From Antitrichia curtipendula (Eukaryota > Streptophyta > Bryopsida > Hypnales > Leucodontaceae), in contig OX579641.1 in NCBI GenBank assembly GCA_951230915.1, forward strand, positions 12,564,254-12,628,253: a stretch of DNA of 64,000 bases. Reading direction: 5' to 3'. How positions within the stretch are numbered: the stretch's first letter is position 1; each line of letters begins with the position of its first letter. A model generated the notes under the pieces. It was not told the DNA's origin. It saw nothing but the letters and a program-made list of their open reading frames with translations, and searched no databases. This document shows, piece by piece, positions 1 to 64,000 of the stretch. The position numbers and the translations under genes are program-made.

Positions 1-37
1 TTCTTTCTTACCGTTTTCTTGAAATTCGTTTTTTACA

Positions 38-219
38 TTTTTGAATTAATAAAAATTGAAACCCATGTCACACTACGGTATATTGTCGGGTGTTTTTTTG
101 AGGTTGAGCAAATGGATTGTATTGCCAATTTTTGAATTAATAAAAATTGAAACCCATGTCACACTACGGTATATTGTCGGGTGTTTTTTTGAGGTTGAGC
201 AAATGGTTTGTATTGCCAA
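38..219. repeat. Tandem duplication, two copies of a 91-bp unit
   Basis: Two head-to-tail copies of one AT-rich unit lie at about 38-128 and 129-219. They are nearly identical across the unit and differ at only a few bases near its end. The short open frames here arise from the duplicated DNA and are not genes. I recognise no family. Confidence 0.8.
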
Positions 220-2675
220 TTTTTTTTTAATGAAACACAAGGATGCTCATTAGTTGTTTCCCAACTTTTTGTAGTTGAATCGAGTTGGATTACGGTGAAT
301 GAGTTGAATTGTGGTGCCAAGGGGGGTTGTGACTACACTTTGGGAAAAGGTTTTCACGTATTTCTAGTCATGTTGATGCAATGGCGATGCTTTGACAACA
401 CCTCGGCACCTATTTCATTCGCAATCGGCTATTCGAGGAGGCAAGTTTTGCACTGGAATTGGTCTCTGATCACCATGCCGGTCATCAACCTTGCATTTTG
501 TTCTAGAGAGTAGACAGCTCCCTGAAGCGTTTTATCTCACTACCTTGTAATTGGTACCTCACTACTTTGTTGCAGATTTTGCGCCCTATCAAGAATGTGA
601 AAAAGGAAAAATAATTATGTCCTTCTTTTAACGTAAGTGACACGGCCATTCATATGTGGTAGTTGTTTGTCCCACCTTAGAAATTGTCTTCTAAAGAAAG
701 TCCAGTCTTCCAAATTACTTATGCAAGTCCAAAAAACTTAATGGTTGTCTTTATTGTCTAAATTAAATATTGAAATTTTATTGCCCTTGTTGTCTATTGA
801 AATTAGCTATGAGTTTGTCAAATTAATTTTTACAATAGAAACACAATAACTATTCATTTATGTATTGAAATTAAATAAAATACTTAGTACATAAAAGTGA
901 CTTGTCAGAAAATTTCCATCCAATTCTCTAACATATTGAAATGGAAAGCTGTAAAGAATATAACAAAGACATGCTTATAGGGGATCATGCTACTAGAATG
1001 TGAAGAGGACAAAATAGCTTGGGCAAAGCAAAAAGAGTCCATTTGCTCTCACAGAGTTGGTTGGCCTCCATTGTGACCTTAAATATTTATAACTTTTAGA
1101 GTGCTCCTTTCTGTTGTTATGTTAGGTGATGTGGCATCTAGTGTTAAAGTGCGTCACAATGTGTTATTTATTGGGCTGAGATGGTTTCTTTAGTTCATGT
1201 TGTGGTTTTAGAGAGTCCTTGGTCATTTAAAAACCCCATGTAGATCAAAGTTGACTCTTTGTTCTTGTCAACTAGGGTATGGTGTATTTAGGCCTAAAGT
1301 CTTTCTTGACTTATCATTCTTGTCAAACCAAACTTTGTGTGTGTTTTAAAAGAAAGAGCTTTTTTGTTGAGGATTTGTGGCCATGGTGATTTAGCCATTT
1401 ACAAAGCTTCAATTTTTTTCTTTGATGCATGTGCACTTTGGGATTCTCCCTTGGTGAAGTGAGAGCGCTTGACTACTTATATGCAAATTCTTAGTTTTTC
1501 ACTTGACATGAATTTTCTCTTCAAGATTTGTAGTGTAACAAATTTTTGAATTGAGACTAATTTGATTTGTTGAGAGTGGTTTGGATTTATAGAAACTTTC
1601 AAGTGTTTTCAAAAAAGTGCAAATTTGTTTATGGAGTAATTGGAAGTGGAGGAGAAAACTTAGAAAGCTCCAAAATTATTTCCCCTAATTTTCATTTTCT
1701 ATCTTTATGGTAGCAAATTTGAGTGGAGGGACAAAATTTCAACTTCAATTTAGTTGCTCATATTGCGATATTGGTAGAAGAGTCGTATTCAAATTTATTG
1801 GTTAAAAATTGTGAGATTTGAGTGATTTTTGAAAAAGATATAGGATTTTTAGTTTTTGCCATTTCTTCCATGAGTCCTTGGCTAGAGGCCAACATTTTTC
1901 TGAAATCTGGAAAATTTGAAGATTTTTAAAATATTTTCTCCAAATAGATTTTGAAAATTCAAAATCTTGAAATTTTTTAGTATCTAATATAACTTTTTTT
2001 AAATGGGAGTACAAAAATTTGTTGTATGCAAACTTTGAAATTCAATTCTATGGGCATTATAGCTTGAATTTGAATAAATTTTTTGCCTATTTTATGTGAA
2101 ATTTGCTAAGCAATTCGATGGTGTAGTTGGTTTGGCATTTGGAATTGATTTTCAGCTTAGAATAGTATTTTTTATTGGCTGAGTGGTGTTATCAAATATC
2201 AATTTTCCAAAAAAATTCAAAATTTTAAATTCTAAAGCCTAAATAAACACTTTTAGTGTCTTTCTTTGATTTTAGCATAAGATTTGCAATTCATGATCAT
2301 TGCAAGAATGTACTAGTGACTTTTCTTCATATATTAGAGGGGATTTGAGGCCACTAAAAGATCGTTTCAATCTAGTTCCCATCCTTGCTCTCCTTAGAAA
2401 TTACAGAAGTTTCTATTTATTGGATTATTCGTGGAAAACTTATGGGAGTGTCTCAAAAATGTTTATAATTGGTGGGTTGATGGTCTAAATTTGACACTTT
2501 GTTCCTCAACAGCTAATTAATTAAACATTGACATTTTAAAATATTACTAATCTGAAATCAACTTTACATTAAAAAAGATCAAACAAATTCAATATATGAC
2601 ACATAGCTTCATAAGCCTTTCATTGTAAGCGTGTAGAAATGACAAGACAAGCACTTTTTACAAGTGGAGTAAGGT

Positions 2676-2823
2676 AACTCAACCTATGACAGACCAACTT
2701 TGGAGTAGCTTAATGCAAGCCAAAAAATTCTTGAGATGTACATGTGTCTTGTAAAATGTACTTTGCAAGAATCTTTTGGCTTGCATTAGATTGCTCCAAA
2801 GTTGGTTTGTCATAGACTGAGTT
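2676..2823. repeat. Hairpin-forming inverted repeat (MITE-like)
   Basis: Two arms of nearly 60 bases, about 2676-2733 and 2767-2823, are inverted copies with a few mismatches, separated by a loop of about 30 bases. The shape suits a foldback miniature element. The superfamily was not determined. Confidence 0.7.
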
Positions 2824-3381
2824 ACATTAGTAGTAGATAAAACAACCCATGTGGGATATATGAATTAGAATTAGTAGGATCCCAACCACTTATAGTAAAC
2901 TCAAAAATAAATTTTTTGTTCAAAGTAAAATTTTAGACCACATTTAGGCGTAAGGTAGAAGTACCAATAGTGGATCACTTAAGTAAATTTTGACCAAATG
3001 GTGAGGAGTATGAGGCGGTGGAATTTTTTTTCATGTAGGAAGATAGGAAATATAGAGATTCTTAATTATTCTAAATTTTATTCCCGAATTTGATGTTATA
3101 GTGAATACCGGGAGCCAAAAAGTATTGTTGACCCATAGTCAATCTCTAAAGTATTGTAATTCCAATCATTGATGAACTACTTTTCTGCTCACTACTTCCT
3201 ACTTTCTCTCTCATTGCTTTTAGACATGTGCCATAATCATATTAGTCCCATTCCAACTTTGAAAATGACAAAAAAAAAACATTTTAAGCTTGAGTTCTAG
3301 CCTCAAGTTGGAAATTATCTCGGAAATTATACACCCTACAGGTTGGGCACTAGGTGTGGTTGACAACTATTGCTTCTATCT

Positions 3382-3686
3382 TAGTAGAATAATTTTTCTC
3401 AAAAACCTTTGAACTAATGAAATGTGGGAGATTAAATTAAATTTCATCTCCAAAAATCCATTTCAAATTTCAAGTCTCCAATCAAAAGTCATGGAAAAAA
3501 TTCAGGGAGCGGTTGGAAGGGGCATTCTATTTTTGATATTTTCAAACATCCTCTTGAATTTTGTTTATAACTTTTTTTTAGAGGCTCAAAATCACAAATA
3601 GATTTTTGGAGATGAAATTTAAATTGATTTTTAATTATTTCTAGTTCAAAGTTGTTGTTTAAAAAAAATAATTCTATTATGCCTAA
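3382..3686. repeat. Imperfect inverted repeat
   Basis: A segment around 3390-3475 returns in inverted orientation around 3600-3680 with scattered mismatches. It is probably an old foldback element. Its termini are not clear. Confidence 0.5.
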
Positions 3687-4180
3687 ATGAAGTCTAAAAT
3701 TCTACTTTCAAGAATACAGTTCCTATGTTTTGACAATGAACAATTAAGCTCTCATCTTCAATTTATCCCATATCCTTTGAGGATTCATAATGGACAATGT
3801 ATTTCAATATAATAGCAACCTCTCCACCCTTCAATCTTAGAAAATCTCTATGAATTCATTCCTTATTAGGCCATCAACATATTTCTTGATGGTAGGAGGT
3901 CCAATGGTAATTGATTCAATGGATTGATAATGGATTCTTTGCATTGTCATGGATTTTAATTAATTCATATTGATGTTGCTATTTGTGTACGGGAATTCCC
4001 TTGTTTGATATGGTAGTGTTCCAATCACATCAAATATATTTCCATAACATTTACCAATGAAGGCATATTTAGGGGAACTTTTTGGAAACTCACGGTCTTC
4101 TTCTGCCTTGAAATCCCCTCTAGTGCTTTTGAATTTCTACAGTTTTTTGTGTAGGGACAACAATTTAGTTTTTGCTTTTG

Positions 4181-4495
4181 CATTACAAAAAATATGAGGC
4201 CTCCGGAAGGCCGTTAAGCCTGGACCCCGTAGTGATACTACGGAGTTTTTTTTCAAAAAAAAAAATTCAGAAACTGAAATTCTGACGTGGTCGAAGTTCC
4301 ACGCCAGCGCTGACGTCAGCGCCACATCAGCGTGACGTCACTTTTCAATTTTTTTTTTCGGGAAAAAAAAAAAAAAAAAGTTATTATTTTCCAAAAAAAA
4401 AGATTTTTTTTTTTTTTTTTTTTTCCGTAATATCACCCGCGGGTCCCGAAAATCAGCACTCACGGCCTTGTTGAGGCCTCATATTTTTTGTAATG
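4181..4495. mobile_element. MITE with CATTACAAAAAATATGAGG ends
   Basis: The ends are inverted copies of CATTACAAAAAATATGAGG, about 24 bases including the adjoining CCTC. The interior carries a long poly-A/poly-T block and CACGTCAG-like words. An opposite-oriented relative lies at 63754-63985 and shares the interior. There is no coding capacity, so it is non-autonomous. The superfamily is not assigned. Confidence 0.8.
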
Positions 4496-4756
4496 TTACC
4501 TTTACTAGTTTGGGGCATTGTTGTCCGAGGTTTCCAATATTTCTTCTTTTTATATTGTAAATAGGCTTTTCATAGACATATCAGAGTGGTGAGGTCGAGG
4601 TAATCATTAGTGAGATTGTTTTTTGTGCACCAAGAGGTTGATGCTTGTTTGAATTGTAGTAATTGAAAATAATTACTTGTGAGTTGCAACTTTAGTGATG
4701 ATATAGGTGTAGGTTTCCCTTAGCCTTTAGATAGTTTTTGTCTAAACAATCCTTTT

Positions 4757-6180
4757 ATGGTGCAAACTAGGAGTCAATATTATAGATTTCTTTTATCAAA
4801 GTACTTGGAGGATGAACTCACTAAAAACTTTGGGCCATTGGAGGATACCGATGAGGCTTTTCAGCTTGATTCAACATTAGGTACCACTAGCTAGGAAGAT
4901 TTGAGTCTTGAGTGTAAATATGTTTAACTATATAGAGAATGATCACCATAATTTAGTGCCTAATCAATTCTTGGGGGATATTGGGGTCATTTTTTTATTA
5001 GATTGGAAGCTCTCTATTTTTACATTTGGATGAAAGAGAAGTGCTAGAGGTCCCCTAATTTTTATGACTAGCTTGCCTTTGAGCTTCTACCTCAGCTTAT
5101 AGAGAATAAAACTTTCTAAATCTATAAGCGATGGATAGAGTACAATTGATTCAATCTTCAATAGTTGAGCATTATTGTGATGCATGGATAGAACTTATTA
5201 CTGCTTTTGGAGAGGTTGTTGCATCTTCCTTGTTGCTTTTTGAGGATGTAGAGGAGACAAAGCCCAAGACATCTACCAAAGAAACTTGTAAGGAAGCTAC
5301 TAAGGAAAAATTGTTGATGTCTACAAGGAGGCATGAGAGCATCCAATTTATTTTTTGGATGACATTAGCTACCTAGGTGATTCTACAACCCACTAGGCTA
5401 GCACCTGCTTCTAAGTCATTGCGCTTATTTCTTGAGTATCATGATGTTGAATACAAAGATTTTCGATGGGATGAGATGCAACAAATCTAGGATTTCAAAT
5501 GGAAGAAAGAATATATTCCTAGGACCATGTACATTTGATTGGTAGACTTTGCAATCAAATTTAGAGGTGTTTTTACTAAAAGACAATTGGTCAAGATCTT
5601 TCTTTCAAAAATTAATAAATGGTTACTTGATTTGGCTTCACCATGAATCATTTTGGACTATAAAAGTAAGGTCACTTTGGCCCAAGCCTTGTTAATGTTG
5701 AGAATTGTGATTGGGCTTTCTATCAACATATTGCTATGGATACGGTCTTGTGGATGGTTGACAATTTGAAGTCCAAAAAGACTCTTTCAATTTTTGGCAG
5801 TTTGTTTGATACTACACCTAATTGTTACTTGCATTGTTGGCTTTGTGGTCAAGATGGTCACTTCAATAAAAATCCACAATGTCTAGAATTTTCTAAAGAT
5901 CCACTTTAGCCTTCAAAGTCTAAGAAAAAAGAAGAGATCAAGGTTAAGGTGAAAGCTAAAGCAAAACTCTAAAAAAAGCAATTGAAGTGTAATCATTGTA
6001 GTGGTACCAATCATGATGATGCTCATTGCTTTTAGCTTCATTTTGAATTATAGTTCGTTAATTATGTGTCATTTAAGTCAAAATGGGATAAGACTCTTAA
6101 GGCTAAGGTTGGAGAACTTGAATAAGAATTCAAAATTTATGCATTTCTTATCCAAATCTTTGAGCCAAGGACAATTGTTG
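4757..6180 (+). pseudogene. Degenerate Ty3/gypsy gag with zinc knuckles
   Basis: From an ATG at 4757 (MVQTRSQ...) a gag-like frame can be followed through many in-frame stops, mostly TAG, and some frameshifts. Near the end are two CCHC zinc knuckles. One is at about 5836-5883 (C-x2-C-x4-H-x6-C, unusual spacing). The other at 5988-6029 has canonical C-x2-C-x4-H-x4-C spacing. A lysine-rich stretch lies between them. In the family, Gag packages the RNA and the knuckles bind nucleic acid. This copy cannot make a protein. Protease, methyltransferase-like, RT, RNase H and integrase remnants follow on the same strand, so it is the 5' part of one element. LTRs were not recognised. Confidence 0.75.
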
Positions 6181-6849
6181 GTGCTTTAGCTTTTGATATA
6201 TACATGTTTGGAACTTTAGAAGAGATGGTAGGAATGGTTGCTATTTGTGCTCAAACAACGAGGAAGGCTATGGCTCCCACTTGCAGTGATGGTAGTGGAT
6301 ATTTACTGGTTTGTCGTAGTGGCCCCACTAATCAGATTGGCCAAGCACAATCAACTTTATCACTTGGCTTGATAGATGTTGATTCTATAGTTAGGCCTAA
6401 GCTATTTGTTTTTGAAAGGTGGAAATATTGTTTTGAAGGATGTTATGCAAACCTTAGCTCATAAAGTTTTGCAAATGCTTATTTCTTTGGATTAGAGTTA
6501 ATGACACTAAGCTTCCAACTTGCAAGGAGTTTTCCATTTGGCTAGGATTATGTTAGAAGATACAACAAATTTGCCATCCCTACAAGTGTCTCAAGTTGTT
6601 ACTAAAGTGTCTCTAGTTGATTATCCTAAGGAATCAACTAGATTATGTGTGAAGCTTGCAGTTGAGGTTGTTCTTGCTTTTGAGGGGTACATTGCCATCT
6701 AGTCTTTAGTACATTCATTTTTAGAAGCATCCTTTGCAGTGGAAACAACTTATCTTGCAACTGTTTCTGTACGATCTGCTTGAAAGCATTAGAATTTGCA
6801 ACCTGGAATTGTTTGCGTGATAAATGACAATGTTATATTTGTTTTTTAA

Positions 6850-7200
6850 TGCATGGATAGCCATGCTATCTGTGCCAAGCCATTGAAAGTTGTGATGGAC
6901 TTAGGTGCATAGCCAATTATGATTAGCAAGCAACTTGCTAAGGCTCTTGATTTAATAGACGTAGACTTTGAGCCTTGTCCATTGACTATTGTGACCTTTG
7001 CAGGAGGCACGAAGCATACCGCAAGTTACACTAAAGAGCCTTTGCGTTTGATTTTCCATGTGGATGCAAGACCTACTTACTTGCATTTCTTTGTGAAATA
7101 TGTAGTCATGAGGACTACCAACTATGATATATTAGTTGGTTGGTAAGCTTTTTATCCTCTTGGTTTTGATTTGAACAATTAGATTGAAAAGGTGTGGATT
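6850..7200 (+). pseudogene. Degenerate retroviral-type aspartic protease (gypsy pol)
   Basis: The frame reads VVMDLGA then PIMISKQLAKALDL, with a TAG stop between them. This resembles the active-site D-x-GA region of gypsy proteases (normally D-S/T-G-A). The frame continues with a hydrophobic beta-strand pattern and a TTNYDILVGW-like segment, the family's C-terminal flap/strand region, ending at another stop. In the family this enzyme cuts the Gag-Pol polyprotein. It lies just downstream of the gag zinc knuckles. It is dead because of internal stops. Confidence 0.7.
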
Positions 7201-7535
7201 GGAGTAGGTTGATTTGCAAGTGATGAGAGAAAACAATTGATTCCCATAGCATTGGTAGCGGCAGTTATAACTATGTCAGCAAAGACTATATTATGTTGTA
7301 GTGCCTTAACAATAGACTTGATTTATATACAAGTTCTATTAGAGGAGACATTTGCTTTTGTGAGTGGTTTGGTAGAACGGTATGATTTTCCACCATTGGA
7401 AATTCTTGCATGACATCCCAAGGATCCATTTCCATCTTAGAGCACATGCATAGAGTTGTGATAGACTTTGTAAAGGCATCCATTATTTCATCTTTATCTA
7501 TTTTTGCTCAAACTATCCATTGGCCTTCATCGGTA

Positions 7536-8050
7536 GAGGATATTATCCCTATGGAGCTATTTGCAGGCATTGGTACTAGTTTGACAGCAGTGTTGAGTCC
7601 AAGCTCAAGGTTAAACAATACATTCATGTGGATATTAGATTTGTAACCAACCAAGTAGCACACTAGCACCAACATCATCTCTAGAGGTTGTTGGTTCTAT
7701 ATCATGAGCAATTATACCTTTCTACCATTTATGGTTGTTTTAGCCAACTTTCTTAAGGTGTCACTTTCATTAGTGATGGGATCATTTGAGTAAGTTGGAT
7801 CGTATTGATTTAGTTATTGTTGGATGGCCTTGCCAAAGCTATTTACGTGTCAGAGTAAGTTGGAATTTGGATGACCTTTGGACTAATCTATTTTTGGACT
7901 TGATACGCCTCACATAGTAGTGGTTTATACATCAATCCACCCCATTAGGATAAATTTTTGGAAATGTGCTTCTGTAGGGTGATACTCAACAGAAAGTTAT
8001 AGAAGATGGGAAATACATTATCCATCTTCTTAGTTCTCCAACCTTTGAAG
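7536..8050 (+). pseudogene. Degenerate C5-cytosine DNA methyltransferase domain in the gypsy element, N-terminal half
   Basis: The motifs are in methyltransferase order, allowing for stops and at least one frameshift. MELFAGIGTSLTAVL at 7551-7595 matches the SAM-binding motif I. QYIHVD at 7615-7632 fits motif II. LVIVGWPCQS carries the catalytic Pro-Cys-Gln of motif IV at 7828-7836, with the nucleophile Cys codon at 7831-7833. IFGNVLL near 7955 is a decayed motif VI Glu-Asn-Val with Glu replaced by Gly. The family methylates cytosine C5 in DNA. The position, after the protease and before the RT on one strand, means the domain belonged to the retrotransposon. Cytosine methyltransferases have been reported in some retrotransposons of dinoflagellates and a charophyte alga. 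Chance similarity is unlikely because four motifs are in order and the C-terminal part is also present (12090-12340). Confidence 0.78.
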
Positions 8051-11000
8051 ATGCTACCACTATTAAAAAAATTTGTGTCTTTTCTGACATATTTTTTTCA
8101 ACTTCCACCTTCTTTCTTGTTAACAAGACATTAAATTTAACATCAAGATATTACATTCAATATTATTGTTAACATAAAAACAAGTGTACAACATATGATT
8201 ACTCGGAAACAAAATCCAAGGAATCCCCTAGTGGTGGTTCTTAATTTTGGAGAAAGGTCAAATTGTTTTGTATCTAAGGTCACTTTTATGTAAATCCCAT
8301 TTAATTATGAATTAAAAAATCCCATTTAATTGTATATTTGTGTGGTGTAAGAATATTTTCTATCCTAATCTATACTATTAATCATCCATTACTAATGGAT
8401 GAAAATATAGGACATGCGGTCACTTTCTTGCATTAGAATTTTTAGTGTAAAATTGTTAAGGATATGTCAAATATATAGTCATGGTTCATGTTCTATCAAT
8501 GTAATCAAATCCACATATATTCATATTTGCGCACACACATACATTTACAAGCTCATTAATTACCTCTTTAATTTTAGTGGATTCTCAATTGGTCTAGTGA
8601 CTATCTTACTAGCCTAATTGCTAAAGATGAAGGTATGCAAATATCACAATCAGTAGTATCAATTGGTCTCTGTGTGCAAAGTATACAAAGGTGAGAATTT
8701 AGTCCTTTAATTTTAGTTAAGGTCAAATAGTAATTTGGGCTCTTTTCTCTAAACTCCGCAATATACCATATGTCAATTGGACCAAATTCCACAATGCACA
8801 TTTACAATTTAACAATTTTGCTACTTGTTAGTTTGTCAAATAATCTTACTATGCAAATATGACGGGTGATGCTATCTAACTCCAATAAATGGTCAATTTG
8901 TCCAAATTTCCACACATAATTAGTACATTAATTACACAAGTTCCTATCTAACAAAAGATTTTATTCCTTGATTCCTGCAATTGCACTTGCAATCATATAT
9001 TAGTATCGATTTGACTCACAACCAACAGAGAACAATCATTTCTTAACTTAATAACTTCCACATACTGTCCAATACTCCAATTGACATCACATTATATGTA
9101 ACTTCCAATTAACTTCAAACAACATGACAAATTGACCTCTTTCTATTACATCCATACCATTGTATAACATCCAAGACTCTCTCTTATATTTACTTCACAG
9201 ACAATTTGACTACAATGACACACAAACACCCACACCCATAGTCAATTAGACATACTTTAATACTCACCACTTTATCTTTTACAAATCCACTTAATATCGT
9301 GATAAGACAGACAGGCCAATAGATATTCATCAATGATTGTCTTTATTCAGACTAATAGACCGTAGAACACAAAGTTTACTTTAAATCATATTAACACTTA
9401 GAATACTTGACAATTGCAACTTAAATGATGTCTCAACGAGTATTAATCTTACGTCAATTGGACCAAAATTATAACCAAAGAACCTTGCCAATCCTTGGCT
9501 TTCTTCTCATAATTTTAATTATAGTCCATTTAACTTTAAAAAAAACTTCTTTCACTCATAACTATATCAAGAACTCTCAATGCAATCACAGCATCATCTA
9601 AGCATAATTAGGTCTCCAATTTGGTTAATAAACTAATAACCAAAAATAATCCACTACCAATCATTGACTTAATTCATACTTCAAAAATCATTCACTCGTC
9701 CAATTGATTAATTAAGATTACACACACATACCAGGCTGTACCATTGTACCAATCACTGTCTAATAGTCTTGAAGATTGAACTTGTCAATCATTGAAAACT
9801 TAAAGAATTTTAATACTTGGCCAATAGACTTAGACACAACGAACAACATTTTTAATTGACCAAGCAAAAAAGATTCATTGATAACCAACCAATTGACATA
9901 AAATATCCAAGAAATGTCAATCACTGGCTTACTTGGGCATCACACATTTGTAGTCTATTTGTCTTCCATTGCAACACTCCGGTAGCTTTTCCATAATTGT
10001 CCTTGCTCTTCTTCCGCACACTATTTGATAGTAGTTCCTCTAGCGCTTTGACAATTTGACAACTAATATTTTGACAAGAAACTACATTGCCAATTCTTGG
10101 CTATTTTTCTTCTTTCAAGGATCGTCTTTAGGTCTACTTGATCAATAACTAAAATTATGGACAACACCACTCACTGGCTACTTAACCAAAGTTTTTAATT
10201 ATGTTGATCAATGGTTGCTTCATACATACCTCAAAGATCAATTGACAAAGTATTCAAACTTCACAACTCTTGACTATTAGATAGATACAAGAAAATAATA
10301 GAGACAATGCCAATCATTGGCAATTTGCCCCAAAAAACTAAACTAAACCAATCACTGGCTAAACGAAATTACACACACAAAATTAGACAAATTGACAATT
10401 GTATTGAGCCTGAAGGAATGCATAAGTACATTAGACAAGGCGAGAAATCACTACAAGCCGTAGAGAGAGAAATTGGAAGTCGATTAGTCTTTGTACCTTC
10501 TTAGCTCCCTGTAACTAACTAAAAGTTAACCGCATTGTCTATTAGTCCTAACCAATTGTAACTCCTTAACTAACTGTCTACTAGTCATTCCAACAACCAC
10601 ATGTCTATTTAATTAGTTTCTTATTGTGATTCTATTCCAGTTAACTTTAGTTAGTTTATTTGATATCTATAATAAAAAAACTTCAAAATCTATCAAAAAA
10701 TCTATCTACATAGCCTCCAACTTTGAAACATTGATGTCCTTGTTAATTACGCCCAATTCGCTTGTTCCGATATTGATCTTGAGTATGCATTTGCTTCTCT
10801 ACCATTTGCAACATCTTGTCACTTAATTTCTTCACATCTTCGTCTTGCAACAATAATGGCTTATTCTTGTTGTTTTCTAATCGTTATTGAAGGTGTATAT
10901 AGTTGTTACCTAATTGTTATTGTTGCACAAAAGTTGCATTTTAATTGCTTAATTTAAAAATAATGACCTTGGAATGAGTTCATCCCACTTTCACAACTGA

Positions 11001-11327
11001 AAAAAAATACAACAATTGAAAGTCAAAGTGTTGACGTACATAGCAACTCAATTGTTATTGAGGATTGACTAAAACATGAATGTGAGTATCCTATACGACA
11101 TGCAAAAACAACTAAAGAACAACTATTGGAATGTTTTCTTATAATTTATCGTAGAAAAAATTTGGAGTAAAAAAATACTCAAATAATAAATAAATAAGCT
11201 TCACTGACATCTAATACAATTGCCACATTATCTTGCCTATGGAAATTTGACATGCACCATAGTTGTTTGGGGATGAAACTACTTTTCATTTGTCATAGTT
11301 GAAAATGGTATATAGAATGGTATATAG

Positions 11328-11863
11328 GGGTCATTGCAAGAAACACCTGCCGTTTTTGTNNNNNNNNNNNNNNNNNNNNNNNNNNNNNNNNNNNNNNNNN
11401 NNNNNNNNNNNNNNNNNNNNNNNNNNNNNNNNNNNNNNNNNNNNNNNNNNNNNNNNNNNNNNNNNNNNNNNNNNNNNNNNNNNNNNNNNNNNNNNNNNNN
11501 NNNNNNNNNNNNNNNNNNNNNNNNNNNNNNNNNNNNNNNNNNNNNNNNNNNNNNNNNNNGGGACATGTCCAACTAGTGTAGGAATAGACCACTAAGATTT
11601 CTTTCCTAAATCATTAAATTTGGATACTCTTTAGTACAAAAAACAAAAAACGTTGAAAGTGTGATAAATTAGAGAAATTTACTTTTAAATATAAAATGAT
11701 TTTTGAAATTTTCTGAAAAATAAGTGATACAATTTCAATCAAGACATCTAGAAATAGATTTTTTGCTTTGGCATTGGGCTTAAAACTCAAAAGTTATAGC
11801 TTGGACAAAAACTAGTTTTGCAAAACGCTAATAAAAACGGAAGGTGTTTCTTGCAATGACCCA
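11328..11863. mobile_element. MITE with GGGTCATTGCAAGAAACACC ends, containing the gap
   Basis: The left end (11328-11359) and right end (about 11832-11863) are inverted copies of GGGTCATTGCAAGAAACACC plus about a dozen following bases. The right half is closely similar to 49630-49935. The left interior is mostly the run of Ns. It is non-autonomous and of unassigned superfamily. Confidence 0.75.
11360..11559. other. Assembly gap, 200 Ns
   Basis: There are exactly 200 N characters, which looks like a nominal gap size. The open frames that cross it are artefacts. It falls inside an inverted-repeat element, a common place for assemblies to fail. Confidence 0.99.
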
Positions 11864-12089
11864 TGTATAGTGGCGGGAATGCTAAGTAGATGTGATGATG
11901 TGGAAGTGAATGCCACAACACTAAATACATTGGTAAAACTTGTTGATGAACTTTCAACTAAGTTAACAACTGAGAAATAATCCTTTTGTCCTTTGCGACT
12001 ACATTTTCAAAAATGGCTTATCCACAATGATTGTAACTCCTTAGATTAGTACTAGTTGCACACGTCCCTTACAACTCAAAAAGTTGCCG

Positions 12090-12340
12090 TAAATGTAATT
12101 GAAAAAAACTCATATTCTTTTGGTGAAGGTGGAGGCACCTTGTGGTGCATTGCCTACATTTGTGATCTATCAAATGTCTTTTGCATTTTGAGCACATGGA
12201 CTTGACATGGTTTGGGATTGTCAAACTCATGGAGAGTTGACTTCCAATGAGTGGAACAATGCCATGGGATTTCTGAATGGTATGACTATTGCTTATGACC
12301 TCATAGAAAATCAATGCGGTTTGTTTTTTTGGGCTAAGTT
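12090..12340 (+). pseudogene. Degenerate C5-cytosine methyltransferase domain, C-terminal part
   Basis: The frame from 12123 reads APCGALPTFVIYQ, then a stop, DMVWDCQTHGELTSNEWNNA and MGFLNGMT (the last around 12261-12290). In the retrotransposon methyltransferases I know of, the C-terminal block has an A-x-PT-x-V start, a VWD segment, and an R/N-AMGFP-x-G-T end equivalent to motifs IX-X. Order, spacing and strand fit the N-terminal half at 7536-8050. The block runs into a hydrophobic linker (GLFFWAKL...) that leads to the reverse transcriptase. It is decayed by stops and cannot function. Confidence 0.68.
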
Positions 12341-12956
12341 GTGGATCTCAACACTCTAATGTGGATTATTGGCACATGTCTTGTTGTTCATCAACATCAT
12401 GGTGGGCACTTGCTTGCTTTGAGGTCAGCAGACAATGGATAGGAGGCAATGTAGCCAAAACCCAAATATGACATCGAGGTTGAGGAATTTGAGTTACTTT
12501 TTTGTTTGGGGTAACATGCTAAAGAAAAGCTTTGAGCTCAACATGTTTTGGGGCCCTAAACTCAAGATTTTGGGAGATTAGAGACATTGAGGATGTTTCT
12601 ACAAGTATATAACAACGAGAGTTTAATTGTCAGCGGCTTTACAATCTTATGAACTAACTATAGTGAAGAGGTTTCTCATTTGGCTCTAGAGGAAGACTTT
12701 GGGAGTACGGATATTGCCCCATTCATGGATTAGAGATTTTGTTTTGTTTTGGCACCAAGTAGAGATTTTTGGGTTGAGGAAAAAACACATAGTTTGATGA
12801 TAGGCCATTGAAGTTAGAGCCAAATCTTATTGGTGTCAAAGCAAGTAGGGCATAGCGCTTGTATCACAATTGTTTTGCCTTTAGACTCAAGGATCTTAAG
12901 GGCTATAGAAGCAAGCCTATTTATATTTAGTTGGAGGATGACCACCCAACCTTTAA
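12341..12956 (+). pseudogene. Degenerate linker between methyltransferase-like domain and RT
   Basis: Open stretches broken by stops continue in the direction of the retrotransposon. None matches a named domain. The final codons before the inserted element (GAG GAT GAC CAC CCA ACC) read straight into the RT start once the insertion at 12957-13897 is skipped. Confidence 0.5.
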
Positions 12957-13897
12957 CCCCTAAAGGTTTTAGAATATGTTTTTACCAAAACGCTCCAAAA
13001 CTGCCATTTTTAGGACAAGTACCAAATTTATTTCTTAAATTTTTTTTGAACACATGTAACCGTAAGATCTTGTAGTAAACTAGTTTGAAAACATGTGGAG
13101 ATTTTTTCAGGAATTTCCACCATGTAGATTGCAAGATATTAGCATTTGAATTGGAAAAAAAACTTTTTTTGGTCCTGCGAAAATCGGGCAGCTACACTTG
13201 AGATGGTCACATGTGTATGAAAATGCCCGAAATGGTGGGTCACTCTTTGGATTCATTCTTGAAGGCAAGCTGGAAACATGCTTGAAAATTTTCAGATCAT
13301 TTGGAATTGAACAACACATAGGAAAAAATAGTAAATAGAAAGAAGTAGAAAATTATTCAAAACACTAAATTGTTAACAATTTACTCATGGAATTGAAAAA
13401 TCCCAATTCCAATGGTTGTAATGGTGTAGTAAATAGTCTACACCTAATGTTTTTATTTTTTTTCAAAAATATTTAAAATTGAATTAAATAAAGGGCTTCA
13501 AAGTTTATCATAGAGTAGAGATTCCACAACTACCTGCAAATTACCCACAAACTTAAACTCCCATAAATTTTATTGCATTGATCCAAATGGAATTATTAAA
13601 AGCTTTCCATGTATATAAAGATCTAAAGAAGCATTTTCAAATTTTAATTTAAAAAAAAGTGAATTTTCAAGAAGTTTTTTTTGCTGCCTAGGTTGCTCAC
13701 CGAGCAATAAAACCAACATATCATACCATAACTTTTTAACCATGTAGTCAAAAGTTATGAAAATTATTGGGCCTTAAAGCTACTCCTTGGGCACATATTA
13801 TGTGAAAATTTCAAAGAAAAAAACCAAAAACTCCATTTGTAGTGAGCTGTTCAAAATTGTTATGTTGCCAAAAAAACACATTTGAGTGCTTTAGGGG
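12957..13897. mobile_element. piggyBac-like non-autonomous element (TTAA flanks) inside the gypsy pol
   Basis: The element begins CCCCTAAAG and ends CTTTAGGGG, with TTAA immediately outside both ends (12953-12956 and 13898-13901). It is 941 bp with no convincing ORF. Its interior matches 31808-32752 in reverse orientation, for example the stretch reading CTGCCATTT then ACAAGTACCAAATTT near one end. Skipping the element and one TTAA joins the gypsy frame as E-D-D-H-P-T-F-K-V-P-Y, the expected entry into RT. A duplicated TTAA with CCC-starting inverted ends is the hallmark of the piggyBac superfamily. Confidence 0.85.
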
Positions 13898-13901
13898 TTA
13901 A

Positions 13902-14470
13902 AGTCCCTTACAAACTTAGTGTCTCAAAGACGGATGGTGTCCAAACACATTATAGAGAGTTATTGGAGACGGATTTGATTGAGCTTTTGAGTGGCAAATA
14001 TGCTTGCACTACGGTTATACCTTCTAAAAAGGATTTGTTTGGCAATTGGATAGAGAAGCAATTATATGGAGATTATCATCTACTAAACCATAAGACCAAG
14101 TTAAATTAGTATCCAATGTTAATGTCAAAGGAGATATTTGATGCAATAGGATTTTCTTGAGTTTGTAGTATTTTGGTCTTACAGTCTAATTATTTTTAGT
14201 TGTAACTACCTATGGAAGATTGGATAAAGACAACATTTTGGAGAATTTATCAAAATGGCAAGGATCATCTCTATCACTAAAAGTTTCTTCCATTTAGCCT
14301 TAAGAATGCACTAGTTGAATTCTAGAGGGTGATGGACTAGATCTTGATTGGCTTACCATTTGTTAGGTGCTAAATTGATTATGTTATTACCTTTAGTAGT
14401 AGCCCACATGAGTATTTGAGGCATTTGTAAGCAATGTTTGAGTGATTATAATAGTAGGGACTACACTTGC
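13902..14470 (+). pseudogene. Degenerate Ty3/gypsy reverse transcriptase
   Basis: It reads KVPYKLSVSKTDGVQ, RELLETDLIELLSGKYACTT and VIPSKKDLFGNW, then GDYHLLNHKT and a YPM segment. Later come FLPFSLKNALVEF and a decayed catalytic box reading IDYVITFSSSPHEYL around 14370-14410. Gypsy enzymes have YIDDV there. Here the Tyr codon position is a stop and the second Asp is Tyr, so the enzyme would be dead even without the many TAG/TGA stops. In the family it copies the element's RNA into DNA. The 5' edge is set by the piggyBac-like insertion. Confidence 0.88.
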
Positions 14471-15180
14471 ATGATGACAAGTGTAAGTTTTTCATGACCA
14501 ATTACCATACTTGGGCCATATGATTGTTCTAGGAGGTCTTGGAGTGCAACAATCAAAGGGAGATGCTTTGCAAAAGATTCCAGCACCTAATGATGTTTTG
14601 TGACTTTGATCTTTTCTTGGTCTAGCAAATTATTACCGCCGGCATGTCAAAAACTTCAATTTGATTGTGAAGGTTTTGACTATTTTTATGGACAAAGACC
14701 AACCATGGATTTGGAATTGTGAGTAATATTAGACATTTGACACATTGAAGAAAAGGCTATGTTATGTTCTAGTGCTTTGATGGCTTGATGCTTCCAAATC
14801 TTTCCAATTGTACACAAATTAGAGTGTAGCAAAATTGGGAGCAGTTTTCACACAAAAATGATGATGAATGACAGTAATGTCCTTGCATTGTTTCTAGAAG
14901 CAATAACAATGCGGAATCTAACTGTTCATCTTACAAAGAGAGGTTTTGTCTATAGTTTGGTCCATTGCAGACTTTTGCCTTTATTTATATGGACAATATT
15001 TCACTTCGGTGATAGACCATTAGCCTTCAAAATGACTTGCTAAATTAAATAAGCTCACTAGCAAACTTGCTAGGTGGGTTTTAATGCTTAAGAAATATGA
15101 TTTTGAGGTGGTACATCAAGTGGGCATCACCAACTTAGATGCAGTTGAACTTTCCTAAAATTCAAGTTAGGTGGCATTGG
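14471..15180 (+). pseudogene. Degenerate RT connection and RNase H region of the gypsy element
   Basis: Fragments in order match the family: a DKCKFFMT-like piece, HLGHMIV-like remains, IPAPNDV, FLGLANYYRR-like remains and an NFNLIVK piece. Then follow FQLYTN (the RNase H start, family TDxS, with the catalytic Asp replaced by Asn) and LGAVFTQK. At 15070-15150 lie LARWVLMLKKYDFEVVHQVG and TNLDAV, the RNase H C-terminus. Multiple stops and frame changes show long decay. In the family RNase H removes the RNA strand during reverse transcription. Confidence 0.8.
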
Positions 15181-15479
15181 GACTACAATAGAGAAGTAGT
15201 TTCAGATTAGCACGCAATTTCTTATTATACATTGATGTTAGGATTTACTTTTCGTGCATTTGTTGAGGACTAAGATGAAAAAGCTAGCAAGTCTCCAATT
15301 GTGAGTGATGTATGGGAAGATTTTGCAACCTAGTACAAAATTCAACAATGGACATTTCTTTTAGCTATATATTTTTGCCATGGAGTGGGATAGAGTTAGC
15401 TATCGAGTAGCGAGATTCTATTGGGACAACGGTTTGCTATTTCATGTGCAAACATATGAAACTAGACGCATATTTCTAA

Positions 15480-15888
15480 GGCCAGATTAAAGAGTTTTTG
15501 GGGTACAATAAGTACACAAAGACCTTGGACATTTTGTAGTTTGTAGGACACATTCTATATTGCGCAATTTGTATTGGTGGATTAGCATGTATCAATATGT
15601 TGCCACTTATGTTTCTCAATGTGAGATGTGTGACCAAATTAGGTCAAGTTTTAATACCTTATCACCTTAGTTGAGGCCTTTACCTATCATGAGCTTGAGC
15701 TACCATTGGTCATGTTGAAGCCTTGAGCAGCCATGGTAGATTGGTGTCCAAATTCTAAAATTTGGTAAGCCTAGGCTCCTGTGTTCCGCTAGCATGGAAA
15801 CAATGTGGTACAAAAGATAGCCTAGCTTTGACCATTTACACTTTGGGTTGTTATTCCGCCTAATAGTTTGGTTGTCCAATTGCTCTAA
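15480..15888 (+). pseudogene. Degenerate gypsy integrase, zinc-binding domain and start of the core
   Basis: From about 15514 the frame reads VHKDLGHFVVCRTHSILRN, then YWWISMYQYVATYVSQ and CEMCDQIRSSFNTLSP. That is the H-x-H/C-x2-C zinc domain with all four ligands kept. LRPLPIMSLSYHWS, the approach to the catalytic core, follows. After 15720 the similarity fades through frameshifts. A miniature element begins at 15889, and no core D,D-35-E motif is seen. In the family integrase inserts the cDNA. This is the 3' limit of the recognisable retrotransposon. Confidence 0.82.
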
Positions 15889-16363
15889 AGGTGGATTTAC
15901 ACCATGGTCCAAGACCAAGAGGTCATAGGTAAAAATAAAAACGATTTTAGATTCAACAAAATCTAATTGGATCCAAGTAGCTCATTAAAAAAAAGTTGGA
16001 AATTGGACTTGGACCCAAGTGTAAATGGCTTGATTATAATTTGTTTTAAAAATAAATAAATTAGAGGAGTTTTTCTTGGACCCGGACTCAAGTGTAAACA
16101 CAGTAGATTAGATAGTGAGTCCAATGTGACAAAATAGAGTTTAGAAGATAGAAATGAGTTGCCCAATAGAAATGCTTAAAGAAAGTGCTTCTATAGAATT
16201 GGCGCTCCCCTTTGAGTCCCTTGAGACCAAGTTTGGATCCAAAAATTTCCCTCCAAATTTGTGCCACGTCATGTGAACAAATAAACGAGGTTCAATTTCC
16301 AGCTCTTAACCAATAGGATTGCCCGATTTCAGAGTTTCTTGGACCGTAGTGTAAATCCGGCCT
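15889..16363. mobile_element. MITE with GGATTTACAC ends, next to the Rab promoter
   Basis: The left end (GGTGGATTTACACCATGGTC) and right end (inverted, GGCCGGATTTACACTACGGT) form imperfect inverted repeats of about 26 bases. The interior is non-coding. It lies directly upstream of the GC-rich leader of the Rab gene, so it may bound or affect that promoter. The superfamily is unassigned. Confidence 0.7.
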
Positions 16364-18395
<2,032 letters not shown>

Positions 18396-19986
18396 AGTTT
18401 AGGGTCCCGTTTTGGTAATTGCTTACGATGGACGTGGTTTAAGGTCGGCACTTTAGAGTTGTGTTGAAGTCGTGTATTTTCTCTGGCTCTGGTGGGTGTG
18501 CCTGCCGCGTTGAAACTCTACAGTTTTTTGGTTGACAGCAGGAACTGTAATTTGTCTTGTCATTGGGTAAGGTGCTCTGATTGCGGTCGGTTCTCGGTTG
18601 CCGCTTTTGTATTAGTTGGATGTTTCATTGCGCTTATTAGATTAGTAAATAGTTAGAAGGAAGTCTGAAGAACATTATGCTGCGGAGGATGTTTCTCATT
18701 GTTTGATGGGCTGTTTGGCAAAGTCCGTCTGATCTAATATAAGACGTCGTCCTTTTTCACAGGCCAATCATGTTTTTTTAATCCTAATCGCAGATTAGTG
18801 ATGTTCGTGTTTTATTTTGAAAGTCACGCAGAGAAAGTGAGAAAAATGAGAGCCCTTTGGGCCAAAAATTATTAACCCCGTGCAGTTGAAAGACTTAACC
18901 TCAAAATTGAATGACAACGCAGTTTTGCTTGGGTATAAGCTATCAAATCACAGATTGTATGGAGCGGTTAGGGCCGGGCCAGGGCTTCTAGAGTTGTATT
19001 AGCTCTCATCAGCATACATCCATTAGTATTTAGCGAAAAGTGATGGTAATTCCTGCACGCATATTTTACATAGTTATGTGCGAGCGGGGCTTCTCGAAAT
19101 TGAATAGGTGAAGAGTGAACAGAAGAGTAAAATGAAGCTGAATACCTTACGGATTGGTCTTGCATCTTTGATAAATGGAGTGGCATGAAATTGTGAGTAG
19201 CGTATTGCCATGTGATGTACTGTAGATTGGTGTACTTTTTGGTACACATTCCTGTTGCCCTGTATTGATTCGAGAGTTTTTATTATCCATTCCTTTTGGA
19301 ATTGGATGTACAGCATTAGTACCTACCTAGTGGATTGCACTGTACAGTGTTTTTCTGGATTTTTAGTTCTTCACAGCTGAAAGTCACAACACTAAACTAA
19401 CAGACCCCAAAGACGCCTTTTGTAGATCCAATCCACCTGTTGGTCTTCCATGGACCCCAAGTGAGTTGAGAACATCCACCGAGCTTGGAAAGGTTGTGTT
19501 TCTTGTGAAGCTCGTTCCCCCAAATACATTGAATCCATTTGAGGCGAGGATGTGGACCTGCAAGCCAGTGGAATTATTTTTTAGTAGAACAAAAGGGATC
19601 ACAGTTTGCAAATAAAACATCAAGTCGTGTATGTCAATATTGTTCACAGCATATCAGTAGCAAAAATCAGTCCATACAAATGCAATTCTAAATGCCTCGG
19701 CCCTTTGTCATACATCAATTTACCCCTGTTTCAAGGATCCTGTTGAAATTTTGCCACCACAAGTCTCATTTGTTCTTTGGGTCCCTAAAGGTTGAAGGCG
19801 TTTTTAAATTTTTGAGCCAAGTCTTGATTTTGAAGGCTTGTTGCTTTGCTCTTGAGGGTTTGTAAGCTAAGCTACAGAACACAAAGCATTTTTTTTGTCA
19901 CAATGCACTACGAGACAATATTTTGGTAAACTTGAAAAAATGATGGTGGTAAATGCACATTGCACTTGACGTGGTGGTGGATAGCT
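18396..19986. other. Rab 3' region and intergenic DNA
   Basis: The first few hundred bases are probably the Rab 3' untranslated region, with T-rich and AATAAA-poor sequence. Beyond about 18900 there are only short open frames with no resemblance to known proteins. Nothing further is supported. Confidence 0.5.
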
Positions 19987-20289
19987 AAGGTAGTTTGGTC
20001 TTAAAGCGACCATTTAAGAGCTGATTTCCTTTTGGGGAAGCTAAATTCCTTAAAATAATTTCCAGCAATTTTTTGTGGGAAGAAAAATGGAATTGACATT
20101 TAACCCAAGCCGTTTCATGTTTTTTGGACCATTGTGGAATTAGTTACAAATTTTTGAAGTTGAAACACAATGATCACTACAAGCAACCATCTCCTAAAAT
20201 GTTTAGTGTTGGTACATTGAAGAAAGCAAAATGTACCCGTGTGTCATGATCTCTTTTAGAGCATGGGCACTTTTAGAGCAGACTACCTT
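19987..20289. mobile_element. MITE with AAGGTAGT...TAAAG ends, copy 1
   Basis: The ends are inverted (left AAGGTAGTTTGGTCTTAAAG; right, inverted, AAGGTAGTCTGCTCTAAAAG). The interior closely matches 34563-34866, for example GGAGCTGATT-like and GAAGAAAAATGGAA words. It is 303 bp, non-coding, and of unassigned superfamily. A further relative with the same ends is at 49561-50300. Confidence 0.8.
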
Positions 20290-20547
20290 ACCAAATGAAG
20301 TTGTATAAGACTCACTTTAATGTTGACATGGAATGAATTTCATAGCTGTGAGTCTGCGTCTACATGAGTTTTTTAGGGACCAGATTTATGTTCGGCTTGG
20401 GCAGGATAATGTTTACAAATCGGTTGGAGCTGCCATATTTCCTTTCACAATGGTGGTGGTTGTAGTTGAAGGAGAGACTTCGTTTTTGCGAATCCTGATT
20501 TCTGATGAACAGACCTCTCATCAGATTAGACTTCATCTTTGTGTTAA

Positions 20548-21460
20548 CCCCTAAATGCCCAAGGCATTTTCTGGCTCCAAAACCACTGAAAACTGCCATT
20601 CTGCTGCGATCACTCCCTAAACCAAAAAAAAAAAAATTTAGAATCTAACCACAGGATCTTGTACTTCACTTGTCTCAGATTATGTGGTAAAAATTTCAAG
20701 ACATTTGACCATTTCGATTGAAAAATATTAGCATTCAAAGTTGGAATTTTTTTTTTTTGAACTATTTCCTGCAATTTCAGATGACTTTGACGGCCATTTG
20801 TGGATTTTTTTTGCGCTACACAACATAAAGCTGTAATTTTTTATGTTGAACATTTGAGTTGAGAGTTGGGAATTTTTTTTCAGAATGTCAAACCTTGATT
20901 TTCATGTATAAAAAAATTGTTAAATAGAAGTAGGTCCAAAATTGAACAAAACACTAAATTGTTAATAGCTCTTAGGTGGAATTAAAACAACATAATTCCA
21001 ACGGTGGGATTGTTCTTGCAAACAAACTTGACCTTGTCCAAAAAAAAAAATTGAAAAAAAATTGAAAATTGCATTCAAAAATGAATTCTATAAGTGTTTT
21101 TTTCTTAAGATGCTTAAATTGCCCAATAAACAAGATTGTCCATAACTTTCTCATTATTAGTCCAAATAGAATGAATCAAAGCTTCAAATGTAGACATAAA
21201 CATGATCTCTGAGGAAAAATTTAAGAAAAAAAATATCATTTTTCTGTTTTTTTTTTTCTGCCCGTCGAACTGCTTTTTTGCTTTAGAAGGGCATAACTTT
21301 TGCTCCCGGGCACCGATTGAGAAAAAAATTATATTTTTAGAAAGCTAATGTGATTCCCTAACTTCAAAAAAAGTTTCAAAAAATCAGGTCAAAATTTGAG
21401 GTCACACGGGCCTGCCCGAAATCCCAAGTGTCCCCCGAGGGGACTTTGGGCATTTAGGGG
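20548..21460. mobile_element. piggyBac-like non-autonomous element, TTAA flanks
   Basis: The ends are CCCCTAAATGCCCAAGG and its inverted copy (CTTTGGGCATTTAGGGG), with TTAA at 20544-20547 and 21461-21464. It is 913 bp. The interior is AT-rich with poly-A runs and no coherent ORF. Parts match the elements at 40302-40880 and 41310-42108, showing one dispersed family. Confidence 0.82.
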
Positions 21461-21464
21461 TTAA

Positions 21465-22205
21465 ATTTTCAAGACCTTAAAATTTGAAACTTTCTCATTC
21501 AAATGACTTATTTACAGTAGAGTACAAAGCAAACAGACAAATCTATGAAACTATCAGGAGGAACAGGATTAGAGTAGACTATGTTGAAATTGAAAAAAAT
21601 GCGGTCATTGCACAAATCTGTCTTCATCGTTGCCTCCTCGATTTCCCCGACTCTTTGAAATTCTGTGATTTTTAAAGTATCTCCATAACTCTACTCAGTA
21701 AGGCTTATTGTTCCCAAGTGTCAAAGCAAAAAGAAGTAAGTTAGAACCGAGGACCATAAGAGTGACTGTACTGGACATCATTGCAAAGACAAAATATTTA
21801 TATATTCAGATGAAAAACTTTTCAACAGACTTTCATCATCGGTTGAAATATACATGAGCGTGGTTTCCAGAATTACATTGCTGATGAGAGCACTGCGTTT
21901 GCCTAGACCAATCCTGGCCTGGCAAAAATATGAGCTCAAATTGCATTTACAATCTTCCTAAAACTCATTCAACGTCTCAGGCCATGCATCCACATCTCGA
22001 TCAAAACATGTACGTTACAAACAAGATGTCGACTCAAAGTAGACCAGACCAGGACAAGGTTTTTTTTAAACGCCTCAACCGTATGTAGCCGGTCTTCAAC
22101 AAATCCAATGGGGAGACACATGACCGGAGACGATGTGGTTGAATGAGCAGTAAAACCGACGTTCAGCTGCAATACAATGACAACAGCAAGGCCGCGAGGA
22201 AAAGA
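21465..22205. other. Intergenic DNA and probable 3' untranslated region of the plastid protein gene
   Basis: No protein-like frame is visible. The part next to 22206 is presumably the 3' untranslated region of the minus-strand gene that ends there. Confidence 0.45.
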
Positions 22206-25200
22206 TCAGGCCGAGTCGTTGAGTAGTGGGGCTGTTCGTAGTAATCTCTCCACTTCATCGTTTGCTTCCGCTTGCAACCTCCATGCCTGCCACAGTGTTC
22301 TCTTATAATTAGTTCTCTGACTGAGGATTTCATTTGTGCTTGGAGGAGTAGATTCAGTCAAATATCAAACCCTCACTATAAGAAACTATAGTTTTTTGAT
22401 GTCTGAGTTGACGGATTTTAGGTGACGTTGAATGTAACAACTTGTGTTTTTATGTCAACAATGGCGTTCAATGTAACATCAAGATGTTACATTGAACGCC
22501 ATTGTTGACATAAAAACACAAGTTGTTACATTCGACGTCACCTAAAACATAGGTCTTGTCCATAGGGTCACGGCTACAAGAAGTGGAAACCAGAGCTTGC
22601 ATAATAGAGAACGAGCAAGAGTTTCCACATCCGAGTTGCAGGAAAAAGCTCACCTTTTGAAGATCCTCAACTTCCATCAGTCGCTCAATCTGCTCCGCTA
22701 TGGCCTGTCACCACTCCAAACAATTGTATCAGAGAATAAGAAGCGGTCATTTTGACAAGATGACAGAAGATTTATGTGTTGAAATAAATACTCCTATAGC
22801 TGAGCAAAAGATCAAGAGTGCATTCTAAGAGAACATTATAAATACAGCTCGGCATGGCGAATTTGAGTAAGGAAGACGAGGCTATAAACTTACAGTGGCA
22901 CCAGTACTTTCTGCAGCCAGCACATCGATGTCCATCTCCACCTCAATCTCTATCATTGAGGCTATCTAAACATTCACAACCCAACACTTTCGATCAAACT
23001 CTTGGAATGATAGTCAGATCGAGCAACAAAATGACATGCTAATGATGCCTCTTAAATAAGCAAAGAACGACTACACGAAATAGATGATACAAAAAGAAGC
23101 AGAGTGTTGAACTGAAAGACCCAGGCACGCTTTGAAGTGAAAACATCATGTCCCAGGAAGTCATACCTTAGCATAGCTATAGATAAGTTCCAGCCGAGCT
23201 TCAAGTCGTTCGTCTAGAGTTTCTCGAGCCTTTTGTACTCTTTCCATACGTGCACTGAAGAGACAAAAAATTGTTTCTCCACTTTCAAAGACTGATCAAC
23301 TTAATCAAGGATCATTCACGTGCACTGTCTCTCAAGAAACATCCATATAGCGTGCAAAATGTATCAATAGAAAGACGAATCATGTCCAACATTTTCGGCG
23401 ATAGAAATCAATGTTCGGAAGTAATATAATCGACTATTTATAAGCTTCCAAAGTGGAATTTCTGTTTTTGGTTTGGGCACTGAGGGGTTAGGCACAACAA
23501 ACCATACCACCACCACTCCCTAACATTTTCACACCCATTTCAATCCAGTGCACGTACAACGTTAAGGACTGGAAACTAACTTTGCGAGCACATGGATTGA
23601 ATATTACTTGTATGCAGGCTCATTCACTGCTTCCATCTTGTTCTGTAATTGGCACATACGGGCCAGCATTCTGACCTGAACAGCAGAAAATAAGAGCAGC
23701 CTTAACATGATGTCTACGCTCACTGGGCTAAAGTTTGCAAAAGTGAACAATCCAAGTTGATTGAAATTCGTTCAGCCACTGTCAAATAATGTCTGAAGTG
23801 TGCCTTTAAAATTTTGAAGAGGATGTCAATGATGAAATAATTAAAAAAAGGCTAAGAAATAGTGGAAAATGATGTAGCTAAGCAGACTAATTAGCGTACG
23901 TCATCAGCAGCTGCCTGAGTCAGACCCTGCAGTCGGGTTTGCAGTGCCTCATGTTGCGCCAGAAGCTGTTGCTGGAGAGCCAAAGCATCCACTGTTCTTT
24001 GTGGTAACTGCACGAAACCAGTTATAAAAATGCATGCATGAGTGCATGCGCACTATATGAATGCATGAGCCCAAACCCCGTGCACCATGATATGCGTCTG
24101 AAAATAACTACTCTGGATCGCAGAACAATAGACTTCTTGTACGCATTATTTGTTGGTCGAGATTCCTGGTTTTAAAATAGGCAATTCGACTGATCATATT
24201 GTGAAACATATAATGAAGACGGGTCCAGATTTTGTACCACCAGAATCAGGGAAAAACATTGCACTTGTTGGTAAAAAAGTAAACAAAAATTAAACAATAG
24301 AAGTCCCCAAATGATCCACTCAAAAGTCATGACGCTCAGTTTGATCTCTTCGTTCTTTAGAGGTTAAGGAAAGAATAGTAAGGCTAACGAATTCGTTTAT
24401 TACTAAAATCCTACCAAAATCTTCAAATAGTAGAATCTAAGAGAGTTGGAGTAACAGAAGTGTATCAACCGCCATTCCGACTTTCTGCCTCGAGATTCAT
24501 CAACTACACTAACATATGCATTTGCTGTATGCAGAAAAAAGGTACCTGATTGAGCCGAGGCAGAACAAACGCATTGGTAGCACTTCCCAGAGCAAACGCT
24601 GTGGCAGCCCCAACAGCTATTGCTCGAGGAAGAGCAGGATCTATTAGAGCTGTTGCCGCATCGCTACTTGCAAAGAGAAGAGCCGCAGGTATGAACCAAG
24701 AAGCGTCAAACGCAGTCCCACTCCCAGACTTCGGGGGTGGCCGAGAAAGAAAGGACACACGGTCTGTAGCATGATTCGTGACAGCCATTGGTTCACTAGA
24801 CCTCCACCCCGGAGTTCTGGCAGTGCATTTAAAGGGACCAAAGCCACGGCCTGCATTTGCAGGAGCTGCTGAAATGACAGTGACACGCTCCCCTTCCTGA
24901 GCTGGAATATCAGCACTTTCGGTAGCACAACGATGTGTGCGAGCAAGGCCATCTGGAGCGCGGACCTGAGGCAACAACAACCTCTTTTTACAGCTGAATT
25001 ATCCGGAGTCTCTGAGGAACCAGCAGGGAGTTCTATTGGAAAGAGAAGAAAAATACAGCTTTTTATACACAGTAGCAGGTCCAAACACTGCAGTTTTTAA
25101 CATACTGGCAAATAGGACGGCTCTGCCATTTCTGTGTCAAAATATCTCCAAGATTTTCTTGATCACTAAGTGCCCAAATGGCCAACATTGGCCGCTTCCG

Positions 25201-27899
25201 TATTAATAGGCGTTCAAATAAATCACTTTGGGAGCTTCGAGGTAACTAACAAAGTACACCAATAGAAAGAAGAAACCATACCCTAAATTTTTGAATGACA
25301 GAAACATGTTTTGAAAGTCGGTGTAATTGACAATTGCCTTTCATAGTAGACTGTTTTTGTTTTTTGCTTGGGGCACTTAGTGGTTAAGCCATCTGACTGG
25401 ATATCCACGTTCGTAGGAAGTGACGAGAAATTAAAAACATACATGGTGAAACATATGAAGAGACTGTTTACCACTATCGAATGTACAGCTGCAGGGACTG
25501 GCCGTTTCATCAGCTTCAAAACTCGTAAACCCCGTTCAAACGCAGAGATGTTCATGCTGCCATATCATTGACAAATGAAGTATCGTTCAGGGAACAAATT
25601 CAACTAGTGCTTTAAGATCAAAGAAACATAAAATTAAGCTTCCATATAGTGACCACAAAACGTCCCCATGCTCATCTTTAAAGACCTTCGCTTGTATGCA
25701 GCAAAATCAACCAGATTATATCTTCTTCAATCCACTAGTCTGTCCCACTCACATCTTTAATTTCTAAAACCTTGGAAAAAAGGGGACAAACTCTCGACAT
25801 ATGAACCTTCAGTAAGCTACTCACCTAATGGACTCCGATTCACAATCCACAACAGTGCCAGACATCAATTCATACTGATACCGGCATTTTGCACATGGAG
25901 CAACCTGTCCACAAAATCCACTCAGTGGGTCAGACTCATGAGGGATAAAAAACACAAACTCGGATTAAACAACTATGAAGAACCCAGTAACAGTGCTGAA
26001 TGAAGAAAAAGCAACCCCTTCATAGCCTATCATATAACTTGCGCCCTTTCCAACTGGAGCACAGAGAGTATCTAGAGCACCAAAATATTGAAGAGCGAGT
26101 TCACTTTTGAAGCAAGCTTTTCCGTTGTCAAGCATGCAATCACTCTCAGATGAACCCACATGCAAACATGCCGACCAGGAGCTGGATGAAAGGAAACAAA
26201 TAATTATAATGCGAGACACACCGGCCGTTGTAAGCAGAACATGAGCTCACAATCGTGCACCAAAGAAAGAAACTGGATTCCTTTCTTGCTCACTGTTCAT
26301 TGATTCCAAGGGTGTGTTATTTCAGGCGATTCCTCATGAATGTTATGCTCTTGACAATTGGAATTTATATTGGAATTTACATGCAAAGAACAAGTTCGCC
26401 ACAAAGTTTGTTCCTACTATGGAACATCCATTGCCATAGATGAAGGATTTGAGGAGCACCTGGACACCTTGTTGAGGTTGGACGACAGCCAGTGCCGTTC
26501 TGCAAGTGGGGCAGCTGACAACTTTACCGAAAGGAACCTGCAACCCCCGTCTAATCCCTATGTTTGAGAAATTACAAATTGCACACATTGCTTGCAAGTC
26601 TGCATAACATTCTTGAAAAAGAACTTGAAGGAAGAACGAAATTGTATCAAGGAAGAATCTAGGTCTTGAAGATGCTCCAACCCTCTGATTTTACAGCATG
26701 AGTTTAAATTTTTGAAGAAAGAAGTTCATGACATCAATCACTTCAATAGCTCCTGGACAGAAGCTCCTAAACTGACACCTCCGAAGCAAGCAGATGTAGC
26801 ATGGTGTTGTACACCATTCTCAAGCATTTTTGTATGTTGCAAGTTGAACAGTACGAGGTGTGCACTATTAAAAAACCTCAGAACATTATGTGAGACCGAG
26901 TTCTCTCAAAATTGAGAAACAGAACAGCACAATAGAGAATGCATTTGGCTATCTAATAGTTAGTAAAAGAGAGTACCTCATCTCCAGCCGGCACTCCGCG
27001 GCGTCGAACATCTGCCACTAATTCAATAGCATCTGCCACCCGCAAAGATGCTGCTAATCCTCTCACCAGTGTAGCGTAAGTATTCACATTAGGTTGTGCC
27101 CACCGCCATCCTTCAACATATGATTTTTTCTCTGTCATAAATCCACACAAGAGATTCATTCCTAGGCAATAGCAAATTACTATTAGATTGGCAAATTTGA
27201 GATGCTACAATTTGACATTGCCAAAGAAAAGGTTCCACAATCTTGACAAGGCTTACCATCACGTTCAACTCGCCGTTGAATGACGCTGCCACGCATGGCT
27301 TTCAAAACAGAGAACGCGAGCTCTGAGTTTCCTTGAGCCAGAGCATTCAATATGAGCTTGGAGCACTCTTGGTTGCTCACCACTCCACCAGAGATCCCAG
27401 CTCTCTCGGCAATCACTGTCAACGCTGCTCCTGCATCACTCGCCATCGCTACTTGCCTCCAAAACCCTGTATCCCCAGTTTCCCCTGTTTCTCCTGTTTC
27501 CCCTGTTTCCTCTGCTTGCGGTACGCTTGCACTGGCTTCCAAATTCTCCTTCAGCTTCTCAGCTGCCGACTCGGCTATCTTCCCAAGTGCATCGATGTCC
27601 TCGCTCAACAAGGGTTGCGCACCGTCCTCCACAAGCCTGTTCTCGGATTCTGATTTGGAAGCGTCTGCACTCGTGGCTGCATTGTCGACCTGGGTGCGAG
27701 GATTTTCAGAAGCTGCGAAACAAGAAAACTCTCTTCTGCCAATTTCAGCGAAAGCTTGGAACCCGTTCTGCTTCCACAACAAGGATTGTGGGAGAGATAC
27801 TTCAGCCGTTCGCAGCTTTGGACCTTGAATGGTTCGCAGGTGGGCGTACTCCGACCTGGAGAAGAGTACACTCGCCACATGGCTAGAGACGCTCGCCAT
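22206..27899 (-). CDS. Plastid-targeted PPR-like protein with zinc ribbon, two membrane spans and C-terminal coiled coil
   Basis: Twelve exons join in phase with GT-AG introns: 27257-27899, 26977-27161, 26460-26537, 25825-25904, 25472-25556, 24546-24965, 23900-24007, 23608-23675, 23167-23254, 22894-22965, 22654-22704, 22206-22286. The product is 652 residues. The start ATG at 27899 opens a Ser-rich transit-like N-terminus; an upstream in-frame Met-like start is less likely. Residues about 190-276 are helical and PPR-like (YATLVRGLAASLRVADA). CPTC (285-288) and CAKC (306-309) form a probable zinc ribbon. Two hydrophobic spans lie near 443-460 and 472-492, followed by a charged coiled coil to the end. 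I recognise this as a single-copy-type plant family of unknown exact function, often labelled PPR protein, probably anchored in a plastid membrane. An (ETG)4 codon repeat lies near residue 175. Introns carry several miniature elements. Confidence 0.93.
22374..22547. mobile_element. CACTA-type miniature element remnant with a 65-bp hairpin, in an intron
   Basis: It begins CACTATAAGAAAC. Its arms 22416-22480 and 22483-22547 are inverted copies over 65 bases with one mismatch and a two-base loop. A related element with intact ends and target duplication is at 34020-34151. The right terminus is missing here. It lies in the last intron of the plastid protein gene, so it would be transcribed into a long RNA hairpin. 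Confidence 0.78.
23390..23487. mobile_element. Partial piggyBac-like MITE in an intron
   Basis: The right end reads (inverted) CCCCTCAGTGCCCAAAC, preceded by a TTAG that probably decayed from TTAA. The inner sequence ATCGACTATTTATAAGCTTCC matches the element at 36180-36345. The left end was not found. It is in intron 8 of the plastid protein gene. Confidence 0.6.
25163..25383. mobile_element. piggyBac-like MITE in intron 5 of the plastid protein gene
   Basis: The left end is TCACTAAGTGCCCAAATG and the right end, inverted, is CCACTAAGTGCCCCAAG. The flanks are TTGA on the left (TTAA with one change) and TTAA on the right (25384-25387). It is 221 bp and non-coding. It belongs to the same subfamily as 36180-36345. 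Confidence 0.75.
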
Positions 27900-29482
27900 T
27901 ATCTCCTTCACAAGGGCTACGAGGTCGTCACCCTGTGCGACACAACATTCTGCTGCATTGAAGAAAACGATGCAGCAACACACTCACACACACACACTAA
28001 CACACATGCCTCCGGCCCTTATACCACGCCCACCACTTCTCATATCCTTTGTGAAATCTCCAAATCTTCAAAACGCAATTTCACACCCAAAATCAAAAAT
28101 CGAATTGGTGCCCTCCTCTGAAATCCAAATTCAAATCCAAAGTCTCCACTGTAAGTTCTCAGGTGGATAGCGACCACAACGCACGCCGAATTCTTCAATT
28201 TCTGCCGCAACATGTGAATACCCAGTTTTGAAAAACAGACAAGAGCTTGCTCGACAAAAAATTTCGAGGATTTCGCGAGAATTTTGCGAGGATTTGGGGG
28301 GTTCAGAAAAGTATCTGCGGAGGCGGGAGGAGATTGGCTGCTGCTATATCCAACATCTAAAATCCCGGGTGTGTTTATTATTGTGTGGATGAGAAATGGT
28401 AATAGGTCATCCTTGGGACGCTCACCTCAAGAATGAGAATTGACCATTGTGGCGGCAAATAGGTGGTTATGTGACTTATGTATGTCATCAGATGCCTTTT
28501 GAAATCGAAGAGACGGCGTCGCAGTGGTGACTTTCAGAGATCGGAAGGCGGAAGATGGAGCCATCCTGCTGTGACGGCAAATGACTGTTCTGTACAGAGG
28601 ATGCAGGTGGTGCAACTCCTTGAATCAGGTACTTCGAATTAGCAGTGTTGTATTGATGCCATGCAAAAAAACAGAAAAATTCCTTTCAGTTTCGGGTTTC
28701 TCAGGATGAGTATGATGAATCCATCTCACCGATGTTGTATGAAGATTGCCCTCTTTGCAAAGAACCTGAACCCTAGAATCATGAACATGTATCCCGTAAC
28801 ATCGTCAGTTGCTAACGCTCATCATCTGTTCTCCTAGTCCTTGTTCTCATCGTCCTTTATGCTTTCTTCATAGTCATTTCAGTATCCGTAATCTGAATGT
28901 ACTCACGCAGAGTCTGACCTACGAATTTTATTCAAGTGGGTGAGATTGGAACAGGTGGAAAGCTTCTTGGGCATGGATGCTTCTTGCAACCCAGACTTGG
29001 ATCACCTCGACAGAGAAAGGAGCGTCGCCGATTGTTTGCCGATCATGTGGAGCATGATCCATCAAGTGAGCGTTCTATCAACAATCTCTTGCCGGTGGCC
29101 GTAGCATTCTTGAACTTCAAGGCAGGGGAGCCTTTGCTTTCCATGAATCTAGGCTCCTTTCAACATAGAACATCTTGAATGCAAGCTTGCCCATTCAAGT
29201 TTGTGGTCACTGTAACATAAATGTATTCTCCCTTTCCTTCCCATTCAAGAATGTTATGGCCTTCACAAAATACAGTCACGAAACCTATTAGTTGCTTGCA
29301 TTTACAATTGTATTTGATGTTGATGTTGGTTGTTGATATCGGAGATGATGGTAAGATGTGCAGAACGGCATGGGCATGCAACCAACGGTCACAGAGGAGA
29401 GTGATGTTTATTCTTTAGAGCGATGAGGTGGCTTGAGCATGAGATTTTCTCGCCACAGATAGAGCAAAGCATGAATTGAAGC
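27900..29482. promoter_or_regulatory. Shared upstream region between two divergent genes
   Basis: About 1.6 kb separates the start codons of the minus-strand plastid protein and the plus-strand mitochondrial carrier, so both promoters must lie here. A CA microsatellite sits at about 27977-28008 within 110 bases of the plastid gene start. No further gene was recognised. An 80-codon frame at 28936-29178 has no known relatives that I can name. Confidence 0.5.
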
Positions 29483-31077
29483 ATGAGGAGTCATCTGGTG
29501 GAGGTGGGGAAGGATTTGACGGCCGGCACCATGGCCGGCATCGCCCAGCTGTTGGTCGGACACCCATTTGACACTGTGAAGGTGAAGCTGCAGTCGCAGA
29601 TGGCGAGCTCCCAGCCGCCCAAGTACAGTGGCGCCTGGGACGCCGTGAAGAAGATCGTGGCTAGCGAGGGTCCCAAGGGCTTGTACCGTGGCCTTGGTGC
29701 TCCTTTGGCTGCTGTGGCTCTTTTCAACGCGGTGCTCTTCACTGCGAGAGGCCAGATGGAAGCCTTGCTCTCCCACAACAAGAAAGAGGTTTACACCACG
29801 CTCAGCGTTCGACAGCAAATGGTGGCCGGCATGGGAGCTGGGGTTGCTGTCTCCTTCGTGGCTTGTCCCACGGAGCTTATCAAGTGCAGGCTGCAAGCTC
29901 AAAGCAGCATCACTACAGCAGACTCTGCTCCTCCACCTCCTGTAAGGTAGGAGAAAACCTATCTCTGTCATATTTTGCATTGAACATAAGCTGGTCCTTG
30001 CTTTTGTCTGATGTTTGCTCATTCTTATTAGCAATTACAGGGGGATTTCAGCAATCCTAGATTAATCCTTTTAAGGTCACTAGAAGACTTAAGATTTCAT
30101 CTCAAGATAAGATGTTTAGGTGGCATACGTTCTCCTATTTGGTATGCCCTCATTGTGCAAGATTTTTTGTGTATGTAATCAGGACATTGGTGGAATTGGA
30201 TTCTCTTACACTTGATGAAGAGAACAAAACACCAAAGATACATGATCAAGACATTCAACAAAGTACTTCTACAGAGGTCCTCATCAACCCTAGCCCTAAT
30301 TTCGAGATTCTCAATCTCCAAGAAGACATAGGATTGAGGACCTTGGTGGTGAATCATTGTGTACCAAAACAACATGAACAAAATGTTGTAGATTTGGAAG
30401 CTCTTGTAAGATCAGAAGTAGCAGAGATTCAACCTTGCAAGTACTCTGGCTCTATGGATGTGGCTATGCAAATTTACCAAAGTGAAGGAGGTGTATTAGG
30501 GTTTTTCAAGGGCTTGTCACCCACATTTTTGCGAGAGGTGTTTGGTAATGCAGCTTATTTCGGTTCATATCAAGGTATGGTTGGAATACATGAAGACAAA
30601 TGTATTTATGTGAGTGTAACATACCATCTAAGAGAGAATACTCTAGGTGATACAATGCTTTAAATCTTTTGAAAGAATCACAATTATTTATTATAGAATA
30701 TGGTGGTTTTTTATATTATTTTATTATCTTTAGTTTAAGCATTTCGGTGTTAATTTCCAATAGGTACAAAACAATTGATGTCCAAGGGAGGCACTGGGAA
30801 GGACTTGAGCACTGTGTCTCTATTGGTAGCGGGAGGCATTGCAGGTGCCATGTTTTGGTTGTGTGTGTATCCAGCGGATGTCATCAAGAGCATGATGCAA
30901 CTTGATGACTATCATAATCCCAAGTACACCGGTGTATTTGATGCATTTCAAAAGGTGTTCAAGTCTCAAGGCATGAAAGGATTTTACTATGGATTTGGAC
31001 CTGCTATGGCTAGGAGTGTATTGGCCAATGCTATTTGTTTCTATGTCTATGAGCTTGTCCGGAAGGCTTTCAAATAA
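29483..31077 (+). CDS. BOU: Mitochondrial carrier, BOU (carnitine/acylcarnitine carrier-like) family
   Basis: There are three exons: 29483-29946, 30411-30574 and 30764-31077, in phase, encoding 313 residues, near the usual 300. Each third carries the carrier signature P-x-D/E-x-x-K: HPFDTVKVKLQ (27-37), CPTELIKCRLQ, and YPADVIKSMMQ. FNAVLFTARGQME and GPAMARSV are typical of the plant BOU/SLC25A20-like group, which sits in the inner mitochondrial membrane and in Arabidopsis is needed for photorespiratory metabolism. The exon 2 start is uncertain: 30183 is also in phase with a better pyrimidine tract and would add 76 residues (389 total). Two repeat-turn prolines usual in the family are changed (REVFGNA, ARSVLANA). 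Exon 1 is strongly GC-rich while exons 2-3 are AT-rich. Confidence 0.9.
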
Positions 31078-31434
31078 AGCACTTTCATCTTGTTCTTGTA
31101 ATGCAACATAACATTCTTAAAAGGGTTTGCGAACACCTAAAGCAATTTTCTAATTAAAGAAAAATCAAGGTAACCAAGATGCCTTGATTGTTTGACATCT
31201 TCTTTCTTTGGCACAAATCCCTTTACATTTTGAATTCCAAAACAAAATGGTCAACATTGATTTCTTTACCTCTCAAATTCAAGAACTCAATCAATTGGTA
31301 TAAATTGGTATAGTCCTTGTCAAAGACAATGTTGCTACATTGAAAAGGTAAGTGATCAACATTGCCTTAGAATGTTGTAAGTTAAGGACATCAACTTTTA
31401 AAATCAAATGTTTACAAATAGGGACAAGCAACTA
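31078..31434. other. 3' region of the carrier gene
   Basis: AT-rich sequence lies between the carrier stop codon and the pogo-like element. It probably includes the 3' untranslated region. No gene is seen. Confidence 0.5.
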
Positions 31435-31637
31435 CAATCAGACCTCGATAAGTGTTAGGGGTTGGGAGCATACTTTTAGTTAACACTTAGACACTAATAA
31501 CACATAACATTTATAGAAGGTGATTCCGATGATTTGTAACACTTATAAAAAATAACATTTAGAGGAATTAAAAAGGTAAATACATAACATTTATAGAAAA
31601 AATGGATGAAATTACAAAATATTGATTCATCATTCAT

Positions 31638-32880
31638 CTAAGTCCGTTGAAAGAATGAATCGATAATACTTTGGCGAGTTTCTGCTACACGTCAAGATTC
31701 TATTTCCTTTTCTAGTGCTTCAATATTCCTAATAGATAACATGGTGTCATTAGGTCTTTGCTCCAAAAACTTTTTCAAAGTTTGAAGAGCACTACCTACA
31801 TCTTTAACCCCTAAAGGACCAAACACCGTTTTTTGACAACATAGCGTTTTGGGGCAGCTCACCACAAATGGAATTTTTATTTTTTTTCTTTGAAATTTTC
31901 ACACAAGATGTGCCCGAGGAGTAGCTTTAGGGACCAACAATTTTCATAACTTTTGACCACATGGTTAAAAAGTTATGGTATGATATGTAGTTTTCATTGT
32001 TCGGCGGGCAGCCCGGGCAGCAAAAAAAACTTCTTTAAAAATCATTTTCTAGAGAAATAAAAATTTGAAATTGGTTCTCTAGATTTATGTGCACAAGGAA
32101 AGCTTTGAATCATTCCACTTTGATTTATGAGATGAAAGTTATGAGGAATTTTAGTTGTGGGTAGTTTGTGGGTAGTTATGGAATCTCTACTCTAAAATAA
32201 ACTTTGAAGTCCTTTATTTAACTCAATTTTCAATATTTTTGGAAAAAAATATAAACGCAAGGTGTAGATTGTTTATTACAACATTATAATCGTTTGGATT
32301 GGCATTTTTCAGTTCCATAATTAAATCCTTAACAATTTAGTGTTTTGAATCATTTTCTACTTCTTTCTACTTACTATTTTTTTCCTATATGTTGTACAAT
32401 TCCAAATGATCTGAAATTTTTCAAGCATGTAGCTAACTTGCTTTGAAGAATGAATCCAAAGAGTTACCACCATTTTGGACATTTTTTCATACAAATGTGA
32501 CCATGTGAAGTGCAGCTGCCCGGTTTTTCGCAGGGACAAAAAAAAGGTTTTTATCACTCCAAATGCTAATTTCTTGCAATCTACACGGTGGAAATTTCTG
32601 AAATTTTTTCCACATCTTCTCAAACTAGTTTACTACAAGATCCTACGGTTACATGTGTCCAAAAGTGTTTTTTTTCCAAAATTTGGTACTTGTACTAGAA
32701 ATGGCAGTTTGGGAGCATTTTTTGTGAAAACATAGTCAAAAAACTTTAGGGGTTAAAGCCTACAACCTCTTCTACTATATCGTGAGGATTACTATCTTCG
32801 TGTTCGCTACCTTGTTGTTGAGATGGAAGCATTTCAAGAATTTCTTCATCAGTCCTCGAGTGTTAGGGGTCTCAGTCTCA
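31638..32880 (-). pseudogene. C-terminal fragment of a pogo-like transposase, split by an insertion
   Basis: On the minus strand, the part upstream of the insert (about 32757-32850) reads ILEMLPSQQQGSEHED then DIVEEVVG. The part downstream (31638-31803) reads VGSALQTLKKFLEQ, RNIEALEKEIES, a TGA stop, then RVAETRQSIIDSFFQRT and a natural stop. A short helical L-x2-FLEQ segment followed by a terminal I/T-x-DFF/DSFF is typical of Tigger/pogo transposases. The two parts join in one frame when the inserted element and one TTAA are skipped. It cannot be active because the DNA-binding and DDE domains are absent. Confidence 0.72.
31808..32752. mobile_element. piggyBac-like non-autonomous element nested in the pogo remnant
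   Basis: The ends are CCCCTAAAG and CTTTAGGGG with TTAA on both sides (31804-31807; 32753-32756). It is 945 bp with no coding frame, and its interior matches 12957-13897 in reverse orientation. Its removal leaves one TTAA and rejoins the transposase frame (codons GTA GGC TTT AAA GAT GTA), a clean empty-site reconstruction. Confidence 0.88.
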
Positions 32881-33373
32881 GAGGATATCAAACTTAGTTG
32901 TTCCAATACATCTACCTATTAGTTTGTTTCTAGAATGGACATCTAGAGTCACTTTGCAACTAGAAACTATTACTTTACCTCAAAATTATCTCCCCCCAAG
33001 CGATGGCTCTTACGAAAAGCCTTTTTTTGGAAACTTATCACTTACCAAGGTAAAATTAACAAAGTCGAGAGCGCGACATTGCGTAACACTTAACAAATAA
33101 CACTTACTAGTCTTAATTCTAAGGGAGCGGAAATCTCCATAACACATATAGAGTTTTAACACTTATCGAGGTAACACTTATCGAGGTCTGACTGTACACT
33201 ACAAGAGGTTCTATCCATGTAGCACTAGCTTATTTTCCAAGTAAGGTAGCTGCTCAAACTTCCTCAAGATTGCAAACTTTATTTGATGCAATTCACTTCC
33301 ACCCCTTCAATCCCAAAGCAACAAAGCACACAAAACAAGTCCAAACATACATCTCAATCAATGTATCATTTAA

Positions 33374-33613
33374 CCCTTAAACATAGAGCTAGTGATTGTA
33401 GAAATCATCACTTTTGATATGGTGTGACATCATTTTCTTAGAAAACCCAAAAAATATTCACTGAAAGTCAAACTACTATACAAGATCTCTCCTTTATACA
33501 AGATCTCTCCTTTCTGTACAAAGTTCCAAGGATGAAGAATTGCACTTCTATGCTACATAGAAAAATTCTTTGTCATCCATCAAACAAAAAACATCCTCGG
33601 CATCGTTTAAGGG
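33374..33613. mobile_element. Short piggyBac-like MITE, CCCTTAAAC ends
   Basis: The ends CCCTTAAAC and GTTTAAGGG are flanked by TTAA (33370-33373; 33614-33617). It is 240 bp. The interior matches 48865-49084 in reverse orientation and the partial copy at 49096-49270. Confidence 0.8.
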
Positions 33614-33818
33614 TTAAATAAACTGACAAGAGGATATAGCATTAGTTTCATACACTCAAAATCCACAAGCAATCCAATTGTGAAAGGTAGTGAGTCTCAG
33701 GAAATGGTCGACTTCATAAGATCCAAAACGAATATTGGTAAAAGAATCATGTGATTCATATGTTGATGAGGTGAATATTAATACTAGAAATTAAAAGGTA
33801 TCAAGAAAGAAACAAAAA

Positions 33819-36800
33819 TCATATCGCTCGTTCTACCCACCCGGGAACAGTGATGGAGCCCCTCAGACCTAGTCGCCGTAAAAAGATGGCATATAGGACG
33901 TGGAGTAGGAAAACAAATGAGAAACAGTTTACCACCAACTGCACGCAACATCACCAAGAAAAAAATTAGACAAAAGCAAGGACACATTTCAATATAAAAA
34001 GTCATGAGCTTCCTGGAGACAATATAAGAAACCCGTGTCTAAGTTTGACGAGTTTTTTTTGACATCCAATGTAACAACTCATGTTTTTATGTCAACAATG
34101 ACATCCTATGTTTTCAGGTTGACACAAGAAAAACTGGGGTTTCTTATAGTGAGACGTTCATTGACAGAAGAAGAATACCGATCACAACAGAAAACAAAAG
34201 AGACAAGACAGTTGCTCAAAATATCAAGATGAGCAAACCTGCATCTTCCACAATGTTTTTAAATTTTACGAGCAGAGGGAGATACTCACCAAGGTGGCAA
34301 ACACCACATAAATCATGGGCATTGTTGGCACTAAGTTGATCCCTAATGCCGCCAGCATGTAAGATAATGATGCATGAGCATTCATGGTTATCTGCACAAC
34401 CAAGCAAACAAGTTTCATGGACAGATATTGGCATCCACTGGGTAAATTATAAATGTTTTTGGAACACACTGTGAGAGCTACATGAAATGAATGAATTACA
34501 TTCAAATTTGTGGAAATAGCAATTCTTGTCTACTCTTCAGGGATGTGATTACCATGGTCACCAAGGTAGTCTGCTCTTAAAGCAGTCACTTAGGAGCTGA
34601 TTGCGTTTTGGGGGTAGCTAAACTCCTTAGAAACAATTTTCAGTAAATTTTTGTAGGAAGAAAAATGGAACTGACATCTAACCCAAGCCGTTTCATATTT
34701 TTTGGACCTCATGGAATTAGTTATGAATTTTTGAAGTGGAAATGTTATGGTCACTAAAACCGACCACCTCCTGAAATGTATATTGTTGGTACATTGAAGA
34801 AAGCAAAATGTACCTTTGCGTCATGATCACTTTTAGAACACGGTCGCTTTAAGAGCACACTACCTTAGGTGCTTAATGAGTTTTGTGCAAGGTTCTGAAC
34901 TAGTTCATGTAGGATGGGAAGGAAAGGAAAACTTGCAAAAATGGAGATCTTACGGTTAGATATGGGTTACATTCTTCCTGGGTCATAATTAATTTTGCCT
35001 AAGAAGTTCCAGATCTACATTCCCCTTCCTATCAGACTCTTAGGGGAAAAAACTGGACTTGCTCATATCCAAGAATTATTCTATATCTGGTCCCACTTTA
35101 TTCAACTAATTTCACAAATTATAGAGCAGAATAACTCACCAGAGCTAGAATATTGTCTCTCAACAACCATGAAGTCATAAGTACAAACCCCAATGATCCC
35201 AGGCACCTGACCTGCAAAACCAGGAAATCATTGACCTCGAGTAAGTCCCAGCATGGCACAAACAGCGACAACAGATTCTCTTTTGCGGTTATGAAGTCAA
35301 GTATAAACCTAGTTCATAGGTCTCATAGTTGAATAGGTCTCTTAATTGGCCAAATTACAAGGAAATTTGCTGAACAAAGAGAAGAGATCATTACCACTGT
35401 GCAGGCTGCTATGGAGAGACCCCAGTTTAGGTTCCATCTGCAAAGTTAAAACCCACATCTGTTCAGTTCACCTGTAAACCAAAAGGATCAACTCCTCTCT
35501 TGGCTTAAGTAGACTAGCTGAGGGTTATGAATGACTTACTTCCAGAAGGCTCCCATAGCTAGCCCCACAAATCCATGCATCAACTGCAATTCATCAATTG
35601 TCACTTGATAAGTTCGTCACTGCAACCCAGAAACTCGGCAACAACGGTGATCACGCTCTAAATAGTACATGAAAAAACACACAAAAACCACACAAAAATC
35701 ACAGAAACCTTCGCATCAACATGAGCAGTCTGGATCTAGATCGTCAAGCAACGAGCAGATAGCAGACCAGGTAAGAAGCAGCCTTTAGAGGTCCCGAAAG
35801 TATAAGCAGTAACATAGCCGTTGCCACCTGGAGAGAGCCAAAACAGCGAATTCATCAAGACCTAGACAAACGCCTGAATTACACAAAAACTTTAACAGAC
35901 TTGCTTTTTCATATGCTTTCCTATACATACGTCCAAAAGGGAGAAGCTTAGGTTTTGAATCATCATACCATTGTCTTTCTACCTGCAGCAGGACCCCAAC
36001 GCATAGAAGATATAACCACTGGTAAAGGGAAGAAACATCCAAAATAAGCCTGCCATCCGGCAAAGCCTATTAGTTTAACCACAATAGTTTCATCACAAGA
36101 CTATCACATGGATCCTCAAGCAGGTATACTACGAACGCTAGCCACTTCTTTGAGGTCTACATATATGGTGCTAACTAGACCCTAAGTGCCCAAATGTAGC
36201 CGAAATAAAATCAATTAGGAAGCTTCAGGGAAGGAGGCAAAATATACCAACAAAGAGAGGAAACCATGTTCCAGATTTTTGGAGTTAGTAGAATCGACTA
36301 TTAGCTTCCAAAGCGTACTTTATATTCTTAGTTTGGGCACTTGCAGATAGAAGTACTGAATCCTTGTACATGCCTTGCATAACAGAAGACAGCAACTTCA
36401 ACCCCAAACAATTTACCTCAATTCGAAGAAGATTGCTAAGGAAGTAAGCAAGGCCTGCAGTGGCAGCCAGCATGGCACATTCTACCAATCGCACAGTACT
36501 TCGCAGCTCACTTCCATCTCCTGTCAATATGGAACCATCTTCATCTCGTCCATCTGCTTTTGAATCGGGCGTCTTGTCATCTGACGTCGTACCAGCAGGT
36601 AAACCCGAATCGATTACTGATTTACAACAGAAGACTCCTGGAAGAATTTGCCCAATTCCTGTCCTTTTCAGGTATATATATTTAGGTCTAAGAGTAGTGC
36701 CAGTTATAGCTATTTGTTGAGTCGAATAATTTGGAAGAAACCCTGGCTGTACAGACAAAAGGCCAATCTATCAATACCTGCATGCAACATAATGCGGCAA

Positions 36801-39800
36801 ACTACCTGCAATACCTGCATGTCACGAAATGCTCTAGCATAGGTCCCAAGCCAAGTCACAAGATTCATTATTAAAAAACACATCAGTGATAGATGACTCT
36901 GGTCGATAAAATGTCTAACTGACCAAATATATAGATGCCACCCCTCCAGTAGTCACCTAGGCTATGAACCTGGAGCCTCATTTAAGATATGACTACCTAA
37001 AATATGTTACAATTATATGTTAAAATCGATGATCATTAAAACCATGTTATAAGTCATAAGAATTCCAAAGCAGAAATAAGAACTTGAAATTACATGTGTT
37101 ATACCCAAACTGAGTGTTTCAGCAACACAGAGGAGTACACGAGTGAAGTTGGAAATTTACTTGAATTTTCTTCTGCAAAGCTGCATCAATGATAGTTGAA
37201 TCAAGGGGACTCCTGCTCCTTAGGATTCTCCCTCTAGCTGAAATTCTTGACGTCAATGAGTTCCCCCCGACACTTATACTTACTTGACTACGCCCTAGCT
37301 GCTTTAGTTGCTGAACGTCTCCTTGCAGACCTACACGGCAAGTACATACTTAGAGTACATTCAGGAGGGTACACTGCTTAAACAAAGTAGGTCATCAGTC
37401 AGTCATTGCAATCGAATTAGGGTGAAATTTGACCCAGTGATCACAAGCTACAATCCCTAGAAGAGAAAAAAACACTCCCAGAAGATGCAACCATGTTAAT
37501 CCTTTCAGGTCGATAAGGCCCAATCTGGGCTTCATATTTCATTTAGGAGATTCCAAGGAGTCTATGTGGGGATTCTTATTATAGTTCAAATAATTAATTT
37601 TTTGGATCCAACACATGCAATGTTCTTCGCTCAATCTAGTGATATAAAGATATTCTCCATTTAGTTTATACTTTCCACAATATGATCAATCAAAAAGGTC
37701 ATTTTAAAATCATGAACCCTTTGTCCTTAAAAAGGTTAAACCCTGTAAATCGTAACATCATTTGAGGTAATTTAAGGCAGTTTTCACCTAAAAACAATGG
37801 TGGCACAATGGACGGGGTTCCTCTAATGAATAAATTTCGACTGAAAGAGGCAATGGAAGAGACACACCTCTGGAAGACCATCTTTTAATCTTCGTTGCTT
37901 GCAAACTGTGACCGTGAGGTTTGCAGAAAGTCATTTCCTCGCCAGGGCGACATGAAAGCCCGACTACTTTCATGGTCGCCTCCAGCAGTCAAACCCTTGC
38001 AAAACCACTTCAAAAAATCCTTCAATCTGCATATGGTTCAAGTATTCCCAGCGACATTTTCCTCGAGCTCCATGCACTGCACCACGACCACCTCAGTAGA
38101 ACCAAGAGTTCAACAAGGGCCAAGATAGGTCACATACCCAACGCTTGAAGAATTAGGGTGTGGAAATTCTACTTCCAATGGAAACAAAGTGGTGTACACA
38201 ATCTCGAAATGCATTCTCCTTCTCTACTTCTTCCTTACACTACCTAAAACAAAAAAAATCCTTCTTCTCTCCAAAGTTCACGTCCAATTTCACGCTTAGG
38301 GATTCCAAAACACATCCATTTTACAATTCACGCAACCCATTTGACCAGCTTCTACACTCCTTCTCGAATCACACAAACACCTCGAACTAAAGAATCCGTG
38401 CGGTCCATGGAAGCAAAGATAGAGATGTGGGTACCTCTCCAAATTCAAACAAGGGGAAGATTTGAAGGAACGAGTGATGGGTCTTCGTGGAGAAAATGCA
38501 AGCGAGGTTTGAAACCCACATGGCACTTGTTCCAAAAGAGGGGTAGTCCCACCTTCTCCAAGAATGAAACTTCTATGAAAAATGAGAAGTTGTGGAGTGA
38601 AAAGAGGAGCCAATACGGAACCGTTCTCCATGAAGGTGTGACACCCCTTTTTGGTGTGTCGAGCATGGAGAATGAAAACTGAAAACTGGAGAATGGGACC
38701 CAATCAGACAGGTCCTAAGTTCAATTCATCGTTTTCATTCATTTAGCTTGCACTGCCTTTTTTTCAGTTTTGAGTCCAACGCTTTGTTCTTAAGCTGTAT
38801 GAAATACACTGACATTCAAAGATTGAAAGCAATCAAGAAAACGTTGAAATGGTCGCTGAATTTGAAACTTGAGGAATTAAATATACAATTTTGCTAAGCT
38901 CGAAAATATTCAATCGCTAAATTCAAACGAAAGCGAGCAATTACTAAACCTATGAACAAATGAGAATCAAGAACTGAAATCAACATACTGCGCTGTGAGA
39001 ATAACATTAATATATTCTTACAAAGGAAGAAAGAACTCTAATTCACTGGTATCAAGAAACAGATGAATGCTAAACCCTAAACCCCGACGTGTACTTCTGC
39101 ATTTTCTATTCTACGGCGGTTAGGAATTTCGGTATTGGAGAAGAGACTGCCAATCCTTTAATTAGGGGCTCCTCTCATGACCACAAGCTGCCCTGCGATT
39201 ATTCCTGCATTTGCAATGACCTGTCTCTCCTTGCTTATTGCGCTGACCGAATTAACCACAATCGATCGTACTCCTGAATCATCGTTATGTGAAACTAAAG
39301 AGGACTAGTTGCCTTAATTTTCAACAGCAAAAGGGTTTAGGGTTCGGACTCCTCTCATGACCATAAGCTTCCCGGCGATTATTCCCGCATTTGCAGAAAC
39401 CTGCTTCTCCGTGATTGACCTAAAATGTATTCTGTTTCTTCATACCGAATTCGAAACTAAACGCCGGATCCAGAGAATTCAACATCAAAACCACAAACGG
39501 CACTCCCAACTGACGAAACGGATTCTCGACAGAGACGAATCTTAACCAGAAGACGACCAATTCTGCACCAAAACATGCGAGAAATGCAGCAAACGAAGCT
39601 GGTAACTGGAGTAAGAGAGAGAGAGAGAGAGTGATGTGCAGACAGATGTACAGACCCTAAGAAAGAATTGCGATGGAGATTTAGTTGATGGCGTCTGGAA
39701 ACTTTGGCGACCTTAAACATGCACAAATGGCAATTCATTCGAGGAGCGTAATACCTTGAAATTCTCTGCCGTTACCACCGCAAGCTATGCGCGCAGCCTC

Positions 39801-40043
39801 TACCACCGCAGGGTCTCCAGCGACCGGGCTCTCCAGCAACGACGACGGTGAAATCGGCAGCAGAGGGGTGAAACTAGGGAGCGCAAGATCAAAATTTCGT
39901 GTTTTGTTTGAAGGATGTGTACTCACATGGGCAGCGAAAGTGTTGAGTTTGTTGCGAAGAAGCACCGTGAAGACATTTGAGAGTTCATCTGTAACAGAGG
40001 TCGAGGAATTCACAGGAAGGACTCGGTGGAGGAGGAGCAACAA
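33819..40043 (-). CDS. Plastid-type DUF2232 integral membrane protein
   Basis: Ten exons join in phase with GT-AG introns: 39755-40043, 37161-37330, 36417-36746, 35969-36049, 35768-35827, 35540-35583, 35395-35437, 35140-35211, 34290-34391, 33819-33938, giving 436 residues. Residues 1-60 are Ser/Thr/hydroxyl-rich and look like a chloroplast transit peptide. A charged region precedes ELRSTVRLVECAML (about 230). From there to the end the protein is mostly hydrophobic, with roughly seven or eight membrane spans, including FGCFFPLPVVISSMRWG and AALGINLVPTMPMIYVVF. The end, LHVLYAIFLRRLG...GWVERAI, fits the plant/cyanobacterial DUF2232 family, a presumed thylakoid or envelope membrane protein of unknown function. 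Exon 1 is joined to exon 2 only by phase and transit-like content, across a 2.4-kb repeat-filled intron, so it is the least certain part. No lesion is seen. Confidence 0.92.
34020..34151. mobile_element. CACTA-type MITE with 3-bp target duplication, in an intron
   Basis: It starts CAATATAAGAAACCC (CACTA with one change) and ends GGGGTTTCTTATAGTG. The flanking AGA triplets at 34017-34019 and 34152-34154 are the 3-bp duplication expected of CACTA elements. It is 132 bp and shares its interior (TGTAACAACTCATGTTTTTA) with 22374-22547. It lies in the last intron of the DUF2232 gene. Confidence 0.83.
34563..34866. mobile_element. MITE with AAGGTAGT...TAAAG ends, copy 2, in an intron
   Basis: The ends AAGGTAGTCTGCTCTTAAAG and (inverted) AAGGTAGTGTGCTCTTAAAG are inverted repeats. 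The interior is closely similar to 19987-20289. It is 304 bp. It lies in the intron between the last two internal exons of the DUF2232 gene. Confidence 0.82.
36180..36345. mobile_element. piggyBac-like MITE in an intron of the DUF2232 gene
   Basis: The left end is CCCTAAGTGCCCAAATG and the right end, inverted, is CAAGTGCCCAAAC. The interior shares AGTAGAATCGACTATTAGCTTCC-type sequence with 23390-23487 and CCAACAAAGAGAGGAAACCA-type sequence with 25163-25383. The TTAA flanks have decayed. Confidence 0.65.
38555..38700. repeat. Dispersed repeat, copy 1 (inside the first DUF2232 intron)
   Basis: The stretch beginning CTCCAAGAATGAAACTT matches the inverted copy at 55090-55230 over about 130 bases with moderate divergence. 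It explains the 113-codon frame at 38341-38682, which is therefore not called a gene. Confidence 0.65.
39165..39420. repeat. Direct repeat pair in the first DUF2232 intron
   Basis: A block of about 65 bases beginning CTCCTCTCATGACCA occurs at about 39168 and again at about 39348, with a few substitutions. It is a local tandem duplication of about 180 bp near exon 1. Confidence 0.65.
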
Positions 40044-40139
40044 GGTGGGGGACCCATTCCCGTGGCTTTGAGTGGATTTCGTCTTTACAACAAAGAATTT
40101 ATCCGTGGGCTAAATGGCAGGAAGAACCAACCCCCTATA

Positions 40140-40957
40140 GGCCAGGGAGGATTGACACCTCTATTGCCCCGTGTTTTAACTCTGCAGAAAACACTGGAAC
40201 TTTTTATTTGCCACATATGATAAAATCTTCAAATTTTGAATTCATATTTGCAATCAGAGGCCCCAAATTAGCTCAGAGATGCAAAGTAATACAAATTTTA
40301 ACCCCTAAAGCCCCGCTTGTCCCCTCGGGGGACAATTTGGGTCCGGGTAGGTTCCTATTGTCTCAATTTGAAGTGAATATTTTTGAGATTTTTTGAGGTT
40401 GTGTAGCTTTGCAAGAGCTTTGTGGATATATAATTTTTGTTTCAATCGGATGCCGGATGAAAAAGTTATGGCACAATGAGCAAGAAATGGAGATTCTCGG
40501 GCAGCCCAAAAAAAATTACAAAAAGTCAAATAATTTTTTTTGAATTTTTTCCTTAAAAGATTATGTTTTTACCTATACGTGAAGCTTTGATTCATTCTAT
40601 TTGGACTAGAGATGAGAAAGTTATGGACAATCTTAGTTTTTCGGGCAATTTAAGCATCTTCTTGAGAAAAAACTTTTTGTTCAACTTTGAATGCTAATAT
40701 CTTCCAATCCATACGGTCAAATTTGATGAAATTTTTGCTACATTATCTCAGACAAGTTAAGTACAAGATCCTACGGTTAAATTCCCAAAAAAACAAAAAA
40801 ATTGGTTTCCTTAAGAGAATACAGCAGAAGTGGTAGTTTTGAGTGGTTTTTGGCTGAAAACACCCTCGGGGCTTTAGGGGTTAAGTGGCACAAAATAGGG
40901 GGCAATTTTTACATTTACCCTTTGATAGGGCAATAGAGGTGTCAATCCTCCCTGGCC
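40140..40957. repeat. Composite element: 30-bp perfect inverted repeats around a nested piggyBac-like element
   Basis: The 30 bases at 40140-40169 (starting GGCCAGGGAGGATTGACACC) recur exactly inverted at 40928-40957. Between them lies the TTAA-flanked element at 40302-40880. An older inverted-repeat element was therefore invaded. It sits just upstream of the DUF2232 start codon (40043), so it may lie in that gene's promoter. Confidence 0.75.
40302..40880. mobile_element. piggyBac-like non-autonomous element
   Basis: The ends are CCCCTAAAGCCCCG and the inverted CGGGGCTTTAGGGG, with TTAA at 40298-40301 and 40881-40884. It is 579 bp. The interior resembles 20548-21460 and 41310-42108, for example repeated GATTCATTCTATTTGGACTA-like text in one or other orientation. 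Confidence 0.84.
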
Positions 40958-41309
40958 ATACATTCGTCCCCTTGGTAAAAACGCTGAATTTTTTTATTTA
41001 TTACGGATGGAAATTACGTTCTCATAGCACTTGTGTGCTGAAATGGTTTAATTTTTGAATTGGTTCACCTTTTAATTTTTGACTTATTGGAAAAACTTTC
41101 AAATTTCAAACAAAACTCAAAACTGAACCTTCAAACAAAATTTTGTTTACATTTCGGATATTGGACTATGAATTTAACAAACTTTGGACATGCTTCAAGT
41201 TTTGCTTAATTATTTACAAAATTGACTCATTCATAGGGTACTTGGAATCAAAGACCTCCAATTAGTCAAGAATGATTACAAAATACAAAATTAACCAATT
41301 ACAAATTAA

Positions 41310-42108
41310 CCCTAAAGGACCGAGGCCTTTTCTCCATCAAAGCACACTCAAAATTGTCACTTCTATTGCAAAGAGAATAAAACTTTTTTTTTAAAATAAT
41401 AATATCTAACCATAGGATCTTATAATAGACTAGTAAAAGAATGTATGCGAGAAATTCCAGAAACTTTGACCCCATAGATTGCAAGATATTTGCATCTAAA
41501 GTGAAGAAAATGAGTTTTTTTGCACCTTGCTTGACTAGATTTATAAAAACACTTAATTTTTATTCATTAAAAATTTGTTAAGTAAAAGTAGGTTCAAGAT
41601 TGAGGGAAATACTAAATTGTTAATAGCTCTAAGATGAAATTGAAATTCAATAATCCCAATGGTGAGATTGTTCTAGCAAGCAAATACAACCCTATCTAAC
41701 AATTTTTGTTGAAAAATTGTAAAAATTGCATTAAAAAATGAATCCTAAATGGGTTTTTTTCAAGTAGATGCTTAGATTGCTCGAAAACTAAGATTATCCA
41801 TAACTTTCTCATCACAAGTCCATATAGAATGAATCAAAGCTTCAAATGTAGACAAAAATATATAATTTTAGGAAAAAAAATTATTTTATTTTGACATTTT
41901 TGTGATTTTTTTGTGCTGCCCAGTAATCTCCATTTTTGACTTATTGTGCCATAATTTTTTCTCCCAGGCACTTATTGAAATAAAAATTACATATCCACAA
42001 AGCTCTTGCAAAACCGTACATCCTCAAAAAAATTCACTAAAAATTGAGGTTGTAAGAACTTGTCTGGACCCAACTTGTCCTCCTATGGGACAAATGGTCC
42101 TTTAGAGG
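41310..42108. mobile_element. piggyBac-like non-autonomous element, diverged
   Basis: The left end is CCCTAAAGGACC and the right end, inverted, is CCTCTAAAGGACC, with TTAA at 41306-41309 and 42109-42112. It is 799 bp. The interior is homologous to the other long members of the family but more mutated. Confidence 0.78.
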
Positions 42109-42699
42109 TTAAAAAGGTAGGTATTATTTGGAGATTTATAGTAGGTCTCTAAGGTCAAAAGTATAGGTTAGTTTTTCCAAACTTCCTAAAACCATGAGAA
42201 CAAAAAATATCTATTGAATGACTATTAAGATTACTACATGTAGAATCAAATAATGCACTTTACTTGTTCATTCACAAATTTGATAATTTTTAGCTAACTA
42301 CCTTGGAATTGGAGATGGCACTTTACTATTTTAATGGATCTTGTTCCTATTTCAACAGCTTTGAGAAACATTCTCAGTATGGATTTGTAAGAAATTGTAG
42401 ATATTGAATTGTGAATAACATCTTTAATAGTTAGAATTACAATTTCTATCACTAATATTTATAACTATAATTTGAAACTTGAAATTTTGAATTCTTTCTA
42501 TAATCAATAACATCCAAAATAAAGACAATTATAGAATAACATTTATTACAATGGATTTGTAAACTTAAAATTCTAAATAAGATTATTAAACTCTACAAAT
42601 CTAAAAAATGAAATGAGTGAGCTTCATTTATCAAAGTCACTCATTTTGAATTATTAAAGAAATGTTTTTTTTGACTTGACATGATTTTTATTTTATTTA

Positions 42700-43560
42700 T
42701 AGATATTAATATGAATTATTTTGGAGAATTGCATTCTTCAAGTGCTACGCATCTATAGTGGCTTTCAAAATGTTTTGTATACTTACAAAAATTGCCATAG
42801 CTAATTGAAGAATAATAATTTTTTTTTAAAACAGACATATTGTAGTACAAGTAATATACTTGCTTAAAATAAAATTTAAATTTTTCTAATTATTTTATTA
42901 TTATTAGAATTGAATCAATTTGATTAGTGAAAAAATATTTTCATATAATTAATTTTTTTCAAGATTCTTTTGACTGTAGAATGAGAATTATTCTTAGAAT
43001 TTTCTAGTAACAATTCCATAAATTTTGAAATTTTATTAAGTGAAAAATTATTGTCCAAAATATGAATCCACATTTTTACATATTTCATAATTCACTCTAA
43101 ACATTTCTAAAAATCGTGAAAATTAGAAATATATATAAAATATTTATTTATTATTTTTCACTAATTTTTGGAGGTTTTAGGAGTAGATTATAAGAAACAT
43201 AACTATTTGAAGTAATATTTCACTCAATAAAATTTTGACTTTCATGAAATTCTTACTACAAAATTCCTAAAATAATTCTGAATTCTCTCTCCACTTACAA
43301 AGTTACTAAAGCGTATTGAAAAAAAATTATTTGTATTACAAGGGTTTTTTCACTAATAAATTTGATTAATTTTTTTTAAATCAAAATTCGTTTTAAGAAA
43401 TTTGAAAAATCATTTTATATTAGTGAGTTAGTTAAACTTCAATTTTGACTTCAACACTCGCTTCAACATGTCCAAAATTTGTTGAGAAAATCCAGTTTCT
43501 CAAATGGTTACAACAATTTTTAAAGTGTATACATACTTATGAAAACCATTGTAGCTCCAC
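42700..43560. repeat. Large AT-rich foldback repeat, copy 1
   Basis: A left block beginning near 42760 (CAAAATGTTTTGTATACTTA) has an inverted counterpart toward 43530. The whole region aligns, with much divergence, to 56930-58150. No coding capacity is seen. It is probably an old non-autonomous DNA element. Confidence 0.5.
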
Positions 43561-43620
43561 ATAAATCAAGCAAAATTCAAATGGATGAAGAATGAAATCA
43601 ATTCTCTTAGAGACAAGCAT

Positions 43621-43857
43621 CGGGAAAAAGCCACCCATTGGTGCAATGTTGTTCCAACGGGTTAATAGTATAGTATTGAAAGTATATTATTGCAGTACTT
43701 AAAACAATATACATTTAATAAAAATGCAATACTCCCATTGTTTCAATATTGTTGCATTATTACTTGCAGTAATGCAACAATATACTTTCTATACTATATT
43801 ATTAACCCATTGAAACAATATTGCAACAATATTGAAGCAATGAGGGTTACTTTCCCG
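43621..43857. mobile_element. MITE with CGGGAAA ends
   Basis: The ends CGGGAAAAAGCCACCCATTG and (inverted) CGGGAAAGTAACCCTCATTG are flanked by AT on both sides. The interior is a further inverted repeat rich in TATTG words. It is 237 bp. The superfamily is unassigned. Confidence 0.72.
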
Positions 43858-45274
43858 ATGAGAGACACTTTGCATCTTATCCATTAGCTTGGATTAACAT
43901 CTAAGACCTTCTTTTTTTAATTTTTTAATTTTTGTTCTTCTATCTTTGTACAAATCCAATAATTTTCTCAATTCCACCAAGTCAATTTTAATTGAAGATT
44001 GTTTCTAAGAAGTTCCAAATTTACTTTGGATCAATGAGAAGTTATTGGGGGCAAAATGTCATTGTAACAAAAGCTTCATCATTGCAAATTTTATATAACA
44101 ACAAACAAACCACTTCCTATATCTGTGAAGTGGATACACCCAAAATCACCCTCCCTAGAATAAAATCTCCAAAATCAATACATACAAATGTTGAAGAACC
44201 AATCACAGAACATCTACCAAACAAAACTTTGACCCTCCATAACTTTTGCATATGGAATCCAAATGTCATGTTCATTAGAGTTATTCGTAAAGTAAACCCG
44301 AGTTTAGAGGTAAAACTGGGGTTTGAAGCCTTGCTTTATGTAAAAAAGCAGGTGAAAAAGTAAAAAGCTCGCGCAATCAACACTAGCAGAACAAAACTTG
44401 GGACCAAACTTTCTTTCGCATCGAAATGGTGCCTAAAAAAGTTTGGGCCTGAGTTTACCTGTCACAGAAATTGTACACTGACAGTTTGTGAGAATGGAGG
44501 GTGGAGAGGTTGTTTTTATAATGAAATCCACTGTTCTTTATGAACTCTCAAAGGATATGGGTTTATTTTAAGATTGAGCTCCTCCAAGCTCTTACAAGTT
44601 ACTTACAACTCCAACCATTTACATATCCCATATGGGTTGCTTTACCTCCTTTCACCAATTTGTATAAGAGCTTGTTTAAAACTGGGTATCAAACTAGGGA
44701 TGACTTTACGAATAACTCTATTGGTGCACTGGAACCTCCTTTCTCTTGCCAACAAGAAAATCAATGAAATTTGGACAATCTAATAATAGTAACTAGTAGC
44801 AAAAAAGTGGCAATTTTGGAGGTACTCACCTTACTTGATACTAGAATCATACTCACACTATTTCACATATCATCATCGTCACCATAAAACCTCAGAAACA
44901 ACATGAAAAAACTCAAACTGAGCCACATATTCTGTGCACATGTGTGATATAAATACAACACTGCACAAAATAGTATATTAACTCATCCATGGGCACAGCA
45001 AATGAGACTTATTATTACCCTCACCTCGACCATTATTGTTCTCATTACAAAGAAATCCAAACCCACCTGAAACTCTCCCTAAACACGCCACCACAAGTCT
45101 ACAATTTTCTCAAACTCTCAAGACCCAACTGAAAGCTAATAAAACAAAGACATCGTGTGTGGGTAAATAATTAAGGTGTGTCTGGCAGCAAGTTTATGTT
45201 TCGATTTGAACAAGAATAGTCTTTGGGCAATTACGTTTTTGATGTGAAGTTGAAGCTAGGCATCATCATCTGCT

Positions 45275-45367
45275 TCATACTTGGACGATCCGGCCTCGGG
45301 GTTGGAAATAGTTGAGCACTGGGAGCGTGACGGACGCCGATAAATCTGCAGTGATTTGCTGACTCAC
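45275..45367 (-). other. Possible alternative terminal exon of the TIR gene
   Basis: An acceptor (TCTTAGCAG|GTGAG) opens a 30-codon frame ending in TGA at 45275-45277. It is in phase with a good donor (GACGAG|GTGAGC) at 46538 inside the second TIR exon. Splicing here would replace the 11-residue read-through tail with 30 residues (VSQQITADLSASVTLPVLNY...), giving a 220-residue protein. The local GC content is higher than the surroundings. Sequence alone does not choose between the two forms. Confidence 0.4.
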
Positions 45368-46501
45368 CTGCTAAGATCATAACAACCACAAATTGATTGT
45401 TGATAATATATTTACAACATAAGGTCACTGCACCTGATTTCAACCACTTTCTAAAATCAACCACCCCAGATTCCTTCCTAAAATGTACTTCCATTATTCA
45501 TCAGAGACTATGGTTGGTTACCCTAAACCCTGTTTTCAGTACTTTGAAAATTCATAGTTTATTCATACACTGTCCAAAATTGCATTCTAAGAGAATATAG
45601 AATTCCCTTTCTACTACATAGCTCTTCAAAAAGGTTTTCGATATAATAACAGGAACCATGCTGAATTGCTTGTTTGTGCAATTTTAGGTGTAGTAACCTT
45701 GTATTCTGTCATTAAGTACGTTGATCCACAGTGTGTTGTAGATGCTCAAATGGTTGTAATCATGGAAATGGAAAAATTTCAGAGACCCAAAGATGGAATG
45801 TTCAACTGCAGTCGAAGCTCTAGAAACCAGGAGCTTTGAGAACTCATAATTGCAGGATTTTTTTTAAAGAGCTCAAATGGTATCCAAGTTGCCCAACTGA
45901 ATCCTCAGCTCTAAAATCTAGGACAAGCATCAACGAGGTTTCAATTACGCAACTCAATTTCACCACTTTAATTTCAAGTAATCCAGTTGGCCTATTCAAA
46001 AGAGTGAGTAAGTTTTTGTTGTAAGTAGCACCAAGTTCATGAGACTTTGTCATTGTAACCAAAATGAGGACTACACTTTGGTTACAATGTAAACAATGAC
46101 AACTTCACATTCATTTGTACTATTCAGACATGCATATCCCGCAGAAGTAGACTTTCATATGCAACTTGAAAATATGCACGGGATTATCCAACATGCGGAT
46201 TGAAGAGTAATTAAAGAGCCCCTATTTGTGCCATATGACTATTTGTGTCGCTTTATAACCACCATAAATTTTAGTCAAGTGCCAAGTGTAATCCCCATGT
46301 ATGTTGACAAAATATAATTAAAGTTTGCAGCATTTGATTGAAGTTGGCAAAACCAAATCCAGCAGATGCTGTAAAAATGGGAATGTTCCCTCAAGTTTTG
46401 TGCTTTCTCCCTTCAAAATTATTCTGGAAACCTCCCGTTGCACAAACCCATGTCCAAGTTCCAAACAACAGTAGCATAGATGTACCGACTTTTTGAAAGC
46501 C

Positions 46502-47433
46502 TCAGTTTTTCCCCACCAAAGTTAAGGCACGGCTCACCTCGTCCTGCAGCATGTCGCAAACGGTGGCCACGATGTCCCTTCGATACGCCACTTCCCCGAT
46601 CGCCTTCACGTACTCGATGCCCGTCCTCCCCTGCAGCTCCCGCAGCGCCTGCGTCCACAACGCCACGTCCACGCGATCGTCCTCCCGCGCCCACTCCGCC
46701 CACGCCTGCATCCAGCGCTCGCGACGTCTGGCCCGCTTGAACTCCTTGCAAGACAAACCGAAGAACAAAGGCACGATGCGGGGCTTGGTGGGGGCTTGCA
46801 CTAAGGCTGCGAGTTCCAGCATGGGCCACTTGGTGCGGGAGAAGTACTCCTCGGAGATGACCACCACCGCCAGCTCGCACTCCTGGGCCGCCGACAAAAT
46901 GCGCTGCACACCAGGCACGGAACCATGAACCATCGTATCTAGCTAGCTAGTTCCCTTGTGATTTAAACTCCCTATTAATTTCAAAACTAGAAAAGCATAC
47001 ATTTGGGCTCTGAGTCTTCAAAATCTCCGGCCATGAAAAAATATCGCCAAGGATTTTTCAAGTGCACTCAAATCTCTTTAAAACTTCTCAAAGACGACAT
47101 TGCCAAACATTGTGCACATTTTCTGCTTTGTCACATCACATCATCATCTCCATATTGTTACCGACAGTAGCACATATGCAACACACATTCAAATAACGTC
47201 GCAGTGAGATCCCAAGTGGCCATGGCTACCTGAGGGAATGGTTGTCCTCGGGGCAGTCGTTTATCGAAGAAGGGCGACTGTCGTGCTCTCTCCAAATCCA
47301 CGCACAACTGCTCCGCGAAGCTCTTCTGCGTCCCCGAGTGACTCAGAAATACGTTGTGCCTCGACACCAGCACCCAATCTGCACGGGGATCCGTCACTGG
47401 GACATGCTCCACCATCGATGAGTTACTATTCAT
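46502..47433 (-). CDS. Small TIR-domain protein
   Basis: The exons are 47230-47433 and 46502-46903, in phase, giving 201 residues. The start ATG at 47433 is chosen because the longer frame begins with GTG and has a TGA just upstream. The TIR core is visible: HNVFLSHSG (26-34), a pocket/BB-loop region FFDKRLPRGQPFPQ ending exon 1, then ECELAVVVISEEYFS, and KWPMLEL with the conserved Glu98 where plant TIR NADases have their catalytic Glu. There is no NB-ARC or LRR, so it is TIR-only unless spliced onward (see 45275-45367). Plant TIR proteins act in immunity by cleaving NAD+ to signalling nucleotides; activity here is inference. Both exons are notably GC-rich for this window. A divergent member of another TIR class is possible. 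Confidence 0.86.
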
Positions 47434-48542
47434 CGAGTCGATCGATAGCTTCTCCGCAGCTTTACTCGATCTCGAACTCTTACAGTTCGTCGTCACCGAC
47501 TCTGGCCTACCGACTCAGCCCATATGGCTAGGACCGCCAAGGAGCAAGCGCTGGTTGCCCCTTTGGGAAACCAGCGGTCCAGGGACGGTCAGCAGAAGGA
47601 CCGTGCAATTGCAATTTCAGATTGATTTTCACACGGAGCACTGTGTCAGGAGGGCAACATGGTGAGAGAATTCAACAGCAAGTGTTAGGAGATTTTAGTA
47701 AACATTGGGTTGTGGTGATGATCCCTGGTTCCTACTCGCCATTCCGGCTGCTGTATGTGTGTAGATTACAATTGTAGAAGACGTGGAAGTTCGAACGAGA
47801 TGCTCAAGTTTAGATGGAGGTGGATTGATCTGCTACGTGAAACATAGAATTGCAGCAGTGGGTCGACCTACAAGACGCTCAGTATAACCGGCTTGCAAAC
47901 AAGAAGAAAAAGAAGAACTCTGGCCCGACGCCCTTTGTGAACGGAGAGTCTGTTGAGAGTTCTACAGCTAGCATGAACTTCAAGCTAGAGCAAGACAGTG
48001 CCACCCTTGAATTGGTGCCTCTGACTGACACAGATTACAGTCTAAGAAACAAACGATCTCAAGTTACAGAAGTCGGAAGCTACGGCTTGCTCAACAAAAA
48101 GGAACTCTTGCAAACAAGCCCGCAAACAAGCAGAAGGGAAGAAGAGAAGAGAGAAGATTGAAGAAGGAAAACTTCAGTTCAAGGCTAACTTGAAATGAAG
48201 AGCCTGCTAAGCATCGTTCTACAGTTGCGTGCCGTGGATGTAGATAGCAAGTGACTTCTCGTGGAGGTCGACTAGCTCTAGATCTATGGCATAGACTCGA
48301 ACTCTTAAACAGTTGATCTTATAATTACATCATGGGCATTGATCTGCTTACTTACAGTCACTTAGAGGTTGAAAAAACACAGCTTATATATACAGTACTG
48401 TCTTGCAGAATTGGCTCGACAAGGTGCTCAGGATAAATACTGAATAACCCTGGATGACGGGTTGGTCATCCACCATGAAAATCATCCCGCCCTCGGCCCC
48501 ATCATCAGTCATAATCGCAAAAAATCCAAATCGGCACCTACT
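47434..48542. other. Upstream region of the TIR gene
   Basis: It presumably holds the TIR promoter and leader. A plus-strand frame of 103 codons at 47850-48161 is lysine- and glutamate-rich (NKKKKKNSG..., RREEEKRED). It shows no recognisable domain and no splice context, so it is left as unproven. Confidence 0.4.
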
Positions 48543-48719
48543 ATCACAGGGACCTTTGGCTGGTTTACAGGGTCGTAAATGGTACAATAAAGGGGTGAAT
48601 CAGGGGTGAAAGTTTACTATCTTTGAACTTGAAAGAACTTGTTCAAACTTTCACCCCCAGTTCATCCCCTTTATTGTACCATTTATGACCCTGTAAACCA
48701 GCCAAAGGTCCCTGTGATC
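48543..48719. repeat. Long hairpin (foldback MITE), arms of about 72 bp
   Basis: The arm at 48543-48613 and the inverted arm at 48646-48719 agree almost throughout, with a loop of about 32 bases. They begin ATCACAGGGACCTTTGGC. No target duplication was identified. Confidence 0.78.
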
Positions 48720-48864
48720 CAAGAAGTCATCCACCAGTTTCCTTTTCACCTTTGGATCACAGGCTTGGGACTCCATATGTTTCCCCACTCTGCTCTACGA
48801 TAGTGAATCACCCCCCTCCAAATGTAGTCAAGAAGGCGCTCCAAAGACGAGACTTGGTTATTAA

Positions 48865-49084
48865 CCCTTAAACGTCGAGACGGCCGTTTTGCGGCGATGA
48901 ATGACAAAAAAATCTCCTGTGTAGTACAGAAGTGCAACTATTCATCCTCCAAATTTTGTAGGAAGAAGGAAGATCGTCTACAGGAATTTGACTTCCAACG
49001 AGTGCTTTTGTATTATTTTAATTCAACAATTCACACGGTGTCAAAACAGATGATTTCCATGGTTATGAGCCCGTCGTTTAAGGA
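48865..49084. mobile_element. Short piggyBac-like MITE, copy 2
   Basis: The left end is CCCTTAAACG and the right end, inverted, is TCCTTAAACG, with TTAA at 48861-48864 and 49085-49088. It is 220 bp and homologous to 33374-33613 in the other orientation. Confidence 0.76.
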
Positions 49085-49095
49085 TTAAACACTAA

Positions 49096-49270
49096 GTTGT
49101 TCCTTTGAATCCATAAAGCATAAATCATTTATTTTGATACTGTGTGAATCATTTGCTTAAAACAATAAATCCAAAGCACTCATTGGAGGTCAAACTACCG
49201 TGCAAGACCTCCCCTTTTCGCACAAAATTCCAAGGATGAATATCTACACAGTTTTGTTTTACTCCATAGT
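49096..49270. mobile_element. Partial copy of the short piggyBac-like MITE
   Basis: Sequence such as GGTCAAACTACCGTGCAAG and CAAAATTCCAAGGATGAA matches the interior of 33374-33613. No clear ends are seen, so it is a fragment lying next to the fuller copy. Confidence 0.6.
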
Positions 49271-49560
49271 ACAAATACAACTTATTGAAACACAACACTA
49301 AACTAAGACAACAGTCAACATGCCAATCTCACACATTGGTACACAAGGAACAGAGCATTTTTGACTCAAGCAAATCACCGTGTATTTTGTAAGTATATAA
49401 TATATACTTGTCACTAATACTAATGTCTAGGACTACAACTTCCCTTACACACAGATACCATAGCTAGGAATACAGTTGCTATAAACTAACCCCACAATTA
49501 TGTGTACTAAATCATGAGACGCAACTCCATCCTGTAGCCAGGACATACGCTTGTTCATAT

Positions 49561-50300
49561 AAGGTAGGGTGCTCTAAAAGCACCCATCTCCTTCAAACCA
49601 TTCCTATTTTTAAGTGAAAAATAGAGATAGGGTGGGATCATTGCAAGAAACACCTGCCATTTTGGGTAGCGTTTTCCAAAACCGATTTTTGTCCGAGCTA
49701 TAACTTTTGAATTTTAAACCCAATGCCCAAAACAAAAGATCTATTTCTAGAGTTTTTGATTGTAATAGTATCCCTTATTTTTCAGAATTTTTAAAAAATA
49801 TTTAATATTTAAAAGTCAATTTTGTTAATTTGTCACAAAATTAGGTTTTGTGGTTTTTTTTACTAATGAGCGGTTCAATTTTATGATTTTGAGCTGAAAT
49901 TTCTATGGTATATTCCTATAGTAGGCGGACATGTCCCTACCAAATGGCCTTTAAAAATACATTATTTTATGTCCTCCACATTTGTGCAAACAGGCCTTTT
50001 TTTGTCCTCCCTTGCACGCGCACTTCAACCATTAGTGATGGTTTTGACCTAATTTTTTTAGTCAAGTCTCATCACCAAGAAGTCCTTCCAAATGGCCAAT
50101 TTTTAGTTTATTTGAAAATTGGTTTTCCTATTTTTCTACAAATTAAAACGTCCAAGGATGTATTTTCTAGGACATATTTTAGGACATAGAATTCTTGGTG
50201 AAAATGTCACAGATCCATATTAGGACCACTTGAAGTTCATTTTATACCTAAATATAGGGTCAGTTTGAAGAAGATGGGCGCTTTTAGAGCACACTACCTT
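49561..50300. mobile_element. MITE with AAGGTAG...TAAAAG ends, copy 3, with another MITE nested
   Basis: The ends are AAGGTAGGGTGCTCTAAAAG and (inverted) AAGGTAGTGTGCTCTAAAAG. The interior differs from copies 1 and 2 and includes a segment (49630-49935) of the GGGTCATTGCAAG family. It is 740 bp. Confidence 0.75.
49630..49935. mobile_element. Half of the CATTGCAAGAAACACC MITE, nested
   Basis: It begins GGGATCATTGCAAGAAACAC and matches the inverted right half of 11328-11863 through GCTATAACTTTTGA and on to GGACATGTCC. The other terminus is not seen. Confidence 0.7.
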
Positions 50301-50679
50301 ACAGTTGTCCTACAGGTTCCAGCTAGTATGACAATGCTACTACGTACAGCCACGTGTTGAGTCTCGTGTGTTGTAATATTCCAATACAGCTGAAGGATTC
50401 TCTGTCATCCATCCGCCCGAGCAAACAGAAAAGAAGAAGAACTCTACTAGAGGATAATGACTGAAGAGTCTATTGATTGTATCCGGTTCTACTACTGGCG
50501 CGCATAACATGGACACGCAGTACTCTGATACTAGGGAGGGCAATTCTAGTTGTCTCCTTTCGAACCTAGGTTCTACGAATAGAGACTCTTGTGTCCCTTC
50601 CCAAAAAATCAGAGGTAGATCGACATCATCGATCTGCTGTGTTAAAAAAACACCCACAAACATTCAACTCATCTGCAGA

Positions 50680-50924
50680 CACAGGAAGATTTAGTGACGT
50701 TAACCGGGGCTAATCCTTTGAGGAATAGCCCCCACTTTAGCCCCCTTGTACAAAGTGTTTGAAAAATCTCGGATTTTTTTTTTCACACTACTTTAGACCC
50801 CAAAATGTCCCACCTTGGCCCGGCTAAAGTTCATGCGGGCTTAAGCCTTGGGGTCTAAAGTGGGGCAGTTTAGACCCCTCCAAAACTTTAGCCCCAGGGG
50901 CTAATGCCACGAAATCTTCCTGTG
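50680..50924. mobile_element. MITE with CACAGGAAGATTT ends
   Basis: The ends CACAGGAAGATTT and (inverted) CACAGGAAGATTT are followed by partly matching GTGxCxTTA and GGGGCTAA words on each arm. It is 245 bp. The interior holds further inverted TTTAGCCCC/GGGGCTAAA blocks. Confidence 0.72.
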
Positions 50925-52227
50925 AGAACTCACGGCACCAGATCGAATCATAGCCAGATTTAATATAATATATATATGTCCCCGACTGACATGCCCAAGT
51001 GCGCAAGCAGTTACCACGTACTACCACTAGCATGCGCTTCGTGTTGCGCTTCCTGTAGTTTTTAGCTCGGTATAATTTCAACCACGGTACTTGGACCATG
51101 AATTCATCGCACAAGCACATATATAATTGTTTCATGGTAGAAGTTGTGGCATCTACTCAAATAATAAGTGATGAACGGTACCCGCAGGTTTGATCCTTTT
51201 GTTTGAGAAGTTTGATGCTTCTGCAGTTCCGGTGAACCGACTGGGGATTCCCCGGCCTCGCTCATCAGACATGCGATTTGCAGACAAATTTCCGTCGTCC
51301 CGAGAATATGATAATGAGCGTTTTCAATCGGTCAGTTGGTGCTTGCATGTACTTGCCTTGTAACTGCAAGTGGAGGGAGTGCAGTGTACGTTTGAGGTCC
51401 GGATTTGAGTACGTGGTGGGTTCCTTGTTTGAATTTTTGGGACACCAGTTGCACGAATGCATTGATTACAACAGCTGAGTGGCTTTGCACCAGTCTGTGG
51501 AGGGCACTAAGCTTAGGGCAGGGACTCGGGGGAGGAATGATCCCATGAGAGAGCCAGGCTGCATTGGGCTCCCGGACCTCCAGTTCTGGATGGTGGGGAG
51601 GGCTCCGTTACGAAAGATGGTCCAGTCGGAGGTCCAGTCAGTCGGAGGTCCAGTCGGAGGTCCGCGAAGTTCGCCATCGCAGACCCGGAGGGGCCGGACC
51701 CTCCCCTGGACGGTGTAATCTCAGAATGAGACAAACACGATAGACTTTCAAAGTGGAGCTTGTGAGGACGTGGAGCTTTTAAAGTGGTGCTTCCAAACAC
51801 GTGGAGCTTTCAGTGAAGCGGAAAGGATGCTCCAGGGCCAGGCCTCCAGGCGCAATGGCAGGCGCATGTACCCTAGATGGCAAGCGCGTGTACCCTCCAG
51901 CCTGGACGTCCGGGCCGCCAACGCCTGGAGCAATGAACGGAAAAAATTGGCAGCTAGTGCAAAGTTAGCCGGAGGAATTCGGGAAAAACCCGGTTGTAAT
52001 TTAAAAACATCAGCAAAAAACCCGGTGAAAACTATAAAATTTCTATTTTCAGTAAAAAAATAGAGGAAATAACCGGACACATTTCTTCAAAAACCGGTTC
52101 AATGTGAGAATTGAAGGAAATTAGCCGGTAAAACTCGAAAAATTTCCCGAACACTGGCCTGGAGGTCCAGGCGCTCAATGGAGCCTAGCTCTTAGCTGCG
52201 ATGGACGTGTTGAAAATGATTTGCAGG
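50925..52227. other. Intergenic stretch with a GC-rich block
   Basis: From about 51470 to 52180 the sequence is GC-rich and contains short tandem copies of GGTCCAGTCGGA (51620-51665). The open frames there are P/S/R-rich and unrelated to known proteins. No gene is supported. A lost exon or a repeat unit is equally possible. Confidence 0.45.
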
Positions 52228-52300
52228 CACTAGAAGAAACCCGTGTTTTTTCTGACGTCCAATTTTTGGACGTCAGAAAAAACATGGGTTTCTTCTAGTG
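52228..52300. mobile_element. 73-bp CACTA-type hairpin with 3-bp target duplication
   Basis: It starts CACTAGAAGAAACCC and ends GGGTTTCTTCTAGTG. The arms are almost perfect inverted copies meeting at a TT/AA centre. AGG is present on both sides (52225-52227; 52301-52303). The ends and duplication length match CACTA elements, and it is minimal in size. Confidence 0.88.
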
Positions 52301-52432
52301 AGGATTTAATTCTGGGGCATTTTCGAAAAGCAAGATTGAATGAAGATTCACTCCTAAAATTGGGGCATACCTCCAGAATTAAATATGACCAAGTCCTTCA
52401 GATCAGTGATGGAGTAAACTGGTGAGAGCACA

Positions 52433-52877
52433 TAAGGTAAAACACTAAAACAGCCCATTAGGAGTTTGAACTCATGTGGTTGCTGAAATTTTTCAATTTA
52501 TTTACCACAGTAGTACAAGTGTGAAAAACAGTGAGAGCAATTGAAATTATGTTTTTTTGAAAAAGTATGAATTTTTGAAGAGTCTGTAGATTACCTTATA
52601 ACCAACAAAATCTGAATCCATCATGCTCAATTTGCTCACCTAAAGGAGTCATAGTATTTTGACTATTTTCTACCAAGGAAGGCCTAAAAAGTCAATTCTT
52701 TCAATAAATTCACACTGAAAAATTGGAAGTTCCTAATGAAGTCACTAATCACTCCATTAGTGTCATATAAGACATGCATTGAAGCCAAATTCTCACAAAC
52801 TAAAAAAAATCCATAATGGGGTCATTCCCTAGGTGTCCACTATGGGTCATTTGACCACAATGGGTTGTTCTACCTTA
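52433..52877 (+). repeat. MITE with TAAGGTAAAACA ends, left copy of an inverted pair
   Basis: The unit has inverted ends (TAAGGTAAAACA... and ...TGTTCTACCTTA). It is repeated in reverse orientation at 54240-54715 over its whole length of about 450 bases with moderate divergence. Confidence 0.78.
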
Positions 52878-54239
52878 AGGTAAGTTAGCATTGTTTGTCA
52901 AAGAGGCAAGGGTTTCTTTGCATTCTTAAGACTTCAAGGGATCCCTAAAGTGAACAAAATTGTTTTTTATGTCTCCTCAGTCAATTCTAATCCTTGAATT
53001 AATTGATAAGTCCCTCCTAGGTATCTAGCAAAGCATAAAATGTAGAAAGGACCATTGCCTAGTTATACAATAAGATAGATGAGCCTATTTTTGCTAAATG
53101 CCTCATTGGTTCTGTCATCATACTTTAGGCCCCCATTTTGCCATAAACCTCATCCAAATCCGTTCATTTTTTGACAAAATGAATGCATTAATGCCAACTT
53201 GGGGTAACATGTCAAGCCTTTATTGGAGAATACTTGAGGGCCATGAGATACATAGAACGGCGGTTATGGATTGTTTATGAGATATTTATGATTCCATTCT
53301 ATATGTGGGGGTGCACTCCCATTTTGGGGGGATTTAACTATTCAAGTGCAATCAAATGAAGGGGTTTTATAATTACCTTGGTCCTAAAATTTAGGAAAGG
53401 TTTCAAAGTAAAATAGCATCTCTAGAATGAAAAAAATAAATTTAGAAAGAATATAGAGTAGGAAAATATACTAAAATTTGGATTTATTTTTTTCTACAAT
53501 AGCATTGCCAAAAAAGAATCTGAAAAATAGTGAATGCATCCCAAGTGTCTCAGAAGGATCCCAAGTGCAATTTATGATTGAATTTATGATTGAATTTATG
53601 ACTAGGCAGTTTTTGGATACATTAGGGATTTCTGAATAGGCGGTTTTAAGGACCAGTCTATATGTTTTTAATTTCTAACTAAGTGGTATTAGCCTTAGGA
53701 CTTTTCCTCCCATTCAACCTAGGGGTTTGAGGGTATGTCTTACTTGTTTCTATACGGTTTGCGCTTTGGCCTACTTTATGTTTGAAAGTATTTTAGCTTT
53801 GAATGTTCAAAAGTATTTTGTTTTTGAAAGTGGTTTAGGCTTCAATCTAGTGCTTGAAAGTAGTTTCGCTTTTGAAGTACTTTGTAATTGAATATGCTTT
53901 CAATTTCAAAGTATTGTGTATTTTACAAGTAGTTTTTGAATTGCCCTCTTATTTTGTATATCATTTTTTGTATGTGCAATTTTCAGTCATGAAATTCAAT
54001 ATGACCCTAATGTTTGAAAAAGTGTTTAGAATTTTTTTGCCAATGTTTTGAACTTATAATGAATATAGAATATACAAAAATAGTGCAAGAAAATATTTCA
54101 AATGAAATATAGGATACATGAAATAAGGTGAATTTAGGAATTTAGGTAAACGTAGCCTTATAGAAATTCAAAATTTTTTACCTACATAGCCTCCATGTTC
54201 GTAGGGACTTAAACGCACACTACCAACAAACACCCTATA
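52878..54239. other. Spacer between two inverted MITE copies, no gene seen
   Basis: AT-rich sequence with short frames only. TTTGAAAGT and TTTTGAAAGTGG words recur around 53780-53900. If the two flanking copies acted together, this would be the interior of a larger foldback element. No transposase-like frame is visible. Confidence 0.45.
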
Positions 54240-54715
54240 TAAGGTAAAGCAGACCATTGTGGTTAGATGACCCATAGTGGACACCTAGAGCATGCCCCCA
54301 TCATAATTTTTTCAGATTTTCAAATTTTGGCTTCAATCCATGTCTTATATGGCAGTAATGGAGTGATTAGTGACCTCATTAGGAACTTCCAATTTTTCAA
54401 TGAGAATTCATTGTAAGAATTGATTTTTTAAGCCTCCCGTGTTAGAAAATACTATGACTGCTGTAGGTGAACAAAACGAGCATGATGGATTCAGATTTTG
54501 TTGGTCCTAAGGTAGTCTAGAAACTCTTATGGGCCATGATGCATTGAACACTTCAAAAATTCATAGCAAATTCATACTTTTAAAAAAAAAAGCATAATTT
54601 CAATTGCTCTCACTATTTTTCACACTTGTACTACTGTGGAAAATAAATTGAAAAATTTCAGCAACCACATGAGGTCAAACTCCTAATTTTGATCGCAATG
54701 GGTTGTTTTACCTTA
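54240..54715 (-). repeat. MITE with TAAGGTAAAACA ends, right copy of an inverted pair
   Basis: It is the reverse-orientation relative of 52433-52877. Shared landmarks include GACCCATAGTGGACACCTAG at its left and CACTTGTACTACTGTGG near its right end. Confidence 0.78.
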
Positions 54716-55089
54716 GTGCACCCCCAAAGACTCAATAGGTGATTTTGTATTTTCAGGGCAAACCACTTCAATATTTCACATAAATTACAATTTTAATTGA
54801 AAAGTCATAATTTTACTTCCAAGGGTTTGATTTGTGAAACAAGGACACACCTCTAGAAAATATATGTCCCTCTTGGAATTGGCCCTAAGATATTTAGATT
54901 GTGGTTAGGGTGGTAATAGGCTTGTCAAGGATTGTCACAGCTTCTTCTCTCTATTCTCAATCTTCAAAAAATGGAGACGGAGCTCCCTCTCCTTAAATTG
55001 CAGAGAGCCCATTCTATGAAGATTGAGAAGTTTTTCTTTTCTTTTCTAGAGTTGAAGAATGGGTGTGAAGATTGTGAAAGTGTGAAGAT

Positions 55090-55230
55090 TGAGAAGCCAT
55101 GTTCATTTTCATTCTTCACACAAGAAAAATGGGGAGTTACACCTTCATTATGGAGAAGGACTCCTACTGGCTCTTCTTTTCACTCCACATATTCTCATTC
55201 TACATAAAAGTTTCATTCTTGGAGAAAATA
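55090..55230. repeat. Dispersed repeat, copy 2
   Basis: It is an inverted relative of 38555-38700, with AAGTTTCATTCTTGGAG at the end. It explains the 91-codon frame at 54932-55207, which is not called as a gene. Confidence 0.62.
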
Positions 55231-56929
55231 TAACAACTCCTAAATATTATACAAGGTAGGATTTCTTTATTTCATTTACTTTTGGATAGTGAAAGTAATT
55301 TATTTTTATTTTTTAAACAAAAGGAACAATTCCAAATGAAAAGAGGCATTATGGTGATTCCAAATTTGGTGTAAGGCATGGAAACAAAATTACTTCATAA
55401 AGTGTCTATAATACATTAAAAAAAATATATTTTATTTTATTTTGACTCAATAACTCATATATTCACTACACCTACCCTGTGATTCTATAATAATTCTAAA
55501 ATAAAAACACAAGATGGCATCTTATAATCTATTTTGAAATTGTACAACTCCAAATTTGGATTCTTTGATCTGAAATTACTCTAGTGTGAGGAGTTGCACT
55601 CAATCATTGACCACCTTCATAATGGTGGTAAATTAATGTATTATTCATTAGTTCTATATATACAACAGAATTCTAAATGCCCCAACATAGCTTGAACAAA
55701 ATTACATGTGGCCATAGTACTATTTCTATTCAATTTATTAAAATAGTATTTTTTTCTATATGTCCCTTGACTTTATATTTCTTTAGAAATGAAGACATTG
55801 TAGAATTTGGAATTTGTACATGGATTTCATGGTTGATTTTGTGTGTGACTTACACTAGATATATTTGTCTAGATCACCTATTGATTAGCTTTTAAGTTTG
55901 CTTTTAAGTTTGCTTCTAAATTTTTTATTTTATACTTTTGTTTTAAATTCTATTTAAATAATTTGCCTTATGTTATAGTTAATCCAACAGTTCAACTTGT
56001 GGGCTAGAAATGATTTATGCTTTAAATCTAGCAACCAAAAAAATAAAGATAATGCCTTTGCCAATCACATGAACACAATGCAAAAGTTATAAATTTTGTT
56101 TATCTATGTAACCCTAAACAACCTCAAATTTGTAAAGATGAATTCAAATTTGTATCAAAAACAATAAAAGGGATTCAAACAACACCTCTAACAATACTAC
56201 AAACAATTCTAAATTCAAAGTTATAGAAGTAATATCAAGTGGTGATTGATTTTTATGAAAATACTAACATGCCTAATAGGACATTGTGTTTTGGTTTGTA
56301 ATCATGCAAAGTAATACCGTTTGATATTGCATATTATATATGATAGTTGATAGTATCAATGTATGAATTATGTAGCATGTCTCATGTAAGAGGCCTTTTT
56401 TTTATAAAAAAATTGGAAGAATCAATTATACACAAATGGATGAATAAGTTCAAAAGTTCAAAAAATATAGAATAATAGAGGGAGAGAGTATCTACAATAA
56501 CTTAAATAAGTTGCGAAAAGTCTTTAGTTACTCGTCTCCATAGGTAAAGGTAAGTACAATAAGTTGGTGGAAGGATTCTTGTTAATTATATCCATACATC
56601 ATGTGCATTTCTTCAACAAGTTAGAGGACAAGGACTCCTATTGTGACTCCCTCTAGTTCATTATGTATAAGTATCAATATTCTTATTTATAACCACGTAC
56701 CAATCTATTCATAGCTATATATCAATGTATCTTGCATCCATATGCGATAAGACATGGACACATAATTAGCATAGTCATAGTTATATTGTTTGCAAATGTA
56801 TTATGCAACATAAATATTATATATAAATATATATATATTTTCTAATATTCAATATTTACACACACAAACATTTAATTTTCCAAGTGGATGATTCTAATAC
56901 TTATGTGGTGATTGATGTATAGGGGTCTT
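55231..56929. other. AT-rich intergenic DNA
   Basis: No frame resembles a known protein. AT tracts such as ATATAAATATATATATATT near 56820-56840 are present. Nothing else is supported. Confidence 0.55.
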
Positions 56930-58150
56930 TGTAAAATAATTTTTATACACTTTGAAAATTGACATAATTAATTGAAAAATAATTACATATTTAAAAAAAA
57001 TTAGATGAATTGAAGTACAAGTAACACACTTGAGTAAAATGACTTTTTACAAATTTTATAACTATTTTTAATTTTTTTAAATTAATCAAATTAACTAATG
57101 AAAAATAAATCTAGACAAGTAATATTCTTATAGATTCTTTAGTGTGTGGAATGAGAATTCTTTTTGAAATTTTGTAGTATGAATTTCAAAATTTTAAATT
57201 TTCATTGAATGAAATATTATTAACTAACTAAAATATGACCCCAATAGTTATATTTTTACAATTTATTTCAAAATCTCCAAATTTTTATAAAAAATAATAT
57301 ACAAATATTTTGTACACTATTCAAAATTTCTACAATTTTTTGGAGATTTTTGAAGTAAATTATAAAAACTACAATTATTTAGGCCATATTTTAGCCAATA
57401 ATATTTCATTCAATAAAAATTTGAAATTTGTAAAATCATACCAAAAAATCACAAAAAGAATTTTCATTCGACTATCCACTAAAAAGATGCAACACACACA
57501 CCTGCAAATCCTCACCCTTTCTTTAGCATGGAAAAACTAGAACCATCGATTAATTTTAAAAAACAAACAAAATCCCATTCTCTTGCCGTTGATAAAAATA
57601 TCATATGATATGTGTATATGGATACAAATACAAACTATAATACATATACAAAAGCATTAACCCATATTGTTTGTCTTCACATTTACATCTGAAATTACTT
57701 GAGAAGGGTGGGTTGTGTAATTGGGGTTGATTTGAGTTGGTTAATTAGGGTGGTATTGGTTAATTGAGGTTGAGTAAGTTAACTTGGGTGGATGGAGGAT
57801 TTAAAGTTAAAACTAAAAAAATATTAATCCTTTGCACTCTCCTCACTATGCACTGAAAAGAGACTGTAATAGTCTGATATTCAATTAATCAATGTTAATT
57901 CTCATTCCATTTACTTTTAGAATCTTGAGAAAAATTTACTTGTAATAAAAAAAAATTCACTCATGAATTTGATTAATTTTTTAGGAAATAAAAGACTGTT
58001 TTTAGAACTTTGAAAATTTATTTTATACAAAGTGCTCTACTTCTACTACAACATGTCCAATTTTTTTGTTTAAATCTCTAATTCTTCAATTACATATGGC
58101 AATTTTGTAAGTGTACAAAACATTTTAAGAGCCATTGTACAAAAAACTTT
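56930..58150. repeat. Large AT-rich foldback repeat, copy 2
   Basis: The left part (56930-57460) aligns with 42780-43260. The inverted right part (57890-58150) ends with the counterpart of CAAAATGTTTTGTATACTTA. No ORF is seen. Confidence 0.52.
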
Positions 58151-58631
58151 GTATAAATTAAAATGAATTTGTCATTTTGTATCTTATATAATTAACATTC
58201 AATTCTAAGACAATCCTAATGAAGCATACCAACTTTTAGCTTTGAAAAACTAAATTTCCATTTTTGATGAATTTGTAAAGTCAATTCTCATGAATTACAT
58301 AATAATGTAATTGAAAAAATTGGTGATGAATTTTTTAAATTTGATTGCATAGATATGTAGGAGACATTTGTACACACATCTTTCATGTTAAAAAATACCC
58401 CATTAAGTAACAAAAGATATGATCTATGAAGTGTTCAATATGAACCAAAATTAGTAAAATGAATATTTCTTTATTTTAAGTAAATTTTGGCAAAAAAATT
58501 GTACCATCATGTTCAAAGATACAAAATTAGTCAGAGTGCAAGGGTCAAACACCAAAATCTAATTAAAATCTACTTTTTTAGCAGTCATGTTGCTCAAAGA
58601 AAAATTTGAATGATTTCTGTACCCCACTGTA

Positions 58632-60705
58632 TAGTACCCGGCAAGTCTAATTCGTCCACCCCTGCTACTGCTGAAATTCAGCAGTGAACTTGGAACTTGG
58701 AAATGCCACCAGTGGCTCAAAAATCCATGGAATTGCAAACCGTAAATTGCATTTGGAAGATATTGAAGTCTAGTTTTATAATATAATGATTTATTACATT
58801 AAAAAAGTCAAAATATACAACAATAGGGCATTTAGTGACACACTATCTACCACTTAGTACTACCGCCCCCTGCATTGATTATGGCCTTCATTCGGCGAGG
58901 CATGCTAGCAATGAGGATATCGAGAGTCTCCATGGGTACGGCTTCCCATGCCCTCTCAATGCTTTTGACCAATTCATCTTTGTTGTTTGGTCTGGTCTCA
59001 TTTTGTACAAAGTCTTTTAAAATCATCCATACATTCTCTATAGGATTCAAGTCTGGCGAGTTTGCAGGCCATGTAATCTTCTGAATCTTATGCGCTTCTC
59101 GCCATTGTCTTGGTAAGGTAGAGCGATGCACTGGGGCGCCATCCTCCATGAGCAAAAGACTTTGTGGATCATCATGCATAAAATAAAAGCCACTCAATCG
59201 CCCCTCATACACAACATCCACAAAATCAGCACTCGTCCGTCTATCAAATGGCATAACAACAATGGGGCACTTCTCGTAACCTGTAAAAGCACCCCAAATC
59301 ATGACGGATGTGTGGCCGGATTTGAAAATGGGCGTTAAGCAATCCTGTGAATAACGTTCGTATGGTCGCCGCCAAACCTTCACTTGCCGTGAATTCTTGC
59401 CAATCTCGAATGAGGCCTCATCTGTCCATATTACATTCATCCAATCCGATACTTCCCAAGCTTGATATTTTTTGGCAAATATCAATCTATGAGCCTTGTG
59501 CTTGTTACTAAGAAATGGCTTCTTTGCTGCAACGCAGTTATGAAATCCTATACGTTTAATCTCTTTTCGTAACGTACGCACACAAACTTTCTCGGTCATC
59601 TTTTCTTTGATAGATACAAGCGGAATGCGTCTATTCTGTGTAAGAATGTGTCCCAACTCCCTTCTATCTCGATCAGTTAGTTTGCAACGCCGACGTACAA
59701 CCTTACGAGTGACCACTGTTCCATCATTGCGGAATTTCTTCAAAACGTACTCAATAGTGGAACGTGGTATGCCTAACTTCACAGCAATGCTACGTTGTGA
59801 CAAACCGGAATGACTCATTCCAACTATGACACCTTTTTCCTCTATACTCAAACGTCGACCTCCCATTTTTGCACAATCTAAACAGAAGAAAATACACTTC
59901 AAAATGCAAATGTTGATGAAATTAGAATGTAGTCTCTAACCTGCAAGACATATCAAGACACAACATGAGTGATCTATTGCATTACACAGTTGAACATATC
60001 TAAACATACCTCTAAATGCCAAGTCTTTTGCAATGCATTTTGAAATTTCACTTTCAGTTAGAAGAACTTGAAGTATGCACAGGGATTGAAATGCATCTCA
60101 ATTCTGAAACACTCAAAAAATGCTTCACAGCATGAATTTCGAAATCTTGGCAACGCTACACTGTCACACAAGCATTCCTACTTAGTGGCAATCAAAGTAT
60201 ACCAAAACTCACCAATTGAGCTTGAAGACATAAAAATCAGCCCTCACATCAAAATTGCTTGCATTCACAAGGTTTGATAACAACTGCTCTCTAACAACTA
60301 TTGCCTAGCAAGAGAATGATGAAATAGAAATCCATGCATTGAACATCTCCAAGACAAAAATTTGAGTTCAATGAGTTCATTCACAAGCTCCATTTGTACA
60401 AAATTTCAGTTCAGTTTGAGCAAATCTGAGATCTCCATGTGCATCGATGATTCTAGAAGTTGTATGCTGGAGTTCCCACCACAATGACACATGGTTGTTA
60501 ATTTAGGATTTCCACCAAGATTTTTCAAGTATCTCAATAAATGCTCAGTGACACTTGTAGTTACATTAGTGATTAACCTAATGTCACTAATTTTAGCTTC
60601 TAATTCGAACAGGTGGAGAAGCGGAAGCGCTTCGAAGTACCAGGAGTGACTTCGGAGAAGACTCAGTTTGGTGCAGGGTGGACGAATCAGACTTGCCGGG
60701 TACTG
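58632..60705 (-). mobile_element. Tc1-like DNA transposon, apparently complete
   Basis: The left end TAGTACCCGGCAAGTCTAAT and the right end (inverted) CAGTACCCGGCAAGTCTGAT continue matching to about 32 bases with a few changes and one indel. TA duplications flank it at 58630-58631 and 60706-60707. The element is 2,074 bp. It encodes one full transposase (58847-59866, minus strand). About 0.8 kb of leader lies between the right end and the start codon. All parts needed for mobility appear present. Confidence 0.92.
58847..59866 (-). CDS. Tc1/mariner-superfamily transposase, DD34E
   Basis: It encodes 339 residues without a stop or frameshift, a normal Tc1 length. The ATG at 59866 is chosen; the longer frame starts with TTG, and a TTTCTTCTGTTTAG just upstream looks like a splice acceptor of a leader intron. 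An N-terminal helix-turn-helix pair spans about residues 5-110 (GLSQRSIAVKLGIPRSTI; RTLRKEIKRIGF). The catalytic triad is visible: Asp149 in WTDEASF, Asp242 in MEDGAPVH and Glu277 in NSPDLNPIENVW, with 34 residues between the last two. Such enzymes cut and paste the element at TA. Plant mariner-like elements are usually DD39D, so a DD34E Tc1 type is notable. It lies inside matching terminal repeats. Recent arrival is inference from its intact frame. Confidence 0.95.
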   Translation of the reverse strand: MGGRRLSIEEKGVIVGMSHSGLSQRSIAVKLGIPRSTIEYVLKKFRNDGTVVTRKVVRRRCKLTDRDRRELGHILTQNRRIPLVSIKEKMTEKVCVRTLRKEIKRIGFHNCVAAKKPFLSNKHKAHRLIFAKKYQAWEVSDWMNVIWTDEASFEIGKNSRQVKVWRRPYERYSQDCLTPIFKSGHTSVMIWGAFTGYEKCPIVVMPFDRRTSADFVDVVYEGRLSGFYFMHDDPQSLLLMEDGAPVHRSTLPRQWREAHKIQKITWPANSPDLNPIENVWMILKDFVQNETRPNNKDELVKSIERAWEAVPMETLDILIASMPRRMKAIINAGGGSTKW

Positions 60706-60707
60706 TA

Positions 60708-62003
60708 CAGTACATGTACATGAAAACAGTAACAAGCCTAAAATTATTTGGCAAAATAGCCCAGGATATCGAGTTTGTTGCTATGGATCTGTCCTTGAAG
60801 GAATAAAGAGAAGCAGTGAGCATAAATTACTAAAACTCAGAAGAAGAAACATTGGCATAGAATTTCCTCCATACAAATGAAGCAAGAGCTTGCTATTCCC
60901 AAACGAGTCCAGAGCAGTTGGACAATAGAATCAATTATATGCAATTAAATCACAAGATCAAGAGATAACTGATGCAGAGTCTGTACATAGGGAAGCTATA
61001 AAAATTCAGTTCTTCACTTGTAAACTTATTAGCATCAAGCAGAAGACAAGACGAAATCTTTTAGGGTTAAAAATTTCAATACATTTTCATCGTGCTGTGC
61101 TATCTTGAAAACTTGAAATAGTTTGCCCAATGAATCTGAATGTGCTTCGCTCGTAGATCACAAGCCAACAACTACATTAGTATCTAGAAAATATGTCACT
61201 ATAAAATAATGTCACAAAGCCTTGGTTCAAAACACTGCAGAATCAATCGGGAAAAAGTAGTTGATTAAAAAAGTATCATTGCAACAAAAACTCTACCCAA
61301 AGAGAGCGATCATACGCTACAAAGTTACAAACTCAAACCCTAAAGGCTTCATTCCGATACCAGAACACTCTTCTAAATCCAATGCTCAAGGTCTTATCTA
61401 TAACGAGACAGTGACAAATTTCCTGTACCAAACATCAAATCTTTGAAAACTACTTCTCACCATACCACACCTTCCCTTGATCTAATACATTTAGCAACAG
61501 TGAAGCTTGCAACTCTGCATAAACCTATCGCGCGTTATAATATCATAACATAACGTAATCCTCTGAAAATTCAAAATTCAAAATTGATTCACAATTCTGT
61601 AGAATCGATTGGAAAAAGTGATTACATTAAAGCAGCAACCTACAAGAACATTACCTAAAGGAAGGATCATCCTCAACCACAAAGAAAGGGATCATATGTT
61701 ACACCTTTCACCACAATCCAGGTACAGGCTCAGTTTCAAACTTACATGTGTTTTACTGTACAGGAATCTCACATAATGAGAGCGCAATAAGGTCCAGGGA
61801 TGCTCTTACTCAGGATTAGGGTTTTAGGAGCACCAGTTGAAGATCTCATCCAAAAGTCGCACTTCGCATCAATCTATTCCAGCTGGTCATTAAAACTTGA
61901 TTCGAAAGACGCAGCCAATTTGAGATCCCAAGAAATGCCAATTCCGCATGCATTTCACAGCAGCAAGCATCATTTCCAGAGGCTTCTGTATACTGGAATC
62001 GCA
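60708..62003. other. Intergenic DNA
   Basis: No known protein or RNA is recognised. Two blocks with similar wording (about 61230-61300 and 61590-61660, around TCGGGAAAAAGTAGTTGATT and TTGGAAAAAGTGATTACATT) suggest a diverged local duplication. Confidence 0.45.
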
Positions 62004-62369
62004 TTAAAAGACGGGTTGGCGTGAAGACCTTGCCATGTCTTGCGTATTATACCGTTGCAGACAATCTCTCAGCAGCGTTTGAAGCAAACGCAGGAGCATG
62101 TTCCCAACCTCGCCAGCAGTAGGGATCGAGTGCCAAATCGAGTAAGGAATTCTCTTCACTTCACCGAAGCTCCTCGGAATCGATTTCTTAACCTGACGAA
62201 AGCTCGGAAGCGAATTCCACAGCTGGATAGCCAAAGAGATCGGCACCAGAAACGGCGCCAACATCACCATCACCCCGTTCATAAAGATCGTCCTCACCAA
62301 GTCCACCAGGTTTACCCACACCTCCTGAAACTGCTGCCGGTTCCTGCGCGATATTCCGTGATGCCTCAT
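62004..62369 (-). CDS. Small hypothetical protein with one likely membrane span
   Basis: It encodes 121 residues from an ATG at 62369. The N-terminus is basic (MRHHGISRRNRQQF). A hydrophobic stretch around residues 28-50 (TIFMNGVMVMLAPFLVPISL) could cross a membrane, followed by a basic, Ser/Pro-containing region and an amphipathic Leu-rich end. The base composition is higher in GC than the flanks, as for the real genes nearby. I do not recognise the family. It could be a small organelle or endomembrane protein, one exon of a longer gene, or a chance frame. No splice partners were identified. Confidence 0.42.
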   Translation of the reverse strand: MRHHGISRRNRQQFQEVWVNLVDLVRTIFMNGVMVMLAPFLVPISLAIQLWNSLPSFRQVKKSIPRSFGEVKRIPYSIWHSIPTAGEVGNMLLRLLQTLLRDCLQRYNTQDMARSSRQPVF

Positions 62370-62834
62370 GGCCAGAGAATCACAGCGAAAAATGGGAGGA
62401 TAGTAGATTGGCGGACTTTGACGAATTCGTAAACCCTAAAGATCAATGTGATCAACTCCTACGGGACTCCTTTTCCTAAATAATTGATTCACCTGTAAAC
62501 GGAACGACCTACGTCCGTAGAATTTGTGATTCAAGAGTGTAAATCGTTCTACTAATTATTCCACAAAATCCTCTAGGATCTCTCCTACGAATGCAACTGC
62601 GTGATCAAGCCCCGAAACCTTGAATCGATTCTCTCTGTACCCCCAAGTGGGTTACAGTGGACTGTACCAGCAGGCTAAATTCAAAAAGAAAATTCAACTC
62701 CAGTGCTCTAATCAAAGATTCTTGTGGGATTCCTTGAAACTACAGTACACGAAATTGCTTTGCTCACAGAATTCTCCGCATCGGCAAAGTTTCGGAAGAT
62801 GGACTGCAGATGGAGTTGCGAAGACAGTAAGTTA

Positions 62835-63492
62835 GGGCCACTTCACACTAGACGGACAATCGAGAGTCCGTCGCCCTCGGGGCATCCTACATCGTAGCAA
62901 ATGCTTACATGACGATGGCCTCGCGACAAACTCTCGACCATAATTTGGGTCGGCCAAAAACAGCGACCCAAACTATAGTCGAGAATCCATCAAATTTTTT
63001 TCAGAAAAATGTCAAAAATGACAAGATCGCAGCCGTTAGATTAGACTGGATTTGTAGTAGTAGGTAGTATAGTATATCCCTTTTGTTATTTTTTATTTTT
63101 TATTTTTTATTTGAAACCTAGTCTCCACCATTACAATGGGGAGTCTTGACATTCAATGAACCTAGTTTCCTTAACCTACTTCCTTTCAATTGCCAATGCC
63201 ACCCTTTTATTTCATTTATATCCTTCATATTCCTTGTTTGATGATAAGAGCATGTGCTGTGATTTTTTTCCAAGGCCATTTTAGACTCCTTTCTCATGTT
63301 TTTTTATTTTTTGCTTGAAAAAATTAACACACAAGTGAGGTTTGGACTTTGGGCTTGGCATTTGGGAGGCTTCACACTATGGTCAGCCAAAGTCTCCAAT
63401 TCTTAAATTTCAGGACCTATTTATTGCCCATTTCTTTGGACTCTCACTTCCACGGCCTCTCAACTTGGTTGGCCATAGTGTAAAGTGGCCCT
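62835..63492. mobile_element. MITE with AGGGCCACTT(C/T)ACACTA ends
   Basis: The ends AGGGCCACTTCACACTAG and (inverted) AGGGCCACTTTACACTATGG are inverted repeats of about 18 bases. It is 658 bp with non-coding interior. Repeated TTTTTTATTT words lie in the middle. The superfamily is unassigned. Confidence 0.75.
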
Positions 63493-63753
63493 TACAGTAT
63501 TGAAGTAGCCGTAAAATCGCTCGTTGACCGCCATGTGACAAGAGCATGGCTCTGCCACGTGGTAGAGGTGGGAGTGTGTGCGGATGAATCTCATCATTCA
63601 GTTTGTGACACTTCTGTATGGCCTGTTTTTGGCCTAGTACGCTATTTACAGAATTACTAACAAAGAAATAGGAGGTGATTTTGAATTTATTTTATAACTC
63701 TAACTGTTTTTTAACCCGAGGCACCAAATTTTGGTGTCTACAATACTTTGAAG

Positions 63754-63985
63754 CAATACAAAAAATATGAGGCCTCAACAAGGTTGTGAGTGCTGATTTT
63801 TGGGACCTGCGGGTGATATTACGGAAAAAATTAAATTAAATTAAAAAGTGACGTCATGCTGACGTGGCACTTCGACCACGTCAGAATTTCAGTTCAAGGA
63901 TTTTTTTTTTGAAAAAAACCTCTGTAGTATCACTACGGGGGTCCAGGCTTAATGGCCTTTTGGACCCCCCAAATTTTTTGTAATG
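63754..63985. mobile_element. MITE with (C)ATTACAAAAAATATGAGG ends, copy 2
   Basis: It starts AATACAAAAAATATGAGGCC and ends AAATTTTTTGTAATG. The interior shares CCACGTCAGAATTTCAG and the ACTACGG/CCAGGCTTAA block with 4181-4495 but in reverse order, so the two copies are inverted relative to each other. It is 232 bp. Confidence 0.8.
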
Positions 63986-64000
63986 TTACTCCCTTTGTCT

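What the first reader, a model, noticed from the sequence alone, without database searches (positions are those of the whole stretch)
7536..12340. A plant gypsy retrotransposon that carried its own cytosine-5 DNA methyltransferase-like domain
Between the protease and reverse transcriptase remnants, on the same strand, motifs I (FAGIG), IV (Pro-Cys-Gln) and a decayed VI (Asn-Val) occur in order. A C-terminal block ending AMGF-x-x-G-x-T follows at 12123-12290. A retroelement-borne C5 methyltransferase would mark its own or host DNA, which is rare. Reports I know of concern dinoflagellates and a charophyte alga, so a land-plant copy would widen that. This copy is dead, but intact relatives may exist in the same genome.
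Basis: partly seen in the sequence, partly recalled or inferred. Interest (0 to 1): 0.9.

Follow-up and report, generated by a model that had tools for sequence, protein, structure and literature searches.

The report
Plant retrotransposon carrying a DNA methyltransferase
A dead virus-like jumping element in a green plant genome carries the remains of its own DNA-marking enzyme, and relatives with that enzyme still readable sit elsewhere in the same genome, so such elements may be able to mark their own DNA.

Summary
The window holds a decayed Ty3/gypsy element (about 5179-15712, + strand) whose C5 DNA methyltransferase (DNMT) lies between protease and reverse transcriptase (RT), split by about 4 kb of other sequence. 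The pieces alone score weakly (PF00145 E=0.0032). A relative from the same 400-Mb genome finds both halves, collinear (2e-11 and 4e-8).

The genome holds at least 56 places with this DNMT. It lies upstream of 30 of 39 family RTs and near 0 of 37 other gypsy RTs. Four of 10 aligned copies have the domain free of stops; dN/dS between branches is 0.07-0.16. Among solved structures DNMT3A is closest (1.5e-12).

The closest published element is KnitGypsy-Dnmt3 of a charophyte alga; a 2019 paper states that land plants lack such elements. Features I did not find reported: a TMV-type leaky UAG between DNMT and RT (exact context in 13 of 15 copies), a PHD finger after integrase, and copies without terminal repeats flanked by 4-bp duplications. 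The host is a streptophyte, probably a land plant; that was not proven. Mechanism (self-methylation of new cDNA) is inferred.

The parts
5179..5700 (+). gag remnant
   Evidence: tblastn with L018 open frame 1326-2351, E=2.7e-18
6721..7434 (+). aspartic protease and the stretch after it
   Evidence: tblastn with L020 open frame 3588-4817, E=2.7e-35; Asp_protease_2 E=0.0071 for 6862-7218, below its cut-off
7488..7598 (+). DNMT start with motif I (FAGIG)
   Evidence: linked tblastn pieces with L018 and L010
7586..7777 (+). DNMT motifs II-III, another frame
   Evidence: linked tblastn pieces
7780..8064 (+). DNMT motif IV (PCQ), degraded VI (GNV), up to the DA before motif VIII, a third frame
   Evidence: tblastn L010 and L018; PF00145 E=0.0032 for 7786-7914
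8065..12137 (.). stretch without match to the relatives' DNMT that splits it; holds a MITE-like repeat 11321-11869 with 37-bp inverted ends and a 200-bp run of N (11360-11559); about 64 residues of the DNMT have no counterpart here
   Evidence: gap between collinear matches; repeats; N run
12138..12397 (+). DNMT C-terminal part, motifs IX-X (AMGF..G.T)
   Evidence: tblastn L010 E=4e-8 for 12138-12314; further pieces to 12397
12856..12954 (+). first part of the RT frame
   Evidence: tblastn L018/L020, 63-65% identity over 31-33 aa
12955..13899 (.). dispersed repeat inserted into the RT; 84% copy at 31802-32758 (-)
   Evidence: blastn within the window, 12951-13903; RT match stops and resumes at its edges
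13900..15167 (+). RT and RNase H
   Evidence: tblastn L020 RT E=1.2e-102, linked pieces; RVT_1 7e-7, RT_RNaseH_2 1.8e-5
15166..15712 (+). integrase start with H2C2 zinc finger; no match for the rest of integrase was seen
   Evidence: Integrase_H2C2 2.7e-11; tblastn L018, linked pieces 8e-107

Best explanation
The window holds a dead member of an old, many-branched Ty3/gypsy family that carries a Dnmt3-like C5 methyltransferase as a standing part of its polyprotein. Order in better-kept relatives: Gag zinc knuckle - protease - DNMT - UAG - RT - RNase H - integrase - PHD finger. Shown by computation: order, homology, conservation of DNMT motif residues in several copies, purifying selection between branches, conserved UAG in leaky context, 4-bp target duplications. 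Inferred: roughly 70-90% of ribosomes stop at the UAG (from the 11% and 32% readthrough measured in plants for two viral contexts of this type), so the DNMT is made at Gag-like level and RT-integrase at a lower level; the DNMT is packaged with Gag and methylates the new cDNA or its circle before integration (about 50% likely as the main role), marking it for, or sheltering it from, host recognition; the PHD finger steers integration by reading a histone tail.
For: Collinear matches in the window. Domains in unchanged relatives: PF00145 3.4e-14, zf-CCHC 5.3e-6, RVT_1 1.4e-30, rve 1.3e-13, PHD 1.3e-10. DNMT upstream of 30 of 39 family RTs, near 0 of 37 other gypsy RTs. PCQ, ENV, GS-AH-R, ERERAMGF and GQAMDL shared by L010 and L018, which are 48% identical. 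dN/dS 0.07-0.16 in 13 comparisons among the young L010 group, L016 and L019. Best solved relatives DNMT3A/B from motif I on; fold search ranks DNMT3A first, though the model is poor (mean pLDDT 51, TM-scores about 0.4). UAG kept in 15 of 15 junctions read, exact UAG-CARYYA in 13 of 15, including the far subfamily L018/L020. CARYYA as readthrough context: PMC2754532, PMC4132726 (passages). A published retrotransposon DNMT methylates CG de novo: PMC5890265 (abstract, section 11).
Against: No enzyme activity, expression or methylome data. Of 10 DNMT domains aligned, 4 are free of stops (L010, L017, L018, L019), and two of these have changes at motif residues (L019 PYQ for PCQ; L017 ARWPCQ and ATRF), so most copies read are dead. 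Within the young group dN/dS is 0.32-1.65 (15 comparisons; L018-L020 1.15), as for decaying copies. dS to L018/L020 is saturated (12 of 16 comparisons undefined, 4 give 0.18-0.29). L010 lacks about 940 bp on the gag side that five others have (944-1265 bp). The window's own nearest copies (L078, L079) are broken and show no leaky UAG; nor does the window's element.
Confidence: 0.8

Rival explanations
1. The motifs are chance matches or a misread of decayed coding sequence; there is no methyltransferase.
For: With the window's letters alone, only one 43-aa piece scores (E=0.0032, below Pfam's cut-off) and database searches gave nothing.
Against: Same-genome relatives with the domain match both halves in order and are themselves clear PF00145 proteins.
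Confidence: 0.02
2. The DNMT is a stray host gene fragment that fell into one element, not a part of the family.
For: The genome has its own DNMT3, DRM and DNMT1-like genes; 9 of 39 family RT places show no DNMT upstream.
Against: 30 of 39 family RTs have it at the same place; the 13 element DNMTs in the tree form one group apart from host DNMT3 and DRM (support 84/70, one group in 98% of bootstrap trees); similarity to the host genes is low (L010 best 26% to a DRM, E=2e-6, and 35% over 78 columns to a DNMT3, E=1.5e-4) against 31-80% and more among elements.
Confidence: 0.03
3. The UAG between DNMT and RT is an inherited defect or a plain stop with internal initiation of RT, not programmed readthrough.
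For: No translation data; stops are common in these copies.
Against: It is TAG in 15 of 15 junctions read, in frame in L010 and others, with CARYYA in 13 of 15, also in the subfamily 48% identical in DNMT, while flanking codons differ (mostly CAA, in L018/L020 AAC, before; CAA or CAG after).
Confidence: 0.12
4. The DNMT acts mainly on something else: element or host RNA, or the host genome (self-silencing or disturbing the host methylome), not the new cDNA.
For: PMC5890265 section 11 leaves the role open and reports that a LINE DNMT tested in yeast did not methylate DNA; stops in the window fall opposite Q, W or R of the relative in 31 of 62 cases (no chance control was run), as expected if these copies were methylated and deaminated, by whichever enzyme.
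Against: Position in a Gag-side polyprotein suits packaging; Dnmt3-like domains are known to act on DNA (recalled).
Confidence: 0.35
5. The split repeats A-int-B-A-B of L010 are a local rearrangement, and the true element ends in ordinary LTRs that were missed.
For: Only one copy with A-int-B-A-B was read; repeat-less A-int-B was seen in three.
Against: All four copies with both ends read have TGTC...GACA or AACA ends and perfect 4-bp duplications; PMC5890265 reports repeats arranged as in DIRS elements for KnitGypsy-Dnmt3.
Confidence: 0.25

Closest known systems
KnitGypsy-Dnmt3 of the charophyte Klebsormidium nitens (PMC5890265; abstract, sections 9 and 11 and found passages read)
   Same: Gypsy domain set, Dnmt3-like non-rearranged DNMT in the polyprotein, repeats arranged as in DIRS elements, purifying selection on the DNMT.
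   Different: Other host and genome; at least 56 places and several deep branches here; conserved leaky UAG after the DNMT, PHD finger after integrase, 4-bp duplications and repeat-less copies are not mentioned in the text read (a word search of the paper found no 'PHD' and no 'readthrough'). Their sequence was not held, so whether KnitGypsy shares them, and whether both come from one capture, is untested.
SymbioDIRS-Dnmt3 of Symbiodinium (PMC5890265, passages)
   Same: Dnmt3 DNMT in a retrotransposon polyprotein, A-coding-B-A-B repeats.
   Different: DIRS element with tyrosine recombinase; here a DDE integrase (rve) with 4-bp duplications.
Plant chromoviruses (recalled)
   Same: Ty3/gypsy with a histone-reading module after integrase.
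   Different: PHD finger instead of chromodomain; DNMT. The other gypsy RTs scored in this genome are 33-38% identical to this one; whether those are chromoviruses was not tested.

Membership tests
Ty3/gypsy retrotransposon | Order RT - RNase H - integrase with DDE core, protease before RT | tested here: met
   L010: RVT_1, RT_RNaseH, H2C2, rve in that order; protease weak but present before the DNMT in L011, L017, L020; window: protease, RVT_1, RNase H, H2C2, core missing
Ty3/gypsy retrotransposon | Identical LTRs at both ends | tested here: not met
   L012, L013, L015 have no terminal repeats of the A or B kind; L010 has split repeats A-int-B-A-B. By domains it is gypsy; by repeats it departs, as KnitGypsy is said to do.
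C5 DNA methyltransferase (PF00145) | Motifs I, IV (PCQ), VI (ENV), VIII, IX, X in order | tested here: met
   Met in L010 and L018; in the window I and IV kept, VI decayed, VIII not found, C-terminal block kept
Dnmt3 family | Closest to DNMT3 among solved enzymes, canonical motif order (not rearranged as DRM) | tested here: met
   DNMT3A 1.5e-12; HhaI 4.6e-7; entries named DRM2 3.9e-4 and 4onj ('DNA methyltransferase', recalled as a tobacco DRM) 1.2e-7, both over the first 125-128 residues. Motif IV is PCQ where DNMT3A has PCN; the four host DNMT3 genes also have PCQ. In the tree the elements do not join the host DNMT3 genes.
KnitGypsy-Dnmt3 lineage | RT and DNMT cluster with KnitGypsy in a tree | not testable with these tools
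Programmed readthrough (TMV type I) | UAG followed by CARYYA, conserved between branches | tested here: met
   13 of 15 exact, 15 of 15 TAG
Programmed readthrough (TMV type I) | Readthrough product made | not testable with these tools
   No translation data
Land-plant element | Host is an embryophyte | tested here: inconclusive
   Host has rearranged DRM genes (named by eye), which PMC12344493 restricts to streptophytes (passage); ten contigs of 25-56 Mb; no named relative reachable; rbcL search did not complete

The most novel reading that the evidence does not exclude
A land plant houses a living lineage of gypsy elements that make a Gag-protease-DNMT polyprotein at high level and RT-integrase-PHD by TMV-type readthrough, methylate their own DNA, and integrate from circles: the DDE integrase cuts the B|A junction of a one-repeat circle, giving repeat-less A-int-B insertions, or of a two-repeat circle, giving A-int-B-A-B insertions that alone can template the next round.
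Probability: 0.3. Interest if true: 0.9.

Novelty: new variant of a known kind. Interest (0 to 1): 0.72.

Why it matters
Host cytosine methylation is the main brake on plant transposons, so an element that keeps its own methyltransferase under purifying selection turns that picture round. [quoted passage not shown] if this host is a land plant, that statement needs correcting. The genome offers several branches in which the domain is still readable, so activity, substrate and readthrough can be tested. The leaky stop and repeat-less insertions raise new questions about how such elements balance Gag and Pol and how they integrate.

Tried and rejected
Chance motifs: rejected by same-genome probes. 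Window letters alone: Pfam, NCBIfam and PDB gave only weak hits. Three protein-database searches gave none, two weak gypsy polyproteins at 8.9e-4 and 9.8e-3, and none. Viral contigs with the piece between DNMT and RT: 39 pattern matches, none confirmed. Repeat search within about 5 kb of 15 element copies found no LTR pair, which led to reading further out. Structure model poor, used only as weak support. No tRNA and no Rfam match in the window. 18 contigs were sampled for their length to look for organelles, without result. The E. coli dcm region served only as an outgroup.

Errors found: the tblastn failed (wrong option) and its empty output meant nothing; rerun it shows weak similarity of element DNMT to host DRM and DNMT3. 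The chance expectation printed for TAGCARYYA (1.21 per locus) used a wrong formula; with equal base frequencies it is about 0.3 per 9.9 kb and strand.

Rows dropped or partial: of 43 PF00145 matches 42 were looked at: 28 element type, 6 DRM, 4 DNMT3, 3 DNMT1-like (one weak), 1 on contig C199; 1 was not fetched (C8:25219680). Several labels are by eye from translations, the rest by tblastn. Stretches of about 10 kb were read for 17 of the 28 element places, ends on both sides for 4, the UAG junction in 15. The tree used 13 of 28; dN/dS used 10. The 47 RT rows taken as family are those at 49% identity or more, where 83 of 886 candidates were scored, so all counts are lower bounds. Places are rows merged within 4 kb. 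The DNMT count may still miss decayed copies: the window's own copy was not among the rows.
Full report
What was claimed.

Check on the window alone. The motifs are there, in order, on the + strand, in different frames with many stops. Pfam gives DNA_methylase E=0.0032 for 43 residues at 7786-7914, under its cut-off, and nothing of the kind for the other two pieces; NCBIfam dcm 0.037; methyltransferases among solved structures at best 0.2-0.7. The gypsy parts are firmer: RVT_1 7e-7, RNase H 1.8e-5, Integrase_H2C2 2.7e-11, protease 0.0071. Three protein-database searches brought no useful relative. Taken alone this would be a lead.

The genome decides it. The window is G000:C9:12564254-12628253 of a 400-Mb assembly. 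PF00145 has 43 matches there, several in long open frames. Read out, they include elements in which Gag zinc knuckle and DNMT share a 1207-aa frame, followed after one UAG, in the same frame, by 1050 aa with RT, RNase H, integrase and a PHD finger (L010); Pfam sees the protease before the DNMT weakly in L011, L017 and L020 (0.0024-0.0063). The L010 DNMT finds the window's N part at 2e-11 (linked pieces 7551-7598, 7586-7660, 7780-8064) and its C part (12138-12314) at 4e-8. The L018/L020 subfamily matches the window from gag to integrase, and L078 and L079 are nearer still (53% and 58% in DNMT pieces); these two and the window copy are all broken. The window copy is interrupted by about 4 kb inside the DNMT and by a dispersed repeat in the RT (12955-13899; copy at 31802-32758). 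Of 62 in-frame stops in the matched parts, 31 stand opposite Q, W or R of the relative, as C-to-T decay would give; no chance control was run for this.

Is the DNMT a standing part of the family? The L010 RT finds 84 rows at E<=1e-30 (83 of 886 candidates scored): 47 rows with 49% identity or more (39 places) and 37 rows at 33-38%, other gypsies with frames of 564-2218 aa. The L010 DNMT finds 79 rows, 56 places when merged within 4 kb. 30 of the 39 family RT places have the DNMT within 6 kb upstream on the same strand; none of the 37 others has it within 10 kb. With PF00145 alone the count was 21 of 39. The 9 remaining family places were not examined for decay.

What kind of DNMT. Canonical order I to X; closest solved relatives are DNMT3A/B (1.5e-12), then bacterial HhaI and, over the first part only, plant DRM. 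The host has its own rearranged DRM, intron-bearing DNMT3 and DNMT1-like genes, to which the element DNMT is only weakly similar (L010: DRM 26%, E=2e-6; DNMT3 35% over 78 columns, E=1.5e-4; L018 and L019 weaker). A tree of 13 element and 6 host domains puts the elements in one group (84/70; 98% of bootstrap trees) apart from host DNMT3 and DRM, with the caution that host rows fill under half the columns and long branches meet. So one old acquisition fits; its source is open. Among the young L010 group, L016 and L019 dN/dS is 0.07-0.16 in 13 comparisons (the six between the young group and L019, where dS is 0.71-0.81, give 0.13-0.16; the others are near saturation), within the young group 0.32-1.65 in 15 comparisons (a simple counting method of my own script). 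The domain was therefore under selection while the branches lived, and most present copies decay.

Features that I did not find reported. First, the UAG between DNMT and RT is kept in 15 of 15 junctions read and is followed by CARYYA in 13 of 15 (exceptions L012 and L022), also in L018/L020, whose DNMT is 48% identical. This is the TMV-type leaky context, for which 32% (TMV) and 11% (BNYVV) readthrough was measured in plants (PMC2754532, passages). If it works, the DNMT is made with Gag and protease in excess over RT and integrase. A gypsy element of rice is named there as a readthrough candidate, so readthrough in plant gypsies as such is not new. Second, a C4HC3 PHD finger ends the integrase frame (PF00628 1.3e-10 in L010; found by pattern in 9 of 15 long element loci, including L018). 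Third, the ends. L010 has A (331 bp) - interior - B (347 bp) - A - B, the repeats 98% alike (7 and 9 mismatches), inside a TGCT duplication. L013, L015 and L012 are A - interior - B without a second A or B, inside AGTC, TGTG and ATGG duplications. A starts TGTC, B ends GACA (AACA in L012), and in L010 B and A meet as GACA-GC-TGTC. A simple reading, which is inference: reverse transcription defines the repeat as B-A, circles with one or two such repeats form, and the DDE integrase opens them at the B|A junction; one-repeat circles give A-int-B, two-repeat circles A-int-B-A-B. From the repeat divergence L010 inserted roughly 1-2 million years ago if plant rates near 1e-8 per site and year (recalled) hold.

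Compared with what is known. De Mendoza et al. 2018 (PMC5890265; abstract, sections 9 and 11, passages) described KnitGypsy-Dnmt3 in Klebsormidium: Dnmt3 in the Pol polyprotein of a gypsy element, repeats arranged as in DIRS elements, purifying selection, and showed CG methylation by another retrotransposon DNMT. The present family is of that kind. Morozov et al. [quoted passage not shown] My ten full-text searches listed no title or abstract that reports such an element from a land plant, or the leaky UAG or PHD in one; only five papers were opened, and subscription papers and preprints are not in that library. In the passages seen, PMC12344493 cites the streptophyte and dinoflagellate cases of 2018 (and speaks of LTR Copia and DIRS families).

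Host. Unnamed. DRM makes it a streptophyte; ten large contigs of 25-56 Mb, 0.375 G+C in the window (mean), DNMT3 in four copies: I guess a moss or another seed-free land plant, but this is not shown.

Verdict. The finding is right in substance and larger than stated: not a single relic but a family with a conserved, still readable methyltransferase. Activity, packaging and self-methylation remain inference.

Noticed in passing
58847-59935 (-): An unbroken 362-aa Tc1/mariner-like transposase frame (named by eye, no family search run).
   Followed up: no
11321-11869: MITE-like repeat with 37-bp inverted ends, second copy of part of it near 49633-49937, holding the only N run of the window (200 bp).
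   Followed up: partly
12955-13899 and 31802-32758 (-): Dispersed repeat of about 950 bp, 84% alike, with inverted ends of the type CTTTAACCCCTAAAG (by eye).
   Followed up: partly
4181-4495 and 63754-63985: Inverted copies of a short repeat near both ends of the window (86-94% alike).
   Followed up: no
37-218: Two tandem 91-bp units, 99% alike.
   Followed up: no
L002 (contig C199, 48,505 bp): A contig with the strongest PF00145 match of the assembly and several overlapping long frames; by eye it looks like foreign (phage or bacterial) DNA in the assembly.
   Followed up: no
L029, L063, L065, L068: Four intron-bearing host DNMT3-like genes whose motif IV reads PCQ, where the animal DNMT3A of the PDB has PCN.
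   Followed up: partly
46502-46942 (-): A TIR-domain-like frame (by eye).
   Followed up: no
G000 C5:24249175-24288005: Five rows of an ordinary gypsy RT with 1367-aa open frames at an exact 9350-bp spacing, which looks like a tandem array of near-identical elements.
   Followed up: no
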